From NCBI GenBank assembly GCA_017441925.1, contig JAFRUE010000001.1, positions 1 through 64,000 of the forward strand: a stretch of 64,000 bases of DNA, in the 5' to 3' direction. Both the position numbers and the translations under genes were made by a program. The notes below the pieces were generated by a model. The model had not been told where the DNA came from, did not search any database, and saw only the letters and a program-made list of their open reading frames with translations. Below, piece after piece: positions 1 to 64,000 of the stretch. This DNA is from Bacillota bacterium. GTDB taxonomy: Bacteria; Bacillota; Clostridia; Lachnospirales; Bianqueaceae. Within the stretch, counting starts at the first letter, position 1. The number at the start of each line of letters is the position of its first letter.

Positions 1-2
1 CA

Positions 3-263
3 ACGGGACTCAGAACAAAAGAGATCAATGGTCATACGGTCATGTATGTCCGCATGCAGTTTGAGTATGAGCATAATCTGTATAACCCGGATAGGGTCGT
101 TACGATGTTTGTACAAAGGACTGACGCGTCTGTTGAGGTTGAGTCCTCAGCGCAGGGAGTCCTCTACATGGATGTCATGATCGACGAGTTCAGGATGACT
201 CCGGATGAATTCTCGGATGACAGTATTATCGACAAGATCTTTGAGAACGTGATCTTCGAATAA
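3..263 (+). CDS. C-terminal end of an unrecognised protein (5' end outside window)
   Basis: An open frame enters from the left edge (first full codon at 3) and stops at 263. An internal ATG at 42 has no Shine-Dalgarno sequence, so the gene most likely starts before the window. The visible 86 residues are acidic, have no membrane segment or known motif, and end in FENVIFE. A clear intrinsic terminator follows 40 bases later, so this is the last gene of its transcript. I do not recognise the family. Confidence 0.6.
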   Translation, partial: TGLRTKEINGHTVMYVRMQFEYEHNLYNPDRVVTMFVQRTDASVEVESSAQGVLYMDVMIDEFRMTPDEFSDDSIIDKIFENVIFE

Positions 264-304
264 CAGGCAGCAGAGCAGATCCGGTATCGTATCTGAAGAT
301 GAAA

Positions 305-337
305 GGCCCCTTTGGCATATTGCGAAGGGGCTTTTTT
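305..337 (+). terminator. Intrinsic terminator after the partial gene
   Basis: The arms GCCCCTT (306-312) and AAGGGGC (325-331) pair perfectly around a 12-base loop and are followed by six T. The spacing from the stop codon at 263 fits termination of the upstream gene. Confidence 0.85.
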
Positions 338-482
338 GCTGCAGTCCAGAAGTCCCAGCTGCGGAGTGAAGCAGCGGTATGACGGTACGTTTACCGGGAC
401 ATTGATCGACGCGCCGGGTGTGACTGCAGAGCTCCTGATGAAGAACGGATTCCACTGTGTGGATGTCGAGGATCTGAACTAA
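330..482 (+). pseudogene. C-terminal remnant of a DUF523 (YbbK-type) protein
   Basis: Frame 3 from about 330 to the TAA at 480-482 reads like the last ~48 residues of a DUF523 protein. It contains the family signature SRSPSCG (the invariant SPSCG cysteine), then YDGTFTGTLID and GVTAELLMKNGF, which match the usual YDGTFSG..., GVTAALL..NG pattern. There is no start codon or ribosome binding site, and the homology begins inside the T-run of the preceding terminator. The first two thirds of the gene are therefore missing. Its own terminator survives at 491-527. I recognise the motif from memory of the family; no search was run. Confidence 0.7.
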
Positions 483-490
483 AACAAAAA

Positions 491-527
491 GGAACCGGCG
501 CATCAAAACAGGCCGGTTTCTTTTTTT
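491..527 (+). terminator. Intrinsic terminator behind the DUF523 remnant
   Basis: AACCGGC (493-499) pairs with GCCGGTT (512-518) and is followed by C and seven T (521-527). It lies 10 bases after the remnant's stop codon and is probably its original terminator. Confidence 0.8.
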
Positions 528-547
528 GATCTGCGTATTCTGAGTAC

Positions 548-704
548 TTATTTCTCGGCTCCTACGCATCCCAGATACAGTTCCCACGTGTCTACGGGGT
601 TGCGGGGCAGATCATGGTAGACGAGGAACGAGCTGTCGGTGTTCTCCTTTGTGTAAGAGACAGAGAATGACGTTGTTGAGGCGGGATAACAATGCTTTTT
701 TCAT
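548..704 (-). pseudogene. Possible 50-residue small gene broken by a one-base shift
   Basis: On the minus strand a good ribosome binding site (GGAGG, 711-715) precedes ATG at 704, but that frame ends early. Dropping one A from the A6 run just after the ATG would join it to a frame that runs to the TAA at 548-550 and ends in DTWELYLGCVGAEK. The downstream frame looks protein-like (YTKENTDSSFLVYHDLP). It is either a remnant, a recent frameshift, a read error in a homopolymer, or chance. No function can be given. Confidence 0.25.
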
Positions 705-807
705 GATAAACCTCCAATGCTGCATAATGAGATCTCCAGAAGATTATATGCCTGAAATCACCGAAAAACAAGTGTAAACCTGACGGCGGTCCGGCAGGAA
801 AAGAATC

Positions 808-836
808 TTGAAAGAATCCGGCTTTTATGCTACCAT
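808..836 (+). promoter_or_regulatory. Sigma-A promoter for the cyclase gene
   Basis: TTGAAA (808-813), a 17-base spacer and TACCAT (831-836) preceded by an extended TGC. The 5' untranslated region of about 95 bases contains a nested GC-rich hairpin (roughly 857-903, arms CAGCGG and CCGCTG) before the ribosome binding site AAAGGAG at 926. Confidence 0.6.
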
Positions 837-939
837 GTAGAAAACAACCTGATACGCAGCGGAGCTGCCGGCGGCATTGCCGGTACCGTTCCGCCGCTGT
901 CTGCACAATCCGTTACTGAAAACCGAAAGGAGTCCGTCT

Positions 940-1608
940 ATGTATAAGCTGTATGATCTCTCACACGTCATCGACCCCAAGAACGCGCCGCGCAAGTTCC
1001 ATGTGGAAACCATCGGGGCCGACACCGTCAACCACAACGTCGTGCGCCTGGAAGGCCAGTGGTATATCATGAGCGATATCACGATGGTGTCGCATATCGG
1101 GACACATATTGAGATGCCGTATCACCTTTTCCCGGACGGCGCGGATCTCGCAACGATCGACATTAACACTCTGTGCGGTCCGGCCGTGCTGCTGAGCCTG
1201 AAGAACGTCCCGGCGGGCGAGCCCATCACGGTGCCGCGTCTGGAGGAAGCCATCGCACGCGCAGGCGGTATCAAGCCGGGCGACGTGGTTGTCTGCAATC
1301 TGGGATACAGTGACAAATACGGTACAGATGAATACAGCAAGAGCCCGTATTTCACGCCGGAAGCCATTAAGCTGCTGGTCGATTCGGGTATGAAGCTCAT
1401 GGCTGTAGACGCCGGCGGAGTCGAGGTTCCTCGCAGCGAGGAGCACGTTAACCATATCCAGCTGCTGGAGAAGAACATCTGCCTGATCGAGAACGCTGCG
1501 CACCTGGACGACCTGCCGACGGATCACTTCTACCTGACGGCTTTCCCCATCCCGGTGGCGGGAGTGGAGTCATTCCCCGTCCGTGTCGTGGCCTACGTAG
1601 AGGAGTAA
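940..1608 (+). CDS. Cyclase family protein (kynurenine formamidase-like metal hydrolase)
   Basis: 222 residues. The start at 940 is chosen because AAAGGAG lies 7 bases upstream; an in-frame ATG at 877 has none. The protein matches the cyclase/formamidase family (PF04199): an early DLSHVID stretch and the metal-binding motif HIGTHIEMPYH at residues 52-62 (family form HxGTHxDxPxH, with Glu in place of Asp). Family members hydrolyse formamides or cyclic amides using a divalent metal in the cytoplasm. The natural substrate cannot be read from the sequence. It opens the plus-strand catabolic region and is followed 99 bases later by a YdjC-type deacetylase. Confidence 0.85.
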   Translation: MYKLYDLSHVIDPKNAPRKFHVETIGADTVNHNVVRLEGQWYIMSDITMVSHIGTHIEMPYHLFPDGADLATIDINTLCGPAVLLSLKNVPAGEPITVPRLEEAIARAGGIKPGDVVVCNLGYSDKYGTDEYSKSPYFTPEAIKLLVDSGMKLMAVDAGGVEVPRSEEHVNHIQLLEKNICLIENAAHLDDLPTDHFYLTAFPIPVAGVESFPVRVVAYVEE

Positions 1609-1707
1609 GCAGCTGAAGCGGCAAGGTCTGCATACGGATGAATAAAGAGCAGAAATGATTTCAGCCCGAAGAACATAAATCATCTACATAAAGAAAGGAG
1701 CCCTACT

Positions 1708-2520
1708 ATGACAAAACTGGTTCTGCAGTCGGATGATTACGGGATCACTCCCGCAGTCGCAAGCGGTATTATCTATGGCATTACGCACGGCGTGATCCGC
1801 AACACAGGATTCTTTCCCAACATGCCGTGGGCAGAGGAGTGCGCGGAGATGATCCGGCCGTATCTCAATGATATTGCGCTGGGTATCGATTTTAACCTCT
1901 GCAATGGATTCCCTGTATCCGATCCGAAGGACGTTCCGTCCCTGGTCGACAGCGAGGGCCGTTTCATCGACATGAATACGCACCGCAGGCGTTATGCGGA
2001 GGACAACGGCGGCTACAATCCCATGAATACGAACGGCAAGGACCACTGTGATCCGGATGAGGTCGCGCGCGAATTCCGCGCTCAGCTGGAACGTTTCCGC
2101 GAGCTGATCGGCCGGGATCCTGATTATTTCCACGGCCATGCGTACGGGACGGCCTGGCACAGGCAGGTCACGCAGGCTCTGGCCAAAGAGTGCGGCAAAC
2201 CGAGCTCCGGCACCATGCACGCGAGAGAGGATGTCTACAACGCCGGGATGGGCTGGTATCTGAATCCGCCGACATACGAGAATCAGATGAAAGCCGATCT
2301 GCTCGGATATCTGACGGATGAAAAGAAGCTGCCCGACATGCTGCAGAAGAAGTACATTTACGTTGTCTGCCACTGTGGCTATGTCGATGAACAGCTCTTC
2401 CACGAAGGGAATTTCAATGTCGTCAGGACTCAGGATCTGAAGGCCGCAACGTCTCCCGAGATCTTCGCGTGGCTTGAGCGAAACGGCATCGGTTTAGGAG
2501 ATTTCAGGGAGATCTGCTGA
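1708..2520 (+). CDS. ChbG/HpnK (YdjC) family carbohydrate deacetylase
   Basis: 270 residues behind GAAAGGAG. The N-terminal SDDYG (residues 8-12) is the metal-binding signature of YdjC enzymes, and FHGHAYG further on supplies the matching histidines. Characterised members remove acetyl groups from chito-oligosaccharides or polyisoprenyl sugars. Between a cyclase and an amino-sugar operon, a role in deacetylating N-acetyl sugars is a reasonable inference. No signal peptide is visible, so it acts in the cytoplasm. Length is normal for the family. Confidence 0.85.
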   Translation: MTKLVLQSDDYGITPAVASGIIYGITHGVIRNTGFFPNMPWAEECAEMIRPYLNDIALGIDFNLCNGFPVSDPKDVPSLVDSEGRFIDMNTHRRRYAEDNGGYNPMNTNGKDHCDPDEVAREFRAQLERFRELIGRDPDYFHGHAYGTAWHRQVTQALAKECGKPSSGTMHAREDVYNAGMGWYLNPPTYENQMKADLLGYLTDEKKLPDMLQKKYIYVVCHCGYVDEQLFHEGNFNVVRTQDLKAATSPEIFAWLERNGIGLGDFREIC

Positions 2521-2576
2521 TGTGCCGGGACGGATTCCATAAGAAACCAACTGTTCTGTAAAGGAGGAACATAGAC

Positions 2577-3326
2577 ATGAAACTGTATTTTCTGGGGACT
2601 TGTTCAGGGACAGAACCGATGCCGGGCCGTCATCATGCGTCGATAGCATTGGAAATGGAGAATGGAATAACCGTATTTGATGCCGGCGAATGCTGCTCAT
2701 ATACATTCTTCAGGATGGGGCTTGATCCGCTTGCAATTCGGAATATCGTTATCAGTCATCCGCATGCGGATCATGTAGGCGGACTGTTTAATCTGCAATG
2801 GCTGATTACAAAGATTATCAACAGATTCGGACGAAAGATAGATCACGAGGTTCACCTGTATCTTCCTGAGATGAAGATTCGGGATGCAATGATTCTTCTG
2901 TCCGACAGTCTGAAGGGGTATCCGTTTACCTATTCGCTGATCAGTGACGGAGTTGTTTTTGAGGACGGGAAACTGAAAGTTACGGCAAGGCATAATACCC
3001 ATCTCAGAGAGACACAGGCACCGTGGCACAGCTATTCCTTCCTGATTGAAGCAGAGGGAAAGAAGATCGTCTATTCAGGCGATATCGGTCATATCAGTGA
3101 GATAGAATCCTGGCTGGACTGTGATCTGCTGATCATGGAGACAGGACATCATGTCGCTGCGGAAGTCTGCAATTATATCAGGGAATCGGGACATAATCCC
3201 GGAATGATGTATTTTACGCATCACGGACGGGCTATGCTGGCCGATACGGAGGGAGAGATCCTTAAAGCCAGAGTTTATATGCCTCAGGCAGAGGCTGCTT
3301 ATGATACTTTAACACTGGAGCTCTGA
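2577..3326 (+). CDS. MBL-fold metal-dependent hydrolase, RNase Z-like
   Basis: 249 residues, ribosome binding site AAAGGAGG 8 bases before ATG. The N-terminus LGTCSGTEPMPGRHH and the zinc motif HPHADHVGG (residues 61-69) define a metallo-beta-lactamase fold of the RNase Z/phosphodiesterase-like branch. Later ligands appear in YSGDIGH and FTHHG. Full tRNase Z needs an exosite that is not evident here, so a small-molecule phosphodiesterase or lactonase is equally possible. It is the last gene before a strong terminator. Confidence 0.8.
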   Translation: MKLYFLGTCSGTEPMPGRHHASIALEMENGITVFDAGECCSYTFFRMGLDPLAIRNIVISHPHADHVGGLFNLQWLITKIINRFGRKIDHEVHLYLPEMKIRDAMILLSDSLKGYPFTYSLISDGVVFEDGKLKVTARHNTHLRETQAPWHSYSFLIEAEGKKIVYSGDIGHISEIESWLDCDLLIMETGHHVAAEVCNYIRESGHNPGMMYFTHHGRAMLADTEGEILKARVYMPQAEAAYDTLTLEL

Positions 3327-3345
3327 TCAGAATGAACTAAACTGC

Positions 3346-3388
3346 AATTGCTGTGCAGGGGTAATGACCTGCACAGCAATTCTTTCTT
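3346..3388 (+). terminator. Strong hairpin terminator after the MBL gene
   Basis: A perfect 14-bp stem (AATTGCTGTGCAGG at 3346-3359 with its complement at 3368-3381) and an 8-base loop, followed by a broken T-run (CTTTCTTT). It separates the first three genes from the araC-nagA operon. Confidence 0.8.
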
Positions 3389-3492
3389 TGGTATAAAATA
3401 GTCAGAAAGACTTGTCGCATGCAGAAGATCAGAATAAATGACCCCAAAGGCGGTTAGCCGGATAAACTGAATCACAGGGGAAGGAATCGTAT

Positions 3493-4344
3493 ATGTTTAT
3501 ATTCAGATACGAAGACAACGAAATATTCAGTCATCATTCCTTGGACGAACATCCCAATCCATCCGCATTTCACGTACATACGCACAATCTGCTGGAAATC
3601 TACTATATGATCCGCGGTAAAGGCTCATTTGTTGTAGAAGGATCCGAATATACCATACGTCCCGGCAGTCTGATGCTTTTCCGCGTTGCAGAGGCACATC
3701 AGATACTGATAGATCCGTCGGAGCCATATGAAAGAATTGTAATTGACTTCGCACCGTCCATTTTCAGAAACGGAGAGTTCCCGGATCTGTTCTTCAGACC
3801 GTTTAATGATCGCCCGCTGGGGAAGCTGAATCATTATGATGCGAACAATTTTGCAACTCCGGTCTGGGCAAATGCTTTCCAGGACTATAACTTTACGGAT
3901 TCGCCTTCTCCTCGTGCAAATATCATCGGAAGGCTGATGTATCTGATGCCTGAGCTGGTGGAAGCATTCGAGCATAGAGTCGGGCATGTAGATTCTTATT
4001 ATAATCTGAATTCTCAGATCGTTGATTATGTGAATACGCATCTGTTTGAGAGCATTTCCATTGAACAGCTCAGCAACGTTTTTTATGTCTCGGAATCAAC
4101 GATCAAGAGAATTTTTACAAAAGCGACAGGGATGCCGTTAGGCAGATACATTACACTTAAGAGGGTGCTCGGCGCAAAGGAACTCCTCCGAAGAGGAGAA
4201 AATCCTCAAAAAGCCTGCAAGCAGTCCGGTTTTGAAGATTATTCGACTTTCTACCGTGCATATAAACGGGTTTTCGGCTGCCCTCCGAGTGATGACATGA
4301 ATAATACTGGAATAGAGAAAGGGGGTACGGAGTATGACACTTAA
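3493..4344 (+). CDS. AraC-family transcriptional regulator with N-terminal cupin
   Basis: 283 residues, start supported by GGGGAAGGAAT. Residues ~20-100 form a cupin sensor (HVHTHNLLEIYYMIRG, then PGSLMLFR), and the last ~95 residues hold two helix-turn-helix units (ISIEQLSNVFYVSESTIKRIF and the typical GFEDYSTFYRAYKRVFG). Such proteins bind a sugar-type ligand and activate adjacent catabolic genes. Its 3' end overlaps nagA by 11 bases, so regulator and pathway are co-transcribed and translationally coupled. It is the best candidate for controlling 4334-14060. Confidence 0.9.
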   Translation: MFIFRYEDNEIFSHHSLDEHPNPSAFHVHTHNLLEIYYMIRGKGSFVVEGSEYTIRPGSLMLFRVAEAHQILIDPSEPYERIVIDFAPSIFRNGEFPDLFFRPFNDRPLGKLNHYDANNFATPVWANAFQDYNFTDSPSPRANIIGRLMYLMPELVEAFEHRVGHVDSYYNLNSQIVDYVNTHLFESISIEQLSNVFYVSESTIKRIFTKATGMPLGRYITLKRVLGAKELLRRGENPQKACKQSGFEDYSTFYRAYKRVFGCPPSDDMNNTGIEKGGTEYDT

Positions 4345-5497
4345 GATTAAAAACGGACGCCTGATCACGGACAGGATTCTGGAAGGAGTATTTATCTATC
4401 TGTCAGAAGGAAAAATCCAGGCGATAACATCGGAATCGCTGCCTTTTGATGAGGAACTGGATGCCAAGGGACAGTATGTATCCCCGGGATTTATCGATAT
4501 TCATACGCACGGCGGCGGGGGAGCATGCTATACGGACGGCGGCACAGAGGCGATCAAGACCTCTATACGTGTACATTTTGAGCACGGTACAACGACCATC
4601 TTCCCGACGACCAGCAGCTGTAGTCATGCTGCTCTGAAGAACACCATCGCCGATCTGCGAAAAGTCATGAATGATCCCGGCGAGAGGCTCCCGCACATTC
4701 CCGGCATACATCTGGAAGGACCGTATTTCTCCGTTAAGCAATGCGGTGCGCAGAATACAAAGTATATGACGGATCCGATTCCGGAGGAGTATCAGGAGAT
4801 AGTGGAGTCAGGAGCCGATGTTATCCGGAGATGGGATTTTGCACCGGAGAGGAAAGGTTCTCTCGAATTCTGCAAGTATTTGCTCGACCATGGGATCATC
4901 CCGGCTATCGCGCACAGCGACGCGACGTATCAGGACATTCTGCCGGTGTATGAAGCGGGCTGTCATCTGGTGACACATCTGTATTCGGGGATGTCTACAA
5001 TTACACGGAATTACGGTTACCGCATCCTTGGTGTTATCGAGTCGGCCTATCTTCTGGACGAGATGGATGTCGAGATGATCTCCGACGGATGTCATATGCC
5101 GCCGGAGCTCCTGCGGCTGATCTATAAGTCTAAAGGACCGGATCGGATCTGTATGATAACGGATTCGATCCGGGCTACGGGAATGCCGGAAGGAATCTAT
5201 ACTTCAACCAACAGTGAAGGAGATTCCATAATCGTAGAGGACGGAGTCGCAAAAGTGATGGACCGCAGCTGCTTTGCCGGAAGCGTCGCAACGACCGACC
5301 GTCTGGTGCGTACGTGTTATAAACTGGCCGGAATCCCGCTTACAGACTGTATTAAGATGATGACCAGCACTCCTGCACGTGTAATGAAACTGGATAAGAC
5401 AGGAGAGCTTAAGGAAGGATATGCAGCGGATATCGTCATTTTCGACGATGATATCCAGGTCAGCAAGGTGATTCTCTCCGGAGACACCTTAAGGTAA
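4334..5497 (+). CDS. nagA: N-acetylglucosamine-6-phosphate deacetylase
   Basis: 387 residues, the usual size. It has the amidohydrolase metal motif HTHGGGG (H57, H59), HLEGPYF with the bridging glutamate, IAHSDATY, VTHLYSGM and the catalytic aspartate in MITDSIRATGM. The enzyme converts GlcNAc-6-P to GlcN-6-P and acetate. NagB, which uses the product, is encoded 4.8 kb downstream in the same run of genes. The start overlaps the end of araC and has the ribosome binding site GGGGGTACGGAG. Confidence 0.93.
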   Translation: MTLKIKNGRLITDRILEGVFIYLSEGKIQAITSESLPFDEELDAKGQYVSPGFIDIHTHGGGGACYTDGGTEAIKTSIRVHFEHGTTTIFPTTSSCSHAALKNTIADLRKVMNDPGERLPHIPGIHLEGPYFSVKQCGAQNTKYMTDPIPEEYQEIVESGADVIRRWDFAPERKGSLEFCKYLLDHGIIPAIAHSDATYQDILPVYEAGCHLVTHLYSGMSTITRNYGYRILGVIESAYLLDEMDVEMISDGCHMPPELLRLIYKSKGPDRICMITDSIRATGMPEGIYTSTNSEGDSIIVEDGVAKVMDRSCFAGSVATTDRLVRTCYKLAGIPLTDCIKMMTSTPARVMKLDKTGELKEGYAADIVIFDDDIQVSKVILSGDTLR

Positions 5498-5570
5498 CAG
5501 ATTGACCTATGAGCTCTATCTGCACAGGCGGTGCGGAAAAAATAAACACTTTTTTCAAGGAGGTAATGTC

Positions 5571-7346
5571 ATGAACGGGAGTAAGAAGATACTTGCAGCC
5601 CTACTCATTCTGTGCATGCTTGCCGGTATGCTTGTAGGCTGTAAAGGCGGCGGTAAGCCGAACAACAGCGGAGCTGAGAGTTCCAAGGCAGCTCCGTCAG
5701 AGAGCTCAAAGGCAGCTGAGAGCTCTAAGCAGGAAGAAGCTGAGAGCAAAGAAGAGCCGGAATCCGGATTTGACGAATTAGCCGGCGTATATCCTATCGA
5801 AGGCGGATATACACTTTCCTACTGGGTTCCGATCGCTTCAGCGTCACTGAACTATATTACCGATTATTCGGAGAATATAGCTTATCAGAAGAGAGCCGAG
5901 GTGACAGGTGTTGATGTCACATTTGTACATCCTCCTGTGGGTTCTGAGAAAGAGAATTTCAACCTGATGATATCCGGCGGCGAGTACACGGATCTTATCG
6001 AACAGGGACTTAACTATTATGCAGAAGGATATGACGCGGGCATTGAGAAGGGCGTTTTCATCCGGATGAATGAGCTGATTGAGAAATATGCTCCGGCATA
6101 TCTGGCGATCGTCAATTCAGATGAATATATCCGCAAACAGGTTTATACCGATAACGGAAATATGATCGGAATGGCGATGATGACCACGGATTATACGGAT
6201 CAGGGCGGTAAGAACCTGACCGTATCCAAAGAGAATCCGTGGCTCGGAGTCTGGTGGAATCCGACATATATGGAAGCCTGCGGCATAACGGAAGTCCCGG
6301 ATACCGTACCCGAGTGGACAGAAGCTTTCAAGGCCTTTAAGGAATATGATCCTGAATGCACACCGCTTCTGTTCTGGGGCAATTACGGAAACAAAGGCTA
6401 TGATCCTACTAATGGTGCTGTATTTACGGCTTTTGGTATTGCACCGACGTTTTATCAGGATGACGACGGACATGTTCAGTACGGTTTCTGGAGAGAGGAA
6501 TATAAAGACTATCTGAAACTGATGCATTCCTGGTATGAAGCAGGATATATTCCGGCAGATTTTTCAACCATAGACGGTACGACTGCCAAGACGATCTGGC
6601 TGAACGGAAAAGCCGGATGCTTCTGGTCAGACGGTACAGCTAACCAGCTGGTTATGATCAATGCGGGAATGCCCAGATGGGAACCCGGTGTGAATCCTAC
6701 TCTGAACGAAGGCGATCCTCCGGTTAAGTGGGGATATTCTACGACAGGTGTATACACCAGTTATTCCGGAATCATCACTTCAGCGTGCGAGAATCCGGAT
6801 ATCGCAGTCAGATGGCTTGATTGGGGTTATACAGAAGATGGATATTACTGCATGAACTTCGGCCGTTCAGACGGACCTGTTTCGGAAGAAGGCGCAACCA
6901 TTATGACTCCGACTTATACAGGATTCAATGAAGAAGGCGAATGCCAGTACACGTCTCTGTATACGGACAACGCGTTTGCTCTATGGGATTCTTATAACCA
7001 GGTCATCCGCCGTCACAACGGACCGCATCTGAAATCCGACCGCCGTTCCAATCCCAGACGTATGATGGAGAATTTGGAAGTGGCCCGTGAACTGTGGGAT
7101 TCCCTTACGCCTTATCATACACAGAAACTGCCCAATATCACGCTGACAGCAGAAGAGGGCAAGGAATCCTCTGCTATTATGGCTGATGTTGAGACATATG
7201 TTGCTGAGATGACGACAGGATTCATCAACGGAACGTATGATATTGATGCTAAGTTTGACGAGTATATGGCCAAGATCGAAGGAATGAATATCAAACGCGC
7301 TCTGGAAGTCAGAGAGGCTGCTCTGGCCCGCTACAACGCAAGATAA
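5571..7346 (+). CDS. Extracellular sugar-binding lipoprotein of an ABC transporter (LplA-like)
   Basis: 591 residues from ATG 5571, chosen because AAGGAGG lies 8 bases upstream; the frame itself is open from 5502. Signal peptide with lipobox LAGMLVGC, a long Ser/Lys/Glu linker, then a family 1-type solute-binding fold with aromatic-rich ligand surfaces. No permease genes are adjacent; the only LplB/LplC pair in the window (39874-41770) has its own binding protein. Either this protein shares distant permeases or the operon lost them. An 11-bp hairpin follows the stop and may stabilise this part of the mRNA. Confidence 0.88.
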   Translation: MNGSKKILAALLILCMLAGMLVGCKGGGKPNNSGAESSKAAPSESSKAAESSKQEEAESKEEPESGFDELAGVYPIEGGYTLSYWVPIASASLNYITDYSENIAYQKRAEVTGVDVTFVHPPVGSEKENFNLMISGGEYTDLIEQGLNYYAEGYDAGIEKGVFIRMNELIEKYAPAYLAIVNSDEYIRKQVYTDNGNMIGMAMMTTDYTDQGGKNLTVSKENPWLGVWWNPTYMEACGITEVPDTVPEWTEAFKAFKEYDPECTPLLFWGNYGNKGYDPTNGAVFTAFGIAPTFYQDDDGHVQYGFWREEYKDYLKLMHSWYEAGYIPADFSTIDGTTAKTIWLNGKAGCFWSDGTANQLVMINAGMPRWEPGVNPTLNEGDPPVKWGYSTTGVYTSYSGIITSACENPDIAVRWLDWGYTEDGYYCMNFGRSDGPVSEEGATIMTPTYTGFNEEGECQYTSLYTDNAFALWDSYNQVIRRHNGPHLKSDRRSNPRRMMENLEVARELWDSLTPYHTQKLPNITLTAEEGKESSAIMADVETYVAEMTTGFINGTYDIDAKFDEYMAKIEGMNIKRALEVREAALARYNAR

Positions 7347-7371
7347 TCTTTCCGGTAATGTAATTTATGTC

Positions 7372-7398
7372 TGGAGGCAGGATATATTCCTGCCTCCA
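7372..7398 (+). other. Perfect 11-bp hairpin 3' of the binding-protein gene
   Basis: TGGAGGCAGGA (7372-7382) pairs with TCCTGCCTCCA (7388-7398) around a 5-base loop. No T-run follows, so it is more likely an mRNA-stabilising or processing hairpin than a full terminator. This is common behind highly expressed binding-protein genes inside operons. Confidence 0.6.
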
Positions 7399-7439
7399 AA
7401 TCATAAAACGGATTATTTCGTACAGACAGGAGAATGTAT

Positions 7440-8507
7440 ATGAAAGTTTTAGATGTTGCTATCTTAGGACAGGGACGCAGCGGCTATTCGATTCATGGAA
7501 GCCACTTGCTTAAGGATACAGACCGTTTCCGTGTAACTGCGGTTGTGGACCGTCTTCCGGAACGCCGGGAAAAAGCGAACAGGGTTTTCGGTTGTCCGGT
7601 TTATGAGGACTATACCGAGCTGTTCGGCAAAAAGTTTGATCTGGTCGTTAATGCATTGCCGTCACCCTTTCATCATCCGGTGACGATTGATCTGCTGAAT
7701 CATGGATATAATGTGCTGTGTGAGAAGCCTGCGACCGCGAATCCCGCCATGCTGGACGAGATGGCAGCAGCGGCAGAAAAGAACGGCAGAATGCTTGCTA
7801 TATTCCAGCAGAGCCGGTTTGCGCCGTATTTCCTTAAGATCAAAGAAGTTATCGCTTCCGGAGTTTTAGGCAGATTGGTACAGATCGGTGTCAGATATAA
7901 CGGTTTCTCCAGACGCTGGGACTGGCAGTGCATTCAGGATAATATCGCAGGTTCTCTCTACAATTCAGGTCCGCATCCGGTGGATCAGGTGCTCGACCTG
8001 CTCGGCGGAGAGGAAGTTCCTACGATCTTCTGTAAGATGGACCGTGTCAACACATACGGAGACGCGGAAGACTATTGCAAAATGCTGATGACGCTGCCCG
8101 GCAAGCCGGTCGTGGATCTGGAAGTATCCTGCTGCGACGGCTATCCGGCATGGACATATAAGATCGAGGCGGAACATGGCTCTCTGATCGGAACACATAC
8201 ACATCTGGACTGGAAATGGTATGTTCCGGAAGATGAGCCTAAACGTGAACTGATCAAAGAATCACTTACGACGCCTGACGGAGAGCCTGCGTACTGCAGC
8301 GAGAAACTGACGTGGCATACAGACAGCTGGGACTATGTCGGAGAGAAAGAAGGCGAAGATGCGGCAAGAGGCCTCTATACGACACTTTATGAGCATCTTA
8401 CAGCCGGAGAGCCGCTTAAGGTGACGATACCGCAGGTCCGCCGCCAGCTCGCCGTTATGGAAGAGGCACATCGGCAGAATCCGCTTTCCAGATTCTGCAC
8501 AAGATGA
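7440..8507 (+). CDS. Gfo/Idh/MocA family NAD(P)-dependent oxidoreductase
   Basis: 355 residues. ATG 7440 is preferred over ATG 7434 because ACAGGAG is 7 bases before it and almost touches the earlier codon. N-terminal Rossmann fold with GQGRSGYSIHG, the family CEKPAT motif at ~residue 95, and a C-terminal alpha/beta dimerisation domain with a NSGPHPVDQVLDLLGG helix. These enzymes oxidise or reduce sugar, inositol or amino-sugar carbons with a tightly bound nicotinamide. It is paired with a second family member 15 bases downstream. Confidence 0.88.
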   Translation: MKVLDVAILGQGRSGYSIHGSHLLKDTDRFRVTAVVDRLPERREKANRVFGCPVYEDYTELFGKKFDLVVNALPSPFHHPVTIDLLNHGYNVLCEKPATANPAMLDEMAAAAEKNGRMLAIFQQSRFAPYFLKIKEVIASGVLGRLVQIGVRYNGFSRRWDWQCIQDNIAGSLYNSGPHPVDQVLDLLGGEEVPTIFCKMDRVNTYGDAEDYCKMLMTLPGKPVVDLEVSCCDGYPAWTYKIEAEHGSLIGTHTHLDWKWYVPEDEPKRELIKESLTTPDGEPAYCSEKLTWHTDSWDYVGEKEGEDAARGLYTTLYEHLTAGEPLKVTIPQVRRQLAVMEEAHRQNPLSRFCTR

Positions 8508-8522
8508 CAGGAGGAATGAGAT

Positions 8523-9374
8523 ATGTATAGAGTCGGAATAATCGGTTCCGAAAATTCACATGCCAACGCGTTCTCCAAATGCTTTAATCTGTCCGGAGAA
8601 TATGATGACGTGAAAGTTATCGGTATCTGGGGAGAGGAGCCGGAGGCCGGGAAGAAGCTCTCCGAGGAGTGCTCTATCCCGATCATGACTCCGGAGGAAA
8701 TGCTTGGACAGGTAGACGGGATCATGGTAACCAGCCGCAACGGCAAGCTGCATCCCGGATACGTCAGACCGTTTATCGAAGCAGGTATCCCTGCATTCAT
8801 CGATAAGCCGTTTGCCAACGATTATGCGGAGGCCGAGGCTATCGCAGAACTTGCAGAACGTAAGAACGTGCCGATCATCGGCGGATCGTCTCTTAAATTC
8901 GCGGCTCCGACACTGGAGCTTAAAAAATTCGCAGACGAGGCTAAAGCGCAGAACGCGCTGTATTCAGGCCAGGTATTTGCACCTGTTAATCTGGTGAATC
9001 CATATGGTGATTTCTATTTCTATTCTTCCCATATGGTCGAGATCGCACTGACTGTCTTTGGATTTGATCCGGTGGCGGTTACCGCGGTTAAGGTTGAAAA
9101 AGGTGTAGCTGTTATTCTTGAGTATGCTTCCTTTGCCGTTACATTGTCTTATAATGACCATGTTTTCCGCTATGGAGGGACAGTTGTAGCTGCAGAGGAA
9201 ACATTCAGCACTCCGATTAAAGATCCGGACGCGTATCGTAAAGAAGCAGACCATTTTGTCAAGATGCTTAAGACTGGCGAAGTGCCGCAGTCTAATCACG
9301 ACTTGATCTATCCGGTCCGTGTGCTGAACGCGATCGAGGAGTCCTACACCAGACTGACAAGAGTTCTGCTGTAA
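8523..9374 (+). CDS. Second Gfo/Idh/MocA family oxidoreductase
   Basis: 283 residues, short for the family (usually 330-390). The Rossmann start is atypical (GIIGSENSHANAF), and the lysine-proline motif is IDKPF. The C-terminal domain is compact. It follows ACAGGAGG and sits between the first oxidoreductase and a TIM-barrel isomerase. Gfo/Idh pairs plus an isomerase-type TIM barrel recur in pathways that work through keto-sugar intermediates; that role is inferred from context only. Confidence 0.85.
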   Translation: MYRVGIIGSENSHANAFSKCFNLSGEYDDVKVIGIWGEEPEAGKKLSEECSIPIMTPEEMLGQVDGIMVTSRNGKLHPGYVRPFIEAGIPAFIDKPFANDYAEAEAIAELAERKNVPIIGGSSLKFAAPTLELKKFADEAKAQNALYSGQVFAPVNLVNPYGDFYFYSSHMVEIALTVFGFDPVAVTAVKVEKGVAVILEYASFAVTLSYNDHVFRYGGTVVAAEETFSTPIKDPDAYRKEADHFVKMLKTGEVPQSNHDLIYPVRVLNAIEESYTRLTRVLL

Positions 9375-9404
9375 GATTGCGGCTCTTTGAGATAGGAGAA
9401 CAAG

Positions 9405-10289
9405 ATGCTTAAATACACATTGACCGGATTCGCGGATGAGATTTCGCCGGATCTGAATGTGCAGATGGACGTGATGGAGAGTCTGAATATCCATCACATC
9501 GAAATGCGGGGAGTAGACGGGAAATCCCTCTGTGATTACTCTCTGGAAGACGCAGCAAAGATAAAGCAGCGTCTGGATGAGCGGGGATTCAGACTGTCGG
9601 CCATCGGTTCGCCGCTTGGCAAGATACAGATTACGGATCCTTTTGAACCTCACTATGAGTTCTTCCTGCATGTCTGCGATCTGGCAAAACTCTTTGAGAC
9701 GAGAAGAATCCGCATCTTCAGCTATTATATTCCTGACGGCGCGGATCCAACAGTTTATCGTGACGAAGTTATGCGCCGTACGGAGGCTTTTGTTAAAGAA
9801 GCGGCCAGACGAGGGATCATCCTGCAGCATGAGAATGAGAAGGGTATCTACGGAGAAACTTCAGAACGGTGCCTGGATCTGATGAAACAGTTCTTCGGTC
9901 CAAGCTTCCAATGTAATCTGGATCCGGGTAATTTCGTCTGCTGCGGAGAGGACTCGTTCCCAGGAGCATATGAGAAGCTGAAGCCGTACACCTCATATCT
10001 GCACATTAAGGATGCGGTACGTGTTGATAACCGCAGCACGATTGTGCCGGCAGGAGAAGGGAACGCGCATATCAAGGATATTCTGCAGGATCTTTTCAGA
10101 AGCGGGTATCAGGGGTTCCTGTCACTGGAACCGCATCTTTACAGCTTTACAGGGTTTGCCAGTCTTGTAAGAAGCGATCATGCAAAACTGGAAGAAGATA
10201 AAGGCCAGGGGGCAGTGCTTTTTGCAAAAGCCACAGATGCATTGAGAAAAATACTTTCAGAAATAGAGGCAGAACGCCCGGTATTATGA
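9405..10289 (+). CDS. Sugar phosphate isomerase/epimerase (xylose isomerase-like TIM barrel)
   Basis: 294 residues, ribosome binding site AGGAG. The start TGFADEISPDLNVQMD is typical of the IolE/IolH/hydroxypyruvate isomerase-like family. Metal-binding acids and histidines appear at QHENEKGIYG, CNLDPGNF, LHIKDA and LSLEPH. The family isomerises or epimerises keto- and aldo-sugars. It probably acts after the two oxidoreductases just upstream. Confidence 0.85.
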   Translation: MLKYTLTGFADEISPDLNVQMDVMESLNIHHIEMRGVDGKSLCDYSLEDAAKIKQRLDERGFRLSAIGSPLGKIQITDPFEPHYEFFLHVCDLAKLFETRRIRIFSYYIPDGADPTVYRDEVMRRTEAFVKEAARRGIILQHENEKGIYGETSERCLDLMKQFFGPSFQCNLDPGNFVCCGEDSFPGAYEKLKPYTSYLHIKDAVRVDNRSTIVPAGEGNAHIKDILQDLFRSGYQGFLSLEPHLYSFTGFASLVRSDHAKLEEDKGQGAVLFAKATDALRKILSEIEAERPVL

Positions 10290-10315
10290 TATACTGACAA
10301 TAGAGGTGATAAACA

Positions 10316-11065
10316 ATGGATTTACAATACAATTTCCGGGTGCGGAGATATGCTTCGCGTGAAGAGATGGGACTTGCGGCGGAGAGGGACGTACGTGACG
10401 CGGTCATCTCCCTCCTGCAGGAAAAAGAAACGATCAGCATGATCTTTGCCGCCGCGCCGTCTCAGAATGAATTCCTCGCTGCCATGGCAGCGGATCCGGA
10501 GATCGATTACAGCCGGATCATCGCGTTCCATATGGATGAGTATGTCGGCTTGCCGTCAGACGCGCCGCAGGGCTTCGGCAACTTCCTCCGGGACCGCCTC
10601 TTCGGGCTGGTTCCCTTTAAGGAAGTCCATTATCTGAACGGAAACGCGGCAGATATCGAGGCTGAATGTGAGGCTTACGGCGCGATGCTCAAGGACGGTG
10701 TGGACATCGTCTGCATGGGGATCGGGGAGAACGGACATATTGCCTTTAACGACCCGCATGTTGCGGATTTTCATGACGAGAAGGCCGTTAAGATTGTCGG
10801 ACTGGATGATGTGTGCCGGATGCAGCAGGTCCATGACGGATGCTTTGCCGCGATCGAGGAAGTGCCGACACATGCACTGACGCTGACGATCCCGACACTG
10901 ATGCATGCGTCCAGACATTTCTGCATGGTCCCGGCAGCGACCAAAGCGGAAGCTGTCTACCGGACAGTATATGGCCCGATCAACGAAAACTGTCCTGCCA
11001 CGGCACTGCGGCTGTGCCCGGACGCGGTTCTATATACGGATATGGACAGCGGAAGGAAACTGTAA
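10316..11065 (+). CDS. nagB: Glucosamine-6-phosphate deaminase
   Basis: 249 residues. Family landmarks include IAFHMDEYVGL, CMGIGENGHIAFNDP (active-site region with the general-acid histidine) and a C-terminal ALTLTIPTLM. The enzyme converts GlcN-6-P to fructose-6-P and ammonium, completing the nagA route. The usual F.AAAPSQNEFL phosphate loop is present (typical form GxxPTG replaced by AAAPSQ, as in several Firmicutes paralogues), so a related amino-sugar phosphate substrate remains possible. Ribosome binding site AGAGGTG. Confidence 0.85.
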   Translation: MDLQYNFRVRRYASREEMGLAAERDVRDAVISLLQEKETISMIFAAAPSQNEFLAAMAADPEIDYSRIIAFHMDEYVGLPSDAPQGFGNFLRDRLFGLVPFKEVHYLNGNAADIEAECEAYGAMLKDGVDIVCMGIGENGHIAFNDPHVADFHDEKAVKIVGLDDVCRMQQVHDGCFAAIEEVPTHALTLTIPTLMHASRHFCMVPAATKAEAVYRTVYGPINENCPATALRLCPDAVLYTDMDSGRKL

Positions 11066-11095
11066 AAGAATCCGCTGTAGAGAAAGGATCGATCT

Positions 11096-12436
11096 ATGAA
11101 TATCGTTAAGACTTCCCTGGGAACGGTACAAGGCACGCAGAAACAGGGATACGCGCTTTTCAGAGGTATTCCGTTTGCGAAACCTCCGATTGGCGAACTG
11201 CGGTTTAGGGCTCCGCAGCCAGCTGAACCGTGGGATGGAGTCCTCAAGGCCGAGAGCTGGCCAAATCGCAGTATGCAGCTTAACCGCGATGGTACCGGTG
11301 GTTTCTATGAGAAAGAATTCCGGGATGATCCGGAATACCTGACGACGATCTCCGAGGACAGCCTGTACCTCAATATCTGGACACCGGCTGAATCAGCCGG
11401 GGACAGGCTGCCGGTTGCCTTCTGGATTCACGGAGGAGCTTTTTCGGGATGCTGCGGACATGAAAAAGAATTTAACGGAGCTGAATTTGCAAAGCGGGGC
11501 ATTATCATGGTAACCTGCAATTACAGGCTCGGTGTATTCGGCTTCCTGGCGCATCCATGGCTGTCAGCCGAGAATAAAGCAGAAGGCGGCCCGGGAGTTT
11601 CCGGCAATTATGGAATACTGGACCAGATGGCTGCCCTGAAATGGGTTAAAGAAAACATTGCAGCGTTCGGAGGCGATCCGGACCGGATCACGCTCTTCGG
11701 TCAGTCGGCTGGTGGGCGAAGCGTCAGGACACTTGTTTCATCTCCTCTTACCAAATCTCTTGTCAAGGGAGCCATTATACAAAGCGCGATCGGTACACCG
11801 AGAGACCTGGTATTGTCGGATGCCGAGGCCGCAGGAGTACAGTTTGCTGAAAAAGCCGGAGCTTCGTCGCTTGACGATCTGCGGGCTATGGATGCAGACA
11901 GGATTATACAGGCAGGAGTATCGATGATGGCCGCTGCCAGACAGGCGGGCAAATCCGTATTCTGTCCCAATGTGGACGGATATGTCCTTCCGGACAGCTA
12001 TCAGGGCATTCTGGAGAGCGGGGAGATTGCGGATATCCCGTATATGGTCGGATCCAATAAAGACGATATCGGAGCTGCACTTGCAGCAGGTGACGCGGCT
12101 GAGAGCCTGATGTACAGGGGATGCCTGAACTGGGCTGAAAACCGCAGCAAAAAGGGAACAAAGCCGACATATGTCTACTATTTCAAACGACAGCTTCCCG
12201 GCGATACAGCAGGAGCTTTCCACTCGGCGGAACTGTGGTATACTTTCGGAACACTAGACAGAAGTTGGCGTCCTAAGGAGCCCGGCGACTATGAGCTGTC
12301 CGAAAGGATGATCAACTACTGGGCAGAGTTTATCAAGACCGGTTCTCCGAACGGTGCAGAGGCGGATGCCGGAGCACCTGGATACTGGCCTGCATGCAGT
12401 ACAGCTTCGGATGTCATGGAGTTTGACGTCGAATAA
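11096..12436 (+). CDS. Type B carboxylesterase
   Basis: 446 residues, somewhat shorter than pnbA-type enzymes (~490). The signature EDSLYLNIW (residues 87-95) and the oxyanion loop WIHGGAFSG precede the nucleophile elbow GQSAGG (Ser204). A late PVEEL-type histidine region is compressed, and SAELWYTFG appears to provide the catalytic histidine. No signal peptide, so it is cytoplasmic. Next to a sulfatase and the nag genes it plausibly removes an ester decoration from imported sugar, but the substrate is unproven. Confidence 0.85.
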   Translation: MNIVKTSLGTVQGTQKQGYALFRGIPFAKPPIGELRFRAPQPAEPWDGVLKAESWPNRSMQLNRDGTGGFYEKEFRDDPEYLTTISEDSLYLNIWTPAESAGDRLPVAFWIHGGAFSGCCGHEKEFNGAEFAKRGIIMVTCNYRLGVFGFLAHPWLSAENKAEGGPGVSGNYGILDQMAALKWVKENIAAFGGDPDRITLFGQSAGGRSVRTLVSSPLTKSLVKGAIIQSAIGTPRDLVLSDAEAAGVQFAEKAGASSLDDLRAMDADRIIQAGVSMMAAARQAGKSVFCPNVDGYVLPDSYQGILESGEIADIPYMVGSNKDDIGAALAAGDAAESLMYRGCLNWAENRSKKGTKPTYVYYFKRQLPGDTAGAFHSAELWYTFGTLDRSWRPKEPGDYELSERMINYWAEFIKTGSPNGAEADAGAPGYWPACSTASDVMEFDVE

Positions 12437-12455
12437 TCAGAATTGAGGAATAACC

Positions 12456-14060
12456 ATGAGCAACAGACCTAATATACTTATTTTCAATCCAGACGAGATG
12501 AGAGGAGACGTGCTGGCTCATCTCGGCAATCCTGCATCAATCACACCCAACCTGGACAGATTCGCTGCAGAAGAGGCAGTTTCATTCTCAAATGCATATT
12601 GTCAGAATCCCGTATGTGTTCCATCCAGGTGCAGTTTCCTGACAGGACTGTATCCTCATACCAGAGGACACCGTACGATGCGTTATCTGCTGCATCCCGG
12701 CGAAGACACAGTTCTGAAAGAACTGAAAGAAGCCGGATACTATGTCTGGATGAATTCCAGAAATGATTTCGCGGCAGGGCAGATCGACGGCTGGATGGAG
12801 AGTCATGCTTCGGAGACATATTACGGCGGACAGAAGAAGCACGGTCCCGGACCGCTGAATCCGGCTATCCGGGGTGAACCGGGCAGCAAATACTATTATT
12901 CCCACTTTAAGGGACAGCTTGGTGTCTCGGAAGACGGGAAGAATTACAACGGCGATGATGAGGTTGTGGATGCTGCGATCGACCGGATCCTGCATCCTGT
13001 CGATGACAGACCGCTTTGCATGTTTATGGGACTGTCATGGCCGCATGTGCCGTATGGCGTTGAGGAACCGTATTTCTCGGCGATAGACCGTAAGAAACTG
13101 CCGCGCAGAATCCGGGCGGACGAGTGTCAGGGGACGCCTAAACTCCTTGCACTGATCAAGAAGTATGCGGCCATGGATGAGTTTACCGAAGAGGACTGGG
13201 ACGAGCTGCGGGCAGTCTATCTTGGAATGTGCATGAAGGTCGACGAGCAGTTCCAGCGTGTTGTGGACGCTCTTAAGCAGGCCGGAATCTATGACAACAC
13301 AGCGATCTTTTTCTTCAGCGATCACGGTGATTTCGCCGGTGATTACGACCTGGTGGAAAAATCCCAGAATACTTTTGAGGACTGCCTGACCAGGGTGCCG
13401 CTGCTGATTAAGCCGCCTAAAGGTTATGATGTTGATCCGGGCGTCTCGGATTCGCTGACGGAACTGATCGATTTCTATGCGACAGCGATGGAGTTTGCGG
13501 GCGTGACACCGAATCATACACACTTTGGGAAGAGCCTCATCCCGGTCCTGAAAGACAGAAGCACTCCCAACCGCGAATATGTCTATTCCGAGGGCGGAAG
13601 GCAGCCTGATGAGATCCTGTGCGATGAGTTTCACGCAGATGGCACGTCTTACCCTGAGATCGAGTACTGGCCTAAGAAAATGGCACAGACGGATCATGAA
13701 GCCCATGCCAAGGGCATCATGATGCGGGATCATCATTACAAATACGTCAGCAGGACACTTGGGCGCGATGAATTCTACGATCTCGACAAGAATCCGGAAG
13801 AAACCGTCAATCTGATTGATGATCCGGAGTATGCTGACCGTATCAATAAGATGCAGATCGGGATGCTGAAGTGGCTGCAGGCAACCGATGATATCGTACC
13901 GTTTACACAGGACGGCCGCATGACAGTCGGTATGGCAAGAACCCGCGTAATGCCTATGGTACCGGACTATCTGAAGGACGATGTGGAGCAGAAGATCAAA
14001 GCAGGCGCCAACATAGGCGAACTGATGATGTATATCAGGAAGAAAACGAGAAAAGAATAA
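12456..14060 (+). CDS. Sulfatase (formylglycine type)
   Basis: 534 residues. The N-terminal NILIFNPDEMRGD gives the first metal ligands. The sulfatase signature CVPSRCSFLTG starts at Cys54, the residue that an anaerobic sulfatase-maturating enzyme would oxidise to formylglycine. FFFSDHGDFAGDY supplies the second metal site. There is no signal peptide, so it desulfates intracellular sugars. Position at the end of the araC-nagA-nagB operon suggests a sulfated amino sugar (for example from mucin or glycosaminoglycan) as substrate; this is inference. No maturase gene lies in the window. Confidence 0.9.
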   Translation: MSNRPNILIFNPDEMRGDVLAHLGNPASITPNLDRFAAEEAVSFSNAYCQNPVCVPSRCSFLTGLYPHTRGHRTMRYLLHPGEDTVLKELKEAGYYVWMNSRNDFAAGQIDGWMESHASETYYGGQKKHGPGPLNPAIRGEPGSKYYYSHFKGQLGVSEDGKNYNGDDEVVDAAIDRILHPVDDRPLCMFMGLSWPHVPYGVEEPYFSAIDRKKLPRRIRADECQGTPKLLALIKKYAAMDEFTEEDWDELRAVYLGMCMKVDEQFQRVVDALKQAGIYDNTAIFFFSDHGDFAGDYDLVEKSQNTFEDCLTRVPLLIKPPKGYDVDPGVSDSLTELIDFYATAMEFAGVTPNHTHFGKSLIPVLKDRSTPNREYVYSEGGRQPDEILCDEFHADGTSYPEIEYWPKKMAQTDHEAHAKGIMMRDHHYKYVSRTLGRDEFYDLDKNPEETVNLIDDPEYADRINKMQIGMLKWLQATDDIVPFTQDGRMTVGMARTRVMPMVPDYLKDDVEQKIKAGANIGELMMYIRKKTRKE

Positions 14061-14077
14061 GACAGTAAAATAACCTG

Positions 14078-14106
14078 TTGACAGATCTTTAGTCCTGCTG
14101 TATAAT
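14078..14106 (+). promoter_or_regulatory. Perfect-consensus sigma-A promoter
   Basis: TTGACA (14078-14083), exactly 17 bases, then TATAAT (14101-14106). It is the only fully consensus promoter I found in the window. Transcription would start near 14113, just at a GC-rich stem-loop rather than near a gene. Confidence 0.85.
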
Positions 14107-14112
14107 ACGCGT

Positions 14113-14206
14113 GCCGGGTTAGGGAGGCCCCGCAGCCCGGCGCAATAGTGTACAAACCACAGAGCTGATTATTACATGAGAGATCATGGAATAACCAGCT
14201 CTTTTT
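14113..14206 (+). ncRNA. Candidate structured small RNA of about 94 nt, or a leader attenuator
   Basis: From the predicted start the transcript folds into a 5' stem (GCCGGG 14113-14118 with CCCGGC 14136-14141), a single-stranded stretch, then a long terminator hairpin (GAGCTG 14162-14167 with CAGCTC 14196-14201, continuing through ATT/AAT pairs and an inner CATGA/TCATG stem) and five T. This is the profile of a stand-alone small RNA. A gene with its own ribosome binding site begins 131 bases downstream, so a termination-controlled leader is the alternative. It did not match SRP RNA or 6S RNA by eye. Confidence 0.5.
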
Positions 14207-14337
14207 GTATCCCATGACGCGGGGCCGGAACCGCACAGAGTCTCCCGGCAGCCAACCTCGCGGGCTGACACGCAGAGGGCGCGGCGACAGGCCGGACACA
14301 CATACAGGCATACAATAACAGACAGGAGGACAAAGAT

Positions 14338-14727
14338 ATGGAAATGAATTACAAAGGCATCGTTTGCGGACTTAAGCTGTCGGAAGGCTTCACCTGCACG
14401 GGCTTCATGCCCGACGGATACGGCCGCGAAACGATTATCTACGCACTGACACGGTTCCTCCGCAGAAACGGCGAAGCGCGCGCGAAACTTGTCAGAATGA
14501 GCTGTGAAATGCGCTTCGCAAAAGGCAGAGAACGCAAGCCGCACCGCCTGACACTCATGGCTCCGGCTGCCGCGATGGAGCTCCCCTGCGGAACGGCAAA
14601 GATCCGCCTCACCGTCACAGCCTTCGGTGTGGAAGTGCAGAGCTTCCTGCTGCTCGACGCAGCCTCAAAACGCACAGACCCGCTCGTATGGGAGGAGGCA
14701 AACCTCCTCCCCAGGCGGGAGGGGTGA
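14338..14727 (+). CDS. Unrecognised 129-residue protein
   Basis: ATG 14338 has a strong AGGAGG 8 bases upstream. The protein is basic, has no membrane segment or signal peptide, and contains no motif I know. It is rich in Arg and Ala with mixed beta-type sequence (MSCEMRFAKGRERKPHRLTL, then AKIRLTVTAFGVEVQSFLLL). It lies downstream of the consensus promoter and small-RNA/leader at 14078-14206, so its expression may depend on read-through of that hairpin. Confidence 0.55.
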   Translation: MEMNYKGIVCGLKLSEGFTCTGFMPDGYGRETIIYALTRFLRRNGEARAKLVRMSCEMRFAKGRERKPHRLTLMAPAAAMELPCGTAKIRLTVTAFGVEVQSFLLLDAASKRTDPLVWEEANLLPRREG

Positions 14728-14833
14728 AGAGAAATAACGGTTGGGATGGGTAGAGAAAACTGCTGTCGCAGGAGCATAATGACGGTTATAATCGTCAACT
14801 GATGATTGAAGAAATCAGATAGTGTATTTTTTA

Positions 14834-14862
14834 TTGAAATCAGGTAGGCTATATGATAATAT
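14834..14862 (+). promoter_or_regulatory. Likely promoter of the helicase gene
   Basis: TTGAAA (14834-14839), 17 bases, TAATAT (14857-14862), in an A/T-rich stretch about 60 bases before the start codon. Confidence 0.45.
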
Positions 14863-14920
14863 TATTATAATATATGTCCCTGAATTTATTGATTTGAGAG
14901 TATAATTCGTGAGGTATAAT

Positions 14921-17716
14921 ATGGGAAGCGGCTTCTATACAAATAACAGTGAGACCAAGTTCATTGATAAGCTGAAGAGAAGTATTGATATGTGCCAAGC
15001 ATTCTATTTCTCGGTCAGTTTTATTAAGAAACCTGGTCTCCGTTTGCTTGCGCCTAATATTGAGGCAGCAATTGCACGAGGCGCCAAGGGTCAATTGATT
15101 ACCTCCACATATCAGAACTTCACGGACGTCGATTCACTTCAGTTCTTTTATGATCTCCAGAATAGATACCCGGATCGCTTCACATGTAGATTGGATAGAG
15201 AATGCTTTCATGATATAAATGGCAACGCTGTCGGTTTTCATTCCAAGGGATATTTGTTCGAATTCTCCGATCATAATGAGTTGCTCGTGGGTTCGTCCAA
15301 TATTACAGTCTATGCGCTCCTGAAGAACATAGAATGGGACGTATCCGTCATCGATGAAAACGACGATACGACATATTCATCAGCCAAAGCGGAATTTGAT
15401 TCCCTATGGAAACAAACGCTGCCCCTGTCACGTGAACTGATAGATGAGTATCGAACGAGGCTGTATTATTCCATTGAAAGATGGGATATGGACTATGATA
15501 TAGCCAACTCGGAAGTCAAACCGAATTATATGCAGCGAAGGGCTTTGAAAGAGCTTAATAGGGTCCGGGCGATGGGAGCATCAAGAGCCTTGGTCACAGC
15601 CTCTGCTGGATCAGGCAAAACCTTCCTGGCGGCCTTTGATGCTTTGAATATTGCTCCAAAGCGCTTGCTGTATATCGTTCACGAAGGCTCGATCCTGATG
15701 AAATCATACGAGACGTTCCAGCGAGTTTTCGGCAGTGATAGAACATATGGCATTTTCAATGGTGAGTATAAAGAACAGGATGCGGACTTCGTTTTTTCTA
15801 CGAATGTCACTATGGCGAATTCGCTGGAGCTTTTTGATAAACATACCTGGGACTATATTATAATTGATGAATGTCACCACGCAACAGCAGAGACATATCG
15901 GAAGATCATCAATTACTTTGAGCCAGAGTTCCTTCTGGGCATTACAGCAACCCCCGAACGGATGGATGGGGAGGATGTGTTTAGCCTCTTTGATCAAAAT
16001 GTCCCTTATGAATTGCGCCTTCGCGATGCAATTATCAATGGCCTTGTGGTTCCGTTCCGGTATTACGGTATCCGTGATGAACTGATCGAATATGGCATCA
16101 ATGAGACAAAAGGACATAAGTTTGTAGAACAGTTCTCTGATGAAAAACACTGTGATTTTATCTATCAAATGATAGAAATACACAGGATTCCGGGTCAGAA
16201 GCTTAAGGCATTAGCATTCTGCCGAGATATTTCTCACGCTGGCCGTATGGCTCAAGCCATGGCAGATTATTACCATACACAGTATCTCACCGGGCGGAAT
16301 TCTGTCGGCGAACGTGTGCGGGCTTATAAAGATCTACAGGATGATTCTGCGGATCTTGAGATCCTTTTCACAGTGGACATCCTCAATGAAGGGGTAGATA
16401 TTCCAGGCGTCAACATGGTCCTGTTCCTTCGTCCGACGGATTCGCAGACGATCTTTATACAGCAGCTCGGACGCGGACTTCGTAATTATGAGGGCAAGAA
16501 ATACGTCACAGTTCTGGATTTCATCGGAAATGATTATAAGAGAAGTGTACAGATCGCATTTGCTTTAGGAAGCCTGTCTGAGAATTTTGTTGTCGAGAAA
16601 AAACTCATAGCCAGTCTGATAGAAGACAATTTCAGGAGTGTCGGCTTGGCAGATCATGGGGTGGAGATCCATCTTGATGATCTGAGTAAAAAGGAGATTC
16701 TGTCGTATATCGACGAGGTTAATTTCAATACGAAGACGTATCTCCGGCAGGATTATATGAACTTCAAGAAATATATCAGTACAGCCAGATATCCGCAGCA
16801 TGTAGATTATCTGAATAACGATTATGCTCCGGATCTGATCAAGTTCATGCAATCCAGGATCAGCGGCAGAAAGAATTCTTCGTATCTGGGCTTTTTGCAG
16901 GCGATTGGTGAAGAAGAGCTTCCGTCCTTTGATGAAAAGCAGGAGGACTTCATCAAATACGTTTCAGAAATGCTGCCGATAGTCCGTCCGTATGAATATC
17001 TTATGATACAGGCATTGATCTTCCATGCGGGACGATGCAATATTGATGATATCCAAAGGCATGTCGTGACAAACACTAAACTGTTCCGACAGGAAGCCTT
17101 TGATCATGCGCTTCATTATATGATGAGGACTGGATATTTCAATTTGACTGACGGAGAGCTTTCCCTCAAGGGTGTTAAGATCGATGTTGAATTTGATGAG
17201 TATATGAGAGATCTTCTCGAATATGGTCTGGAAAAATACGACATCGATTTCGACGATGCAAAACCGGAAAAAATCTTCCACCTATGGGCAAAGTATCGGA
17301 AAGAACAAGTACAGCAGCTTTTACTGAACAATCCAAAAGATATCATGCTTGGCACAAAAATCTATGATGGAGTTGCCTACGCATATGTCACAGTCATAAA
17401 AGGCAGCAGTACCAGAGATGAACTGAAATATGTTGATGGCTATATTGATGCAGATACATTCCAGTGGGAAACTGTCGCCAACGTTAGCGAAAGAGAACTG
17501 AATGATCTGAAAAACAGCAAGAGAATGCATATCTTCGTCCGAAAGGTCGATAACGAAGATGGGATCCAGTTGCCATTCACTTACATCGGTTCCGGAAAGA
17601 TGGAGTATATCGAGGGCTCGAAGAAACCGAATGGAGCACATTTATTCCGAATTCCGATGGAAACGACAGCCCCGGAAGATATTTACTTTGATTTCAAGCT
17701 TCCGGCAGATAGGTAA
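14921..17716 (+). CDS. PLD-like nuclease fused to DEAD/DEAH helicase with C-terminal DUF3427-type region
   Basis: 931 residues from ATG 14921 (GAGG 6 bases upstream; a GTG at 14909 in the same frame is less likely). Residues ~1-190 form a phospholipase D-like domain with FHSKGYLF (H107, K109) and GSSN (124-127). The helicase follows with Walker A SAGSGKT (228-234), DECH (316-319), GITATPERMD, and motif VI QQLGRGLRNYEGK. The last ~350 residues resemble DUF3427. Such PLD-helicase proteins are stand-alone nucleic-acid processing or defence-type proteins. Codon choice is visibly A/T-richer than in flanking genes, which suggests acquisition by transfer. Confidence 0.88.
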   Translation: MGSGFYTNNSETKFIDKLKRSIDMCQAFYFSVSFIKKPGLRLLAPNIEAAIARGAKGQLITSTYQNFTDVDSLQFFYDLQNRYPDRFTCRLDRECFHDINGNAVGFHSKGYLFEFSDHNELLVGSSNITVYALLKNIEWDVSVIDENDDTTYSSAKAEFDSLWKQTLPLSRELIDEYRTRLYYSIERWDMDYDIANSEVKPNYMQRRALKELNRVRAMGASRALVTASAGSGKTFLAAFDALNIAPKRLLYIVHEGSILMKSYETFQRVFGSDRTYGIFNGEYKEQDADFVFSTNVTMANSLELFDKHTWDYIIIDECHHATAETYRKIINYFEPEFLLGITATPERMDGEDVFSLFDQNVPYELRLRDAIINGLVVPFRYYGIRDELIEYGINETKGHKFVEQFSDEKHCDFIYQMIEIHRIPGQKLKALAFCRDISHAGRMAQAMADYYHTQYLTGRNSVGERVRAYKDLQDDSADLEILFTVDILNEGVDIPGVNMVLFLRPTDSQTIFIQQLGRGLRNYEGKKYVTVLDFIGNDYKRSVQIAFALGSLSENFVVEKKLIASLIEDNFRSVGLADHGVEIHLDDLSKKEILSYIDEVNFNTKTYLRQDYMNFKKYISTARYPQHVDYLNNDYAPDLIKFMQSRISGRKNSSYLGFLQAIGEEELPSFDEKQEDFIKYVSEMLPIVRPYEYLMIQALIFHAGRCNIDDIQRHVVTNTKLFRQEAFDHALHYMMRTGYFNLTDGELSLKGVKIDVEFDEYMRDLLEYGLEKYDIDFDDAKPEKIFHLWAKYRKEQVQQLLLNNPKDIMLGTKIYDGVAYAYVTVIKGSSTRDELKYVDGYIDADTFQWETVANVSERELNDLKNSKRMHIFVRKVDNEDGIQLPFTYIGSGKMEYIEGSKKPNGAHLFRIPMETTAPEDIYFDFKLPADR

Positions 17717-17750
17717 CTATCTTACAAATGAAAAGCAATAAGGTGCTGAT

Positions 17751-18191
17751 ATGACCATTATTCCATACGACGACCGGCATAAAGACCGGATGCTGGCGAT
17801 GATTTCAGAGGCAAGAATGGCGCTTGGACTGACGCCGGAGGTCAGAGCCGATCTGTATGACGTTAAGGCGAATTATCTGGATAAAGGCGATATGTTCTGG
17901 CTTGCCGTTGAGGAGGACGGTTCGGTCATCGGCTGTCTGGGGTATTCCAGGATCGGCGGATCGGATGAGGCTTTCCTGCACCGTTTTTATATCAAAGCGT
18001 CGCGGAAGCGTCAGGGGATCGGGACGGCTTTGCTGCAGACGGCTGAGAGTGCGATGATAAGCCGCGGGATCACTGTTTCACGAGTGCATCTGGGCGGACC
18101 GAGGGAACAGTGGTTTGAGTCGTACGCTTTTTACCCTAAGAACGGATATGCAGAATACGAACCGCGGTACATGGTCAAGTATTTATCCTGA
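17751..18191 (+). CDS. GNAT-family N-acetyltransferase
   Basis: 146 residues, typical single-domain length. The acetyl-CoA binding motif RKRQGIGTALL is at ~residues 85-95, preceded by the core strand FLHRFYIKAS. The C-terminal GYAEYEPRYMVKYL completes the fold. The substrate is unknown. It starts 34 bases after the helicase gene, on the same strand, with the ribosome binding site AAGGTG. Confidence 0.85.
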   Translation: MTIIPYDDRHKDRMLAMISEARMALGLTPEVRADLYDVKANYLDKGDMFWLAVEEDGSVIGCLGYSRIGGSDEAFLHRFYIKASRKRQGIGTALLQTAESAMISRGITVSRVHLGGPREQWFESYAFYPKNGYAEYEPRYMVKYLS

Positions 18192-18236
18192 TGCTAGCGG
18201 AACGGATACAAACGTTATTCATACCAGGAGTTAACT

Positions 18237-18890
18237 ATGAACCTTAAAATCGTTATCGACGTGGAGATGTGCAAGGTGCAGTTTAAGGTCAGCACATATC
18301 CGCATAAGAATGAGATCATCCAGATCGGCGCGGTCAGGATGAACGAGGATTTTGAGATACTGGATACGTTTTCGACATATGTCAAGCCGCGGTACGGGAA
18401 GGTGGACCGTTTCATCGGGACGCTGACCGGGATTTCGGAGAGGACGATCAAGGATGCACCGGATATTGAAGATGCTTTGCTCGGGATGCTGCAGTGGATC
18501 GGGGACGACGAGGCGGTCTACTATTCGTGGAGCCAGACGGATTACTATCAGATCCGCAATGAGATCCAGTGCAAGTGTCATGAAGATGACAGATGGGCGG
18601 GGCTGCTCGATCAGGCGAATTGGATCGATTACCAGAAGATCCTTGGGAACCGGCTTGAGGCTTCGAACCCGCTGAAGCTGTCGGAAGCGCTGGATCTGGC
18701 CGAGATCGATACGGAAGGGCGTCTGCACGATGGTGCGGACGATGCGCTGAATACGGCGCGCATGATCTCCAAGCTGGAACGGCAGAAAGATTACAAGATG
18801 CTGATCGAGAGGCTGCGGGCGAGTGAGAAGGACCAGGAACCGCTGACGGCTTCGCTGGGGGACCTTTTCCAGGGACTGAAGCTGAAGTAG
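18237..18890 (+). CDS. DEDDh-family 3'-5' exonuclease
   Basis: 217 residues behind CAGGAG. Exo I motif VIDVEM gives D8 and E10. GAVRMNEDFEILDTFSTYVKP is the usual second strand region. The conserved Asp of Exo II is in SQTDYYQI, and Exo III is HDGADDALNTA (His and Asp of the DEDDh type). Related proteins include KapD-like and DnaQ-like exonucleases trimming RNA or DNA 3' ends. Its position behind a PLD-helicase suggests a nucleic-acid processing set, but the genes could be unrelated. Confidence 0.85.
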   Translation: MNLKIVIDVEMCKVQFKVSTYPHKNEIIQIGAVRMNEDFEILDTFSTYVKPRYGKVDRFIGTLTGISERTIKDAPDIEDALLGMLQWIGDDEAVYYSWSQTDYYQIRNEIQCKCHEDDRWAGLLDQANWIDYQKILGNRLEASNPLKLSEALDLAEIDTEGRLHDGADDALNTARMISKLERQKDYKMLIERLRASEKDQEPLTASLGDLFQGLKLK

Positions 18891-18915
18891 GCAGACAGCT
18901 GATCTGTGATATAAT
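18888..18915 (+). promoter_or_regulatory. Extended -10 promoter of the GH4 gene
   Basis: TATAAT at 18910-18915 with extended TGA directly before it, and a weak -35 TAGGCA at 18888-18893. The -35 overlaps the stop codon of the exonuclease gene. Confidence 0.55.
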
Positions 18916-18944
18916 CAATATAAAAGATAAACAGGAGGGTCACT

Positions 18945-20408
18945 ATGGCATTTAAACTGACGATCATCGGAGCGGGCAGTCTGACTTTTGCCCGGACACT
19001 TTTCACCGACATTATGCATGTCCCGGAGCTTCGCGGCATCGAGGTGGCGTTCACGGACATCAATCAGGACAATCTGGACCGGGTGACGCGGCTTTGCCAG
19101 CGTGACCTGGAGGCAAACGGCATCCCGACTAAGATCCATGCGACGCTGGACCGCCGGGAGGCACTGCGCGGCGCGCGGTACATCGTAAACTGTGTGCGGA
19201 TCGGCGGGCTTGAGGCTTTTGAGCAGGATATCGACATCCCGCTGAAATACGGTGTCGACCAGTGTGTCGGCGATACGCTGTGCATCGGCGGCATCATGTA
19301 CGGACAGCGGGGAATCGCGGCTGTGCTGGATTTCTGCAAGGATATCCGTGAAGTGGCGGAGCCTGGCGCGCTGCTGTTGAATTATTCAAACCCCATGGCG
19401 ATGCTGACATGGGCGTGTATCAAATACGGCGGGGTCCGCACGATCGGCCTGTGCCACGGCGAGATCCACGGGGAGACGCAGATCGCAAACGTGCTGGGGC
19501 TTAAGGACCGGCACGAGCTCGACGTGACCTGCGCCGGACTGAACCATCAGACGTGGTATCTTTCCGTGAAATACAAGGGCGAGGAGATGCGGGACAGGCT
19601 GCTCGAGGGCTTCGAGAATCATCCGGTCTACAAGAATACGGAGAAAGTCCGCATCGACGTGCTGCGCCGTTTCGGCTACTATTCGACTGAATCGAACGGT
19701 CACCTGTCCGAATACGTGTCCTGGTACCGCAAGCGCCCGGATGAGATCGAGAAGTGGATCGATCTGTCGAGCTGGATCAACGGTGAGACCGGCGGCTACC
19801 TGCGCGAGACCCGCGAGAACCGCAATTGGTTCGAGACGGATTATCCGAAGCTCCTCGCGGAGCCGCCGAAGGATTACAATGACGGTGTGCGGAGCAGCGA
19901 GCACGGGAGCTACATTATCGAAGCACTCGAGACCGGACGTACCTACCGGGGCCATTTCAACGTCATGAATAACGGCACGATCTCGAATCTGCCCGACGAG
20001 TGCATCGTGGAAGTGCCCTGCTACGCGGACGGAAACGGTATCAGCGTGCCGAGAGTCGGCGATCTGCCGCTTGGCTGCGCGGCTGTCTGCAGCCAGTCGG
20101 TCTGGGTACAGAAGCTGAGCGTCGAGGCCGCGGTGCACGGTGACATCACGCTCCTCAGACAGGCAGCGATGATGGATCCGCTCACCGGAGCGGTCTGCAA
20201 TCCGCCGGAGATCTTCCAGATGGTCGATGAAATGCTGGTCGCCGAAGCCGAGTGGCTGCCGCAGTACGCAGGGGCGATCGTGGAGGCGAAAGAGCGGCTC
20301 GCGAATGGTCCGCTGATCCCGACGAACGAAGGCTACCGCGGCGCGGTCCGCATAGCAGAGAGGACCGGGGCAGAGCTCTCCGAGGCAAAGAAGAACAACA
20401 GGCACTGA
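18945..20408 (+). CDS. Glycoside hydrolase family 4 enzyme (alpha-galactosidase/glucosidase/galacturonidase type)
   Basis: 487 residues, ribosome binding site AGGAGGG. The GH4 fold is clear: N-terminal NAD-binding IIGAGSLTFARTL, NYSNPMAM (143-153 region), the metal motif CHGE (Cys170, His171) and GLNHQTW (His201). GH4 enzymes cleave glycosides through a 3-keto intermediate using NAD+ and Mn2+. The residue after CH varies with specificity; I do not assign the substrate. The gene appears monocistronic, with its own promoter and a different promoter for the next gene. Confidence 0.88.
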   Translation: MAFKLTIIGAGSLTFARTLFTDIMHVPELRGIEVAFTDINQDNLDRVTRLCQRDLEANGIPTKIHATLDRREALRGARYIVNCVRIGGLEAFEQDIDIPLKYGVDQCVGDTLCIGGIMYGQRGIAAVLDFCKDIREVAEPGALLLNYSNPMAMLTWACIKYGGVRTIGLCHGEIHGETQIANVLGLKDRHELDVTCAGLNHQTWYLSVKYKGEEMRDRLLEGFENHPVYKNTEKVRIDVLRRFGYYSTESNGHLSEYVSWYRKRPDEIEKWIDLSSWINGETGGYLRETRENRNWFETDYPKLLAEPPKDYNDGVRSSEHGSYIIEALETGRTYRGHFNVMNNGTISNLPDECIVEVPCYADGNGISVPRVGDLPLGCAAVCSQSVWVQKLSVEAAVHGDITLLRQAAMMDPLTGAVCNPPEIFQMVDEMLVAEAEWLPQYAGAIVEAKERLANGPLIPTNEGYRGAVRIAERTGAELSEAKKNNRH

Positions 20409-20421
20409 GACCGCCTTTTCC

Positions 20422-20451
20422 TTGACAGAAGCAAAATCGGTGTGCTACAAT
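20422..20451 (+). promoter_or_regulatory. Promoter of gpmI
   Basis: TTGACA (20422-20427), 18-base spacer, TACAAT (20446-20451), starting 14 bases after the GH4 stop codon. Confidence 0.75.
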
Positions 20452-20509
20452 TAGCTCTGCAGCAGTGCTTTATCAGATTTACATACCATCATCACGGAGG
20501 ATAGAGATT

Positions 20510-22084
20510 ATGAACAAACCGATCGTACTGGTCGTCATGGACGGAGTCGGCGAGACCCCTGAGACGCTCGGCAATATGGTGCTCCGGGCGAATACGCCTA
20601 CTCTTGACTGGTTCAAGGAGAACTGCCCCTGGCAGAAGATCAAGGCTCACGGCGGCGCTGTCGGACTGCCGACGGACGACGATATGGGCAACAGCGAAGT
20701 CGGCCACAACGCGCTCGGCTGCGGCCAGATCTATTCACAGGGCGCCAAGCTCGTCAACGAGTCCATCGAGTCCGGATCCATCTATCAGAGCGAGACGTGG
20801 AAAGACCTGGTCAGCTCTGTAGTGGCGAACGGAACGGCTCTGCATTTCATCGGGCTCCTGTCCGACGGAAACGTCCACTCCAATATCAGTCATCTTTTCG
20901 CCATGCTGAAAGAAGCCAAGGCGGAAGGTGTTAAGCATGCGCGTGTGCACATTCTTCTGGACGGACGTGACGTGCCCGCGACCAGTGCTCCCGAATACAT
21001 CAAGAAGCTGGAAGACGTTCTGGCAGAGCTGAACGATGAGAGTTTTGACGGCAAGATCGCTTCCGGCGGCGGCCGTATGTGCATCACGATGGACCGCTAT
21101 CAGGCGAACTGGCCGATGGTCAAGGCCGGCTGGGAGATCCACGTCCATGGCGAGGGCCGTCAGTTTGCTTCTGCGCTTGAGGCTGTTGAGACGCTTCGCG
21201 GCGAGACTGGCGCGATCGACCAGGATCTGCCCGCTTTCGTTATCGCTGAGGACGGCAAGCCCGTCGGCGCGATGCAGGACGGAGACAGCGTGATCCTGTT
21301 CAATTTCCGCGGCGACCGCGCGCTTGAGCTGTCTATGGCATTTGACGGCGACGCTTCCTTTGACAAGTTTGACCGCGGAGTCATCCCCGCTGTCAAGTAC
21401 GCCGGCATGCTTGAATACGACGGAGACCTTAAGATCCCGCACAAGTATCTGGTCAATCCGCCGCAGATCCGCGAGACACTGACCGAGCTGCTCGTTGCCA
21501 ACGGTATTAAGGAATATGCCGTTTCCGAGACGCAGAAGTACGGCCATGTGACTTATTTCTGGAACGGCAACCGTTCCGGCAAGGTGTCCGAAGAGCTGGA
21601 AGACTACTGCGAGATCCCGAGCGATGTCCGTTCCTTCGACGAGTGCCCCTGGATGAAAGCCACGGAGATCGCAGACAAGGTGATCGAGGCGATCAAGAGC
21701 CGTCAGTACGGTTTCATCCGCTGCAACTTCCCGAACGGCGACATGGTCGGCCACACCGGCAGCCTGGATGCCACCGAGATCGCAGTTGAGAGCGTAGATC
21801 TGCAGCTTGCCCGCATCAAGAAAGTCGTTGACGAAGAGAACTGCATCCTGATCGTTACAGCCGATCACGGCAACTCCGACCAGATGCTCGAGAAGAACAA
21901 GAAAGGCAAGATCGAAGTCCGCACCGCGCACAGTCTGAATCCTGTTCCGTTCATCATCTACGACAAGGATGAGCGCCACGAGATGAAGGAAGGCGCATTC
22001 GGCCTCGCCAATGTCGCTCCGACCGTTGTCGGCCTGATGGGCATCAAGCCTTACGATAGCTGGGAAGAGAGCATGCTGAAGTAA
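20510..22084 (+). CDS. gpmI: 2,3-bisphosphoglycerate-independent phosphoglycerate mutase
   Basis: 524 residues from ATG 20510 (CGGAGG 9 bases upstream); an upstream in-frame ATG lies only 14 bases from the -10 box and is rejected. VVMDGVGE binds the first metal, DDDMGNSEVGHNALG carries the phosphoserine nucleophile, and VTADHGNSDQM is the second metal site. The enzyme interconverts 3- and 2-phosphoglycerate with Mn2+ in glycolysis. Codon use is strongly biased as expected for a highly expressed gene. Length is slightly above the usual ~510. Confidence 0.95.
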   Translation: MNKPIVLVVMDGVGETPETLGNMVLRANTPTLDWFKENCPWQKIKAHGGAVGLPTDDDMGNSEVGHNALGCGQIYSQGAKLVNESIESGSIYQSETWKDLVSSVVANGTALHFIGLLSDGNVHSNISHLFAMLKEAKAEGVKHARVHILLDGRDVPATSAPEYIKKLEDVLAELNDESFDGKIASGGGRMCITMDRYQANWPMVKAGWEIHVHGEGRQFASALEAVETLRGETGAIDQDLPAFVIAEDGKPVGAMQDGDSVILFNFRGDRALELSMAFDGDASFDKFDRGVIPAVKYAGMLEYDGDLKIPHKYLVNPPQIRETLTELLVANGIKEYAVSETQKYGHVTYFWNGNRSGKVSEELEDYCEIPSDVRSFDECPWMKATEIADKVIEAIKSRQYGFIRCNFPNGDMVGHTGSLDATEIAVESVDLQLARIKKVVDEENCILIVTADHGNSDQMLEKNKKGKIEVRTAHSLNPVPFIIYDKDERHEMKEGAFGLANVAPTVVGLMGIKPYDSWEESMLK

Positions 22085-22156
22085 AAAGCTTAGGCGCAGC
22101 CCGGCGCGGCAGAAGTGCCGGGCACAACGATATGCCTCAGCGCAACGAATCTGAAC

Positions 22157-22203
22157 AAAAATCGGGCCTCCCATTGCTTATAACAGCGATGGGAGGCCTT
22201 TTT
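22157..22203. terminator. Bidirectional terminator between gpmI and the TIR gene
   Basis: A 13-bp stem (GGCCTCCCATTGC 22165-22177 with its partner 22186-22198, one G-T pair) is followed by five T on the plus strand and preceded by five A (22157-22161), so it can stop transcription from both convergent genes. Confidence 0.9.
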
Positions 22204-22248
22204 GCAGCGAAAAGATACAGCCGGATGATCACGGACAGCAAAAAGCCT

Positions 22249-25200
22249 TTATTGCAGCCGCTCCGTGATCTGCTGACGCAGCTGTCCGACATCCGGCACC
22301 GGATACGCATCAAAGCAGTTGTAGTAATGAATATATACCGTACCACGGTCCTTGCTCAGACCGCAGAAATGGCTGATCGTATAGAGCACATCGAAAGATT
22401 CGGAATGGATCACGACGCACGCGCCAGTACCTGGCAAGTACAGATAGCCATTACCGTTCTGACCGGATTCATAGATCCATCCTTGCGAAGGATTGAGAGA
22501 AGTAACCTGTTCCCGCTGTGTTTCAACCAGCGTCAGCCCTTCCTTCTCCAGCCGGACCAGATATCCGGCCTTGTCGAGTACACATAAGGCATTTTCGACC
22601 AGGATCAGCTCTACAGCTTCCGGATCCTCCGATTCACATACGAGGCTGCCGTCCGTACAGGAATAGCCGATGATCCTATTATTCCAGCGTATATAGATCT
22701 CCTGATCGGTTTCCTTCCACAGATAGGATTCATCGGTGACGATCCGGCTGAGCTGCGGGAGATCCTCACAGTTCAGGATTTCACCGGTTTCGAGGTTCAG
22801 GATCCAGAAAGTGAGGCCGCCTTCTTCCACACTGTAATCAACAAGACTTAGCAGCAGATATTGACCGGAAGGGGAGACGGACAGAACGCTTTTGGATAAG
22901 TACGGATCATCATCCGGGTTTGAAATCGTCACTTCTGCAGGTTCCTGACCTGGCATGACTTTAAACCAGACATGGTCTGCGCTTCGCTCAATCACCAGAC
23001 AGTCTTCTCCCTGGACGTAAGACCATAAGTTGTATTCTTCATTGGAGAATTCCTGTTCTGTTTCACCTGACGTGATATCGACGATACGCAGAGTGTTATC
23101 TTCCCGTATCAGCAGACGGTCGCTGCCAAAGAACGAGACGCGCGGCAAAGCATCACAACGGATGGTCTGCAGGACTTTTCCGGACTCAGGATCCAGAACT
23201 GTAAGCTTGTAAGGATTGGACTGCCCAATGACGGCGAGCGTACTGTCAGCGTTGAGAATCGCTTCGCTGATGCCCCATTCATCGCCTTTGCCGGTCTGAA
23301 ACAGCGTCTTGCGCGCTTCATTGGTCAGTACGCGGTATAGAGATATCTCGCTCTCATTACCCCGGACGACCGCGTACAGATTATTGCCGTAAGCAACCCG
23401 ATTGACAGCGGTCCGGTATTCGCGGTCCTCAAAAAGCATTACAGATGAACTATTGCTGTCAAAGCGCCGGAGAGAGAAGAAGTACTCCAGCCCGCTTTCG
23501 TCGGTGACAAATACATGACCGTTCTCTGAGTAATAGACGTTTTTGACGGTACCGGGCAGCTGCTGGTTAAAGTACAGCCTTTTCGTCTTGGTATTCGCGA
23601 CAAAGAGGCGGTCACCGACAATGCCGAACACGATCGGGTCGGAATTCTGCGATCCGCTGTCCGGCGCTATAATCCCGGTGAAAGGCGCGCCGGGCAGGAA
23701 AGTCTGCATTTCTCCGGACCAGAGGAACGTGCCGTCCGTCAGACTGTATCCTTTAAAATAGGTCATGGCTTCGTCCAGAATGCCCGCAAAAGTATATCCC
23801 GTCACGCAGAGAGTATTTCCGTAAATGCTGTAAGAGGCTTCGCCCAGAGTCGCGTTCGCATAGAGTTCTGCCCGGAAAATCTCCTCCGGCATCTGCTGCG
23901 CGGTTCTGCAGACAATACAGTTCATGGAACCGTTTGAAGAAACCGTAAAGATCAGATATCCGTTGCTTTCAAATACTTTGTAATAATATGTATAGCCCAG
24001 CATTTCCTTCAGGGCATCCAGTTCGTAGCGTGCTTTTTCTGTCCCGTCGGTCGGATCGAGCAGCAGCAGATGATCATATGTATTGACCGGCACGAGACAC
24101 CCGGGCTGCAGCTGCGTGACAGGGAAATTCGCATAACTGTCGAGCTGGACGGACCAGAGGACGCTGCCGTCTTCCGGAGAGAGTTTGCTGACAGTCTTAT
24201 CCAGACTGGTCACATACATCGCGTTGCCGCCGTTTACAGGTATTTCATCTGTAATGGTCTTGTGGAACATAGGGTAGAGGGCAACATTCCCGACATTGTT
24301 GGAGAGAATACTGCCCACCGCGAAATTATAGACAGAAGCTTTCTGAATCTGAGGATCCCGGGAAAAGGCCACGTCAGAGACCGCCCCGAAGTCGGAGATC
24401 AGTTTCCCGGTCTCCGTGTTCCACAGAGACAGGCCGGAAACCGTACGGACGGCCAGTGTTTTGCCGTTGTTCAGAACGCACATATCGCTTGGTTGCGCAG
24501 AGAGCTTGATCTTCCTGACCGCGGTGAAAGTGTCCGGTTCGTAGGATCCGAGGAGGGATACGCTCTGACCGAAGACACCGCTGAGCGGTTCACCTTCTTC
24601 CGGATAGGCCTGCGCCACGGCTTCAAGCGCACCGTAGAGATCACCGTCTTTTTCCAGCATCTTGGACTCGCGCATCCACAGCTCCTGGTTGTTGCGGAGA
24701 AGCTCCGCGGCGTCCGCCTCGATCTGCCGTTTCTGGGACGAAATCGTGACGAGGGCGGAGGTGCTCAGGACGGCGGCTGTGCCGAGAATGGCTGTAACGC
24801 CGCCGAATAGAGCGGCTCTGCGGCGGTTGCGGCGCCGCTGGTCGCGGCGGTACAGGTCGTCGAAACCGCAGCCGAAGAGGGGCGCGGCGATGCGGAGGTA
24901 TTCGGTTTTAAGGCGCTTTAGCATCTGGGACAGAGACTTGGCGCTGACGTTGGCCGCCAGCGGCTCGATCTCGTTCTGGATCTCCTCGACGGTGCCGTCC
25001 GGCCGGGTAACCTGCCGTGTCTCATAGCGCAGCGCGTCCGGGAAGACCGGGGAATGATCAGGGTCATCGACGAGGAGCGGCAGGATGTTGCGGTTGCTGC
25101 CCCCGTGGAGCGCCTTGAAATACGTCACCTCCTGCATACACCACTTTGATTTCTCAAACTGGGGAGAGCAGATGACTACCAGAAAACGCGACTGCTCCAG

Positions 25201-25491
25201 CGCGGACTGGATGTCGGCGCCGAGATCGTTGCTCGTCGGCAGCTCGGACTCATCGCGGAAAAGGTGGAGCTTACGCGGCTTCGGCTGATTCTGACGAGCG
25301 GCAGGGTTCGGCTGGCCGTTCTGGCCGGAAGCGCCTGGCTGACTTTCTGCGTCAGCCTGATCCACCTGGCCGACGGCGCCTTTAGGCGGCGTATAGGTCT
25401 CGAGCAGTTTCTGCAGCCTGATCGCGATCGGCTTGTCCGGCGACAGATGCCGATAGGAGATAAACGCATCGTATTTGTATTGCTTTTCCAT
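22249..25491 (-). CDS. TIR-domain protein with transmembrane helix and C-terminal beta-propeller (WD40-like)
   Basis: 1080 residues. Residues 1-205 are a TIR domain: YDAFISYRH, RDESELP, and SPQFEKSKWCMQEV with the putative catalytic Glu121 of NAD-consuming TIRs. A Q/G/P-rich low-complexity insert (~37-72) interrupts it. A basic patch RRDQRRRNRRR leads into one membrane helix (227-252), then a short coiled coil. About 800 residues of repeated WD40/PQQ-like blades follow (ALGKTLAVRTVSGLSLWNTETGK-type units). The blades would lie outside the cell, or inside if topology is reversed. This resembles a receptor-like or defence-type NADase; the ligand is unknown. A promoter (25544-25572) and repeat element A lie upstream. 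Confidence 0.85.
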   Translation of the reverse strand: MEKQYKYDAFISYRHLSPDKPIAIRLQKLLETYTPPKGAVGQVDQADAESQPGASGQNGQPNPAARQNQPKPRKLHLFRDESELPTSNDLGADIQSALEQSRFLVVICSPQFEKSKWCMQEVTYFKALHGGSNRNILPLLVDDPDHSPVFPDALRYETRQVTRPDGTVEEIQNEIEPLAANVSAKSLSQMLKRLKTEYLRIAAPLFGCGFDDLYRRDQRRRNRRRAALFGGVTAILGTAAVLSTSALVTISSQKRQIEADAAELLRNNQELWMRESKMLEKDGDLYGALEAVAQAYPEEGEPLSGVFGQSVSLLGSYEPDTFTAVRKIKLSAQPSDMCVLNNGKTLAVRTVSGLSLWNTETGKLISDFGAVSDVAFSRDPQIQKASVYNFAVGSILSNNVGNVALYPMFHKTITDEIPVNGGNAMYVTSLDKTVSKLSPEDGSVLWSVQLDSYANFPVTQLQPGCLVPVNTYDHLLLLDPTDGTEKARYELDALKEMLGYTYYYKVFESNGYLIFTVSSNGSMNCIVCRTAQQMPEEIFRAELYANATLGEASYSIYGNTLCVTGYTFAGILDEAMTYFKGYSLTDGTFLWSGEMQTFLPGAPFTGIIAPDSGSQNSDPIVFGIVGDRLFVANTKTKRLYFNQQLPGTVKNVYYSENGHVFVTDESGLEYFFSLRRFDSNSSSVMLFEDREYRTAVNRVAYGNNLYAVVRGNESEISLYRVLTNEARKTLFQTGKGDEWGISEAILNADSTLAVIGQSNPYKLTVLDPESGKVLQTIRCDALPRVSFFGSDRLLIREDNTLRIVDITSGETEQEFSNEEYNLWSYVQGEDCLVIERSADHVWFKVMPGQEPAEVTISNPDDDPYLSKSVLSVSPSGQYLLLSLVDYSVEEGGLTFWILNLETGEILNCEDLPQLSRIVTDESYLWKETDQEIYIRWNNRIIGYSCTDGSLVCESEDPEAVELILVENALCVLDKAGYLVRLEKEGLTLVETQREQVTSLNPSQGWIYESGQNGNGYLYLPGTGACVVIHSESFDVLYTISHFCGLSKDRGTVYIHYYNCFDAYPVPDVGQLRQQITERLQ

Positions 25492-25543
25492 TTATATTTG
25501 CAGCCCCTTCCGGATGATTGACAGCATCGATGTATTCCCGAAC

Positions 25544-25572
25544 AGTATACCACATAGGGCGGAGGTTCGCAA
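25544..25572 (-). promoter_or_regulatory. Promoter of the TIR gene
   Basis: On the minus strand TTGCGA (25572-25567), 17 bases, TATACT (25549-25544), about 50 bases before the start codon. Confidence 0.5.
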
Positions 25573-25606
25573 CGAGGTGAAGTGGGTGGGGAGGCGACGA
25601 GGTGTT

Positions 25607-25628
25607 GGCGATGTGTCGGCGATGTGTC
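25607..25628. repeat. Two tandem copies of an 11-bp unit
   Basis: GGCGATGTGTC occurs twice without a gap (25607-25617 and 25618-25628), between the TIR promoter and repeat element A. Confidence 0.8.
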
Positions 25629-25642
25629 GGCGGAGAGCAGGC

Positions 25643-25906
25643 GGGGACACTTTTGCCGGGGTACGGCGGTAAAAGCGCCTATTTTTGTTATTTTTACCGC
25701 CAGGTTGGCTGAAAAAAAGCAAAAAAACCCGGATTTTTCAGCCGGAAAGAGTGACCGGCAACCGCAAACGGAGACCAAACGCCTTTAAAACGGTTCAAAT
25801 TTCCGAAAACAGGCTGATTTTCCGGCTTTTATTACGATCTATAGCGATAGACCGGCGGTAAAAAAAGACATTTATGAAACTTTTACCGCCGCAACCAACA
25901 CAAGGG
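25643..25906 (-). repeat. Interspersed structured element A (264 bp), GGCGGTAAAA hairpin family
   Basis: Compared with elements B and C this copy is inverted. Read on the minus strand it opens CCTTGTGTTGGTTGC, forms a first hairpin (GGCGGTAAAA...TTTTTACCGCC), has a middle section with the long-range arms AGCCGGAAA and TTTCCGGCT, then a last hairpin (GGCGGTAAAA...TTTTACCGCC) and closes with CCCCGGCAAAAGTGTCCCC. Both ends are conserved in B and C while the middle has diverged. It contains the core ATTTTTCAGCCGGAAAGAG (25733-25751, plus strand) also seen in B and D. No gene is encoded. It fills the 500-base gap between the TIR gene and the lipoprotein gene. Confidence 0.85.
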
Positions 25907-25936
25907 CTACCGGACCAGGCTGGATACCCCAAGCCA

Positions 25937-25962
25937 AACAAAAACCGGCCGAACGGCCGGTT
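25937..25962 (-). terminator. Terminator of the minus-strand lipoprotein gene
   Basis: AACCGGCC (25943-25950) and GGCCGGTT (25955-25962) pair around GAAC. Read on the minus strand a T-rich tail follows (TTTTTGTTTGG). Confidence 0.8.
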
Positions 25963-25992
25963 CTGTCTTGCGGTTTTATCGCTGAGCGCGGA

Positions 25993-26787
25993 TTATTCCA
26001 TGATATTGGCGATGGCGGGGTTAGAGAATAAGAGCGCCATCATGGTGAAAGCGAATGTCATCGACAGTTCTTCATAGGACTGTTCCGTCGCATCAGCCGG
26101 GACGGTGAAGTCGATTGCGTCGATGAAGCGGATCGTGCCTGTAACGGCAACGGTCTTGTTCTCGGCGTTCTCGTCAGCGCCTTCCATGGTCGTGGAGATC
26201 TCAACACGGGACAGTTTGTGTGTATCCGCGTTTACATAGCCCTTGTATGTCTGATCGGTATCTTCATCGCCGAACATGCCCTTGCCAGTGATATTCAGGA
26301 CGTCATAAGTCTTGCCGTCTTCTTTGACGGTGTCGACGTATTCGACCGTTCCGAAACCGGAACCGTCCTGGAAATCGTTCTCTTCCGCGTCGAACATGGA
26401 CGGATCTTCGCCTTCCGGTATGTTGGCCACATACCACTCGTCAGTGGCGCCGCTGTCTTCTGCGACAGCCTTAATGTGAGCATACATCTTGCCGTCTTTC
26501 TGGAACATGGCTGCTTCAGAATCGCCGAGAACCATTGTCATGCCCACGTCTGTGACCTGCATGACAAAACGGGTCTCGCCGAACATCAGATCCATGGACA
26601 TGTACTTGCCTTCTGTCCCGAAATCTTCACTGGATGCCCAGGTCTTGTAGTATTCGGCTCTCTGTTCCTTCTCTTTGGCGGAGAGCTTCGTGTCGTCGGT
26701 AAGCAGTTTGCCGGGGTCTTCAGAGATGCATGCCGTAAGCCCGGCCAGCATGATAACCGCAAGGATCGCTGCGATCAGTTTCTTCAT
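25993..26787 (-). CDS. Unrecognised lipoprotein
   Basis: 264 residues with a classic lipoprotein signal: MKKLIAAILAVIMLAG followed by lipobox LTAC (Cys ~20). The mature part is acidic, with beta-strand-rich segments (KYMSMDLMFGETRFVMQVTD, TYDVLNITGKGMFGDEDTDQ), and resembles the general layout of LolA/LppX-like or DUF4412-like periplasmic-type carriers, without a firm match. It ends in a short hydrophobic stretch (FAFTMMALLFSNPAIAN). Ribosome binding site AGGAGG and a good promoter upstream. Confidence 0.75.
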   Translation of the reverse strand: MKKLIAAILAVIMLAGLTACISEDPGKLLTDDTKLSAKEKEQRAEYYKTWASSEDFGTEGKYMSMDLMFGETRFVMQVTDVGMTMVLGDSEAAMFQKDGKMYAHIKAVAEDSGATDEWYVANIPEGEDPSMFDAEENDFQDGSGFGTVEYVDTVKEDGKTYDVLNITGKGMFGDEDTDQTYKGYVNADTHKLSRVEISTTMEGADENAENKTVAVTGTIRFIDAIDFTVPADATEQSYEELSMTFAFTMMALLFSNPAIANIME

Positions 26788-26838
26788 TGTGTTTCCTCCT
26801 GAATCTAATCTTTTACGGACTTTAGAGCCCGTAAGAAT

Positions 26839-26867
26839 ACTTTAACATATTACTCACCCTGCGTCAA
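26839..26867 (-). promoter_or_regulatory. Promoter of the lipoprotein gene
   Basis: Minus-strand TTGACG (26867-26862), 17 bases, extended TGT and TAAAGT (26844-26839). Confidence 0.6.
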
Positions 26868-26938
26868 CTGTGCAGAGGAAAGCAATGCTGCTCTGGAACG
26901 AATCCTTCGGACGCAGAATACATTCACACAGCCGTCTG

Positions 26939-26967
26939 TTGATGAATCGGCCGGGATGTGCTAAAAT
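26939..26967 (+). promoter_or_regulatory. Promoter of the amidohydrolase operon
   Basis: TTGATG (26939-26944), 17 bases, extended TGC and TAAAAT (26962-26967). The 5' untranslated region is about 100 bases. Confidence 0.6.
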
Positions 26968-27070
26968 AACAGCAGCGATAAAACATAACGACAGATCATT
27001 ACGAAAACGACAGCAGCACCATATTACGGCCACGTCTTTTCAAGACCGTGCCATAACAAGGAGGAAAGCC

Positions 27071-28240
27071 ATGTTTGACTTCACATCCGTACCGTTTTTT
27101 GATAATCATACACACCGGATCAACGTGCAGAACCGAGCGATCACGCCGCTGGAGCTGGCGATCGCGTTCGTTCACGGCTGGGGCCCGCTCAACCCGCCTG
27201 ACAAGCCGCTTGGCGCTTCCGCGGAGGTCGCGAACTGCACGCCGGAGTACGAATATCACGTCATGAACATGGGCGTCGTGAAGGTGTTGATCAACCGTCT
27301 CGCGCAGAAATACGGATGTGCGGCGGACGCGGAGACTGTCATTGCGGAGCGCAACCGCCGGACGCTTGCGGACGGATACGGCTACGCGAAATCGTTATAT
27401 GAAGAGGCAGGGATCATCGGTGAAGTGGTCGACGACGGTGCGCCTTTCGGCAGCCCGGAGCTTGCCTGCTTCCCGACAAAAATCTACCGGCTTTTCCAGA
27501 TGGATCCGTACGTCCGGAAGCTGCTTAAGACCGCCGGATCGTTCGGCGAGATGAAGGCCGCGTTTGACGCAGGCGTGCGCGAACGGCTTGCCGAGGGCTT
27601 TATCGGCATCAAGAGTCATGTGCTGGAGCTGTGCACCCGGCCGCCACGTATCGTCGAGGACAGCGAGGCGGCGGCTTGCTTCGACGCGGCGCAGGCGGGG
27701 GATCAGGCGGCCTTCGAGACCGTTTATCTTGCGCTTTTTGAACATGTGCTCATGCTGACGCAGGAGCTTGATTTTACCGTGCACATTCATACAGGCTGCA
27801 CCGGCAATCCGAATGATCTGAAGACCTGCACCGATCCGTACGCGATGGAGCCGGTCCTGCGCGACCATCGTTATTATGCTGCGCATATCGTTTTCCTGCA
27901 CGGTAATCCGCCGGATTTCGGCCATGACGCGTGGATCTGTCACGCCTACCCGAACGTGTGGATGGACCTTGGCTGGTCACTCCCCTGGCTGTCGATGAAT
28001 ATGGAATCGATTCTGGAGGAAGTGCTGTCCATGGCGCCGCATTCCAAGATCATGCTCGGGACGGGTCAGCACGACCATGCCGAAATGTCCTGGCTTGCCG
28101 CGTCGGTCGCCAGATCCGCCCTCGCGAACGTCATGGAGAGGCAGGTCGAGCGCGGACTGCTCTCCAGAGAACAGGCAATTGAAACAGCAGAGCAGCTGCT
28201 CTACAGGAACGCGCTGCGGCTCTACAGAATTAACAGATAA
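27071..28240 (+). CDS. Amidohydrolase-2 family metal-dependent hydrolase
   Basis: 389 residues from ATG 27071, fixed by AAGGAGG 9 bases upstream; an open frame continues to 26870 but without a start signal. FFDNHTHRIN gives the HxH metal motif. Later ligands lie in FTVHIHTGC, IVFLHGNP and the C-terminal MLGTGQHDH (aspartate/histidine region). The family includes decarboxylases and lactonases of sugar and aromatic acids, including uronate-type enzymes. The next gene, 45 bases on, is a Gfo/Idh oxidoreductase, which fits a small sugar-acid pathway. Confidence 0.8.
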   Translation: MFDFTSVPFFDNHTHRINVQNRAITPLELAIAFVHGWGPLNPPDKPLGASAEVANCTPEYEYHVMNMGVVKVLINRLAQKYGCAADAETVIAERNRRTLADGYGYAKSLYEEAGIIGEVVDDGAPFGSPELACFPTKIYRLFQMDPYVRKLLKTAGSFGEMKAAFDAGVRERLAEGFIGIKSHVLELCTRPPRIVEDSEAAACFDAAQAGDQAAFETVYLALFEHVLMLTQELDFTVHIHTGCTGNPNDLKTCTDPYAMEPVLRDHRYYAAHIVFLHGNPPDFGHDAWICHAYPNVWMDLGWSLPWLSMNMESILEEVLSMAPHSKIMLGTGQHDHAEMSWLAASVARSALANVMERQVERGLLSREQAIETAEQLLYRNALRLYRINR

Positions 28241-28285
28241 CAATAGTATAGAACATAACTTTATCAGAGATCAGGGAGGATCATC

Positions 28286-29392
28286 ATGGAAAAACTCAGA
28301 GTAGGAATCATCGGATGCGGCGGTATCGCCAATCAGAAACATCTGCCCGCGCTGAAGGCAAACGCGGACAAGTGTGAAGTCGTCGCTTTCTGCGACATTA
28401 TTGAAGAACGCGCCGTCAAAGCCTGCAAGGAATACGGTGCACCCGGAGCCAAGGTCTATACCGACCATCAGGAGCTCCTTAAGGATCCGGCGATTGATGT
28501 CGTTCACGTCCTGACACCGAACGTTTCGCACTGCGAGATCACCGTACATGCGTTTGAAGCCGGCAAGCACGTTATGTGTGAGAAGCCGATGGCCGCTAAC
28601 AGCGCAGACGCCAGGAAGATGATCGACGCGTGGAAGAAGAGCGGCAAGAAGTTCACGATCGGTTATCAGAACCGTTTCCGTCCTGAAGTTCAGAACCTGA
28701 AGAAAGCCTGCGAAGCCGGCGACCTCGGAGAGATCTACTACGGCAAAGCCCATGCAGTCCGCCGCCGCGCGGTTCCGACATGGGGCGTTTTCCCGAACAA
28801 GGCCCTGCAGGGCGGCGGTCCTCTGATCGACATCGGAACGCACGCGCTGGATATGACCCTGTGGTGCATGGACAACTATGAGCCGGCACGCGTTTCCGGA
28901 AGCGTTTTCTACAAGCTCGGACATCTGCAGCAGGCGACCGAGGGCAACCTCTTCGGACCCTGGGATCCCGAGACCTATGAAGTTGAAGACTCCGCGATGG
29001 GCTTCATCGTCATGAAGAACGGCACTACAATAAATCTGGAGGCGTCCTGGGCGATCAACCTGTCCGAATCCAGAGAAGCTTCCACCACACTGTGCGGCAC
29101 CAAGGCCGGCGCAGAGATCTTCTCCGGCATGAGTTATCCGACTGACAAACTGGTTTACAACCGTGGACGCAATGGCCAGCTGATGAACGAGACGCTTGCC
29201 GGCGGCGGAGCGGTCGCCTACTTTGAAGGCGGAGCTTCTTCACCCGCAGAGGCCGAATGCAGCCAGTGGCTCAAAGCGATCCTTGAGGATGGGGAGCCTG
29301 TCGTCAAGCCAGAGCAGGCATTCGTTGTAACACAGATCCTGGAAGCAATCTACAAATCTGCCGAGACTGGCAAAGAAGTCGTTTTTGAATAA
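28286..29392 (+). CDS. Gfo/Idh/MocA family oxidoreductase
   Basis: 368 residues, full family length. Rossmann motif GIIGCGGIANQKHLPAL, CEKPMA at ~residue 97, and the typical C-terminal LIDIGTHALDMTLWCM. Ribosome binding site AGGGAGG. Its codon use is more biased and GC-richer than that of the two family members at 7440 and 8523, suggesting higher expression and a separate origin. Its partner is probably the upstream amidohydrolase. Confidence 0.9.
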   Translation: MEKLRVGIIGCGGIANQKHLPALKANADKCEVVAFCDIIEERAVKACKEYGAPGAKVYTDHQELLKDPAIDVVHVLTPNVSHCEITVHAFEAGKHVMCEKPMAANSADARKMIDAWKKSGKKFTIGYQNRFRPEVQNLKKACEAGDLGEIYYGKAHAVRRRAVPTWGVFPNKALQGGGPLIDIGTHALDMTLWCMDNYEPARVSGSVFYKLGHLQQATEGNLFGPWDPETYEVEDSAMGFIVMKNGTTINLEASWAINLSESREASTTLCGTKAGAEIFSGMSYPTDKLVYNRGRNGQLMNETLAGGGAVAYFEGGASSPAEAECSQWLKAILEDGEPVVKPEQAFVVTQILEAIYKSAETGKEVVFE

Positions 29393-29445
29393 AAAGAAAG
29401 CCGGCCTGGCTTGCTGCCGACCGGCACAATAAGCAGATATGCCGT

Positions 29446-29484
29446 CTCTCTGTCCGGAGCTTCCGCCGGGCAGAGAGCTTTTTT
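29446..29484 (+). terminator. Terminator after the amidohydrolase operon
   Basis: A 10-bp stem (CTCTCTGTCC 29446-29455 with GGGCAGAGAG 29468-29477) is followed by C and six T (29479-29484). The T-run overlaps the stop codon of the convergent channel gene. Confidence 0.85.
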
Positions 29485-30442
29485 ACAGCTTGGAAACGTG
29501 CAGGTAAGCGACCTCGTCGCCTTTCTGGACGAGATAGCCGCTCTTTGGGACAACGGTCTTGCCGTCCCGTCTGATCAGGACGATATCGATCTGGAAGTTT
29601 TCTTCCACTTCGGCGACACTTTTGCCGATCCAGGCGCTGTCGATGTCGATCGTGACCGTCTTAAGCCCTTCCGCGAGCGATGGAGTGCTGGACTGCATCC
29701 GGGAATACTGTTCCACGAATCCGGCGCTGATGATACCGGTAGGGATCGCGACGGCGCCGACGCCAAGGAACGCTATGATAATGGCCATTGTCTGGCCTAT
29801 GACGGTCACGGGATAGATATCGCCGTACCCGACGGTCAGGAGAGTGGACATGCTCCACCAGATCCCGGACAGCGCGTTCTTGAAATTCCCCGGCTGGACC
29901 TCATGCTCTGCGCTGTACATGAACAGGGACGAAGCGATCATCAGGATCAGGATGATGAAGACTGACGATGCCAGCTGGTTGCGCTTCTCATACAGGACCG
30001 CTTTGATGACGTTGAAGCTGTCATACTGCGGGTTGATGCGGAACAGGTGGAAGATCCTGACGACACGGAGCAGGCGGAACGCGATGAATCCGGAGAAATA
30101 GAGGAACGGCAGGATCGTCAGAAGGTCGATCACACCGTCGTAGGAACGCAGGAACTTCAGGATGGCCTTGCCTTTGGATACCCCGGGATACAGATATTCG
30201 GATGTCCAGATCCGGAGAAGGTATTCGATGCAGAATACAAGAACTGTCCCGATCTCGATCGCGCTGAACAGCGGCTGGTAAGCCTCCAGCTCGTCAAATG
30301 TTTCGAGCAGCATGGCCAGGATGTTCAGTATGATGACGGTGACCAGGAAATAATCAAACGCGCGGCTGGGAAAATCTTCCTGGTGGCCGATCTGGATTAT
30401 ATCAAAAATACGGCGCTTGACCGTTTTTCCTTCGGGTTTCAT
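29483..30442 (-). CDS. Six-helix voltage-gated-type potassium channel with TrkA_C-like tail
   Basis: 319 residues. Six hydrophobic segments; S4 is RLLRVVRIFHLFR (123-135) with arginines every third position. The pore has the K+ filter TVGYGD (203-208). After S6 (IIAFLGVGAVAIPTGIISA) a soluble tail of ~75 residues resembles a TrkA_C domain (KTVVPKSGYLVQKGDEVAYL). Members conduct potassium across the cell membrane in a voltage- or ligand-dependent way. Gene is monocistronic and convergent with the operon to its left. Confidence 0.88.
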   Translation of the reverse strand: MKPEGKTVKRRIFDIIQIGHQEDFPSRAFDYFLVTVIILNILAMLLETFDELEAYQPLFSAIEIGTVLVFCIEYLLRIWTSEYLYPGVSKGKAILKFLRSYDGVIDLLTILPFLYFSGFIAFRLLRVVRIFHLFRINPQYDSFNVIKAVLYEKRNQLASSVFIILILMIASSLFMYSAEHEVQPGNFKNALSGIWWSMSTLLTVGYGDIYPVTVIGQTMAIIIAFLGVGAVAIPTGIISAGFVEQYSRMQSSTPSLAEGLKTVTIDIDSAWIGKSVAEVEENFQIDIVLIRRDGKTVVPKSGYLVQKGDEVAYLHVSKL

Positions 30443-30547
30443 AGGCGTTCCTCGCTTTCTTTCTGTAAGTATACCACGGAGAAAAGAAAGAATTCAATGC
30501 CTTTTTTGAAATCCTGCCGGTTAGGAGTAGATTGAAACGGGACAATC

Positions 30548-30556
30548 TGATATAAT
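30548..30556 (+). promoter_or_regulatory. Extended -10 promoter before the MATE gene
   Basis: TGATATAAT at 30548-30556; no good -35 at standard distance. The transcript would cover the MATE and binding-protein genes. Confidence 0.4.
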
Positions 30557-30639
30557 AGCGGTACAGATACAGAAAATAACAGAGAAGCGTGTCATCGGCC
30601 GGAGGCTTTACAGGCGGCCGGGGTACGGAGGGGACACAT

Positions 30640-32025
30640 ATGGCACAGATAAGGAACAGCCGGATCAATCTGACGGAGGGGCCGATATTCAGCGGGCTCC
30701 TGCGTTTTGCTGTCCCGATCCTGCTCGGAAGCATCGTGACGCAGCTCTATAATGTGGCGGATTCGGTCATCGTAGGACGGTTTGTCAGCGCCGACGCGCT
30801 GGCGGCGGTATCGGCAAGCGGCCCTGTGATGAACATTATCAATATGTTTATGATCGGCCTTTCGACAGGCTCGAATGTGGTCATCGCGCAGAGAATGGGC
30901 GCGAAGGATACGCAGGCCTTACAGAAAGCGGTCTCCACAGTGTCTTTCCTGACGCTTGTATGCGCTCTTTTCATAACGGTCGTAGGTCTCGGCGTAAGCC
31001 GGCCGCTCCTGAACCTGCTGAACACGCCGCAGGAGATTTTTGCCGATGCCAGGCTGTATCTGATCATTGTATACCTCGGGACGACGGGAAACATGATCTA
31101 TCAGATGGGCAGCGGCGCGCTGCGCGGAATGGGTGATTCGTCCTGGCCGTTTTATTTCCTCACGCTGTGCAGTGTGCTGAATATCGTTCTGGACCTCATA
31201 GCCGTACTCGTTCTGAAATGGGGCGTACCGGGTGTAGCGCTTGCAACGGCTATCGCGCAGGGCGTTTCCGGGATCGGCGTTATCATCCGGATGAACCGCG
31301 GCGGATATGGAGTGAAGGTCAGCTTCAGGAATATCCGAATGGACCGTGTGGAATCCGGGAGGATCATCGCGATCGGTCTCCCGGCCGCGATCCAGAATGT
31401 CGGAAACCTCATCGCGAACCTCTGTGTCCAGTCGTCCGTCAATTTCTTCGGACCGACTTTCATCGCGGCAAACAGTATCGTTACCAAGGTCGATGATATG
31501 ATCAATATCCCGGTCGTGGCCCTGAGCACTGCCCTGTGTACGTTTGTGGGACAGAACATGGGTCAGTTCCGGATGGACCGGATCAAGAAGGGCATCAATT
31601 ACAGTATTCTCAGCCTAACGGTCCTCGGTGCAGGAATGTGCGGAGTCCTGATCGCATTCCGCGGGATCTTCCCGCAGCTCTTCACAACGGAGCAGGCGGT
31701 CGTGGCCATCGCGGCCGACGGCCTCCTGATCATGTCGTTCCAATGCTTCTTCCACGGGACGGACCGGGTCCTTGTCAATGCCATGCGCGGCGCGGGCAAA
31801 TCGGTCGTACCGATGGTCACAGCCCAGTTCGGAGCGTTTTCCCGGATCCCGCTCGCGTATTTCCTGGGCGTGCGCACGGGAGACTGGCACGGCATTTTCT
31901 GGGCACTGCTGATCGCGTCCTTCCTCCGCTCGGTGGCGATCGCGGTCTATTATTACTGCGGCGGGTGGAAACGAGCCGTACAGAGATTTGAACAGAAACA
32001 CAAACAGGAACATGCAGAAAGCTGA
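30640..32025 (+). CDS. MATE-family multidrug/metabolite efflux transporter
   Basis: 461 residues from ATG 30640, chosen for CGGAGGGG 8 bases upstream over an in-frame start at 30589. Twelve hydrophobic helices, with the MATE start ILLGSIVTQLYNVADSVIVG and the characteristic GSGALRGMGDSSWPF between helices. MATE proteins export organic cations or metabolites with Na+ or H+. The next gene begins 6 bases after the stop, so the two are co-translated. Confidence 0.9.
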   Translation: MAQIRNSRINLTEGPIFSGLLRFAVPILLGSIVTQLYNVADSVIVGRFVSADALAAVSASGPVMNIINMFMIGLSTGSNVVIAQRMGAKDTQALQKAVSTVSFLTLVCALFITVVGLGVSRPLLNLLNTPQEIFADARLYLIIVYLGTTGNMIYQMGSGALRGMGDSSWPFYFLTLCSVLNIVLDLIAVLVLKWGVPGVALATAIAQGVSGIGVIIRMNRGGYGVKVSFRNIRMDRVESGRIIAIGLPAAIQNVGNLIANLCVQSSVNFFGPTFIAANSIVTKVDDMINIPVVALSTALCTFVGQNMGQFRMDRIKKGINYSILSLTVLGAGMCGVLIAFRGIFPQLFTTEQAVVAIAADGLLIMSFQCFFHGTDRVLVNAMRGAGKSVVPMVTAQFGAFSRIPLAYFLGVRTGDWHGIFWALLIASFLRSVAIAVYYYCGGWKRAVQRFEQKHKQEHAES

Positions 32026-32031
32026 CAGAAC

Positions 32032-33501
32032 ATGAAAAAGCTCCTTAAAATACTGCTGTACTATGCGCTTTTTCCGTTTATCGCGAGCCTGGCGGGGCTT
32101 GCTCTGGATTTTTGCGGACTGGCGTCAGTGGGCCTTATCGCAATGCCGCTGCTCGTGTGTGCGATATATATCCTCGCGAGGAATAAACTGGATACGGATC
32201 TGGCGATGAAAACGAACGGCTGGGCGGCCATCATTCTCCTGGTCTGTTTTACCGTCATGATGCTGATCGTCTCCGGCAACGTCGACAGCAGACTGATGAT
32301 CCGTTTCTGCTGGCTGATCGTGCCTTTTGCGCCGATTATTCTGGGGCACATGCTGATGAGACAGAACTTGCTGCTGTTTGCGACAGCCATCCTGACGTAT
32401 GCCGCGGCGTTTGCCGTTCTGGCGTTTTATGAGAAGATCCGGATCCGGAAAATCCTGATCCCGCTGGCTGCCGCAGTGGTATGTGTCGGACTCAGCACGT
32501 ATCTGTATCTGAACCGACCGTCCGTTAAATACGGAGGACACGGTTTTGACTATATGAACGGCTATTCCAGTACGGATTTCACGGATTATACGGTCTACGC
32601 CGGGCATTCCAGACTGGCGGAACTTGATCATGAGCCGTCCTTTACCATCGATAACGAGGCGGAAATGCCGGTACTCGACGGCGCGGAAGCCTGTTATCCG
32701 CTGTACGCGGCATTCGCCAAGGCTGTATATAAAGACATTGACAAGATCGAGACGGCGGCGCTGGATGCGGATGAACGCTATCATAACGGACGGATCGTAA
32801 CGTTCACGAATACGATCTACGGATTTGACCGGCTGGTCTTGAACGGTGCAGACGCGGAGAAATACGGGAGCGGCGTGGACATGTTCTTTGGCGCGCGGCC
32901 TTCGGCGGATCAGCTGAATATGGCGAAGGAGTTCAATGTCGATCTGGAGATCACGCCGATCGGGCGGGAAGCGTTTGTTTTCTTTGTGGAGAAGGATAAT
33001 CCCGTCGACGGTCTGACAGCCGATCAGCTGAGAGCGGTCTATCATGGAGATGTTACGGACTGGAGCGAGCTGGGCGGCAGGAAACAGGAGATCCTGGCCT
33101 TCCAGCGGCCGCAGAATTCCGGCTCGCAGACGATGATGGAGTATTTCATGGGGGACACTTCCCTGAAAGAACCGCAGACCTATGAGATGACCGATGCTAT
33201 GGCGGGGATCATCCGTAAGGTCGCTCAGTATGCCAACGAAAGAGGCGCGCTGGGCTATTCGTTCCGGTATTTCCTGGAAGAGCTGAATCAGGAAAAAGGC
33301 GTTAAGATGCTGTCTGTTGACGGTGTATATCCGTCACTGGAGAATATTGAGAACGGGACATATCCGCTCGTGGTCGATGTGTGTCTGATCACGCGGAAAG
33401 ACGATCCGAATCCGAATGTTCAGAAGATGATCGATTTTATACTGTCGGAGGACGGGCAGGCGATCGTCAGGAAGACCGGCTATGCCGGCGCGGCAAAGTA
33501 A
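32032..33501 (+). CDS. Phosphate-type solute-binding domain fused to an N-terminal multi-helix membrane domain
   Basis: 489 residues. Residues ~1-160 contain five or six hydrophobic helices instead of a signal peptide. Residues ~205-489 form a PstS-like binding domain (PBP_like_2): PVLDGAEACYPLYAAFA, then GLTADQLRAVYHGDVTDWSE, RPQNSGSQTMMEYF and ALGYSFRYFLEEL. Ordinary PstS proteins are lipoproteins, so this is a membrane-embedded sensor or scavenger. No pst transporter genes are nearby. It starts 6 bases after the MATE stop. Confidence 0.85.
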   Translation: MKKLLKILLYYALFPFIASLAGLALDFCGLASVGLIAMPLLVCAIYILARNKLDTDLAMKTNGWAAIILLVCFTVMMLIVSGNVDSRLMIRFCWLIVPFAPIILGHMLMRQNLLLFATAILTYAAAFAVLAFYEKIRIRKILIPLAAAVVCVGLSTYLYLNRPSVKYGGHGFDYMNGYSSTDFTDYTVYAGHSRLAELDHEPSFTIDNEAEMPVLDGAEACYPLYAAFAKAVYKDIDKIETAALDADERYHNGRIVTFTNTIYGFDRLVLNGADAEKYGSGVDMFFGARPSADQLNMAKEFNVDLEITPIGREAFVFFVEKDNPVDGLTADQLRAVYHGDVTDWSELGGRKQEILAFQRPQNSGSQTMMEYFMGDTSLKEPQTYEMTDAMAGIIRKVAQYANERGALGYSFRYFLEELNQEKGVKMLSVDGVYPSLENIENGTYPLVVDVCLITRKDDPNPNVQKMIDFILSEDGQAIVRKTGYAGAAK

Positions 33502-33561
33502 GGGACAGTTTTATGCGGCAGCAAAACAGCGAATCTATCGTAAACCGAAAGGAGCAGTAAA

Positions 33562-34512
33562 ATGGACGAATTCAGAAAAGTCATATCCAGACCTGGCGAA
33601 ATCATTGATTTTGAGACGGTTTTCGAAGAAAATCCGTATCTGCGGACTGGTGTGCCGGCCAGGAAGGGCACGGTCGAGCGGGTCGATTATACAACGGACG
33701 TTTACGAAGACGGCGTGACGTATTCCAAATACTGCTACGTCTATCTGCCGTACGGCTACGATCCGGAGGACAAGGGTAAGAAGTACAATGTCCTCTATTA
33801 CCAGCACGGGAATACCTGCGAGCCGTCGATCTTTGCGCTTGGCGGCAATAAGCCCATGCTCGACATGCTCTTTGACTCGGGCGAGATCGAGCCCTGTATC
33901 ATCGTATCTGTCACCTACTATATGGATCCGATACGGGATACTGCCGAGCGCATCAAGACCGGCCGGGTGCCCGCGGGCGACGGCGGCTGGCCCGGACTCA
34001 AGGGTAATTACTGGCGCGAAGTGACCGAGTGCATCATCCCCGCGGTCGAGACGCGCTACAACACGTATCTTGCGGACGCGGACCCCGAGAGCATCAGGCA
34101 GACCCGGATGCACCGCGCTTTCTCCGGATACTCCCGCGGGGCGGCGATGACCTGGCGCATGCTCCATTACGCGATCGAATATTTCAAATGGTTCAGCCCG
34201 ATGAGCTGCTCCACACGCGGCAATAAGAGCTTCGGCGAAACGGTTACGGAGCAGGAAGTAATCGACTATGTGACCTGCGGGATCAAAGCACATCCGGAGC
34301 TGGACTTCTACGTCTATGCTACGAACGGCGGAGAAGAGGACATCAAGGAGATGTCGAAGCAGATGCGGTATCTGACGAAGGAGGATTGCTTCTCCTACGG
34401 GCCGGATCCATCGAAAAACAATATCTACTATTCCGTATCGGATTATTATCATACGGATTATCTGGTACCGTATTATTACTGGAATTCGCTGAAAGTGCTT
34501 TTTAAGAACTGA
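33562..34512 (+). CDS. Alpha/beta-hydrolase esterase (feruloyl/acetyl esterase, CE1-like)
   Basis: 316 residues, ribosome binding site AAAGGAG. Typical esterase D/CE1 start (YVYLPYGYDPEDKGKKYNVLYYQHG), nucleophile elbow GYSRG with Ser191, and a C-terminal SDYYHTDYL likely containing the catalytic histidine. No secretion signal, so it would act on imported oligosaccharides, for example removing acyl or feruloyl groups from xylan fragments. The substrate is inferred from family only. Confidence 0.82.
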   Translation: MDEFRKVISRPGEIIDFETVFEENPYLRTGVPARKGTVERVDYTTDVYEDGVTYSKYCYVYLPYGYDPEDKGKKYNVLYYQHGNTCEPSIFALGGNKPMLDMLFDSGEIEPCIIVSVTYYMDPIRDTAERIKTGRVPAGDGGWPGLKGNYWREVTECIIPAVETRYNTYLADADPESIRQTRMHRAFSGYSRGAAMTWRMLHYAIEYFKWFSPMSCSTRGNKSFGETVTEQEVIDYVTCGIKAHPELDFYVYATNGGEEDIKEMSKQMRYLTKEDCFSYGPDPSKNNIYYSVSDYYHTDYLVPYYYWNSLKVLFKN

Positions 34513-34529
34513 GTTCAGCCATAAAAATA

Positions 34530-34564
34530 CCCCCGGGAATCAGATTCGGTCTGATGCCCGGGGG
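34530..34564. terminator. Bidirectional terminator between esterase and isomerase genes
   Basis: CCCCCGGG (34530-34537) pairs with CCCGGGGG (34557-34564), with an inner CAGA/TCTG stem. On the minus strand the tail TATTTTTATGG follows, so it mainly serves the minus-strand gene; the plus-strand tail (TGTTTGTTTG) is weaker. Confidence 0.8.
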
Positions 34565-34602
34565 CTGTTTGTTTGCATATCAAGGGCTTTGTGCGTGGTT
34601 TC

Positions 34603-35427
34603 TTATAGTCCGACGGAGCCGAGCATATACTCGCAGAGCTCACGGCAGTAGCGGAGTTTTGCCCGGAGGACCGGAAGCGGGCAGCGGCGCTCGCCCGGGA
34701 TCTCCATATTGAAAAGCCTGTTGTAGCCGTTTTCTTTCAGGGCGGCCATGACTTCGGCCCAGTCGACGGTCCCGCGGCCGTACGGCATCAGATGCATATC
34801 GCCGGTGGTATCGTTGTCCGCGATATGGAGGGCTTTGAGATGGCTGCCGGCGGCCTGGATGAAATCCCGCTGCGACTGCATGCGCTCTTTGCGGATGTGC
34901 AAATGTCCGGTATCGAGGCAGATGCCAAGGCCGGAACTGTCCCCGACAGCATCGATAAGCGCGATCAGTTCTTCAGCAGTGACAGGACTTGTGGCTGCGA
35001 TCAGATTCTCCAGACAGATGGTAAGGCCGCTTCCCTTGGCGTACGCGGTCAGTTCCGACAGCGTGCGTACCCGCCTGTCGAAACGCTCTTCAGCGCTGAG
35101 TTCGCTGCCGCCTGCGGCGTGCAGTACGGCGGAACGCACTCCGAGAGCCGCAAACAGATCGATCCATGGCTTGAGGATTTCCGCCGCGTCGTCCTTGCAG
35201 ATGTCCGCCTTAAGGAGCAGATGTCCCTGGGGGAAAGACATGCCAAGATTCTCCGCAAAAGCTTTAAGCCTGCGGCCTTCCGCCTCCGGATTGCCGCGCT
35301 CGAGCAGCATCAGGCCGTGTTCGTCCGAAATCTCCGTCGCGGTAAAACCGTCCGCGGCAAATTCCCTGACCATATCTTCCGGGGACATTTCAACAAAATA
35401 ACTCGACCAGACAGAATATGTAAGCAT
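34603..35427 (-). CDS. Sugar phosphate isomerase/epimerase family protein
   Basis: 274 residues from ATG 35427, chosen because GGAGG lies ~11 bases upstream; the frame is open further to 35502. Xylose isomerase-like TIM barrel with metal ligands in LCLENL, GICLDTGHLH, LHIADND and FNMEIPG. The family isomerises small sugars. Monocistronic with its own promoter and terminator. Confidence 0.85.
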   Translation of the reverse strand: MLTYSVWSSYFVEMSPEDMVREFAADGFTATEISDEHGLMLLERGNPEAEGRRLKAFAENLGMSFPQGHLLLKADICKDDAAEILKPWIDLFAALGVRSAVLHAAGGSELSAEERFDRRVRTLSELTAYAKGSGLTICLENLIAATSPVTAEELIALIDAVGDSSGLGICLDTGHLHIRKERMQSQRDFIQAAGSHLKALHIADNDTTGDMHLMPYGRGTVDWAEVMAALKENGYNRLFNMEIPGERRCPLPVLRAKLRYCRELCEYMLGSVGL

Positions 35428-35461
35428 TTTTGTACGACCTCCGTGTGTTTCTGTTACCTCA

Positions 35462-35490
35462 TATCTATCACAAACAGGCGGCAAAGTCAA
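35462..35490 (-). promoter_or_regulatory. Promoter of the minus-strand isomerase gene
   Basis: Minus-strand TTGACT (35490-35485), 17 bases, extended TGA and TAGATA (35467-35462). Confidence 0.6.
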
Positions 35491-35523
35491 GAAGCGGCGC
35501 AAGACCGCACCGCATAAGCAAGC

Positions 35524-35552
35524 TTGAAATTATCGGGCGGATATGATATAAA
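35524..35552 (+). promoter_or_regulatory. Promoter of bcp
   Basis: TTGAAA (35524-35529), 17 bases, extended TGA and TATAAA (35547-35552). It is divergent to the promoter at 35462-35490. Confidence 0.65.
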
Positions 35553-35616
35553 ACCAGTAGATCATATTGAGCCCGGGAATCAGATAAAAGCAATTCAGGC
35601 AAGGAGGCGTGTAAAA

Positions 35617-36066
35617 ATGCTTGCAATCGGAACGAAGGCACCGGATTTTACCCTGGCGGACCAGAACGGGGAGATGCACTCCCTGTCGGATTATAGGGGA
35701 CAGAGAGTCATCCTGTATTTCTATCCGAAGGACATGACCAGCGGATGCACCGCCCAGGCATGCAATTTCCGCGACCTGTATCCGCAGTTCCGCGAGAAAG
35801 GGGCCGTCGTCCTCGGCGTGAGCAAGGACAGCGTGGCCTCACACAAACGGTTCGAGACGGCGCACGGGCTGCCGTTTACGCTGCTGTCGGATCCGGATCT
35901 GGCCGTCATTACAGCCTATGAAGCGCTTAAACCCGGCAAAGACGGGCAGCCGAGCCGGAGCGTGCTGCGGTCGACCTATCTCATCGACGAGGAAGGCATG
36001 ATCGCCAAGGCTTTCGGCGGCGTCAAGGCGAAAGACAACCCTGCCCAGATGCTCGGGGAGCTGTGA
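35617..36066 (+). CDS. bcp: Thioredoxin-dependent thiol peroxidase (BCP-type peroxiredoxin)
   Basis: 149 residues from ATG 35617 with AAGGAGG upstream. FYPKDMTSGCTAQACNFRD contains the peroxidatic Cys44 and, five residues on, the resolving Cys49 of bacterioferritin comigratory protein. It reduces hydrogen and organic peroxides with thioredoxin. The ArsC-like gene starts 4 bases after the stop, so the two form an operon. Confidence 0.92.
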   Translation: MLAIGTKAPDFTLADQNGEMHSLSDYRGQRVILYFYPKDMTSGCTAQACNFRDLYPQFREKGAVVLGVSKDSVASHKRFETAHGLPFTLLSDPDLAVITAYEALKPGKDGQPSRSVLRSTYLIDEEGMIAKAFGGVKAKDNPAQMLGEL

Positions 36067-36070
36067 GATC

Positions 36071-36412
36071 ATGAATATTCAGATCTTCGGCACGAAGAAG
36101 AGCTTTGATACGAAGAAAGCCGAGCGGTATTTTAAGGAGCGCGGCATCAGGTTTCAGTCCATCGATATGAAAGAGAAGGGCATGAGCAAGGGCGAGCTGC
36201 AGTCGGTGATCCAGGCTGTCGGCAGGCTGGACGCGCTGATCGATCCGGATTGCAGAGACAAGGACCTGCTCGCTTTGCTCCAGTATCTGGATCCGTCCCA
36301 GAAGGTGGATAAAGTACTGGAGAATCAGCATGTCCTGAGGCAGCCCATTGTCCGGAACGGCAGGCAGGCCACGGTCGGTTATCAGCCGGACGTCTGGAAG
36401 GGCTGGCAGTAA
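36071..36412 (+). CDS. ArsC/Spx-family thioredoxin-fold protein lacking the N-terminal cysteine
   Basis: 113 residues. The fold and signature match the arsenate reductase-like/Spx family (IQIFGTKKSFDTKKAERYFKE, then RQPIVRNGRQATVGY). Where ArsC has its catalytic cysteine, this protein has serine (GTKKSFDT), and no other cysteine is near. It is therefore unlikely to be a classical arsenate reductase. Co-transcription with bcp suggests a thiol-stress or regulatory role, as for Spx. Confidence 0.82.
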   Translation: MNIQIFGTKKSFDTKKAERYFKERGIRFQSIDMKEKGMSKGELQSVIQAVGRLDALIDPDCRDKDLLALLQYLDPSQKVDKVLENQHVLRQPIVRNGRQATVGYQPDVWKGWQ

Positions 36413-36518
36413 AGGGATACGGCCGGGAACGGCACGGAGCAGAAAACAGAATGCGGCCGGAAAGGAAACAGGTCGTTTTCAGCGTAATAAATCGTTTTCA
36501 CCAGGAGGTAAGAACAAA

Positions 36519-36971
36519 ATGAAACTGGCGACAGCATTGTCCGAACGGGCGGATTTGCAGCGCAGGATTTCCGAACTGAGTGTCAGACTCAACAACAACG
36601 CGAAGGTGCAGGAGGGCGAGAAGCCGGCTGAGGATCCGGCCGCGCTGCTTGCAGAGCTGGACGATTGCCTGAAAAGGCTGGAGGATCTGATCGCGCGGAT
36701 CAATAAGACCAATAATGAGACCGTCGACGGCGGTGTAACGATCGCGGATCTGATCGCCCGCAGGGACTGCCTGAAAGAACGGATCTGCATCATGCGGGCT
36801 TTTCTGAACGAGACGAGCGACCGCGTCAACCGGTATTCCAAAGCGGAGATCAAGATCCTCAGCACGGTTTCGGTGCCAGAGCTGCAGAAACAGGTCGACG
36901 CGTATGCTAAGGAACTCCGCGAGACCGATGAGCGGATCCAGGGCCTGAACTGGACGACGGAGCTTATCTGA
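36519..36971 (+). CDS. DIP1984-family (septicolysin-like) helical protein
   Basis: 150 residues from ATG 36519 (AGGAGG 9 bases upstream); an open frame reaching back to 36348 overlaps the previous gene and is not used. The pattern MKLATALSERADLQRRISEL, RLNNNAKVQEGEKPAEDP and NKTNNETVDGGVTIADLIARRD is characteristic of the DIP1984 family. It is almost entirely alpha-helical. The molecular function is unsettled. A tRNA-like structured sequence begins directly after the stop codon. Confidence 0.85.
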   Translation: MKLATALSERADLQRRISELSVRLNNNAKVQEGEKPAEDPAALLAELDDCLKRLEDLIARINKTNNETVDGGVTIADLIARRDCLKERICIMRAFLNETSDRVNRYSKAEIKILSTVSVPELQKQVDAYAKELRETDERIQGLNWTTELI

Positions 36972-37055
36972 ACCGCGGCGGCCGGCCCGATGCGGGCCGA
37001 TACGGTGGCAATCCGCTGCAGCCGCACAAATCAGCACGAGTTTAATTTCGAAGGT

Positions 37056-37147
37056 AGTCTGTCTGGGTGGACATGATCTCCCGCGATTGAGAATGAATCG
37101 CACGGTAGGTGTGCAGAGCGCATGCCAGAGGGTCCGACTCCCTCACT
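37056..37147 (+). ncRNA. tRNA-like non-coding RNA behind the DIP1984 gene
   Basis: Folding by hand gives a cloverleaf-like order: short closing stem AGT (37056-37058) with ACT (37145-37147). D-like arm TGTC/GACA (37060-37063, 37070-37073) with loop TGGGTG. Anticodon-like arm GCGATT/AATCGC (37083-37088, 37096-37101) with a 7-base loop. Long variable arm (37109-37114 with 37120-37125). T-like arm GAGGG/CCCTC (37128-37132, 37140-37144) with loop TCCGACT, close to the universal T-loop. There is no proper acceptor stem or anticodon-loop U33, so it is not a normal tRNA. A GC-rich stem-loop (36975-37025) may be a 5' module of the same RNA. Confidence 0.6.
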
Positions 37148-37169
37148 TTATACTGTATGCTCAGTACTG

Positions 37170-37197
37170 TTACACGCGTACGGTTACATTGTATGAT
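37170..37197 (+). promoter_or_regulatory. Possible promoter of the tautomerase gene
   Basis: TTACAC (37170-37175), 16 bases, TATGAT (37192-37197), about 70 bases before the start codon. Confidence 0.35.
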
Positions 37198-37265
37198 GAA
37201 TACCTATTGTCAGCAGACCGACGAGGGCGGGATCGGGGAATATATATTATAAGGAGGCGGAGACA

Positions 37266-37610
37266 ATGCCGTTTATCAGTGTCAAAACATCTTCTAAACT
37301 TACCCTGCAGCAAAAGCAGGAGCTGAACCGGGGGATCGGACAGATCATATCCATCCTGCCCGGCAAAGCGGAGTCCAACGTGATGATCGAGATTTCCGAT
37401 GGACATACACTGTGCTTCGCGGGGCAGGAACGTTCCGGGATTGCCTTTGTGGAGCTGCGTTTGTTCAGAGAATCGCCGACGGAGGCTAAAGAAGCGTTCG
37501 TGGAGGCCTTCTTCAAGCTGTTGGAGGAGGCGGCGGGCATCAAGCCGGACGACGTCTACATGAACATCATGGAATTCGACCACTGGGTGAGCCGCGGCAA
37601 GCTGAAATAA
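37266..37610 (+). CDS. MIF-like tautomerase
   Basis: 114 residues, the exact size of macrophage migration inhibitory factor homologues. Pro2, exposed after Met removal, would be the catalytic base (MPFISVKTSSKLT). The C-terminal half (PDDVYMNIMEFDHWVSRG) fits the MIF/phenylpyruvate tautomerase fold. Bacterial members are homotrimers that tautomerise keto acids; the physiological substrate is unknown. Ribosome binding site AAGGAGG. Element B follows 87 bases after the stop. Confidence 0.8.
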   Translation: MPFISVKTSSKLTLQQKQELNRGIGQIISILPGKAESNVMIEISDGHTLCFAGQERSGIAFVELRLFRESPTEAKEAFVEAFFKLLEEAAGIKPDDVYMNIMEFDHWVSRGKLK

Positions 37611-37697
37611 GCGAGTAAGCGGGCGGCAGGCCGGGAGGTGCGGCAGTCTGAGGCTGCGATAGCAGGCCGGGGATAGGGCGGTACAGCTTGTTGCAGC

Positions 37698-37961
37698 CCC
37701 TTGTGTTGGTTGCGGCGGTAAAAAATCGATTAATGCTGTTTTTTACCGCCGGTCTATCGTTATAAACTGCGAAAAATGCCGGAAAAACAGCTGTTTTTCA
37801 AGAATTATAAGCTGATTCAAGGGCATTTAGCCCTGATTTGGAGCTGCAGGCCTCTTTTCCGGCTGAAAAATCTGACTTTTTTTGCAAAAGTTCAGCTAAC
37901 GTGGCGGTAAATAAATCAAAAATAGGCGCTTTTACCGCCGCACCCCAGCAAAACTGTCCCC
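37698..37961 (+). repeat. Interspersed structured element B (264 bp), GGCGGTAAAA hairpin family
   Basis: Same architecture and same length as element A, opposite orientation. It starts CCCTTGTGTTGGTTGC, first hairpin GGCGGTAAAA/TTTTTTACCGCC, middle arms GCCGGAAA (37777 region) and TTTTCCGGC (37856 region), last hairpin GGCGGTAAA/TTTTACCGCC enclosing AAAAATAGGCGC, and end GCAAAACTGTCCCC. The core CTCTTTTCCGGCTGAAAAAT (37853-37872) is the complement of the core in A and D. It lies between convergent genes. Confidence 0.88.
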
Positions 37962-38059
37962 AACCGCGCGGGGCAGGTACTCGGCATCCGGCAGGAAGAG
38001 AGACTGACGGCTGAGCACTTTGGAGACGAGTGACAACATACCCGACAGCTGCAATCAAA

Positions 38060-38096
38060 ATAAAGAACGGCCAACCGGCTGTGACCGGTTGGCCGT
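38060..38096 (-). terminator. Terminator of the LplB-LplC-binding protein operon
   Basis: A perfect 12-bp stem (ACGGCCAACCGG 38067-38078 with its complement 38085-38096) and 6-base loop. On the minus strand the T-rich tail TTCTTTATTTTG follows. Confidence 0.85.
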
Positions 38097-38208
38097 ATTC
38101 TTTTGTGTTAGGTGCCTGGCCGGACGATCCGGCAGGCGGCCTTCTCACGAAGCTAAGAGCCAGTGGCTGAAGTCCAGAGCCTATGTCCTGATTTCAGAGC
38201 CAGAACTC

Positions 38209-39798
38209 TTATTTCTTCAGAGAATCGTAAGCCTTCTGGTAGAGTTCGACGTAGCGGGCTACGTTCAGGCTTTCCAGTGTGGACAGGTAGGTATCCCATG
38301 CTGCATCGGTGACACCGTTGACCATGAACTTGGTGATGGACTCTTCCATGAATTTAACGATCTCAGTCTGCAGTCTGGTGAGCTCTTCCTTATCCTCGGA
38401 GGACATGGAGGCGATGTTGGTTGCGTACTGGGAAGAAATCTTCTCCATGACGCCCTCTTCCTCGTACCATGCGCAGTGCTCAGCCTTCTCCAGGATGTTC
38501 CAGCCGAACTGGAAGTTTGCGAAATACCAGTCAGCAGGAGCGAAGTAGAAGCCGTTAACGCCAGGCGTTACGTTGTCGGGAGTCTCATAACCGTCAACAT
38601 ATTCCCACTTGCCTGCATCGTTCTTGAAGATACCGTCTTTGCCGGGGATGATGCCGATCATGGTCTCACCCTCCATCTGTCCGTCGATCCAGCGCAGAGC
38701 GACCGGAATGTCGGAGCAGGTGGAAGTCAGAGCTGCGCCGAATGTCGGCAGCTCGATGCGGCGGCTCATCTTGGCTTCATAACCTTCTGCATGAACCGGA
38801 AGTACGCACTCGAACTCGTTCGTAACTTCTTCCGGAATACCGACGGTCTCAAGACGCCAGTACGGGAAGTAGCCAACGGTTCCGGTGTTCAGCTTGGCAG
38901 CATAAACGCTCTGGTCCTGTGTGATGCACTCAGGATCGATCAGGCCTTCCGTATACAGGAGGTTCAGCCACTCCAGTGCCGGACGATAGCCGTCCTGCAG
39001 TCCGGTGAACTCAACCTTGCCGTCATCGGTGATCATGACGAACTGCTCTCCATCGGGTTCCGGGATTCCCCAGAACGGGAAGATGTCGATCAGTCCGGCC
39101 ATTGTACCGGTGAACATAGCTTCGAACGGAACTTCATCAGCCTGTCCGTTCTGGTTCGGATCCTGCGTCTTGAACAGACGGAAGAGCTCAGTCAGTTCGT
39201 CAACAGTCTCCGGGATCTTCTTGACGCCGACGCGGTCCATCCACGTGGTGTTCAGGAAATAATGTCCGGACGTATTGATTCCTTCAGCGCGGAAATAGCC
39301 GATGTAATACATCTTGCCGTCAGGCGCGTACATGGAATCCGTTACGTTGTTCATGGACAGACGCGGATAGTAGTTGGGCATCCACTTCTCCAGATAGTCA
39401 TCCAGAGGAAGCAGCAGATGCTGGTTCGCACCGTACTCATCCGTGTCAAAGGCTCCGCCGTTGGATCCGCCGGCGATGACATCCGTGAACTGCTTGGAGG
39501 CGAACATCAGGTTCAGCTTGGTCAGCCAGTCAGCCTGCTTGATCTGCTCCCAGTTGACATGGACGCCGGTGGTCTCTTCGTATTCCTTATAGAAGGCCAT
39601 CGTGTTGAAGTCCAGCTCGTCAACGTCGCGGATGCACTGAGAAACGCTCAGGTTAACGGTTTCATTAACGATGGGCATTCCGGATTCAGTAGCCTTGGTT
39701 TTGGTGTCTCCCGACTTGTCTCCGCCTTTGCCGCCGCCCTGGCAGGCGCAGACAAAGAGCATCAGAACAGCCAGCAGCACACATACTACTTTTTTCAT
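38209..39798 (-). CDS. Sugar-binding lipoprotein (LplA-like) of the ABC transporter
   Basis: 529 residues. Signal peptide MKKVVCVLLAVLMLFVC with lipobox VCAC, then a Gly/Lys linker and a large extracellular-binding domain of the LplA/family 1 type (DVIAGGSNGGAF, WMDRVGVKKIPETVDELTEL, GSTGAALTST-like region). It delivers an oligosaccharide to the two permeases encoded just upstream. Codon use is highly biased, indicating strong expression. It is 62 residues shorter than the orphan binder at 5571. Confidence 0.9.
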   Translation of the reverse strand: MKKVVCVLLAVLMLFVCACQGGGKGGDKSGDTKTKATESGMPIVNETVNLSVSQCIRDVDELDFNTMAFYKEYEETTGVHVNWEQIKQADWLTKLNLMFASKQFTDVIAGGSNGGAFDTDEYGANQHLLLPLDDYLEKWMPNYYPRLSMNNVTDSMYAPDGKMYYIGYFRAEGINTSGHYFLNTTWMDRVGVKKIPETVDELTELFRLFKTQDPNQNGQADEVPFEAMFTGTMAGLIDIFPFWGIPEPDGEQFVMITDDGKVEFTGLQDGYRPALEWLNLLYTEGLIDPECITQDQSVYAAKLNTGTVGYFPYWRLETVGIPEEVTNEFECVLPVHAEGYEAKMSRRIELPTFGAALTSTCSDIPVALRWIDGQMEGETMIGIIPGKDGIFKNDAGKWEYVDGYETPDNVTPGVNGFYFAPADWYFANFQFGWNILEKAEHCAWYEEEGVMEKISSQYATNIASMSSEDKEELTRLQTEIVKFMEESITKFMVNGVTDAAWDTYLSTLESLNVARYVELYQKAYDSLKK

Positions 39799-39873
39799 GT
39801 TCTTCTTCCTTTCTTTGAACTTTTTTATCCGATGTCCCGGACAGCGCCGGAACGATTCGAATCAGTTGATCGT

Positions 39874-40806
39874 TTATCCCTTAAGGGATCCGATCATGAC
39901 GCCCTCTACGAAGTACTTCTGCATGATGATGTACAGGACGATCATGGGGACGGTAGAGATAACGATGATGGAATACTTGGCAGCTTCGGCTCTCTGCAGT
40001 GCTTCGACGCTGTCCTGGATCGTATAGGAGTCCATCTGGTCGATGAGGTTCGATGTACTCTGCAGCGATGCGAGGATCTCTTTCAGATAAGTCTGCAGCG
40101 GCAGCAGCATACGGTTTCTCAGATAGATCAGACCGGTGAAGTAGTCGTTCCATCTCTGTACGCCGTAGTAAACGATCAGGACGGCGATGATGGTCTTGGA
40201 CAGCGGCAGCACGATGCGGAAAAATACCTGGAAATGGTTTGCTCCGTCGATCATGGATGCCTCGTACATCTCACCGGGGATGGAGTTCGTTACGTAAGTC
40301 CGGGCGATCATCAGGTTCCATACGGAGATGGCACCGGCGATGATCATGATCCAGACATTGTCGTAGAGGCCCAGATCCCGCATGGTCAGGAAGGTCGGGA
40401 TCAGACCGCCGTTAAAGAACATCGTGAATACGAAATAGAAGTTCACGAGGCCTTTTCCGAGGAATTTGCGGGAACTGGCGTAGGCCGCCATCATCGTGGA
40501 GATAACGCTGATCGTCGTACCGGCCAGCGTATAGAACAGTGTGTTCCGGTAGCCCGTCCACAGTGTGCGGTATCCGAGGATCTCTGTATAGCTGTCGAAC
40601 GTTAATCCGATCGGATACAGGAAGACATGTCCGGCGAGGACCTCGCGCGCGTCGGAGACGGACGAGATCACGATCAGCCACAGAGGATAGAGGATGATGA
40701 ACAGGATAAGGACAAGGATCGTATAGTTGATAAAATCGAATGTCCGGTCTCCTGCGGTCTTTTTAATGATGTTGGTGTTCTCAACAACTTCGGCACGTTT
40801 ACTCAT
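39874..40806 (-). CDS. Carbohydrate ABC transporter permease (LplC/YtcP-like)
   Basis: 310 residues, six membrane helices, second permease of a CUT1 transporter. The EAA loop for ATPase contact reads EMYEASMIDGANHFQVFFRIVLP. Ends with FVEGVMIGSLKG, the standard C-terminus of YtcP-type permeases. The start codon follows the upstream permease gene by 13 bases. No ATPase gene is present, so a shared MsmX-type ATPase is expected. Confidence 0.92.
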   Translation of the reverse strand: MSKRAEVVENTNIIKKTAGDRTFDFINYTILVLILFIILYPLWLIVISSVSDAREVLAGHVFLYPIGLTFDSYTEILGYRTLWTGYRNTLFYTLAGTTISVISTMMAAYASSRKFLGKGLVNFYFVFTMFFNGGLIPTFLTMRDLGLYDNVWIMIIAGAISVWNLMIARTYVTNSIPGEMYEASMIDGANHFQVFFRIVLPLSKTIIAVLIVYYGVQRWNDYFTGLIYLRNRMLLPLQTYLKEILASLQSTSNLIDQMDSYTIQDSVEALQRAEAAKYSIIVISTVPMIVLYIIMQKYFVEGVMIGSLKG

Positions 40807-40819
40807 CTCAGTCCCCCCT

Positions 40820-41770
40820 TTAGAACAGGCTCGAGCCGTTCATCCTGCGGACGAGCGTGTTGACCAGGATGATCATGATGAAACTGATGACGTTAAGGCA
40901 CAGGCCGATAGCAGCTGTGTAGGAGAACTGTCCGCCGCCGAGGCCCATGGTGTAAACGTAAACGCCCAGAACGTCAGAAGTGTCGATATTTCCGGGAGTC
41001 TGGAACAGCAGGGCTTTCTCCGTGTTGGAGCCGAGGAGCTGTCCGCAGTTGAGGACCAGCAGCATCGTGATGATCGGAACAAGGCTTGGCAGGTCGATGT
41101 AGCGGATCTTCTGCAGCTTGTTGGCGCCATCGATCGTGGCGGCCTCATACAGCTGCGGGTCGATACCGGTCAGAGCCGCTATGTACAGGATGGAGTCCCA
41201 GCCCGCGTTCTGCCATATGCCCGTGATGATGTAGATCGGGCGGAACCAGCGGGATTCGGCCATGAAGTAGATCGAATTGCGTCCCATCGATGTCAGCAGA
41301 TGGTTGATGATGCCGTTTGTCGGGGACAGGAAGATGTAGATCATACCGGCCAGAACGACCGTCGAGATGAAGTGCGGTACATAGATGACGGTCTGCGTGA
41401 AGGACTTGAACTTCTTGCTGTTCGTCTGGTTCAGCAGGATCGCGATCAGGATCGGGATCGGGAATCCCGCGATCAGGCCGTAGATATTAAGCAGAAGCGT
41501 GTTAGCGAAGAGGCGCTTCCAATAGTAGGAGCCGAAGAAGTTGCGGAAATGCTTCAGACCTACCCAGGGGCTCTCCGTAATGCCGTATACAGCTTTATAA
41601 TCACGGAACGCGATCTGGATACCGTACATCGGCAGATAATGTACAAAGAAGAAATACAGAATAGCCGGCAGCAGCAGTACATAGATCTGCCAGTCATTCT
41701 TAAGATGCGTCAATAAAAACTGACCAAGGGTCTTTTTATTGGCGCCGGAGCGACGGATCCTGGCATTCAT
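40820..41770 (-). CDS. Carbohydrate ABC transporter permease (LplB-like)
   Basis: 316 residues, six helices, first permease of the CUT1 pair. LplB features: YLPMYGIQIAFRDYKA near helix 1 and the EAA loop LYEAATIDGANKLQKIRYID. A basic N-terminal tail of ~30 residues precedes helix 1. It is the first gene of the operon, with a good promoter at 41884-41912. Confidence 0.92.
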   Translation of the reverse strand: MNARIRRSGANKKTLGQFLLTHLKNDWQIYVLLLPAILYFFFVHYLPMYGIQIAFRDYKAVYGITESPWVGLKHFRNFFGSYYWKRLFANTLLLNIYGLIAGFPIPILIAILLNQTNSKKFKSFTQTVIYVPHFISTVVLAGMIYIFLSPTNGIINHLLTSMGRNSIYFMAESRWFRPIYIITGIWQNAGWDSILYIAALTGIDPQLYEAATIDGANKLQKIRYIDLPSLVPIITMLLVLNCGQLLGSNTEKALLFQTPGNIDTSDVLGVYVYTMGLGGGQFSYTAAIGLCLNVISFIMIILVNTLVRRMNGSSLF

Positions 41771-41883
41771 AAGTATATCCCTTCTCTCTTTTGATGGTTG
41801 TACACCAACGTAAAATCAATATCCCGCGGATGTTATCGGAAAACTGACAATACATTAGTTTTTCTTTCGTTACTTATATAAGA

Positions 41884-41912
41884 ATAATACTTTATATAGC
41901 AAATTCGGTCAA
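41884..41912 (-). promoter_or_regulatory. Promoter of the sugar ABC transporter operon
   Basis: Minus-strand TTGACC (41912-41907), 17 bases, TATTAT (41889-41884), in an A/T-rich divergent region. The leader to the start codon is about 110 bases. Confidence 0.65.
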
Positions 41913-41976
41913 TCAACTTTTTTTGCGGTCAGGCGCAATTCGCGACTAAATACAGCAAATTCTGTTGAAATGAATG

Positions 41977-42005
41977 TAGACAGCTTTTTTGGCAAATGTT
42001 ATAAT
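41977..42005 (+). promoter_or_regulatory. Promoter of the isomerase-MATE operon
   Basis: TAGACA (41977-41982), 17 bases, extended TGT and TATAAT (42000-42005). Divergent from the ABC operon promoter 65 bases away, so one regulator could control both. Confidence 0.65.
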
Positions 42006-42074
42006 GATCAGGACAGAACTTTTTGTACTGTAATTGCTGTGTCATTTATATTATACAGAATCGAGGAAACAACC

Positions 42075-42887
42075 ATGGCTGAACGTACACAGTGGCCGCT
42101 CGCGTTGTCCGTCGGGCCGGCATGCATGAATGCAGAATCTTTTGATAAGCTGGCCGGGGCCGGTATCCATCAGATCGAGCTCTCCTCAGGCTGGGCCGCG
42201 CCTTTTTATGATGTAATCGACTTTCCGCACCGGGCAAGGGAGATCGTGGACCTGGCCAGGGAGCATGGCGTCTGCATCTCATCCATACATCTGCCGTTTG
42301 CGCCGTTCTCGGATATCGAGCCGGCGTCGGCAGATCCTGCCATAAGGGAAAACGGTCTTAGGGTCCACACAGAGCTGATGCGCGCGGCGGCCGAGGCCGG
42401 AATCGGGCTCGCGATCGTCCATCCGTCCGGCGAACCGTATCCGGAAGAGGAACGGCCGGAGAGGCTTGAGCGCGCGATCGATGTGATCGGCAAGCTGAGC
42501 GGAGAGGCGGTAAAGGCCGGAATCACGCTGTGTCTCGAAAATCTGCCTCGCACCTGCCTGTGCAGGACATCGGACGAGATGCAGCTTTTCCTCAAGGCGA
42601 TCCCCGAGCTGCGGGTCGTTTTTGACACAAATCACAGCCTCCAGGAGGATAATGCTCATTACATCCGGGCCGTCGGGGACAAGATTGTGACCCTGCACGT
42701 GTCGGATTATGACTTCATTGATGAGAAACACTGGCTGCCCGGAGAAGGGAAGAACGACTGGAACGGCATTTTCACGGCGCTTGAGGAGGTCGGCTACTCC
42801 GGCCGCTTCCTGTACGAGCTGAAGGAAGGGTACAGCTATCAGCAGATCGCGGAGAACTACCGCTGGCTGATGGGAATCGCGCGCTGA
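42075..42887 (+). CDS. Sugar phosphate isomerase/epimerase family protein
   Basis: 270 residues from ATG 42075 (GAGG upstream, downstream of the promoter). TIM barrel of the xylose isomerase-like family: HQIELSSGWAAPFYD, ISSIHLPF, LCLENLPRT, VVFDTNHSL, LHVSDYD and LYELKEG carry the metal ligands. The stop overlaps the next start by one base, so it is translationally coupled to a MATE exporter. Divergence from the sugar ABC operon suggests it acts on the imported sugar. Confidence 0.85.
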   Translation: MAERTQWPLALSVGPACMNAESFDKLAGAGIHQIELSSGWAAPFYDVIDFPHRAREIVDLAREHGVCISSIHLPFAPFSDIEPASADPAIRENGLRVHTELMRAAAEAGIGLAIVHPSGEPYPEEERPERLERAIDVIGKLSGEAVKAGITLCLENLPRTCLCRTSDEMQLFLKAIPELRVVFDTNHSLQEDNAHYIRAVGDKIVTLHVSDYDFIDEKHWLPGEGKNDWNGIFTALEEVGYSGRFLYELKEGYSYQQIAENYRWLMGIAR

Positions 42888-44302
42888 TGGGGGACAGAAT
42901 GCTAAATAAACTGATCGCGAAGGACAAAAGCTTCTACAAAACCGTTGCGATGGTGGCGGTGCCAATCGCCGCGCAGAGTCTGATCACCGTCGGCGTTAAC
43001 ATGATGGACACCATCATGGTCGGCCGGGTCGGAGAGACGGCGCTTTCCGCGGTTTCGCTCGCCAATACTTTCATCAATATCTATCATATCCTGTGTATGG
43101 GCCTGTCGATGGGCGCGTCCGTACTGGTTGCCCGTTATTTCGGCATGAAGAACCAGCTGGACATGAAGAAAAGCGTAGCCATCATGCTGCGCCTGACCAT
43201 CGCCATCGCGGCGCTTTTCGCGCTCTTTACGCTGATCGCGCCGGAGACAGTCATGCGGATCTACACGAGCGAGGAGCCGATCATCGAGAAAGGCGTCGAG
43301 TATCTGAAATGGTCGGTGGTAACCTATTTTCTACTGGGACTGTCCCTGACGACAACCATCGTCCTGCGGGCGGTCGGTAAGGCCAAGATCCCGCTGATCA
43401 CGTCCATCGCGGCCTTTTTTATCAATATCGGCGCAAACTATGCCTTTATCTTCGGTAAATTGGGGATGCCCGAGATGGGTGTCGCCGGTGCGGCTGTGGG
43501 CACACTGATCGCCCGCCTGTTTGAATTCGCGGTAATCTGCGGATATCTGTTCTCTAAGGACGAGGTCATCGGCTTCCGGATCAAGGACCTTTTCATCCGT
43601 ACGCGCGACCTGCTGAAGGAGTACATCCGTATCAGCATCCCGGTGCTGATCAGCGACGGAATCCTCGCACTCGGCAACAACTCGGTCGCGATGGTCATCG
43701 GCCGTATCGGCGGCGAATTCGTCGCGGCAAACGCGGTCACGGCAGTTGTCCAGCAGCTCTCGTCCGTCCTGACGCAAGGCTTCTCGCAGGCCGGCGCGAT
43801 CATCATCGGCAAGACACTCGGCGAGTCCACCCGCGAAAAAGCCCAGGAGCAGGGCTATGCCTTCCTCGGCGTAGGATTCCTGCTGGGACTTTTCTCCGCG
43901 GCGGTGATCATGGGGATCAGCGGTCCGATCATCCGCTCCTACCACCTGTCGGAGAATACAGCGGCCATCGCGGCACAGCTGATGGAGGCGATCTCGATCA
44001 TCATGCTCTTCCAGGCGACGAACAGCATCATGACAAAAGGCGTGCTGCGAGGCGGCGGAGATACGAAGGTGCTGATGATCGCGGACAACCTGTTCCTGTG
44101 GGTCGCTTCCCTGCCGCTCGGCATCCTCGCGGGACTCGTCCTGCACCTGCCTGCGTTCTGGATCTATTTCTTCCTTAAGATCGACCAGGTGCTGAAGGCC
44201 GTCTGGTGCGTGATCCGGCTGCGGAGCGGCAAATGGATCAAAAAGATCCGGACGTCCAGAGAGGTCAGCGCGGAGGGAGAGCAGGAGCGCGCGAAGGGTT
44301 AA
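42887..44302 (+). CDS. MATE-family efflux transporter
   Basis: 471 residues, 12 helices. MATE signature AAQSLITVGVNMMDTIMVGR early and GVLRGGGDTKVLM late. Start: ATG 42887 overlaps the upstream TGA; ATG 42899 with GGGGGA before it is an alternative. The C-terminal tail is basic and charged. Exports an unknown cationic or metabolite substrate using Na+ or H+. Confidence 0.9.
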   Translation: MGDRMLNKLIAKDKSFYKTVAMVAVPIAAQSLITVGVNMMDTIMVGRVGETALSAVSLANTFINIYHILCMGLSMGASVLVARYFGMKNQLDMKKSVAIMLRLTIAIAALFALFTLIAPETVMRIYTSEEPIIEKGVEYLKWSVVTYFLLGLSLTTTIVLRAVGKAKIPLITSIAAFFINIGANYAFIFGKLGMPEMGVAGAAVGTLIARLFEFAVICGYLFSKDEVIGFRIKDLFIRTRDLLKEYIRISIPVLISDGILALGNNSVAMVIGRIGGEFVAANAVTAVVQQLSSVLTQGFSQAGAIIIGKTLGESTREKAQEQGYAFLGVGFLLGLFSAAVIMGISGPIIRSYHLSENTAAIAAQLMEAISIIMLFQATNSIMTKGVLRGGGDTKVLMIADNLFLWVASLPLGILAGLVLHLPAFWIYFFLKIDQVLKAVWCVIRLRSGKWIKKIRTSREVSAEGEQERAKG

Positions 44303-44360
44303 GCGGAAGGTGCAGATGCTGCCGCCTTGTGCTCATTTGATTCGTTCACCAGTGGGGCCC

Positions 44361-44576
44361 AGCTGAATTTTACGCGGTTTTTCGAAATTGTTCAGTATTT
44401 GGAGCCTCCTCTATGCTGAACGATACTGAACAAATCTGCATTTCTGCCCGATTTTTCAGCCGAAAAGAGACCTGCTGGCTGAATTACAGGAGATTTTTCT
44501 AATTTGTTCAGTATACAGAAGCAATTCTGTACTGAATGATTTGAAGTTTTGCTGAATTGTTCAGCCGGGGCATCCC
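44361..44576 (+). repeat. Structured intergenic element D: CTGAA/TTCAG hairpins around the same core as A and B
   Basis: The 545-base gap after the MATE gene holds repeated CTGAA and TTCAG words that pair into several hairpins: CTGAATTT/AAATTGTTCAG (44363-44394), GCTGAATT/AATTTGTTCAG (44478-44512 region), GTACAGAA-type palindrome (44511-44531), and GCTGAA/TTCAGC (44551-44565), followed by GGGGCATCCCC. In the middle sits ATTTTTCAGCCGAAAAGAG (44451-44469), nearly identical to the core of elements A and B. The layout hairpin-core-hairpin is kept while the arm sequence differs. No gene is visible. Confidence 0.65.
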
Positions 44577-44777
44577 CTCAACGGTTCAAAATGAGAAAAA
44601 GACTCTGCCTGATAGAAAACCGCGATCCTGGCGGACGATTAGGGACAGTATTCAGCCGCAAGAGAGTTGTCCAGACCATTGTCAGGGACAGTTACCACCA
44701 GTGGAGACTGTCATGGCAGAGTTCGTTACCTTTTATATTTGAACTGACTGCAAGCGCTTCCCGTTTTGTGCATAATG

Positions 44778-44786
44778 TGATATAAT
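44778..44786 (+). promoter_or_regulatory. Extended -10 promoter of the serine dehydratase gene
   Basis: TGATATAAT at 44778-44786, without a clear -35. The leader is about 55 bases. Confidence 0.5.
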
Positions 44787-44813
44787 ACTGTCTGCAATGC
44801 AGGCAGTTTTTTT
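44787..44813 (+). terminator. Terminator hairpin overlapping the sdaA start region
   Basis: A 9-bp stem (44787-44795 with 44799-44807, one T-G pair), 3-base loop and seven T. It directly follows the -10 box, so it can stop read-through from the MATE operon. Transcripts from the local promoter would start inside the left arm and escape it. Confidence 0.6.
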
Positions 44814-44847
44814 CTGCCGGAGCGAACAGAATCAAAAGGACAATATC

Positions 44848-46050
44848 ATGAAAAGCATCACTACTGTATACAAAATCGGTCATGGGCCTTCCAGTTCCCA
44901 TACCGTCGGGCCGTATATTGCGGCGCGCAGGATGCGCAGGAGATATCCGCAGGCGGACGGATTCCGGGTGACTCTTTACGGGTCGCTGGCACTGACAGGC
45001 CAGGGACACGGAACAGCCAAGGCCATCCGTTCCGCGATACCGGAAGCGGAAATCGTTTTTGACAGGGTAAAAAAGGATCTGCCGCATCCGAATACGATGT
45101 ATTTTGAGGCATACAGGGGCGGGCGGCTGCTGCATGCCGAGCGAATCTGCAGTATCGGAGGCGGGGAGCTGCGCAGTGAAAACGAACCGGAGATGAGGAG
45201 CGACGTCTATCCGCACCGGAATTTTGCCGAGATGGCGGAGGAGTGTAAGGCGAAGGACATCACGCTTGTGCAGTTCATCCGGCAGTACGAGGACACTTCA
45301 TTGGATGATTATCTGAAGGAGTCCTGGGAAGCGATGAAGGCCGCGGTGGAACGCGGACTTGAGGCCGAGGGCATCCTGCCCGGCGGGCTGAACATCACAC
45401 GCAAAGCCAAAACGCTCTATGAGAAGCGTTGTTATAATGAGACGGATGACATCACGCTGAACCGCAAGATCGCTTCGTATGCCTATGCGGTCTGCGAGGA
45501 AAACGCCTGTGAAAATATCGTTGTGACGGCTCCGACTTGCGGAAGCTGCGGCGTGCTGCCGGCAGTCATGTATTATATGTGTTTTGACAGAGGTTTCCCG
45601 GAGAATGAGATCCTGGACGCACTGGCGGTGGCGGCGCTCGTCGGTAACGTGATCCGCACGAACGCGAGTATTTCCGGCGCGGAGTGCGGCTGTCAGGCCG
45701 AGATCGGGAGCGCCTGTTCGATGACGGCAGCCGGCCTCGCGAGCCTCTTTGGACTGAATGTGGATCAGATCGAATACGCGGCGGAAATCGCGATGGAGCA
45801 CAACCTGGGTCTGACCTGTGACCCTGTCGGCGGCCTGGTGCAGATCCCCTGCATCGAGCGCAACGCCGTCGCGGCCATGCGCGCGATCAGCTCGGTCAAT
45901 ATTTCCCGGTTCCTGTATTCCACGCGGAAAATCTCCTTTGACGATGTGGTCGAGACGATGTACCAGACCGGCAAAGATATGGATCCGAAATACAAAGAAA
46001 CCTCACACGGCGGGCTCGCCGAGATCTATAAGGAAGAACACGGCGGCTGA
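44848..46050 (+). CDS. sdaA: L-serine ammonia-lyase, iron-sulfur dependent, single chain
   Basis: 400 residues from ATG 44848 (AAAGGA upstream). The N-terminal domain opens VYKIGHGPSSSHTVGPY, and the C-terminal catalytic domain carries APTCGSCGVLPAV and GAECGCQAEIGSACSM with the cysteines for the [4Fe-4S] cluster. It converts L-serine to pyruvate and ammonia. The two domains that are separate subunits in Bacillus (SdaAB, SdaAA) are fused here, but the chain is shorter than the E. coli enzyme (~455). Confidence 0.9.
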   Translation: MKSITTVYKIGHGPSSSHTVGPYIAARRMRRRYPQADGFRVTLYGSLALTGQGHGTAKAIRSAIPEAEIVFDRVKKDLPHPNTMYFEAYRGGRLLHAERICSIGGGELRSENEPEMRSDVYPHRNFAEMAEECKAKDITLVQFIRQYEDTSLDDYLKESWEAMKAAVERGLEAEGILPGGLNITRKAKTLYEKRCYNETDDITLNRKIASYAYAVCEENACENIVVTAPTCGSCGVLPAVMYYMCFDRGFPENEILDALAVAALVGNVIRTNASISGAECGCQAEIGSACSMTAAGLASLFGLNVDQIEYAAEIAMEHNLGLTCDPVGGLVQIPCIERNAVAAMRAISSVNISRFLYSTRKISFDDVVETMYQTGKDMDPKYKETSHGGLAEIYKEEHGG

Positions 46051-46160
46051 GTACAGGCTGGCTCCAGGCTGTGGAGCGCGAGCGGGTAGAATTAGGCGCC
46101 GAATCTGAACGTTTGGGCCTAAATGACCGGGTTTGACCGGCTGAATATGATCGGCCGAGC

Positions 46161-46423
46161 ATCTTGTGTTCGTTGCGGCGGTAAAAATCTCATAAGTGTT
46201 GTTTTTTACCGCCGGTTTAGCTCTGTTGACCGTGAAAACAGCCTGCAAAATGAACTGTTTTCAGAAAATCCATGCTTTTTAGGGGCATCCAAGGAAGGTC
46301 TAGTATAGTAAACCAAGGGTTTGGCGGTAAAATCAGACCTTTTTGAGATATTTACTGCCGCAAACGGCGGTAAAATTAACAAAAATAGGCGCTTTTACCG
46401 CCACACCCGGCAAAAGTGTCCCC
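46161..46423 (+). repeat. Interspersed structured element C (263 bp), GGCGGTAAAA hairpin family
   Basis: Same orientation as B. It starts ATCTTGTGTTCGTTGC, first hairpin GGCGGTAAAA/TTTTTTACCGCC. The middle is diverged and has gained extra copies of the arm word (TTTGGCGGTAAAATC at ~46319, TTTACTGCCGC at ~46360). It ends with the last hairpin GGCGGTAAAA/TTTTACCGCC enclosing AAAAATAGGCGC and the tail CGGCAAAAGTGTCCCC. Lies between the convergent sdaA and symporter genes. Confidence 0.87.
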
Positions 46424-46443
46424 CGGACGCAGCAAGCCGCCGG

Positions 46444-46485
46444 GCGGCGATCAAGTTGCAATAGAGCGGCGATCAAGCTGCAATA
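46444..46485. repeat. Two copies of a 22-bp unit
   Basis: GCGGCGATCAAGTTGCAATA (46444-46463) is repeated with one change at 46466-46485, directly after element C. Confidence 0.85.
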
Positions 46486-46489
46486 ATAC

Positions 46490-46537
46490 AAGAAGGCCAA
46501 CCGGAATTACATTACAGATCCGGTTGACCTTCTTTTC
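46490..46537. terminator. Hairpin terminator of the symporter gene
   Basis: GAAGGCCAACCGG (46492-46504) pairs with CCGGTTGACCTTC (46520-46532) with one mismatch. T-rich tails exist on both sides. The arm GGCCAACCGG is the same as in the terminator at 38067. Confidence 0.7.
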
Positions 46538-46600
46538 GTGCGGATTATGAAGCTGTCAGTGGCCCGACAGCGCGCCTCGAAAGCACGCCTCAAACAGCAC

Positions 46601-46652
46601 AGCCCGGCAGTGCAGCCCGACAGCATAGCCCGACTACGAAGCCCGACTACGC
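46601..46652. repeat. Four tandem copies of a degenerate 13-bp unit
   Basis: AGCCCGGCAGTGC, AGCCCGACAGCAT, AGCCCGACTACGA and AGCCCGACTACGC follow one another (46601-46652), just beyond the stop codon of the symporter gene. Confidence 0.85.
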
Positions 46653-46673
46653 ATCCCGGCGCTGACCGGAGAA

Positions 46674-48215
46674 TTACTCTCTGTAGCCTTTTTCCTCCAG
46701 CTGGCGGCAGACGTCTTCGTAGGTCTTCTCATCCAGCTTGTAATTCTTCTGATACAGCAGATAAGAGATGAAACCGAAGACCAGCGGGATGATGACCATG
46801 GCCATCAAGAGACCGTTCGTCTGCGCGGGGCTGACGCCGGCGATGACATTGCGGATGCCTTCCATACGGGCGGCGTCCGTGATCTGTTTCAGTTCGGCCT
46901 GCTGCTCAAACGCGGAGATCTGGTTGGTTTTCTCCGTGACGTGGAAGAGCAGGTATGTCAGGGAGGTCAGCGCTACGACCAGAGCGCTTCCCATTTTGGT
47001 CAGGAGAGGACGCATGGATGTGATGATGGCTTCGTTGCGGTGCCCGGTCTTAAGCTGGTTGTACTCGACCGTGTTGACGATGGAGATCATCATGATGAGA
47101 TAGAAGCCGTACAGACCCAGGTTGACCAGCATGTATCCGATCGTGATCACGATAAAACTGACGGAATTTGCCGGCATGACCATGCCTCCGATAACCTCCA
47201 GCACACTTCCGATCACGACCATGATCATGCCGAAGGTCATCAGCTGTTTGCGCATGAACTTGCGGGACAGGGCCGGATAGATCAGCATCAGGACCGCTGT
47301 CGCGGCGACACCGACCATAGAGAAGATGGAGTACAGGCCGCCTTCGTATCCGTAGCGGAAATAGATAAAGCTGGAGCCGATTCCGCCGAAGACGAGGGAG
47401 TTGGCGATCTGCTGGAGCAGGAAGATCAGGATCATCCAGCGCAGCTGATCGTTCTGGGAGATTGTACGGGTGATCCTGCGGACGTTGAGCTTCATCTTGG
47501 GCTCCATATCGTCGCCGCGGTGTTCCTTGACGCCGAAGAGCGTGAAGAGGATGAAGAGCGGTCCGAGGATCGCGATCACAAGCGCGATGATGCCATAAGC
47601 AGTACCTGCACTGCCGCCGAGGGCCTTTTCACCGGTGGTGAAGATCGGGATCAGGACGGACGCGAGTGTGGAGCCGACGCCGGCGAAGAAGGTCGCGCGG
47701 GACGTATACTGGTTCCTGAGGTCCGCGTCGCGGGACAGGGCCGGGATCATGCCCCAGAACGAGATGTCGTGCATGGTGTAGGTAATGCTGTAGGCGAAAT
47801 AGATAATGCCAAAGAAAATGATAAACGGCCATCCCTGCAGCTTCGTGTTGAAGGCCAGGTAGATGACGATGGAGGTCGACAGGACGCCGATCAAGAGCCA
47901 GGGCTTGAATTTGCCCCATTTTGTACGGGTGCTCTCGATGATGTTGCCCATGATCGGATCGTTCAGTCCGTCAAAAATACGGGCAGCGACCATGATAGCG
48001 GTGATGGCCAAGAGCTGTGAACTCGTCAGCTGCTTTGTAAACAGGATGTAGGTCAGGATGCAGTTGTTGAACAGGAAATACATCATGTCCCGTCCGATGG
48101 TGCCAAGCGGGTAGAAAATCAGGTTCTTCTCGCGTTTCTTGCGTTTTTTCTCGGATATCGGCTGCCCCGGATTATCCACATTGTGCTCTTTTGGCTTTTG
48201 ATTCAGTTCGTCCAT
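46674..48215 (-). CDS. GPH-family sugar:cation symporter (MFS superfamily)
   Basis: 513 residues, 12 helices. GPH hallmarks are GTIGRDMMYFLFNNCILTYI, ARIFDGLNDPIMGNIIESTRTKWGKF (cation/sugar loop, longer than needed here but continuous) and ITYTMHDISFWGMIPAL. Cytoplasmic N-tail of ~30 charged residues. The family imports glycosides, pentosides or hexuronides with H+ or Na+. Monocistronic, reading toward element C. Confidence 0.88.
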   Translation of the reverse strand: MDELNQKPKEHNVDNPGQPISEKKRKKREKNLIFYPLGTIGRDMMYFLFNNCILTYILFTKQLTSSQLLAITAIMVAARIFDGLNDPIMGNIIESTRTKWGKFKPWLLIGVLSTSIVIYLAFNTKLQGWPFIIFFGIIYFAYSITYTMHDISFWGMIPALSRDADLRNQYTSRATFFAGVGSTLASVLIPIFTTGEKALGGSAGTAYGIIALVIAILGPLFILFTLFGVKEHRGDDMEPKMKLNVRRITRTISQNDQLRWMILIFLLQQIANSLVFGGIGSSFIYFRYGYEGGLYSIFSMVGVAATAVLMLIYPALSRKFMRKQLMTFGMIMVVIGSVLEVIGGMVMPANSVSFIVITIGYMLVNLGLYGFYLIMMISIVNTVEYNQLKTGHRNEAIITSMRPLLTKMGSALVVALTSLTYLLFHVTEKTNQISAFEQQAELKQITDAARMEGIRNVIAGVSPAQTNGLLMAMVIIPLVFGFISYLLYQKNYKLDEKTYEDVCRQLEEKGYRE

Positions 48216-48352
48216 GAAAAAAACACTCCCATGTAATATTATGATACCTATTCAGTTGGAGATAAACAAATCGTGTATCACGTATACTATCATAATACAA
48301 ATGGGCAGAAATTACCATAGGAAAATACATAATTTGATGAATATTATGGAAA

Positions 48353-50371
48353 TTATGCATCGGGGACAGTAATGTTCCCGGTGTCCTGAAAGACCTGCAG
48401 CGGTCTGCACTGCAGCAGGTTGATCATGTATTCCGCAGTCTCTGCCACATTGATCGTAAATTCGATATCAACGGGTTCTCCGTATTCAGACTGGATCAGA
48501 TGCATCATTCTCTGCAGCTGTTCCATCAGCTGACGGTTGCGGACCAGTCCCAGGCAGGAAATGAAGTAAATATTGCGGGAAATCCCGCTCTCGCGGAAAG
48601 CTGTTTCGGCCTCCCAGTCATGCTCAAGCACCTGGCTTTTCAGATAGAGCGGCAGCAGAGGCTCCAGCGCTTTAAGCGGAACACGGCTGAGCGTGCGGCC
48701 TTTCAGATCCACAGCTTACGCCTGCCGCTGAGAGTAGCGGTGCTTCTCGGCAGAGGTCGTAAAGTTTGTCGATTCTGGCTTGTCAAGACTTACGAGCCGC
48801 GGATAAGAACCTTCCGTCCGGTCAACGGCGGAGGTCCCGAGGCCCATAACAAGACGCAGCATGCCTGCCGACGAATCGATATCCGACAGGAATTTGTAGG
48901 GACTGTACGAATATCCGACACCTGCGGCGCAGGGCATGAAATATGATCCGTAGGAGGACCCAGAGACACGCATGATCAGAAGGGCCATCTGTTCATCCCG
49001 GCGGTCGAGCCCGCGCTGTTTGCGGTAAACGAGCGAGGAAAGACTTGCAGAACTTGCATAGACAGTGCGGACCGCGTTCTCGAATTCTTCAAGACGTTCT
49101 TCCGGTGTGCCCTGATTGGAACAGAATACGGATTCATATTTCCCCGCAAATGCATTATCAAAACCATCCTCCAGGATACTGCTTGAACGGACGATGTACG
49201 GATCGTGGCCGTAATACTCCAGAATATGCGCGAACCGTTCCTTGATCTCATGTGAAAAGACACCGTTCCTAAGGTGCTGCGCCAGTTCATCCGCCAGTTC
49301 GTAATATCCTTCCTCTGTGCGCTGCCGGATGCGGATATCCCAGAAACCGTTGTCGACGATATAGGTATAGAATACATCCGAACCGACATAGAAAGAATCG
49401 TGCGGCTCCATGACGAGGTCGATGTCAGGAGCAAGATTCCGGATGATGGCGCGCGCAAGCAGCATTCCGCAGGTCTTGCCGCCGACCATGCCTGTCCCGA
49501 CCATGTGGTCGCGGACCTGGAAATAATCCTCCGGCCGGAAATGCTTTTTCACCAGTACGCGCAGCCGCTCATCGCGGGTCATCATGATGTTGCACATTCT
49601 GGCGCACTGATCCGTCACCGGAATACCGTTCTCATGCAGGATCCGTGTCTGATTGAAGAAATGGTCCCAGGAGTCGCCCTGCTGTTCCTCCAGCGTCCGC
49701 TGCTGCTGATTCATGACCTGATAGAAACGGCTGGTCTGGATACCATCCTGGATCGGCCGGACTTCGCCGGTCGCAGGCCGGTAGAGATGCGGCAGAAACA
49801 TGGTATCGGAAGAGCGGTTCCAGACTTTCTGCGGACGGATGAAGAGAACATCCTGGGCCGGATCACCGTAAACATCCAGAAAGAGCTGTGTTGTATTGAC
49901 GATCTTGTTGATCGCGGTAAAAGAGTGCCGGCCGCGGATGACCGGGAAGAACGCGACGGTGTCGAGAATGAACAGGAAGGGACAGGTCACACGGAAGAAA
50001 TTCCCCATCATCAGATCCGTCGCCCAGGCTGTCTGCAGATCGGAGAGGCAATCAAAAACATAGAAAGCATCCCGGCCTTCCCGCTCAATGACTCGGTGGA
50101 TCTCGACCGTGAAGGTCTCGAACCGGTGCGAAAGCTCGATATTGATCCGCTTGACCTCCGGACATTCGGGGACCAGCTCCGGATGAGAAGCAAAACGGAA
50201 ATAGATGATATTGCGGCCGTCGCGTTTAGCCTGCTCAACGAACGGATCCGCGAAACGGCGGAAATCATCGAGGTTTGAAACGCGCAGGACGACGTTATCG
50301 CCCAGACGGATATTGTCGAGCGCCTGATCCAACCCTGGTATACCGGATTTCACTCTGTCAAAAGCTGCCAT
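48353..50371 (-). pseudogene. Broken PEP/pyruvate-binding domain protein (in-frame stop and lost C-terminus)
   Basis: The frame from ATG 50371 encodes 551 residues (KSGIPGLDQALDNIRLGDNV, then the pyruvate kinase-like ATP-grasp signature YIVRSSSILEDGFDNAFAGK) and stops at TAA 48718-48716. The same frame continues immediately (AVDLKGRTLSRVPL ... YMINLLQCRPLQVF) to 48353, so the break is a nonsense codon rather than a frameshift. Homologues continue well past LLQCRPLQ. Here the tail is encoded by a REP-like hairpin (48362-48379) and ends. The protein is therefore truncated as well as interrupted. Stop-codon read-through cannot be excluded. Confidence 0.8.
48362..48379. repeat. REP-like hairpin at the truncated end of the pseudogene
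   Basis: GGGGAC (48362-48367) pairs with GTTCCC (48374-48379). It contains GGGACAGT, a word that recurs in other gaps of the window (33502, 44642, 44685, 57902, and inverted at 37953). Confidence 0.5.
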
Positions 50372-50450
50372 ATGACTGACCTCATCTCAGTATTGCTGCA
50401 TCCTTACAGCGGACGCCATACGATCCGGCAGGGGATGCGTTATGATCCGA

Positions 50451-50495
50451 AAAACAAAAAAGGCAAAGGTATCCTGATAAGACGCCTTTGCCTTT
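50451..50495 (-). terminator. Attenuator-like terminator in the leader of the PEP/pyruvate-binding gene
   Basis: A perfect 11-bp stem (AAAGGCAAAGG 50459-50469 with CCTTTGCCTTT 50485-50495). On the minus strand it is followed by a T-run (complement of 50451-50461). It begins at the predicted transcription start and lies before the coding region, so most transcripts would stop early. Confidence 0.65.
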
Positions 50496-50503
50496 ACAAC
50501 GAC

Positions 50504-50532
50504 AATATAACACAGTTGAGAGAAGATGTAAA
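50504..50532 (-). promoter_or_regulatory. Promoter of the PEP/pyruvate-binding gene
   Basis: Minus-strand TTTACA (50532-50527), 17 bases, extended TGT and TATATT (50509-50504). Confidence 0.6.
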
Positions 50533-50545
50533 CAGGAATTCTGGA

Positions 50546-50800
50546 ATCAGCCGAAACAGTTTTAGCCTGTAAAAATATAGAATAAAATATTTTATTGAAA
50601 AATCGGAAAGTTAACAATAGGGCTAACGGTGTATATATGGTTTATATATGGTTAACGCAAGTGGAAAATAAACTATTATTTAGATATGTGTATACATGTT
50701 AAATTGACATAAATATATTATAAGTATACCTTAAATGTGTAAGAATAATGGACATCAAGTCTTGACAAATATATTAAGAAAGTATAAAGTACGATTACAA
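50546..50800 (+). promoter_or_regulatory. Control region of the pilus operon (copy 1)
   Basis: A long A/T-rich stretch with two TTGACA boxes 58 bases apart (50704-50709 and 50762-50767), each followed after 17 bases by a weak -10 (TACCTT 50727-50732, TAAAGT 50785-50790). Upstream are TATACATGTTAAATTGACAT and several GTTAAC/TATATATGG words. The same arrangement, with equal spacing, precedes the surface-protein gene at 62972. The weak -10 boxes suggest activator dependence. Confidence 0.6.
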
Positions 50801-50904
50801 GTGTCTCTACTTGCCTTTTGTGTTCTTTTGATTTCCGCTGTTTTGCTTATAGCGGATAGGGCACACAGGACATAGTGACTTTGTAATATTTTAAGGATAA
50901 TAGG

Positions 50905-51210
50905 ATGAAAGTTACAGAGAAACAATTACGCAGACTCAACAGGATGAGTTTGCTGGAGATCATCGTGGAACAAAAAAAACAGATCGAAGACCTTGAATCA
51001 CGGCTGGCCACTGCTGAAGAGCGGTTAGCCGTGAAACATGTTTCAATAGATCTGCAGAATGTCGGATCCTGGGACGCGGCTGTACACTTCCTGATGCGGG
51101 CTTGTGACTATAACGAGACAGAATCGTCTGATAACAAAGAGATGCCTGATAACAAAGCTGTGACGAGCCGGCTTGAGACAGTTATGGACACGGAGGACGA
51201 TAAGCCGTGA
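50905..51210 (+). CDS. Small coiled-coil protein of the pilus operon
   Basis: 101 residues. The N-terminal half (KVTEKQLRRLNRMSLLEII, then a heptad-rich QKKQIEDLESRLATAEERLA) forms a coiled coil; the C-terminal half is acidic and polar. No signal peptide or membrane helix. Similar small proteins commonly sit first in Clostridia loci encoding signal peptidase and LPXTG proteins; their role is unknown. Its stop overlaps the signal peptidase start by 4 bases. Confidence 0.75.
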   Translation: MKVTEKQLRRLNRMSLLEIIVEQKKQIEDLESRLATAEERLAVKHVSIDLQNVGSWDAAVHFLMRACDYNETESSDNKEMPDNKAVTSRLETVMDTEDDKP

Positions 51211-51797
51211 GCCGCAGATCAATTGATGAACTGCTGACAGTCTCTGCGGAGCAATGGGAAAGCACGCTGAATCAGCAGCGTTACCGCAAGAATTTTGCCA
51301 GTACGATGAAGAATACGGTCTACGCGCTCATCACTGTTGCCGCGATAGCCGTATTGGTAGCGGTCCTGCTGCTGCCGGTCCTGCGGATCTACGGTACGTC
51401 CATGAGTCCGACACTTGATGAGGGAAACTACGTCTTGTCCGTGAAGGGCAGTAATTTTGAGACCGGTGATGTCATCGCGTTCTACTACAACAACAAGATC
51501 CTCATAAAACGAGTGATCGCTCAGCCGGGCGAATGGGTGGATATCGCCGAGGACGGTACCGTTTACGTCAATAATGTGAAGATCGATGAACCGTATGTGA
51601 CGGACCTTGCATTCGGCGAATGTGACATCGAATTACCGTATCAGGTACCAGAGAGCAGAATCTTCGTAATGGGAGATCACCGGGATGTATCCGTTGATTC
51701 GCGCAGTACGACGATCGGCTGCGTGGCGGAGGAGCAGATCGTGGGCAAGATCGTATTCTGTATCTGGCCATACGAGGATTTCGGCGCTGTCAAATAA
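51207..51797 (+). CDS. lepB: Signal peptidase I
   Basis: 196 residues from GTG 51207, overlapping the upstream stop (GTGA) with CGGAGG ahead. One N-terminal membrane helix (~37-58), nucleophile Ser65 in GTSMSPTL, general base Lys101 in ILIKRVIAQPG, and the box MGDHRDVSVDSR. It removes Sec signal peptides outside the membrane. Its place at the head of the pilus operon suggests a dedicated peptidase for the pilins. Confidence 0.92.
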   Translation: MSRRSIDELLTVSAEQWESTLNQQRYRKNFASTMKNTVYALITVAAIAVLVAVLLLPVLRIYGTSMSPTLDEGNYVLSVKGSNFETGDVIAFYYNNKILIKRVIAQPGEWVDIAEDGTVYVNNVKIDEPYVTDLAFGECDIELPYQVPESRIFVMGDHRDVSVDSRSTTIGCVAEEQIVGKIVFCIWPYEDFGAVK

Positions 51798-51875
51798 ACA
51801 GGGCTGACAAGAATCACAGTAATACTTTAGTAATAGCGATGTAGTTCTTTTAGGGAATAGAAGGGGGCAGTTTTA

Positions 51876-54800
51876 GTGAGAACAAACGGAAAATACGGAA
51901 AGGCTAAGATCCGTCAGAACTGGAGAAGGAGGCTTACCGGAGTCCTTGCCGGTATTATTGTGTTTACAACGACCTACTCTCTTATTCTGCCGGCAATCAC
52001 GCTGGATGAAAGCGCAGCCGAGAATGAGCCCGGTATCGTCCTGAATACACCGGAGGAATCTTCTGAAGCGGCAGCCGAGATCGTTGAGGTCGAGACGGTT
52101 GAAGAAGCCGAGGAGGAAGCCGCCGAACCTGCTGGCAAAGCAGAGGCAACCGAGGAGGCTGAAGCACCTGCTGAGAGTTCTGATGAAGTAATCACTGAGG
52201 AGGCAGAAACTTCTCAGGATATTTCTGTGTCTGAAGACGGCTCCGAAGCGGAAGATGCCGCAGCTGCAGAGAATTCAGAAGAAGAGACCGCTGCCCCTGC
52301 GGAAAGCTCTGAAGAAGTCGAAGTTGCAGCCGAGAGTTCTGTAGAAGAGATCGTTGCTGTAATAGAGAATTCAAAAGAAGAGACCGCTGCCCCTGCGGAG
52401 AGTTCTGAAGAAGTCGAAGTTGCAGCTGAGAGCACTGTGGAAGAAAACTCTGAAGAAGAGTCTGCAGCTCCGGCAGAAGTTGTCGTAGAATATCCTGCCC
52501 AGGATTTTGAAGCGGAAGCAGGAGACATTAAGGTCACTGTATCTGCACCGGAAGGTGCTTTCCCGGCCGGCACCACCATGACTGCCGTGATTGTCGAGGA
52601 TGAAGAAATCCTGACCGCTGCTTCTGAAGCGGTTGAGGGCGAAGCTCGTTCAATTTATGCAGTAGACATCATTTTCCGTGATGTTGACGGCACAGAGATC
52701 GAGCCGTTACAGCCTGTTCGTGTCAGCATGAGCTCCGCTGTCGTCAAAGAGGCAGAAGCCATCGAGGTTGTCCATGTCGATGATGAAGGTCTTGCCGAGG
52801 TCGTTTCCCAGGCTGAGGACGCAGAGACTGCAGATGATGAAGTTGTCTTCGATACGGATGGATTCTCGGTGTATGTTATTGTGGAAACAGAAGTTATCAC
52901 GGTAGATTACCTGACAGCGGATGGAGAGACATATACTATCACTGTTGAAGTTCCTGAAAGTGCAAAGATTCCTGAAGGAACAATTCTTGATATCACAGAA
53001 ATTCCTGCAGGAACTTCAGAATATGCTGACTATCTCACGAAGAGTAAAGAAATAATAGGCGAAGGAGAACTTTCCTTCGCGAGGATGTTTGATATCAATC
53101 TTGTATATAACGGAAAGAAAATAGAGCCAGAATGTAAAATCACTGTTTATATAGAATTGAATGACTCTATTGCTTTGGCAGAAGGGACTCGTCTATATGC
53201 TGTTCATTTCGGTGAAGAGGGCACAGAAAAGCTTTCCGTAAGCACTGTTGGTTCCAGTTACGGAACGATGCAAGATGTAACAGAAGTAAGCTTTTCAACA
53301 AATGGCTTGTCTCCGATAGTAATAACAGGTACAGAAGCTTATCCGACAGTTTCTCTAACTGCAACATCTACAAGAGCTGCTAACGATACAATTACGGTAG
53401 CTGTTGAGGGAGCAGGAGATACTACGGAGATAACCATTCCGCTTGGTGAATTCAGTGACAATGCAGATGCCCTAACAATCGATGGATATACTTTTGTTGA
53501 GGGATGGTATAATTCGATTAAGATAAACGGTATTTACAAAGATGACGATGGAGGCATCTATTTCGGTACAATCGAAGGCAATACTGTTACAGGCGTTGTA
53601 ATAGACCTTGCTAACGTGACACTTAAATATGAGGAAACAGTTGTTTCTCATAATGTAACCTTTGAAGTGGTTGTGGATGGTACGGTATCATCTGCTGCTG
53701 GCCGTGTGGATATAGCGGGAGCTAGCACACTGAAAGAAGGCCACGAGTATGACTTCTCAGCCGTTGCCCAAAACGGTTATTCCATAAGCAGTGTTACTAC
53801 TTCTTCTGGGGCTGTTGCTTCGGGCTCTGGAAGCACATATATTCTTACAGGTGCTACAGAGGATACAACAATCACTATTAATCTGAATGAACAAACTTTA
53901 TATAATGGCGGCTTTACATTTGCTGGATCGAATACTCGTCTTACTTATAACGGGACTAGTTATAATTCCTGGAATGGTAGCAACCATGATTATGTACGTT
54001 CATTTAATTATACGGCGACTGAAACCTTTGCATTTACATTAGGCGGAACAAACGAATGGTCTAACCTTACAAAGGTAATGAACCAGCTGTCAATCACCGT
54101 AGATGGTGATGCTCAGGCGGTGAGTATTCCAGATGTAACAGGAAGCACAGAAACTACTACACTTCGTAATGGTTATGTCGTTACTGTCACAAAAACTTCT
54201 GCTGGTCAGTATCCTACATATTCTGTGACAATAACAAATCCTGATGCTGACAACAAGGTAAGAGGACAAATCCATATCCAGACAAACTTTAAAGACGTCT
54301 CTTCTAGTGAGGTATGGGCAAAACAGTTAGATGGCGTAGAGCCTCTGGCATATAAGAAAACCACCGGTAATAACACAACAGGATTTGTAACTGCCGATGG
54401 TCAAGGAGATCAAAACAGTCGTCTGCAACCGGAAGTATATACGTTCTATTCCAGAGATACTTCTAATTCATCCTACTATTTTGTCAAGTTGGATGGAACC
54501 TATAATGTGGATGATTTGTATTTGACAGTTGTCAATTACAACGCATCTTCAGAAACTACATCGAATGTTATTTCTGAAATAAAGGTTTCATCGTTGGCAA
54601 CAATTAGTGGACTTGGGAATAGAATTAGGAATTATTTAACAACATACACCAACTACACGACTTCGGATTATTATTTCACTATTCCGTCCGGAACGACTAA
54701 CCTGACCGATATTCGTATCTATATTGTGTACAAACCGAATGTCGATGACAGCACTAAGTTTACAGTTTGGTTTGATAACAATGATGGAACTGCTATCTAT

Positions 54801-57800
54801 CAAGATTCAAATTCTAACGGAGAATACACCAGGGTACAGAATAAGGTGATTTCTTTGGCGGATACTCCTACCAGAAGCGGATATGTTTTTGATGGATGGT
54901 ATTTGGGTAGTGATTCTGACACCCTTTATCAGCCGGGAGATTTGTTTACCTTAAGCGCAGATGCTTTAAGTGCAGCTGATTCAGAACATAGAATGATCTT
55001 TAAGGCAAAATGGACGCCTGAAACAGAGGCTGTTTATGCAAACTATAAGATCAACGTATTTTTGGAAGGAGATGACGGAACCTATCCTGAAACACCTGAC
55101 TTAACAACGACAGAGCGAGGCAATATAGGTAGTACTGCTTACATCATTTCAGATGAGTTTGATAACTGGCTTGATACAAGACTGGATGACGGTTGGCGAG
55201 AAATCTACGAGTATGACCGCCAAACGACAGATACGCCAATTGCTGCAGATGGTTCAACAGAACTGAACATCTATTATCGACATAAAATGGCTGAGCTTAC
55301 TTTTGTGCCAGATACAGGTGTCGATCATATCGTAGTAACAATGCCGGATGGTACGGTGATTACCGGGGCTTCTGGTGAATCTGTAATAGCATCTGTAAAA
55401 ATACGTGAGTCGGGAACAATAACGGCTCAAGCAATAGCATCAGATGGATATGTGGTTAATGGATGGCATTTATCGACAAGCGACGGAACCTTGCTTACCG
55501 ATGCTACATCATTCAATCCAACTATTACAGACGTTGCTGGTTCAACAGAATGGACTGATAGAACGTATGTAGCCACCGCCGAAACAGCCAGGTCAATAAC
55601 GGTAACGAAAATCGCGAATGTACTCGGCACGATCGACATGACCGATCTTGATACTACGATTTATCTGGTGGTGTGGGATCACACAAGAAATGAAAATGTC
55701 AAGAATAGTGATGGGACATTAAGGGTTGAAACTATTCAACTTATTGATGGAGTACCTCAAGGAACGGCTGTATTCGATAATCTTCGTGAGGGTGTTTATT
55801 CCGTATGGGAAGTTACTGATGAAACGGGCGAGACGGATCTTTCTGCCGGAACGAAAGTTATGGAACCCGACGTTGTCATTTCGAAGATTGAAACCAAGAG
55901 TGGCGTAAGCGAAACAAACAGAGCTGATCTGACAGGCAATACTTTAAATGATGATGGGTACACCGTAACGAACACCTATAATCACGAATCGGATGTAGTT
56001 AATTGGACGATAACAAAAGCATGGTATTTAACCAAGAATGATACATCCAATCCGACAACAGATATTCCGTCAGGCTACACAGCTACACTTTCAATTTACA
56101 GGCAGGACGCTCAGGATACTGCTTTGCAGACCGTCGTACTCGATGGAACAGTAGACACGAATGGAGAAGCTGAGCCTTGGAAAGCTACGTTTGAGGAGCT
56201 TCCTGTTAAGGATCACGATGGTAATGCAATTAATTACATCGTAAAAGAAACAGCATTTACTCCAGAGCAGACTTCTGCGGGTGAGTATATTACTGCATTC
56301 CAAGATAGTGTTTCTAATGACGGAGGTACCATCAGAAACGGCGTTATTTATGGAAACTTGACATTGAACAAATCCGTAAATGCACCGGGAATAAACGATC
56401 TTTCAGAGTATATTTCCGGAATGACAATCACTGTAACTGGACCACACGGTTATTCACAGGAGGTGACATTTGAAGGAGCTGGTCCGAGATATACAGCTAC
56501 TTTGACCGATCTTCCTGCAGGAAATTACACAGTGGAAGAAACCGATCAGGAGACCATGATTTCGGATCGTAAGTGGATTGAGAGTGAATCCTCTATAACT
56601 ACGGCAAATAATCGTGATTTCGAGGAACTTGGAACCATGAAGATATCTTTCGATATTGCTGATGGTGTACCAAACGACACGGCCATTGTTAATCTTGTGA
56701 ACGATTATACAAATACTGACATAACCGTGACAAAAGTTTGGGACGATAAAGGCACAGTCGTTACAGACCATCCGGATGTATCGATTACACTGAAACGGAC
56801 TGTTGGTGAAACCGAAGAAACAATAAGCACGCAAAGCATTACGGATGAAGAGAATCTTACATTGACCTGGTCTCAAATGCCACAGCAATATTCGTATTCC
56901 GTAGAAGAAGCTCCTGTATATGGATATGATTCAACAGTTTCTGGTGACAAGATAAATGGTTTCACTGTGACAAATACAAAACGTGCCACTGGAACCCTTA
57001 CATTAACCAAGATTGTTGAAGGAGCTGATGCAGCCAAAGAGATTACTTATACGATTACGCTGACTCCGAAAGGCTTTGCACAGAATGCAACAACATATGA
57101 GTTAAAGCCTACAAGCGGCAATGATTCGATAGTGATTACTGACTTGCCAATTGGCAGCTATACAGTAACTGAGGTTCTGACCGGAGCTGATATCGATGAT
57201 TATGATCGAGTAACAGTAATCTCCGATGGGACAAATACAAATGAATATACCTCTCCGGCTGCACAAGATGTCGAAATTGTTGAAGGTGATAACACTGTCA
57301 CTGTGACCAATAAGTACACGCTTAAGACTGAACCTGTCTCATTTAAGAAAGTGGATCAAGGGCATCAGGACAAGGTTCTCGAAGGTGCAATCTTTACAAT
57401 GACTTACGAAGATGGCACAGAGTATACCTTGACATCTACGGATGGAATCTTCTGGGCGGTAGATGCTGAAGGAAACACTATCAAAGAGCTTCCCGTCGGC
57501 AAATATTCAATAACAGAGACAACAGCACCGGAAGGTTATAACAAAGCAGGCGCGATCGAGGTTAATGTAGCTACAACAGGGGTTACATATACTCAGGTTG
57601 ATAATCAAGGAGGAGAACCGCAGACAGCAGAATTGACTGATGATCACGAGTTCCTGGTTATCATTACCAATACTTCCGGCGCTGGATTACCTAATACCGG
57701 CGGTCCCGGCACACTACTTTATACATTGAGCGGTTTAGCACTTATGCTTGGTGCCGCTTTGATGTACGGCTTCAGGATGAGGCGTAGAGAAAGGAGGTTA

Positions 57801-57806
57801 AGTTAA
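51876..57806 (+). CDS. Giant LPNTG-anchored pilus adhesin with Cna_B/SpaA domains
   Basis: 1976 residues from GTG 51876 (AAGGGGG upstream). A long positively charged signal (RRRLTGVLAGIIVFTTTYSL then ILPAITLDE) is followed by a Glu/Ala/Ser-rich stalk with two 32-residue repeats. Next come a folded region, an InlB-like repeat (SGYVFDGWYLGSDSDTLYQP ~1000-1040), and at least four Cna_B domains ending with GKYSITETTAPEGYN. The anchor LPNTG (1938-1942), a hydrophobic helix and RMRRRERRLS complete it. It is probably the tip adhesin. The central part is clearly A/T-richer than both ends. Confidence 0.9.
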   Translation: MRTNGKYGKAKIRQNWRRRLTGVLAGIIVFTTTYSLILPAITLDESAAENEPGIVLNTPEESSEAAAEIVEVETVEEAEEEAAEPAGKAEATEEAEAPAESSDEVITEEAETSQDISVSEDGSEAEDAAAAENSEEETAAPAESSEEVEVAAESSVEEIVAVIENSKEETAAPAESSEEVEVAAESTVEENSEEESAAPAEVVVEYPAQDFEAEAGDIKVTVSAPEGAFPAGTTMTAVIVEDEEILTAASEAVEGEARSIYAVDIIFRDVDGTEIEPLQPVRVSMSSAVVKEAEAIEVVHVDDEGLAEVVSQAEDAETADDEVVFDTDGFSVYVIVETEVITVDYLTADGETYTITVEVPESAKIPEGTILDITEIPAGTSEYADYLTKSKEIIGEGELSFARMFDINLVYNGKKIEPECKITVYIELNDSIALAEGTRLYAVHFGEEGTEKLSVSTVGSSYGTMQDVTEVSFSTNGLSPIVITGTEAYPTVSLTATSTRAANDTITVAVEGAGDTTEITIPLGEFSDNADALTIDGYTFVEGWYNSIKINGIYKDDDGGIYFGTIEGNTVTGVVIDLANVTLKYEETVVSHNVTFEVVVDGTVSSAAGRVDIAGASTLKEGHEYDFSAVAQNGYSISSVTTSSGAVASGSGSTYILTGATEDTTITINLNEQTLYNGGFTFAGSNTRLTYNGTSYNSWNGSNHDYVRSFNYTATETFAFTLGGTNEWSNLTKVMNQLSITVDGDAQAVSIPDVTGSTETTTLRNGYVVTVTKTSAGQYPTYSVTITNPDADNKVRGQIHIQTNFKDVSSSEVWAKQLDGVEPLAYKKTTGNNTTGFVTADGQGDQNSRLQPEVYTFYSRDTSNSSYYFVKLDGTYNVDDLYLTVVNYNASSETTSNVISEIKVSSLATISGLGNRIRNYLTTYTNYTTSDYYFTIPSGTTNLTDIRIYIVYKPNVDDSTKFTVWFDNNDGTAIYQDSNSNGEYTRVQNKVISLADTPTRSGYVFDGWYLGSDSDTLYQPGDLFTLSADALSAADSEHRMIFKAKWTPETEAVYANYKINVFLEGDDGTYPETPDLTTTERGNIGSTAYIISDEFDNWLDTRLDDGWREIYEYDRQTTDTPIAADGSTELNIYYRHKMAELTFVPDTGVDHIVVTMPDGTVITGASGESVIASVKIRESGTITAQAIASDGYVVNGWHLSTSDGTLLTDATSFNPTITDVAGSTEWTDRTYVATAETARSITVTKIANVLGTIDMTDLDTTIYLVVWDHTRNENVKNSDGTLRVETIQLIDGVPQGTAVFDNLREGVYSVWEVTDETGETDLSAGTKVMEPDVVISKIETKSGVSETNRADLTGNTLNDDGYTVTNTYNHESDVVNWTITKAWYLTKNDTSNPTTDIPSGYTATLSIYRQDAQDTALQTVVLDGTVDTNGEAEPWKATFEELPVKDHDGNAINYIVKETAFTPEQTSAGEYITAFQDSVSNDGGTIRNGVIYGNLTLNKSVNAPGINDLSEYISGMTITVTGPHGYSQEVTFEGAGPRYTATLTDLPAGNYTVEETDQETMISDRKWIESESSITTANNRDFEELGTMKISFDIADGVPNDTAIVNLVNDYTNTDITVTKVWDDKGTVVTDHPDVSITLKRTVGETEETISTQSITDEENLTLTWSQMPQQYSYSVEEAPVYGYDSTVSGDKINGFTVTNTKRATGTLTLTKIVEGADAAKEITYTITLTPKGFAQNATTYELKPTSGNDSIVITDLPIGSYTVTEVLTGADIDDYDRVTVISDGTNTNEYTSPAAQDVEIVEGDNTVTVTNKYTLKTEPVSFKKVDQGHQDKVLEGAIFTMTYEDGTEYTLTSTDGIFWAVDAEGNTIKELPVGKYSITETTAPEGYNKAGAIEVNVATTGVTYTQVDNQGGEPQTAELTDDHEFLVIITNTSGAGLPNTGGPGTLLYTLSGLALMLGAALMYGFRMRRRERRLS
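52269..52460 (+). repeat. 96-bp in-frame tandem repeat in the adhesin stalk
   Basis: GAGAATTCAGAAGAAGAGAC at 52269 recurs at 52365 with few changes, giving two 32-residue units (core TAAPAESSEEVEVAAES). Recombination would change stalk length without breaking the frame. Confidence 0.85.
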
Positions 57807-57815
57807 GCCTCTGAT

Positions 57816-57981
57816 CTCGACGAATAAGCTAACGCCGAAATCTGAAACCGTGATAAAACAAAGGAATTAACTGCCCCGATGGAAATCTGTCGAGCGCCTG
57901 AGGGACAGTCAAAGAACCAGCTGTGGTTTGAAACAGCAAGAGCCCTTCATGGGCCGAAAAACAAATAAAGTCCTTGAAGGG
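57816..57981 (+). promoter_or_regulatory. Structured leader before the backbone pilin
   Basis: The 201-base gap holds a long-range pair CTCGAC/GTCGAG (57816-57821 with 57889-57894), a hairpin GCTGT/ACAGC (57920-57924, 57933-57937) and a stem CCCTTCA/TGAAGGG (57943-57949, 57975-57981) shortly before the ribosome binding site. No T-run follows the stems. Likely an mRNA processing or stabilising region that raises backbone pilin over tip adhesin; a riboswitch cannot be named. Confidence 0.4.
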
Positions 57982-58007
57982 ACGAAATCAAAGAAAGGAA
58001 AATAATC

Positions 58008-59453
58008 ATGAAGAAAATGAGAAAGATCGTAGCTCTGCTGATTGCTATGGTAATGGTATTTGGCATGAGTATCAGCGTATTTGCAGCAACCATCACCATT
58101 AATAAAGGTGAAGGCGCAAATAATGGTACTGATAATACTACATATGATGCTTATCAGATCTTTAGCTATTCAAAAGCTGCTGATTCTACATTCGACGGAA
58201 CGACAGACAGCGATCTTGGCGCCGGATCAGAGACCGGATTAACCTATACAATCGCCAAAGACAGCCCGTGGTATCAGGTAGTCGTTGATTCAACTTATTT
58301 CACTCTGAACGGCAAGGGTATAGCAGCTGCAGATGGAACATATACTGAATATTATGTTTCTCTTGCAAGTACAGACATGAATACTGCTGCTGGAGCCAAG
58401 ACAATTGCTGAATATTTCAGAGATCATATGCCTAATGGTGTTACTCCTACAGTTGCTGATTTTAAGGCTGGTTCTGCGCAGTCGGTTCCTGATGGTTACT
58501 ATCTGATTACTTCTTCTCTTGGTGAACTGGTTATTGCTGCAACTTCTGATATCACTATTACTGAGAAGAATACCTATCCGACTCTTGATAAGAAAGCAGA
58601 AGAAGCCGACTATGGCGTTGGCGATGACGTTCCTTATACCATCACGGTTGTAATTCCTGCGAATGTCGATAATACAAAGGACGTTACGGTTCACGATGAA
58701 CTTGATGATGTTCTTAGTTTCAACGATGATCTTAAGGTTAGCATTAACGGAGCAACTGCTGTTGAATTAACCGGCACAATCGCTTCCCTTGTTGCGAATC
58801 CTGATGATGAGTGCACATTTGAAATCGTCATCGAGACAGCAGATATTACTGCTGAAACAACACTCGTATTCACCTATACTGCTGAACTGACAAGCGCGGC
58901 TGCAGCGGATCATGGTTATGTCAACAAAGCATATCTTGACTACTCCGATTACGAGACAACTCCCAAGACTCCTGAAATCAAGACTTATGATTTCGATCTT
59001 GAGAAGATCTTTACCGGAAGTAATGCAGATACTCTGACAGCGACGTTTACTCTTGGAGACAAGATGTTCATTAAGGACGCCACCGGTTATGTAGTAGCTG
59101 ATTCTGATGATGCGGATCCTTCTGCAGATATCGTTGTTAAGAACAGTGAAACCGTAAACGTAAGAGGTCTTGCCGCCGGTACATATACTCTTACAGAGAC
59201 AGAGACGGCTGCCGGTTACAATCCGCTTAGTGGCACGATTACTGTAACAATCGCCGATGACGGCACTGTAACATTCTCTGAGCTGGATCTTGTTTCCGAT
59301 GCTAATGGAAAAGTTACCATCACAAACAATAACGGTACTGTTCTTCCTTCCACCGGTGGCATGGGAACCACGATCTTCTACATTGTTGGTGCGATCCTTG
59401 TAATCGGTGCTGGTGTGGTTCTGGTAACCCGCCGTCGCATGAACATGCAGTAA
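58008..59453 (+). CDS. LPSTG-anchored isopeptide-forming backbone pilin
   Basis: 481 residues, GAAAGGAAA upstream. Signal peptide ends ...MSISVFA|ATITI. The Lys in TYPTLDKKAEE near residue 195 fits the pilin motif used by class C sortase. Two or three fimbrial/SpaA domains follow, the last with the E-box TYTLTETETAAGY. Anchor LPSTG (446-450), membrane helix, and RRRMNMQ tail. Low-complexity Thr/Asp/Ala composition and strong codon bias fit an abundant shaft subunit. Confidence 0.9.
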   Translation: MKKMRKIVALLIAMVMVFGMSISVFAATITINKGEGANNGTDNTTYDAYQIFSYSKAADSTFDGTTDSDLGAGSETGLTYTIAKDSPWYQVVVDSTYFTLNGKGIAAADGTYTEYYVSLASTDMNTAAGAKTIAEYFRDHMPNGVTPTVADFKAGSAQSVPDGYYLITSSLGELVIAATSDITITEKNTYPTLDKKAEEADYGVGDDVPYTITVVIPANVDNTKDVTVHDELDDVLSFNDDLKVSINGATAVELTGTIASLVANPDDECTFEIVIETADITAETTLVFTYTAELTSAAAADHGYVNKAYLDYSDYETTPKTPEIKTYDFDLEKIFTGSNADTLTATFTLGDKMFIKDATGYVVADSDDADPSADIVVKNSETVNVRGLAAGTYTLTETETAAGYNPLSGTITVTIADDGTVTFSELDLVSDANGKVTITNNNGTVLPSTGGMGTTIFYIVGAILVIGAGVVLVTRRRMNMQ

Positions 59454-59476
59454 GCGAAAACTTTACTCATTCAACA

Positions 59477-59566
59477 TGATTAGGTTCAGGCAGAACGCCT
59501 GAGCTGATTGAAACAGACATTCCCCCGACAGACGGGAGCTTGACCGTCAGGCCAGGCTCCCGGGGG
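59477..59566 (+). other. Intergenic hairpins between backbone pilin and sortase genes
   Basis: CAGGC/GCCTG (59477-59481, 59487-59491), then a bipartite stem: CCCCC (59522-59526) with GGGGG (59562-59566) outside and GGGAGC (59534-59539) with GCTCCC (59556-59561) inside. There is no T-run, so partial termination or processing is more likely than a full stop. Confidence 0.5.
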
Positions 59567-59592
59567 ACATATTAACTGATGGAGAACCCTGT

Positions 59593-60471
59593 ATGAGGAA
59601 ACATTTATCTACTATTCTATTGATCCTGATCTTTCTCACAGGGGTTATCCTGCTGCTGTATCCGACATTCAGTGACTGGTGGAACAGTTTTCATCAATCT
59701 CGTGCAGTTGTTTCCTATATTGGTTCGGTCACGGACCTGAATAACGAAGAATACGAAAAGATGCTGGAGGAGGCAAGGGAGTACAATGCCCAGCTTGCCC
59801 GGACCAGGACAGATTATGAGCTCTCAGAGGAAGAGATGGAGCGGTATAATGCTGAACTGAATGTCTCCGGCACCGGCATCATGGGGTATGTGGACATTCC
59901 TTCGATCAGAGTGACACTGCCTATTTATCACGGCACAGAGGAAGCAGTACTGCAGACAGCCGTGGGACACATTGAGAGTACGTCTCTGCCGGTTGGCGGA
60001 GCGAATACACATTGTGTCATTTCAGGACACCGGGGGCTGCCCAGCGCCCGATTGTTCACAGACATCGACCGCCTGACGGCGGGAGATCTCTTTACCTTGA
60101 ATGTTCTGGACGAGGTTCTGACCTATGAGGTCGACCAGATCCTTATTGTAGAGCCGTATGATCTGTCCTGCCTGCAGATCATACCCGGCAGAGACCTGGT
60201 CACGCTGGTGACCTGTACACCGTACGGTATCAACACACACCGTCTGCTGGTACGGGGTCATCGGATCGAAACAGAAGTAGGCAAGGTCTCAAATATCCGC
60301 GTCATGGCGGACGCGATACAGGTGGACAAAACATTGGTTGCGGTCTTTATTGCCGTGCCGGTTCTGCTGGTGCTGATTGTTATGGTCTTGATCATTACAG
60401 GAATACAGCGCCGGCGAAATCGCAGAAGGAACACCCTGCAGGCATATATACTTGCCAGGGGAACAGTATGA
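59593..60471 (+). CDS. Class C sortase (pilus polymerase)
   Basis: 292 residues with membrane helices at both ends (5-24 and ~248-270), typical for class C. Catalytic parts: CVISGHRG (His), TLVTCTPYG (Cys) and NTHRLLVRG (Arg). The segment after the first helix (EYNAQLARTRTDYELSEEEM) is where the DPF/W-type lid motif usually sits; I do not see that motif. It would cross-link the LPSTG backbone pilin through its pilin-motif lysine. Confidence 0.9.
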   Translation: MRKHLSTILLILIFLTGVILLLYPTFSDWWNSFHQSRAVVSYIGSVTDLNNEEYEKMLEEAREYNAQLARTRTDYELSEEEMERYNAELNVSGTGIMGYVDIPSIRVTLPIYHGTEEAVLQTAVGHIESTSLPVGGANTHCVISGHRGLPSARLFTDIDRLTAGDLFTLNVLDEVLTYEVDQILIVEPYDLSCLQIIPGRDLVTLVTCTPYGINTHRLLVRGHRIETEVGKVSNIRVMADAIQVDKTLVAVFIAVPVLLVLIVMVLIITGIQRRRNRRRNTLQAYILARGTV

Positions 60472-60495
60472 CTCCAAGAGAGAGGGAATGTGAAG

Positions 60496-61611
60496 ATGAA
60501 ACGACTGACTACCATCCTGCTTGCACTGATCATGATGTTGGTGCTGAGCACGCCGATGGCGGCAAATGCTGCGGAGCATGACGATCGGCAGCCTGACTAT
60601 ACGAAGACAGGCTCGATTGCTGTGGACATTACGACAGCGAAAGGAGAGGCTGTAAACGGCGGTTCGCTGACAGCGTATCTGGTTGCGGATGCAGTAAATA
60701 AAGACGGAGACAATGTCTTTGTTCTTATGGAAGATTTCAAGGACAGCGGCCTGGATCTCAGTGCGGTTGAGACCGAGGAGAACGGATCTCCCAAGCTCGC
60801 GGCAACAGCGGCCGCGTATGCCGCAAAGGAAGGCATTAAGGGCAAGACCGTTACCGTCGATGAGAAGGGCCACGCTGTATTCCCGGATCTGACCTTGGGT
60901 CTGTATGTAGTCGTACAAGCAGAGCCCGCACAGGGTTACGAACCGATCAGACCATTCGCGGTTACAGTTCCTTTCTGGGACGGATCCAAGCTGGTCTATG
61001 ACGTAACAGCCAATCCCAAGCCGGAGAGCGCGGTCGCGCTGGCCAAATACGATCCTCCGATGGAGAAGCTGGTCGTCGAGAAGAATGGCAAGGCGCCTAA
61101 GGATTCGAAATTCGTTTTCCGCATGGAGCCTAAGGAACCATGGTATCCGATGCCTGACCCGGGTGAAGCCACTTATGATCCTTCTACCGGATCTCTGACC
61201 ATTACAGTTCAGGGAGCAGGATCTTATGAGTTCGGCTGGATGTACTACGGCAAGAATGATATCGGTAATACCTATCAGTATGATGTTTACGAAGTAAAAG
61301 GCGATGCCGCTAATTACGAATATGATACACAGATCTATACAATGACCATCGAGGTCACTTATGATGAAACAGCCGGAGAGATTAAGCTGGACGTCAAGTA
61401 CACAGATAAGAATGGCAATGAAGTAGATACGATCAAGTTCACGAATATCTACGATGAGCCTTCTGTAACGCCGCCTCCTACACCTCCGACTCCCCCGACC
61501 CCGATCCCTGATACGGGACAGCTGTGGTGGCCGGTACCGCTGCTTGCCGCGGCAGGCCTGGCATTAGTGGCTTTCGGCTTGATCCGAAACCGCAGAGAGA
61601 AAAAAGCGTGA
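60496..61611 (+). CDS. IPDTG-anchored minor (basal) pilin
   Basis: 371 residues from ATG 60496 (GAGAGGGA upstream; GTG 60490 is an alternative). Signal peptide ending PMAANA|AEHDD, two Cna_B-like domains (FPDLTLGLYVVVQAEPAQGY; FVFRMEPKEPWYPMPDPGE), a rigid linker PPPTPPTPPTP, then IPDTG (337-341), membrane helix and RNRREKKA. The proline tail and variant sorting motif are typical of the basal pilin that links the fibre to the wall. Confidence 0.88.
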   Translation: MKRLTTILLALIMMLVLSTPMAANAAEHDDRQPDYTKTGSIAVDITTAKGEAVNGGSLTAYLVADAVNKDGDNVFVLMEDFKDSGLDLSAVETEENGSPKLAATAAAYAAKEGIKGKTVTVDEKGHAVFPDLTLGLYVVVQAEPAQGYEPIRPFAVTVPFWDGSKLVYDVTANPKPESAVALAKYDPPMEKLVVEKNGKAPKDSKFVFRMEPKEPWYPMPDPGEATYDPSTGSLTITVQGAGSYEFGWMYYGKNDIGNTYQYDVYEVKGDAANYEYDTQIYTMTIEVTYDETAGEIKLDVKYTDKNGNEVDTIKFTNIYDEPSVTPPPTPPTPPTPIPDTGQLWWPVPLLAAAGLALVAFGLIRNRREKKA

Positions 61612-62282
61612 ATAAGTTAATAGGTAGAATCAGTATAATCCTGGGGCTGCTGCTGATCGCGGCAGCCCTGGGACTTGTATTATATAACAGATGGGATTCG
61701 GAGCGCGCCGGTAAGGAGTCGGCTAAAGTATTGGATGTCCTGACTGAGGCCATCATTGAGAATACAGAAGAAGCTGACAGTACGATCATTCCGGGAGGTT
61801 CCAAAATCCCGGGAGGATCCAGGATTCCCGGCACAACCAGACGTGATCCGATCGATGATTCGGAGATCCAGGGATCGAAACCGATGGCGACGGAGGAGAT
61901 CGACGGGTATGAGTATATCGGTGTTGTAGAGATTCCTGCACTCGATATCTTACTGCCGGTTATGGCGGACTGGGACTATAGACGGTTAACGGTCTCACCT
62001 TGCCGATTTACAGGATCATATTACTCCGGTGATCTTGTGATCTGCGCTCATAACAATGCTGCGCATTTCGGTCAGCTTCTGTATATCGATATCGGAACGG
62101 ACATATTTTTTACGACAGTAAAAGGCAAAACATATCATTACCAGGTGTCAAACCGGGAGATTGTCAAACCGACCGCGCTGGAGGAGATGATCACCGGAGA
62201 CGACTGGGATATGACGCTTTTTACCTGTACAATCGGAGGACAGACCCGCTGTGCCGTCCGCTGCGAACTGATGGATGATTAG
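61608..62282 (+). CDS. Second sortase-family transpeptidase
   Basis: 224 residues from GTG 61608, which overlaps the minor pilin stop (GTGA); reading from 61524 would overlap that gene without a start signal. One N-terminal helix (~5-25), a linker with GG[S]KIPGGSRIPG repeats, then a sortase core: VICAHNNAAHF (His) and TLFTCTIGG (Cys207), with Arg in the TRCAVRCE tail. Lacks the second helix of class C, so it may attach finished pili (for example via IPDTG) to the wall. Confidence 0.85.
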   Translation: MNKLIGRISIILGLLLIAAALGLVLYNRWDSERAGKESAKVLDVLTEAIIENTEEADSTIIPGGSKIPGGSRIPGTTRRDPIDDSEIQGSKPMATEEIDGYEYIGVVEIPALDILLPVMADWDYRRLTVSPCRFTGSYYSGDLVICAHNNAAHFGQLLYIDIGTDIFFTTVKGKTYHYQVSNREIVKPTALEEMITGDDWDMTLFTCTIGGQTRCAVRCELMDD

Positions 62283-62415
62283 CGGTATTAGGATAAGCCG
62301 TATTTATCGTCAGAGCAGATCGTACAAGTGGGGTAGCTGGACAGTCCGAACCGCGCACGGGCAAGATACTTCTTGCCGACAAGCTTTTAAATGAGTTTCT
62401 TCCTTTATATAGTGG

Positions 62416-62471
62416 TTCGGTACAGATATAAATACTATAACTTGTATTTATTATCTGTATCGAACTTTTTT
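62416..62471 (+). terminator. Strong terminator of the pilus operon
   Basis: A ~20-bp stem (62416-62435 with 62444-62464, three small mismatches; core TACAGATA/TATCTGTA) followed by C and six T. Confidence 0.88.
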
Positions 62472-62542
62472 ATTATCCTGTTTACAGGCAAAAAAATGAG
62501 TAAAGCAGGCCGAAATCCGTAAAATGAATCACACAGACGGAG

Positions 62543-62802
62543 ATCAACCGAAGCAGTTTATACCATAGTAAGAATAGATCATAAAAAATTTTTTTGAAAG
62601 ATTCGAGGGTTAACAAAAAGCGATGAGGTAAATATATGTTTTCTATAAAGTTTACATAAATGAAATTAATGCTATATTATCGATATATGTATACATGTAA
62701 AATTGACATACTAATATTATAAGTTTACTTTAAATATATAAGAATAACGACGCCAAGGGATTGACATTTTAGTTGAAATCATTTAAAGTAACTGTACAAG
62801 TG
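62543..62802 (+). promoter_or_regulatory. Control region of the second surface-protein gene (copy 2)
   Basis: Diverged duplicate of 50546-50800. TTGACA boxes at 62703-62708 and 62761-62766 are again 58 bases apart, with -10 positions TACTTT and TAAAGT after 17 bases. The shared stretch ATGTATACATGTAAAATTG and many smaller blocks align. The following 170 bases before the gene show no similarity and no clear structure. Confidence 0.6.
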
Positions 62803-62971
62803 GCTCTACGTGTTTTTATTGTCCCTTGATGTCAAAATCCCTGGATGAAGATTTGTTTCAGTTGATGATGACGGGGATAGTATCTGCACGTATTTGTACT
62901 CTGTGAGATCTGATCCGTCCCTAATGGGTCAGGATCTGCCAGTTTATCACTTTTAATGGAGGTATTGCATT

Positions 62972-64000
62972 ATGTCGAGTCAGTTACGCAGGATGGCAGC
63001 TTTACTGTTAGCATTTATGATGGCTTTCAGTCCGCTGTTTGACAATGTACGCGTAATAGCAGCAGATGACAGTGATGTTGTTGCTGCAGAGACAGTGGAT
63101 GAGACATCCGATGAGGCCGAATCCGTTGAAGAGGAAGCCGCAGCGACATCGGAAATCGAGGCGGTAGTCTCAGATGCCGAAGAGCAGCCGGAAGAGGCTG
63201 CTGAAGCTGTGGAGGACGAGGCACTCGTCGAGGAAGAAGCTCCTGCAGAAGAGGAAGCAGCTCCCGCCGAGGAAGAGGCTCCTGTAGAAGAGGAAGCAGC
63301 TCCTGTCGAGGTAGAGGCTCCTGCAGAAGAGGAAGCGGCTCCCGCCGAGGAAGAGGCTCCCGCAGAAGAGGAAGCAGCTCCTGTCGAGGAAGAGGCTCCT
63401 GCAGAAGAGGAAGCAGCTCCTGTCGAGGAAGAGGCTCCTGCAGAAGAGGAAGCAGCTCCCGCCGAGGAAAAGGCTCCTGTAGAAGAGGAAGCAGCTCCCG
63501 CCGAGGAAGAGGCTCCTGCAGAAGAGGAAGTAGCTCCCGCCGAGGAAGAGGCTCCTGTAGAAGAGGAAGCAGCTCCTGTCGAGGAAGAAGCTCCCGTAGT
63601 AGAGGAAGCCCCTGTCGAGGAAGAGGCTCCCACAGAAGAGGAGGCTCTTGCAGAAGAGGAAGCTGAACCTGAGGTGACATATCAGGCCGGTACCTTCACA
63701 CGCACCGGAAACGGCTATGTCATCACGGTCAGCTATGATGAGAACGCATGCCTTCCGGAAGGCACGCTTCTTTTCATCAACGAGCTGACAGAGAAATTCG
63801 TCGCTTATGATTCTTATTATGAAAAAGCAGAAGAGGCTGTAGCTTCCGATGAGAACACTAAGATCAAGGAAGCCCGTTTCTTCGATATTACCTTCACATA
63901 TAACGGCGAAGTAATTGAACCGCAGTCTCCCATTAATGTGGTCATCAAGGTTCAGTACGAAGAAGCTGTTGAAAGCGAGGATGTTTCTGTTGTCCATATT
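62972..64000 (+). CDS. N-terminal part of a large surface protein with an EAP-rich repeat stalk (runs off the window)
   Basis: Open from ATG 62972 (TGGAGG 9 bases upstream) to the end, 343 residues visible. Signal peptide MSSQLRRMAALLLAFMMAFS, then ~55 acidic residues. About ten 13-residue units of the type AEEEAAPAEEEAP follow (from residue 86 to ~230). A folded region begins TYQAGTFTRTGNGYVITVSY, similar in style to the domain after the stalk of the adhesin at 51876 (ITFTYNGEVIEPQSPINVVI versus the adhesin's INLVYNGKKIEPECKITVYI). Probably another LPXTG adhesin. Confidence 0.85.
   Translation, partial: MSSQLRRMAALLLAFMMAFSPLFDNVRVIAADDSDVVAAETVDETSDEAESVEEEAAATSEIEAVVSDAEEQPEEAAEAVEDEALVEEEAPAEEEAAPAEEEAPVEEEAAPVEVEAPAEEEAAPAEEEAPAEEEAAPVEEEAPAEEEAAPVEEEAPAEEEAAPAEEKAPVEEEAAPAEEEAPAEEEVAPAEEEAPVEEEAAPVEEEAPVVEEAPVEEEAPTEEEALAEEEAEPEVTYQAGTFTRTGNGYVITVSYDENACLPEGTLLFINELTEKFVAYDSYYEKAEEAVASDENTKIKEARFFDITFTYNGEVIEPQSPINVVIKVQYEEAVESEDVSVVHI
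63227..63670 (+). repeat. 39-bp coding repeat array
   Basis: Roughly ten near-identical 39-base units (GAAGAGGAAGCAGCTCC core) encode 13-residue blocks alternating AAPA/AAPV and EAPA/EAPV. Units differ by synonymous and Ala/Val changes; the last two are degenerate. Confidence 0.9.

What the first reader, a model, noticed from the sequence alone, without database searches (positions are those of the whole stretch)
36519..37147. tRNA-like RNA directly behind a DIP1984-family gene
A cloverleaf-like fold with D-like, anticodon-like (7-base loop), long variable and near-canonical T-arm (loop TCCGACT) follows the DIP1984 gene, with a GC-rich stem-loop before it. It lacks a usable acceptor stem and anticodon loop. 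Comparative work on RNA-repair systems has described a tRNA-like RNA with SPFH/Band-7 modules and Y RNAs with tRNA-like parts. I recall, but cannot confirm, that DIP1984 proteins occur in such contexts. Here no RtcB ligase or Band-7 gene is near, so it may be a minimal protein-RNA pair.
Basis: partly seen in the sequence, partly recalled or inferred. Interest (0 to 1): 0.8.

Follow-up and report, generated by a model that had tools for sequence, protein, structure and literature searches.

The report
tRNA-like RNA paired with DIP1984
Behind almost every gene for the unexplained bacterial protein DIP1984 lies an uncatalogued, strongly conserved, partly tRNA-shaped RNA, so the two are very probably one small mobile protein-RNA machine carried by many bacteria, plasmids and phages.

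Summary
A ~190-nt structured RNA (window 37049-37239) follows the DIP1984/DUF6847 gene (36519-36971). A covariance model built from it finds the same RNA directly behind DIP1984 in 99 of 100 loci, and behind every full-length gene but two tandem copies in a Bacillota sample. It also occurs in Actinomycetota, Cyanobacteriota, Alphaproteobacteria, plasmids and phages. No convincing copy lacks DIP1984 in two searches of 246 and 398 genomes. Covariation is overwhelming: 31 of 41 pairs show compensatory changes, 0/500 shuffles.

Architecture: a two-part long-range closing stem, an H-type pseudoknot, an anticodon-arm-like hairpin whose 7-nt loop pairs downstream, an often present tRNA T-arm with a co-occurring D-loop-like GG, and a conserved G-rich 3' tail.

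The RNA is probably co-transcribed with DIP1984 (median gap 7 nt); protein binding and function are inferred. RtcB lies beside the pair in two independent lineages, but the window's genome has no RtcB match, so RtcB repair is not the general mechanism. Rfam has no match. Burroughs & Aravind 2016 may have described part of this; it could not be read.

The parts
36519..36971 (+). DIP1984 / DUF6847 gene, 150 aa, four-helix coiled-coil protein
   Evidence: NF038048 E 3e-55, PF20935 E 5e-55; AlphaFold2 pLDDT 93.5; matches PDB 3KDQ, Z 16.5, rmsd 1.4 over 150 residues
37049..37239 (+). conserved tRNA-like RNA (model R1, 193 positions)
   Evidence: 176.9 bits, E 5e-52 (this sequence is a member of the training set); MAFFT alignment covariation independent of the model
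37053..37057 (+). conserved 5' GGUAG
   Evidence: GGUA near-invariant in the A4 alignment; consensus GGTAg in A5
37057..37065 (+). closing stem P1, 5' strand (pairs with 37214-37222)
   Evidence: covariation z 5-28, 85-99% of sequences paired; also in the MAFFT alignment
37068..37074 (+). closing stem P2, 5' strand (pairs with 37207-37212)
   Evidence: covariation z 12-23; z 9-18 in the MAFFT alignment
37077..37080 (+). pseudoknot PK2, UCUC pairing with GAGA 37089-37092 in the loop of H1
   Evidence: z 6.1 for 37079-37090; 86-94% of cells paired
37083..37101 (+). hairpin H1 (37083-37088 / 37096-37101)
   Evidence: z 16-20; 93.7% of cells paired
37104..37108 (+). D-loop-like GGUAG
   Evidence: present in 62/65 RNAs with a T-loop, 12/37 without (p 9e-12, not corrected for kinship)
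37109..37125 (+). hairpin H2, anticodon-arm-like, 5 bp and 7-nt loop
   Evidence: z 9-22
37116..37119 (+). pseudoknot PK1: H2 loop GAGC pairs with GCUC 37159-37162
   Evidence: all four pairs have compensatory changes, pairing not part of the model; z about 4
37128..37144 (+). T-arm, 5 bp, loop UCCGACU (family consensus GGUUCGAAUCC)
   Evidence: 93.8% of cells paired; z 12-13; T-loop present in 65 of 102 RNAs
37153..37183 (+). hairpin H4 (37153-37158 / 37178-37183), less certain
   Evidence: only 54.5% of cells paired
37202..37204 (+). conserved ACC (UUACUACC in most members)
   Evidence: consensus TtActACC in 102 RNAs
37207..37222 (+). 3' strands of P2 and P1
37223..37239 (+). conserved single-stranded 3' tail GAGGGYGGGNNNGGGG
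   Evidence: near-invariant in Bacillota, present in Actinomycetota, Paracoccus and Cyanobacteriota, absent in the Moraxellaceae examples

Best explanation
DIP1984 and this RNA are the two parts of one mobile ribonucleoprotein module. They are transcribed together; the RNA forms the 3' part of the DIP1984 message and is probably released by processing or termination (inferred). It folds into a tRNA-like core closed by the long-range P1/P2 stem. The DIP1984 coiled coil, which has a weak sequence resemblance to the tRNA-binding arm of seryl-tRNA synthetase, binds it (inferred). The particle most likely acts in trans, as an accessory conflict or stress device around tRNA or the translation machinery, for example as a decoy or sensor for RNA-damaging effectors that sometimes works beside RtcB. 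Shown: strict coupling, structure, mobility. Inferred: binding, trans action, purpose.
For: The RNA lies behind DIP1984 in 99 of 100 loci; the hundredth, L084, ends at a contig edge. In a 398-genome phylum sample, single-copy full-length genes all have it. No hit better than 1e-4 lacks DIP1984. Covariation is massive and two pseudoknots are supported. Median stop-to-RNA gap is 7 nt; terminator-like sites follow the RNA in 22/101 loci versus 12/182 random stretches. Downstream genes vary: tautomerase here, a DinB-like polymerase in the sister species (the latter read by eye). A phage contig carries two RNA copies 0.5 and 1.3 kb behind its gene, which speaks for trans action. The gene moves horizontally: Gammaproteobacteria at 69-71% identity against 47-49% in genomes of the same family. 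RtcB is adjacent in two lineages. SerRS-arm hit E 6e-4, below the Pfam cut-off.
Against: The protein is not basic (median pI 6.0; window 5.2), so RNA binding is not obvious from its make-up. The fold search finds only its own family (3KDQ) as a whole-length match. The SerRS-arm hit may only reflect coiled-coil composition. No expression or binding data exist here. Sixteen of 40 DIP1984 genomes have no RtcB match. DIP1984 matches no defence family convincingly.
Confidence: 0.6

Rival explanations
1. Cis element only: the RNA is a structured 3' UTR that DIP1984 or another factor binds to regulate or stabilise the DIP1984 message, with no separate product.
For: It is almost always within a few bases of the stop codon of the same gene, and no convincing orphan copy was found.
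Against: A phage contig has two copies set well apart from the gene; L071 and L011 have tandem copies. About 190 nt with two pseudoknots and a tRNA-like elbow is elaborate for autoregulation.
Confidence: 0.2
2. Toxin-antitoxin-like addiction pair: one partner is harmful and the other neutralises it, which explains its spread on plasmids, dif modules and phages.
For: Patchy distribution (about 6-9% of Bacillota genomes), horizontal transfer, presence on plasmids and phages, and as a dif-module gene in Acinetobacter beside toxin-antitoxin modules (PMC6160057, PMC13141974).
Against: DIP1984 has no nuclease or other catalytic signature; the RNA is one folded unit, not the repeat array of type III antitoxins; no toxin family match.
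Confidence: 0.15
3. Dedicated cofactor of RtcB RNA repair: a scaffold or substrate carrier of the kind proposed for Band-7/tRNA-like and Ro/Y-RNA systems.
For: rtcB-DIP1984-RNA gene order in two independent lineages; RtcB modestly enriched in DIP1984 genomes.
Against: The window's genome and 15 of 39 other DIP1984 genomes have no RtcB match; about 95% of neighbourhoods have no RtcB beside the gene.
Confidence: 0.15
4. A decayed tRNA or chance cloverleaf with no function.
For: ARAGORN finds no tRNA and the single-sequence fold is not unusually stable.
Against: Compensatory changes in 31 of 41 pairs and conservation across phyla.
Confidence: 0.01

Closest known systems
Band-7/SPFH-linked tRNA-like RNA of RNA-repair systems (Burroughs & Aravind 2016, from memory; paper not held)
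   Same: A tRNA-like non-coding RNA coupled to a small set of proteins, with an RtcB link in some members here.
   Different: Here the constant partner is DIP1984, no Band-7 gene recurs among neighbours, and the own genome has no RtcB match. Whether it is the same RNA cannot be told here.
Ro60/Rsr with bacterial Y RNA (YrlA)
   Same: Works alike in principle: a dedicated protein encoded next to an RNA with a tRNA-like module (from established knowledge).
   Different: DIP1984 matches no TROVE model and the RNA matches no Rfam family.
OLE RNA with OapA
   Same: Structured bacterial RNA coupled to the gene of its protein partner (from established knowledge).
   Different: Far longer RNA and a membrane protein; no Rfam match here.
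tmRNA (tRNA-like domain plus pseudoknots) with SmpB
   Same: tRNA-like elbow and pseudoknots.
   Different: No tRNA acceptor end, no tag found; ARAGORN detects no tmRNA.
Tymovirus tRNA-like 3' structures (RF00233)
   Same: tRNA-like parts combined with pseudoknots.
   Different: Only a chance-level model hit (14.2 bits against a cut-off of 40).

Membership tests
DIP1984 / DUF6847 protein family | match to the curated family models over the cut-off | tested here: met
   NF038048 186.5 bits (cut-off 70), PF20935 185.8 bits (cut-off 27); same fold as PDB 3KDQ
DIP1984-associated RNA defined here | P1/P2 closing stem with covariation, directly behind DIP1984 | tested here: met
tRNA | cloverleaf with acceptor stem, scored by ARAGORN or the Rfam tRNA model | tested here: not met
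   no gene found; no Rfam tRNA match at this place
tRNA-like elbow (D-loop GG / T-loop) | T-arm with UUCRA loop and a GG-bearing loop 5' of the anticodon-like arm, evolving together | tested here: met
   62/65 RNAs with a T-loop carry GG, 12/37 without; the tertiary contact itself is not testable here
any Rfam 15 family | match at the gathering score | tested here: not met
   none in the window; permissive searches of 901 bases here and of 13 other loci gave nothing convincing at the RNA
tmRNA | tRNA-like ends and tag reading frame | tested here: not met
   ARAGORN
RtcB RNA-repair system | RtcB encoded with the module | tested here: not met
   no RtcB match in the own genome, 97.9% complete; adjacent in 4 of 85 neighbourhoods elsewhere
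Band-7/SPFH-linked tRNA-like RNA system | Band-7 gene beside the RNA | tested here: inconclusive
   not among the recurrent neighbour families, but only the 25 commonest are listed; the original RNA could not be compared
seryl-tRNA synthetase N-terminal arm | Pfam Seryl_tRNA_N over the cut-off | tested here: not met
   20.5 bits against a cut-off of 28.2
type III toxin-antitoxin | repeat-array RNA and ToxN-like endoribonuclease | tested here: not met
   no such family match for the protein; the RNA is a single folded unit

The most novel reading that the evidence does not exclude
An undescribed class of bacterial non-coding RNA, obligately encoded at the 3' end of DIP1984 messages, founds a new type of mobile two-part ribonucleoprotein found in at least five bacterial phyla and in phages. 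Its anticodon-like loop is locked by an intramolecular pseudoknot and its tRNA elbow is an optional module.
Probability: 0.45. Interest if true: 0.87.

Novelty: new variant of a known kind. Interest (0 to 1): 0.78.

Why it matters
DIP1984/DUF6847 is a widespread family with a solved structure (3KDQ) and no known function. An obligate RNA partner makes its role directly testable. The RNA is absent from Rfam 15 and has an unusual design: a tRNA-like elbow that is kept or lost as a unit, an anticodon-like loop held by a pseudoknot, and a conserved G-rich tail. The finding also bears on the gene annotated 'septicolysin' on Acinetobacter plasmids (the family is on more than 340 of them in the collection searched), which is a DIP1984 family member with an RNA of the same plan behind it.

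Tried and rejected
Rfam at gathering and permissive thresholds: nothing convincing at this RNA. ARAGORN: no tRNA or tmRNA. Single-sequence folding: not distinguishable from shuffles, so all structure claims rest on comparison. First idea that 5' GGUAG pairs with the conserved CUACC: dropped, because by eye the changes do not match (UGUAG facing UUACC) and no such pair is among the strongest covarying pairs. Neighbour search for a conserved operon partner: only RtcB recurs meaningfully. Orphan RNAs: the weak hits L133, L186, L188 (E 5e-4 to 9e-4 per genome) have no DIP1984 in the stretch held and are at chance level for this number of genomes. Pattern scan of viral contigs: 13 stretches, of which two (L189, L194) are real and both have DIP1984. 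A simple descriptor scan found P1/P2 in Moraxellaceae (0/20 shuffles) but not above shuffles in the window's own RNA or Enterococcus, so it is used only for Moraxellaceae. PADLOC hits (E 1e-4 and weaker) are to coiled-coil parts of large ATPases and are not taken as homology. In the PDB fold search only 3KDQ stands out; the other matches are within the range of common helical arrangements. Literature: DIP1984 and DUF6847 essentially unmentioned; Burroughs & Aravind 2016 not held.

Full report
WHAT IS THERE. The window holds a DIP1984/DUF6847 gene at 36519-36971 (NF038048 E 3e-55; PF20935 E 5e-55). Upstream are a peroxiredoxin and an ArsC/Spx-like gene, downstream a tautomerase gene. ARAGORN and Rfam find nothing convincing here. 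Comparison shows it is not.

CONSERVATION. DIP1984 genes were collected from the window's order, a set of 84,980 species genomes, viral contigs, plasmids and phage records. In the sister species the sequence behind the gene is nearly identical over about 190 nt, although the next gene is different (DinB-like by eye). Across distant loci the same plan recurs, ending in GAGGGYGGGNNNGGGG about 160-200 nt behind the stop codon in most. A covariance model (R1) from 21 of these sequences finds the RNA directly behind DIP1984 in 99 of 100 sources. The exception, L084, ends at a contig edge. Outside Bacillota it scores 33-68 bits behind DIP1984 in Mycobacterium branderi, Streptomyces, Paracoccus and Picosynechococcus. 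In Acinetobacter and Psychrobacter it has diverged and lost the G-rich tail, but P1/P2 are perfect or nearly so and exceed all 20 shuffles; by eye the loop pseudoknot is also kept with different bases.

SPECIFICITY. In 246 genomes of the order, the RNA was found in 14; 13 are DIP1984 genomes and the fourteenth is a weak partial hit. In 398 genomes of the phylum, every hit better than 1e-4 is behind DIP1984; one of them, in G463, follows a gene cut by the contig edge. Conversely, full-length genes in that sample all have a model hit behind them, some weak, except that the second of two tandem genes in two related genomes gave none, although by eye its downstream sequence looks similar. The two partners therefore behave as one unit.

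STRUCTURE. On a MAFFT alignment that used no structure, the strongest covarying pairs are those of P1 and P2 (z up to 23). On the 21-sequence alignment, 31 of 41 pairs have changes on both sides, 80% of cells pair, and no shuffle of 500 reaches the covariation score; slid structures fall to 36-47%. On 102 sequences, P1, P2, H1, H2 and the T-arm have z mostly 9-28; these helices are part of the model, so this second count leans towards them. Two pseudoknots that are not part of the model are also supported: the H2 loop with a downstream strand, and the H1 loop with the strand before it (52 doubly changed cells against 16 expected, 0/500). H4 is weak. Window coordinates are in the parts list.

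tRNA LIKENESS. H2 has the 5-bp stem and 7-nt loop of an anticodon arm, and its loop is tied up by pairing downstream. The T-arm consensus GGUUCGAAUCC is that of tRNA; the T-loop is present in 65 of 102 RNAs. A GG motif at the place of a D-loop is present in 62 of those 65 and in only 12 of the other 37 (p 9e-12, not corrected for kinship). The simplest reading is a tRNA-type elbow that is gained or lost as a unit. There is no tRNA acceptor stem; P1/P2 close the molecule instead.

TRANSCRIPTION. The median distance from stop codon to RNA is 7 nt. Terminator-like sites follow the RNA in 22 of 101 loci against 12 of 182 random stretches, and lie between gene and RNA in one locus, L011 (before its second, tandem copy); the other flagged case, L100, is a chance hit 2.8 kb away. 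So the RNA is most likely the 3' part of the DIP1984 transcript.

PROTEIN. AlphaFold2 gives a confident four-helix coiled-coil model (pLDDT 93.5). The only clear match among solved structures is DIP1984 itself, 3KDQ. There is a sub-threshold match to the SerRS tRNA-binding arm (E 6e-4). Nearly invariant residues include K2, R10, R23, N62, N65, R105, E110, R134, Q141, N144 and W145. The protein is slightly acidic (median pI 6.0), which argues for caution about direct RNA binding.

MOBILITY AND CONTEXT. The pair is patchy: 20 of 246 genomes in the order and 23 of 398 in the phylum have DIP1984 over the family cut-off. Rumen Gammaproteobacteria carry proteins 69-71% identical to this one, while genomes of its own family have 47-49%. 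It is on plasmids and phages. One phage contig has two RNA copies apart from the gene, and L071 and L011 have tandem RNAs. Neighbouring genes are mostly unrelated from locus to locus; RtcB is the recurrent one, directly upstream in four loci of two independent lineages. RtcB is found in 24 of 40 DIP1984 genomes and 10 of 31 others (p 0.03, not corrected for kinship), but not in the window's genome.

HOW IT LIKELY WORKS. Shown: strict coupling, conserved structure, close linkage, horizontal spread. Inferred: co-transcription and processing; that DIP1984 binds the RNA; that the particle acts in trans on tRNA-related business, probably as an accessory stress or conflict module; and that RtcB is an optional partner. 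Rivals are a cis-regulatory 3' UTR, an addiction pair, and an RtcB cofactor.

WHAT IS KNOWN. No Rfam 15 family matches. DIP1984 and DUF6847 are practically absent from the held literature. From memory, Burroughs & Aravind (NAR 2016) described a tRNA-like molecule with SPFH/Band-7 modules in RNA-repair systems; that paper is not held, so identity with this RNA is open and limits the novelty claim. An SPFH gene embedded in the P. aeruginosa rtc locus is reported in PMC13086221, whose text does not mention tRNA.

Noticed in passing
L140, L143 (Acinetobacter plasmids); records CP007578, CP035675, CP015486, CP040049, CP035933: The plasmid gene annotated 'septicolysin' (the name also used in dif-module papers PMC6160057 and PMC13141974) is a DIP1984 family gene followed by an RNA of the same plan; the cytolysin name looks wrong.
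   Followed up: partly
L109 5994-6179 and 6795-6984: A 178-kb viral contig with DIP1984 carries two copies of the RNA, 0.5 and 1.3 kb behind the gene, differing by compensatory changes in P2 by eye.
   Followed up: partly
L047, L051, L052, L011: rtcB lies directly upstream of DIP1984 (gap about 14-28 nt), giving an rtcB-DIP1984-RNA order in two lineages.
   Followed up: yes
G256 contig 35 and G342 contig 4 (L149, L150, L170, L171): Two DIP1984 genes about 2 kb apart; the second gave no model hit but its downstream sequence looks like a diverged RNA.
   Followed up: partly
L202 (Enterococcus faecium plasmid), L142 (Enterococcus phage record): Nearly identical short sequences behind DIP1984 that look like a reduced RNA without T-arm, with a terminator-like hairpin after the tail; L142 was not found by the model and neither stood out in the descriptor scan.
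   Followed up: partly
L135, L141 (Picosynechococcus plasmids): DIP1984-RNA lies near a VWA-domain gene, a nucleotidyltransferase gene and several toxin-antitoxin genes.
   Followed up: no
window 37223-37239: The conserved tail GAGGGYGGGNNNGGGG after the closing stem has no explanation here; three G runs could take part in a quadruplex or bind a partner.
   Followed up: no

Follow-up and report, generated by a model that had tools for sequence, protein, structure and literature searches.

Helically phased arrays of 37-bp dyads form a dispersed, genus-specific family of intergenic elements in a Bianqueaceae bacterium

Element D, located in a stretch of 64,000 nucleotides of a Bianqueaceae genome (here the window), is an array of four dyads of 37-38 bp. 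It belongs to a family of intergenic non-coding elements that is dispersed in the genome and specific to the genus, and in these elements inverted half-site words recur at distances of whole helical turns on DNA with a strong predicted intrinsic bend. We consider it somewhat probable that these BIME-like dispersed elements act as double-stranded DNA, offering a bent, one-faced platform to a DNA-architectural protein. Two reports (PMC3940949, PMC3431218) call it unclear why phased A-tracts are present in many bacterial genomes, and a genus with discrete, countable elements, in which palindromic sites coincide with helical phasing and a predicted bend, makes this question testable. Furthermore, the turnover of the words between sister species, with the geometry kept, is a natural experiment on how a DNA-binding protein and the sites it binds co-evolve.

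Architecture of Element D and of Its Relatives in the Window

Element D lies just after a MATE gene and extends between two end motifs (Table 1). It is composed wholly of CTGAA-word dyads, whose centres are 63.5, 52.5 and 53 bp apart, and its arms are not in full agreement, GGCTGAA or AGCTGAA being paired with TACTGAA. With at most one mismatch, this dyad pattern has three matches in the window, all of them inside D, vs 0.02 expected. A sequence-only reading of the window had divided D differently, into a 19-nt core shared with the neighbouring elements A and B and hairpin arms at its two sides. The 19-mer, ATTTTTCAGCCGAAAAGAG, is indeed found at 44451-44469 and has relatives in A (25733-25751) and, inverted and with 3 mismatches, in B (37853-37871), against a chance expectation of 0.06; direct reading of the sequence also confirmed CTGAATT and AATTGTTCAG at both sides of it. 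The division itself is wrong: the supposed core is not a separate module, since it consists of the right half-site of dyad 2 (TTTTTCAGCC) and 8 nt of spacer, and in A it closes the dyad GGCTGAAAAAAAGCAAAAAAACCCGGATTTTTCAGCC (25707-25743). Nor is D the frame of A and B with its arm word swapped, since in both A and B the GGCGGTA dyads are already accompanied by a CTGAA-word dyad. That reading did not include the features most telling on mechanism, namely the dyad of 37 bp, its phasing at 10.5 bp and the curvature predicted for the element.

Table 1. Positions in the window of the elements and of the parts of element D
Feature	Position	Strand	Description
Element A	25665..25890	-	Dyads at 25665, 25707, 25854; words GGCGGTA, GGCTGAA, GGCGGTA; pitch 42, 147
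Element B	37714..37939	+	Dyads at 37714, 37861, 37903; pitch 147, 42
Element C	46177..46402	+	Dyads at 46177, 46323, 46366, all GGCGGTA or GGCAGTA; pitch 146, 43
Element D	44325..44649	+	From left end motif CCTTGTGCTCATTTG to right end motif GGGACAGT; ends read directly
D, left end motif CCTTGTGCTCATTTG	44325..44339	+	Read directly
D, dyad 1	44361..44397	+	AGCTGAA ... TTCAGTA; centre 44379
D, dyad 2	44424..44461	+	TACTGAA ... TTCAGCC; 38 nt here, 37 in homologue
D, dyad 3	44477..44513	+	GGCTGAA ... TTCAGTA; centre 44495
D, dyad 4	44530..44566	+	TACTGAA ... TTCAGCC; centre 44548
D, right end motif GGGACAGT	44642..44649	+	Read directly; near many arrays in this genome

The sole near-full-length homologue of D lies at an unrelated locus of the same genome (G000:C1:86194-86490) and is 85% identical over 297 bp, corresponding to window positions 44353-44649. 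Several further arrays use the CTGAA grammar, and D-type arrays sharing it occur on C12, C5 (two), C16, C10 and C1. They read GGCTGAA -30- TTCAGTA -23- TACTGAA -30- TTCAGCC -32/33-, then repeated, so that each site is asymmetric, with GG at one end and TA at the other, the orientation alternates and short (23) steps between facing half-sites are followed by long (32-33) ones.

Elements A, B and C belong to a single class, mostly with the half-site GGCGGTA. GGCGGTA elements have CTTGTGTTGGTTGC immediately next to their first dyad, and past the last one GGGACAG is found in one orientation or the other. The two outer ends differ (CTTGTG... vs GGGACAG...), an observation that bears on MITEs derived from DDE transposons, which have terminal inverted repeats and a target duplication. 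At about 170 bp from A is the start of a gene (22252-25491, - strand) whose large product has, by Pfam, a TIR domain as well as PQQ-type repeats, and which could be a signalling or defence gene.

The 37-bp Dyad and Its Words

A scan for inverted repeats in 460 kb of this genome revealed a sharp excess at a length of 37 nt, where 29 perfect 9-bp cases with a C.G core were found, vs 0-5 at other lengths and none at length 37 in shuffled sequence. When half-sites were defined more loosely, 118 pairs were found at this length vs 6-18 at the neighbouring lengths within 33-41, in a sample that was drawn from searches of the genome, from single loci and from stretches adding up to about 400 kb, and that is biased towards known copies. 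In each dyad an A/T-rich middle of 19 bp separates two half-sites, each of about 9 bp and inverted to one another, and the GGCGGTAAAA hairpins are themselves 37-nt dyads; the strict pattern occurs 24 times in this genome and is absent from 40 relatives, of which two belong to the same genus.

The two arms of a dyad covary. They agree in 93 of the 118 dyads at position 4 (shuffle mean 37.5, max 54), in 110 at position 6 (shuffle mean 63.1, max 82) and in 68 at position 1 (shuffle mean 47.8, max 66); positions 3, 5 and 7 were fixed by the definition of the half-site and are not counted as evidence. At position 2 agreement is at chance (79/118 vs a shuffle mean of 78.8), because D-type dyads pair GG with TA, and in fact the commonest CTGAA dyad is the mixed one, GGCTGAA with TACTGAA (19 cases, vs 5 and 3 matched). 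The proposal of a set of elements sharing one architecture and differing in their words thus holds, with three classes in this genome (GGCGGTA, AGCAGAA and CTGAA), and the words are largely, not always, self-consistent. The stricter expectation that arm words always agree within a copy fails, also because words are often mixed within an element, as at C15:48094, where GGCGGTA, GGCTGAA, GGCAGAA and GGCGGTA follow one another. A protein family matching the word groups, also suggested in that reading, was looked for and none was found.

Helical Phasing

The distances between neighbouring dyads, 52 in number, ranging from 39 to 199 bp and taken from 24 automatically found arrays, are not spread evenly: they cluster at 42, 52/53, 62/63, 73, 105, 115/116, 126, 137, 146/147, 178/179 and 199, and only 39 and 124 lie off the clusters. 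Among periods from 7 to 16 bp the best is 10.50 bp (R=0.918, p~1e-19, n=52), for pitches that are not fully independent because elements of one class have common ancestry. The periodicity is retained when each pitch value is counted once (R=0.87 vs a null 99th percentile of 0.69) and when only distances >65 bp are considered (R=0.93 vs a null 99.9th percentile of 0.76). The sister species G002 independently repeats the result, with a best period of 10.55 (R=0.94, n=17 distances), in a pitch set that omits one step of 69 bp leading from an array of one class to an adjacent array of another.

Predicted Curvature

The A/T-tracts follow the same rhythm. In 26 elements the autocorrelation of AAA/TTT peaks at 11, 21, 31, 42, 52 and 63, at 1.7-2.3x expectation, and drops to 0.12-0.35 between the peaks. 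The common phase of dyads and A/T-tracts leads to a predicted intrinsic bend with every dyad on the same side. With a dinucleotide wedge model, whose output is a prediction, the same 26 elements have a mean curvature z of -5.6 vs dinucleotide shuffles; in 200-nt windows the median predicted end-to-end/contour ratio is 0.64 for arrays vs 0.93 for other intergenic DNA, in which the signal is only weak. The predicted bend is weaker in AGCAGAA arrays than in the other classes. The arrays thus combine an A/T-tract period of ~10.5 bp with a predicted bend above background, the two traits of curved phased-A-tract DNA, and they resemble in their 10-11 bp tract repeat and predicted intrinsic bending the prokaryotic phased A-tract signals presented in PMC4060949, PMC3940949 and PMC3431218. 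Unlike those genomic signals, they are discrete repeated elements with inverted half-site words at a fixed 37-bp spacing.

Distribution and Turnover Between Sister Species

The elements come and go between this genome and G002, and their words turn over with the geometry kept, as indicated by the comparison of matching loci. At the locus of D, G002 has an inverted element, whose words are of the GGCGGTATA type and after which comes an AGCAGAA array, and at that of C it has GGCGGTATA-type dyads, whereas at two further array loci of our genome the matching intergenic DNA of G002 holds no array. The empty sites matching array loci are too diverged to display any target duplication. A second G002 array beside the same transporter gene (L185:3315-3584) has mixed dyads pairing GGCAGAA with TACAGAA and is the D design with T changed to A in both arms (CAGAA for CTGAA).

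The AGCAGAAAA dyad was examined in public genomes, in 113 stretches, and among the loci listed arrays appeared only in the sister-species MAG RUG12817. Five further genomes of the family, as sampled, showed no 37-bp arrays, D had no match in phages and plasmids, and neither its pattern nor the GGCGGTA dyad matched in viral contigs.

Proposed Mechanism and Alternative Explanations

Phasing that holds across words and spacer lengths, together with phased A-tracts, would be required by a protein assembling on one face of bent double-stranded DNA and is difficult to account for by recognition of a single strand or of RNA. Dyads strung at whole helical turns (10.5 bp), with A- and T-tracts in the same phase, would allow the element to work as double-stranded DNA, as a bent platform with a single active face. 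A candidate dimeric DNA-architectural or nucleoid-type protein (or a gyrase/IHF-like wrapping complex) may assemble cooperatively on the array, and this assembly would organize or topologically insulate the intergenic space. The element itself would spread as a small non-autonomous repeat, and its half-site words would drift by paired changes. Against this stands the variation of words among the dyads of one element, which fits poorly with a single sequence-specific protein. A bolder form, in which an undescribed chromatin-like system relies on a dimeric protein that reads the paired words, assembles one-faced at exact helical spacing on bent DNA and coevolves with the words, each species rewriting them genome-wide with the geometry kept, seems to us rather unlikely.

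The dyads might instead be single-stranded hairpins of the REP/BIME type, recognized and copied by a RAYT-type (Y1) transposase, in which case architecture and word turnover would derive from mobilization and bending would have a secondary role or none; we regard this as possible, if unlikely. The arrays share with the BIMEs of E. coli and Stenotrophomonas their arrangement as short palindrome arrays, dispersed between genes in many copies, the species-specific sequence, the complementary arm changes and the mixed (hybrid) arrays, and the regularly spaced REPs of BIMEs also alternate in orientation (PMC2817692), a likeness that, with the short and long spacers, is confined here to the D class. 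As a single strand, D folds better than expected by chance (RNA z=-4.4, DNA z=-4.9), as inverted repeats should. In L104, a genome of the same order, a RAYT gene is flanked by GGGACGGTTC and GGGACGGTGCTCAT repeats resembling the element ends GGGACAG and GTGCTCAT, which keeps this explanation alive. However, single-strand recognition would not predict a 10.5-bp phasing, the arms of D-type dyads are mismatched at positions 1-2, and the arrays differ from BIMEs in the 37-bp dyad unit with its 19-bp A/T-rich middle, in helical-turn phasing and in phased A-tracts. In the flanks listed, the constant sequences next to the dyads are CTTGTG... and GGGACAG..., and no GTAG head like that of classical REPs was seen. 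Furthermore, neither a RAYT with an intact HUH motif nor a cognate RAYT flanked by the arrays' repeats was found in this genome, which is 97.9% complete, making this absence less than absolute. Its sole Pfam Y1 match is an IS200-like TnpA at C10:7122, in a gene stretch with no arrays; the sequence around this IS200 copy shares no dyad words with the arrays, whereas the ends of an IS200/IS605-type non-autonomous element (PATE) would match those of a resident copy, and a single GGGACAG is found some 200 bp past the gene. A RAYT-like profile search retrieved one more, divergent protein (L334:1459-2259, - strand; G000:C4:719310-720065), encoded beside ftsY with no adjoining array, in which both HUH histidines are replaced; no arrays were seen in the sampled DNA of the genomes hosting its relatives. 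Similar genes also adjoin ftsY elsewhere in the family (L113, L115, L116), which suggests a domesticated transposase.

Transcribed RNA elements with covarying stems, such as 3'-UTR hairpins, attenuators or stability elements, would account for the paired arm changes and for the stable predicted RNA fold of D, and a terminator-like site at 44787, downstream of D, indicates that D may be transcribed. This explanation is nevertheless improbable: 10.5-bp phasing and phased A-tracts suit B-form DNA over RNA, D-type dyads lack full arm pairing, no Rfam family was matched in the window, and the inverted G002 element at the locus of D means that the direction relative to the upstream gene is not conserved. 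Equally improbable, in our judgement, are degenerate selfish repeats with no present function, with bent A-tract DNA merely carried along as they spread. Dispersed copies, locus turnover and an inconsistent gene context (7 tandem, 6 convergent and 2 divergent, by ORF calls) agree with such repeats, but the phasing is retained from one word class to another, in two species and over many different spacer lengths, which points to continued selection on geometry.

The res sites of the Tn3 family, bound by dimers of serine resolvases, have dyads with outer recognition sequences, A/T-rich middles and whole-helical-turn spacing; they differ from the present arrays, which are many and dispersed, with 2-6 dyads and changing words. 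We treat links to resolvases and to integrons as leads.

Other Repeats

Other repeats were noted alongside the 37-bp arrays. The sequence GGGACAGTTC was considered as a lone marker, with 102 occurrences vs 10 reversed in this genome, but it was not relied on by itself, as most of its sister-species sites that were read proved to be coding. In G001, of the same genus, two intergenic tandem arrays have a 32-bp period (L310:5309-5532 and 12649-13000), and the latter contains a 19-bp palindrome of the form TCTATGCCAC.GGCATAGA, in a layout unlike that of the 37-bp dyads. Within the window, internal repeats are present at 52268-52444, inside a 1976 aa ORF (51876-57806), and internal repeats of 18/21 nt at 63074-63683, in a large ORF starting from 62972.
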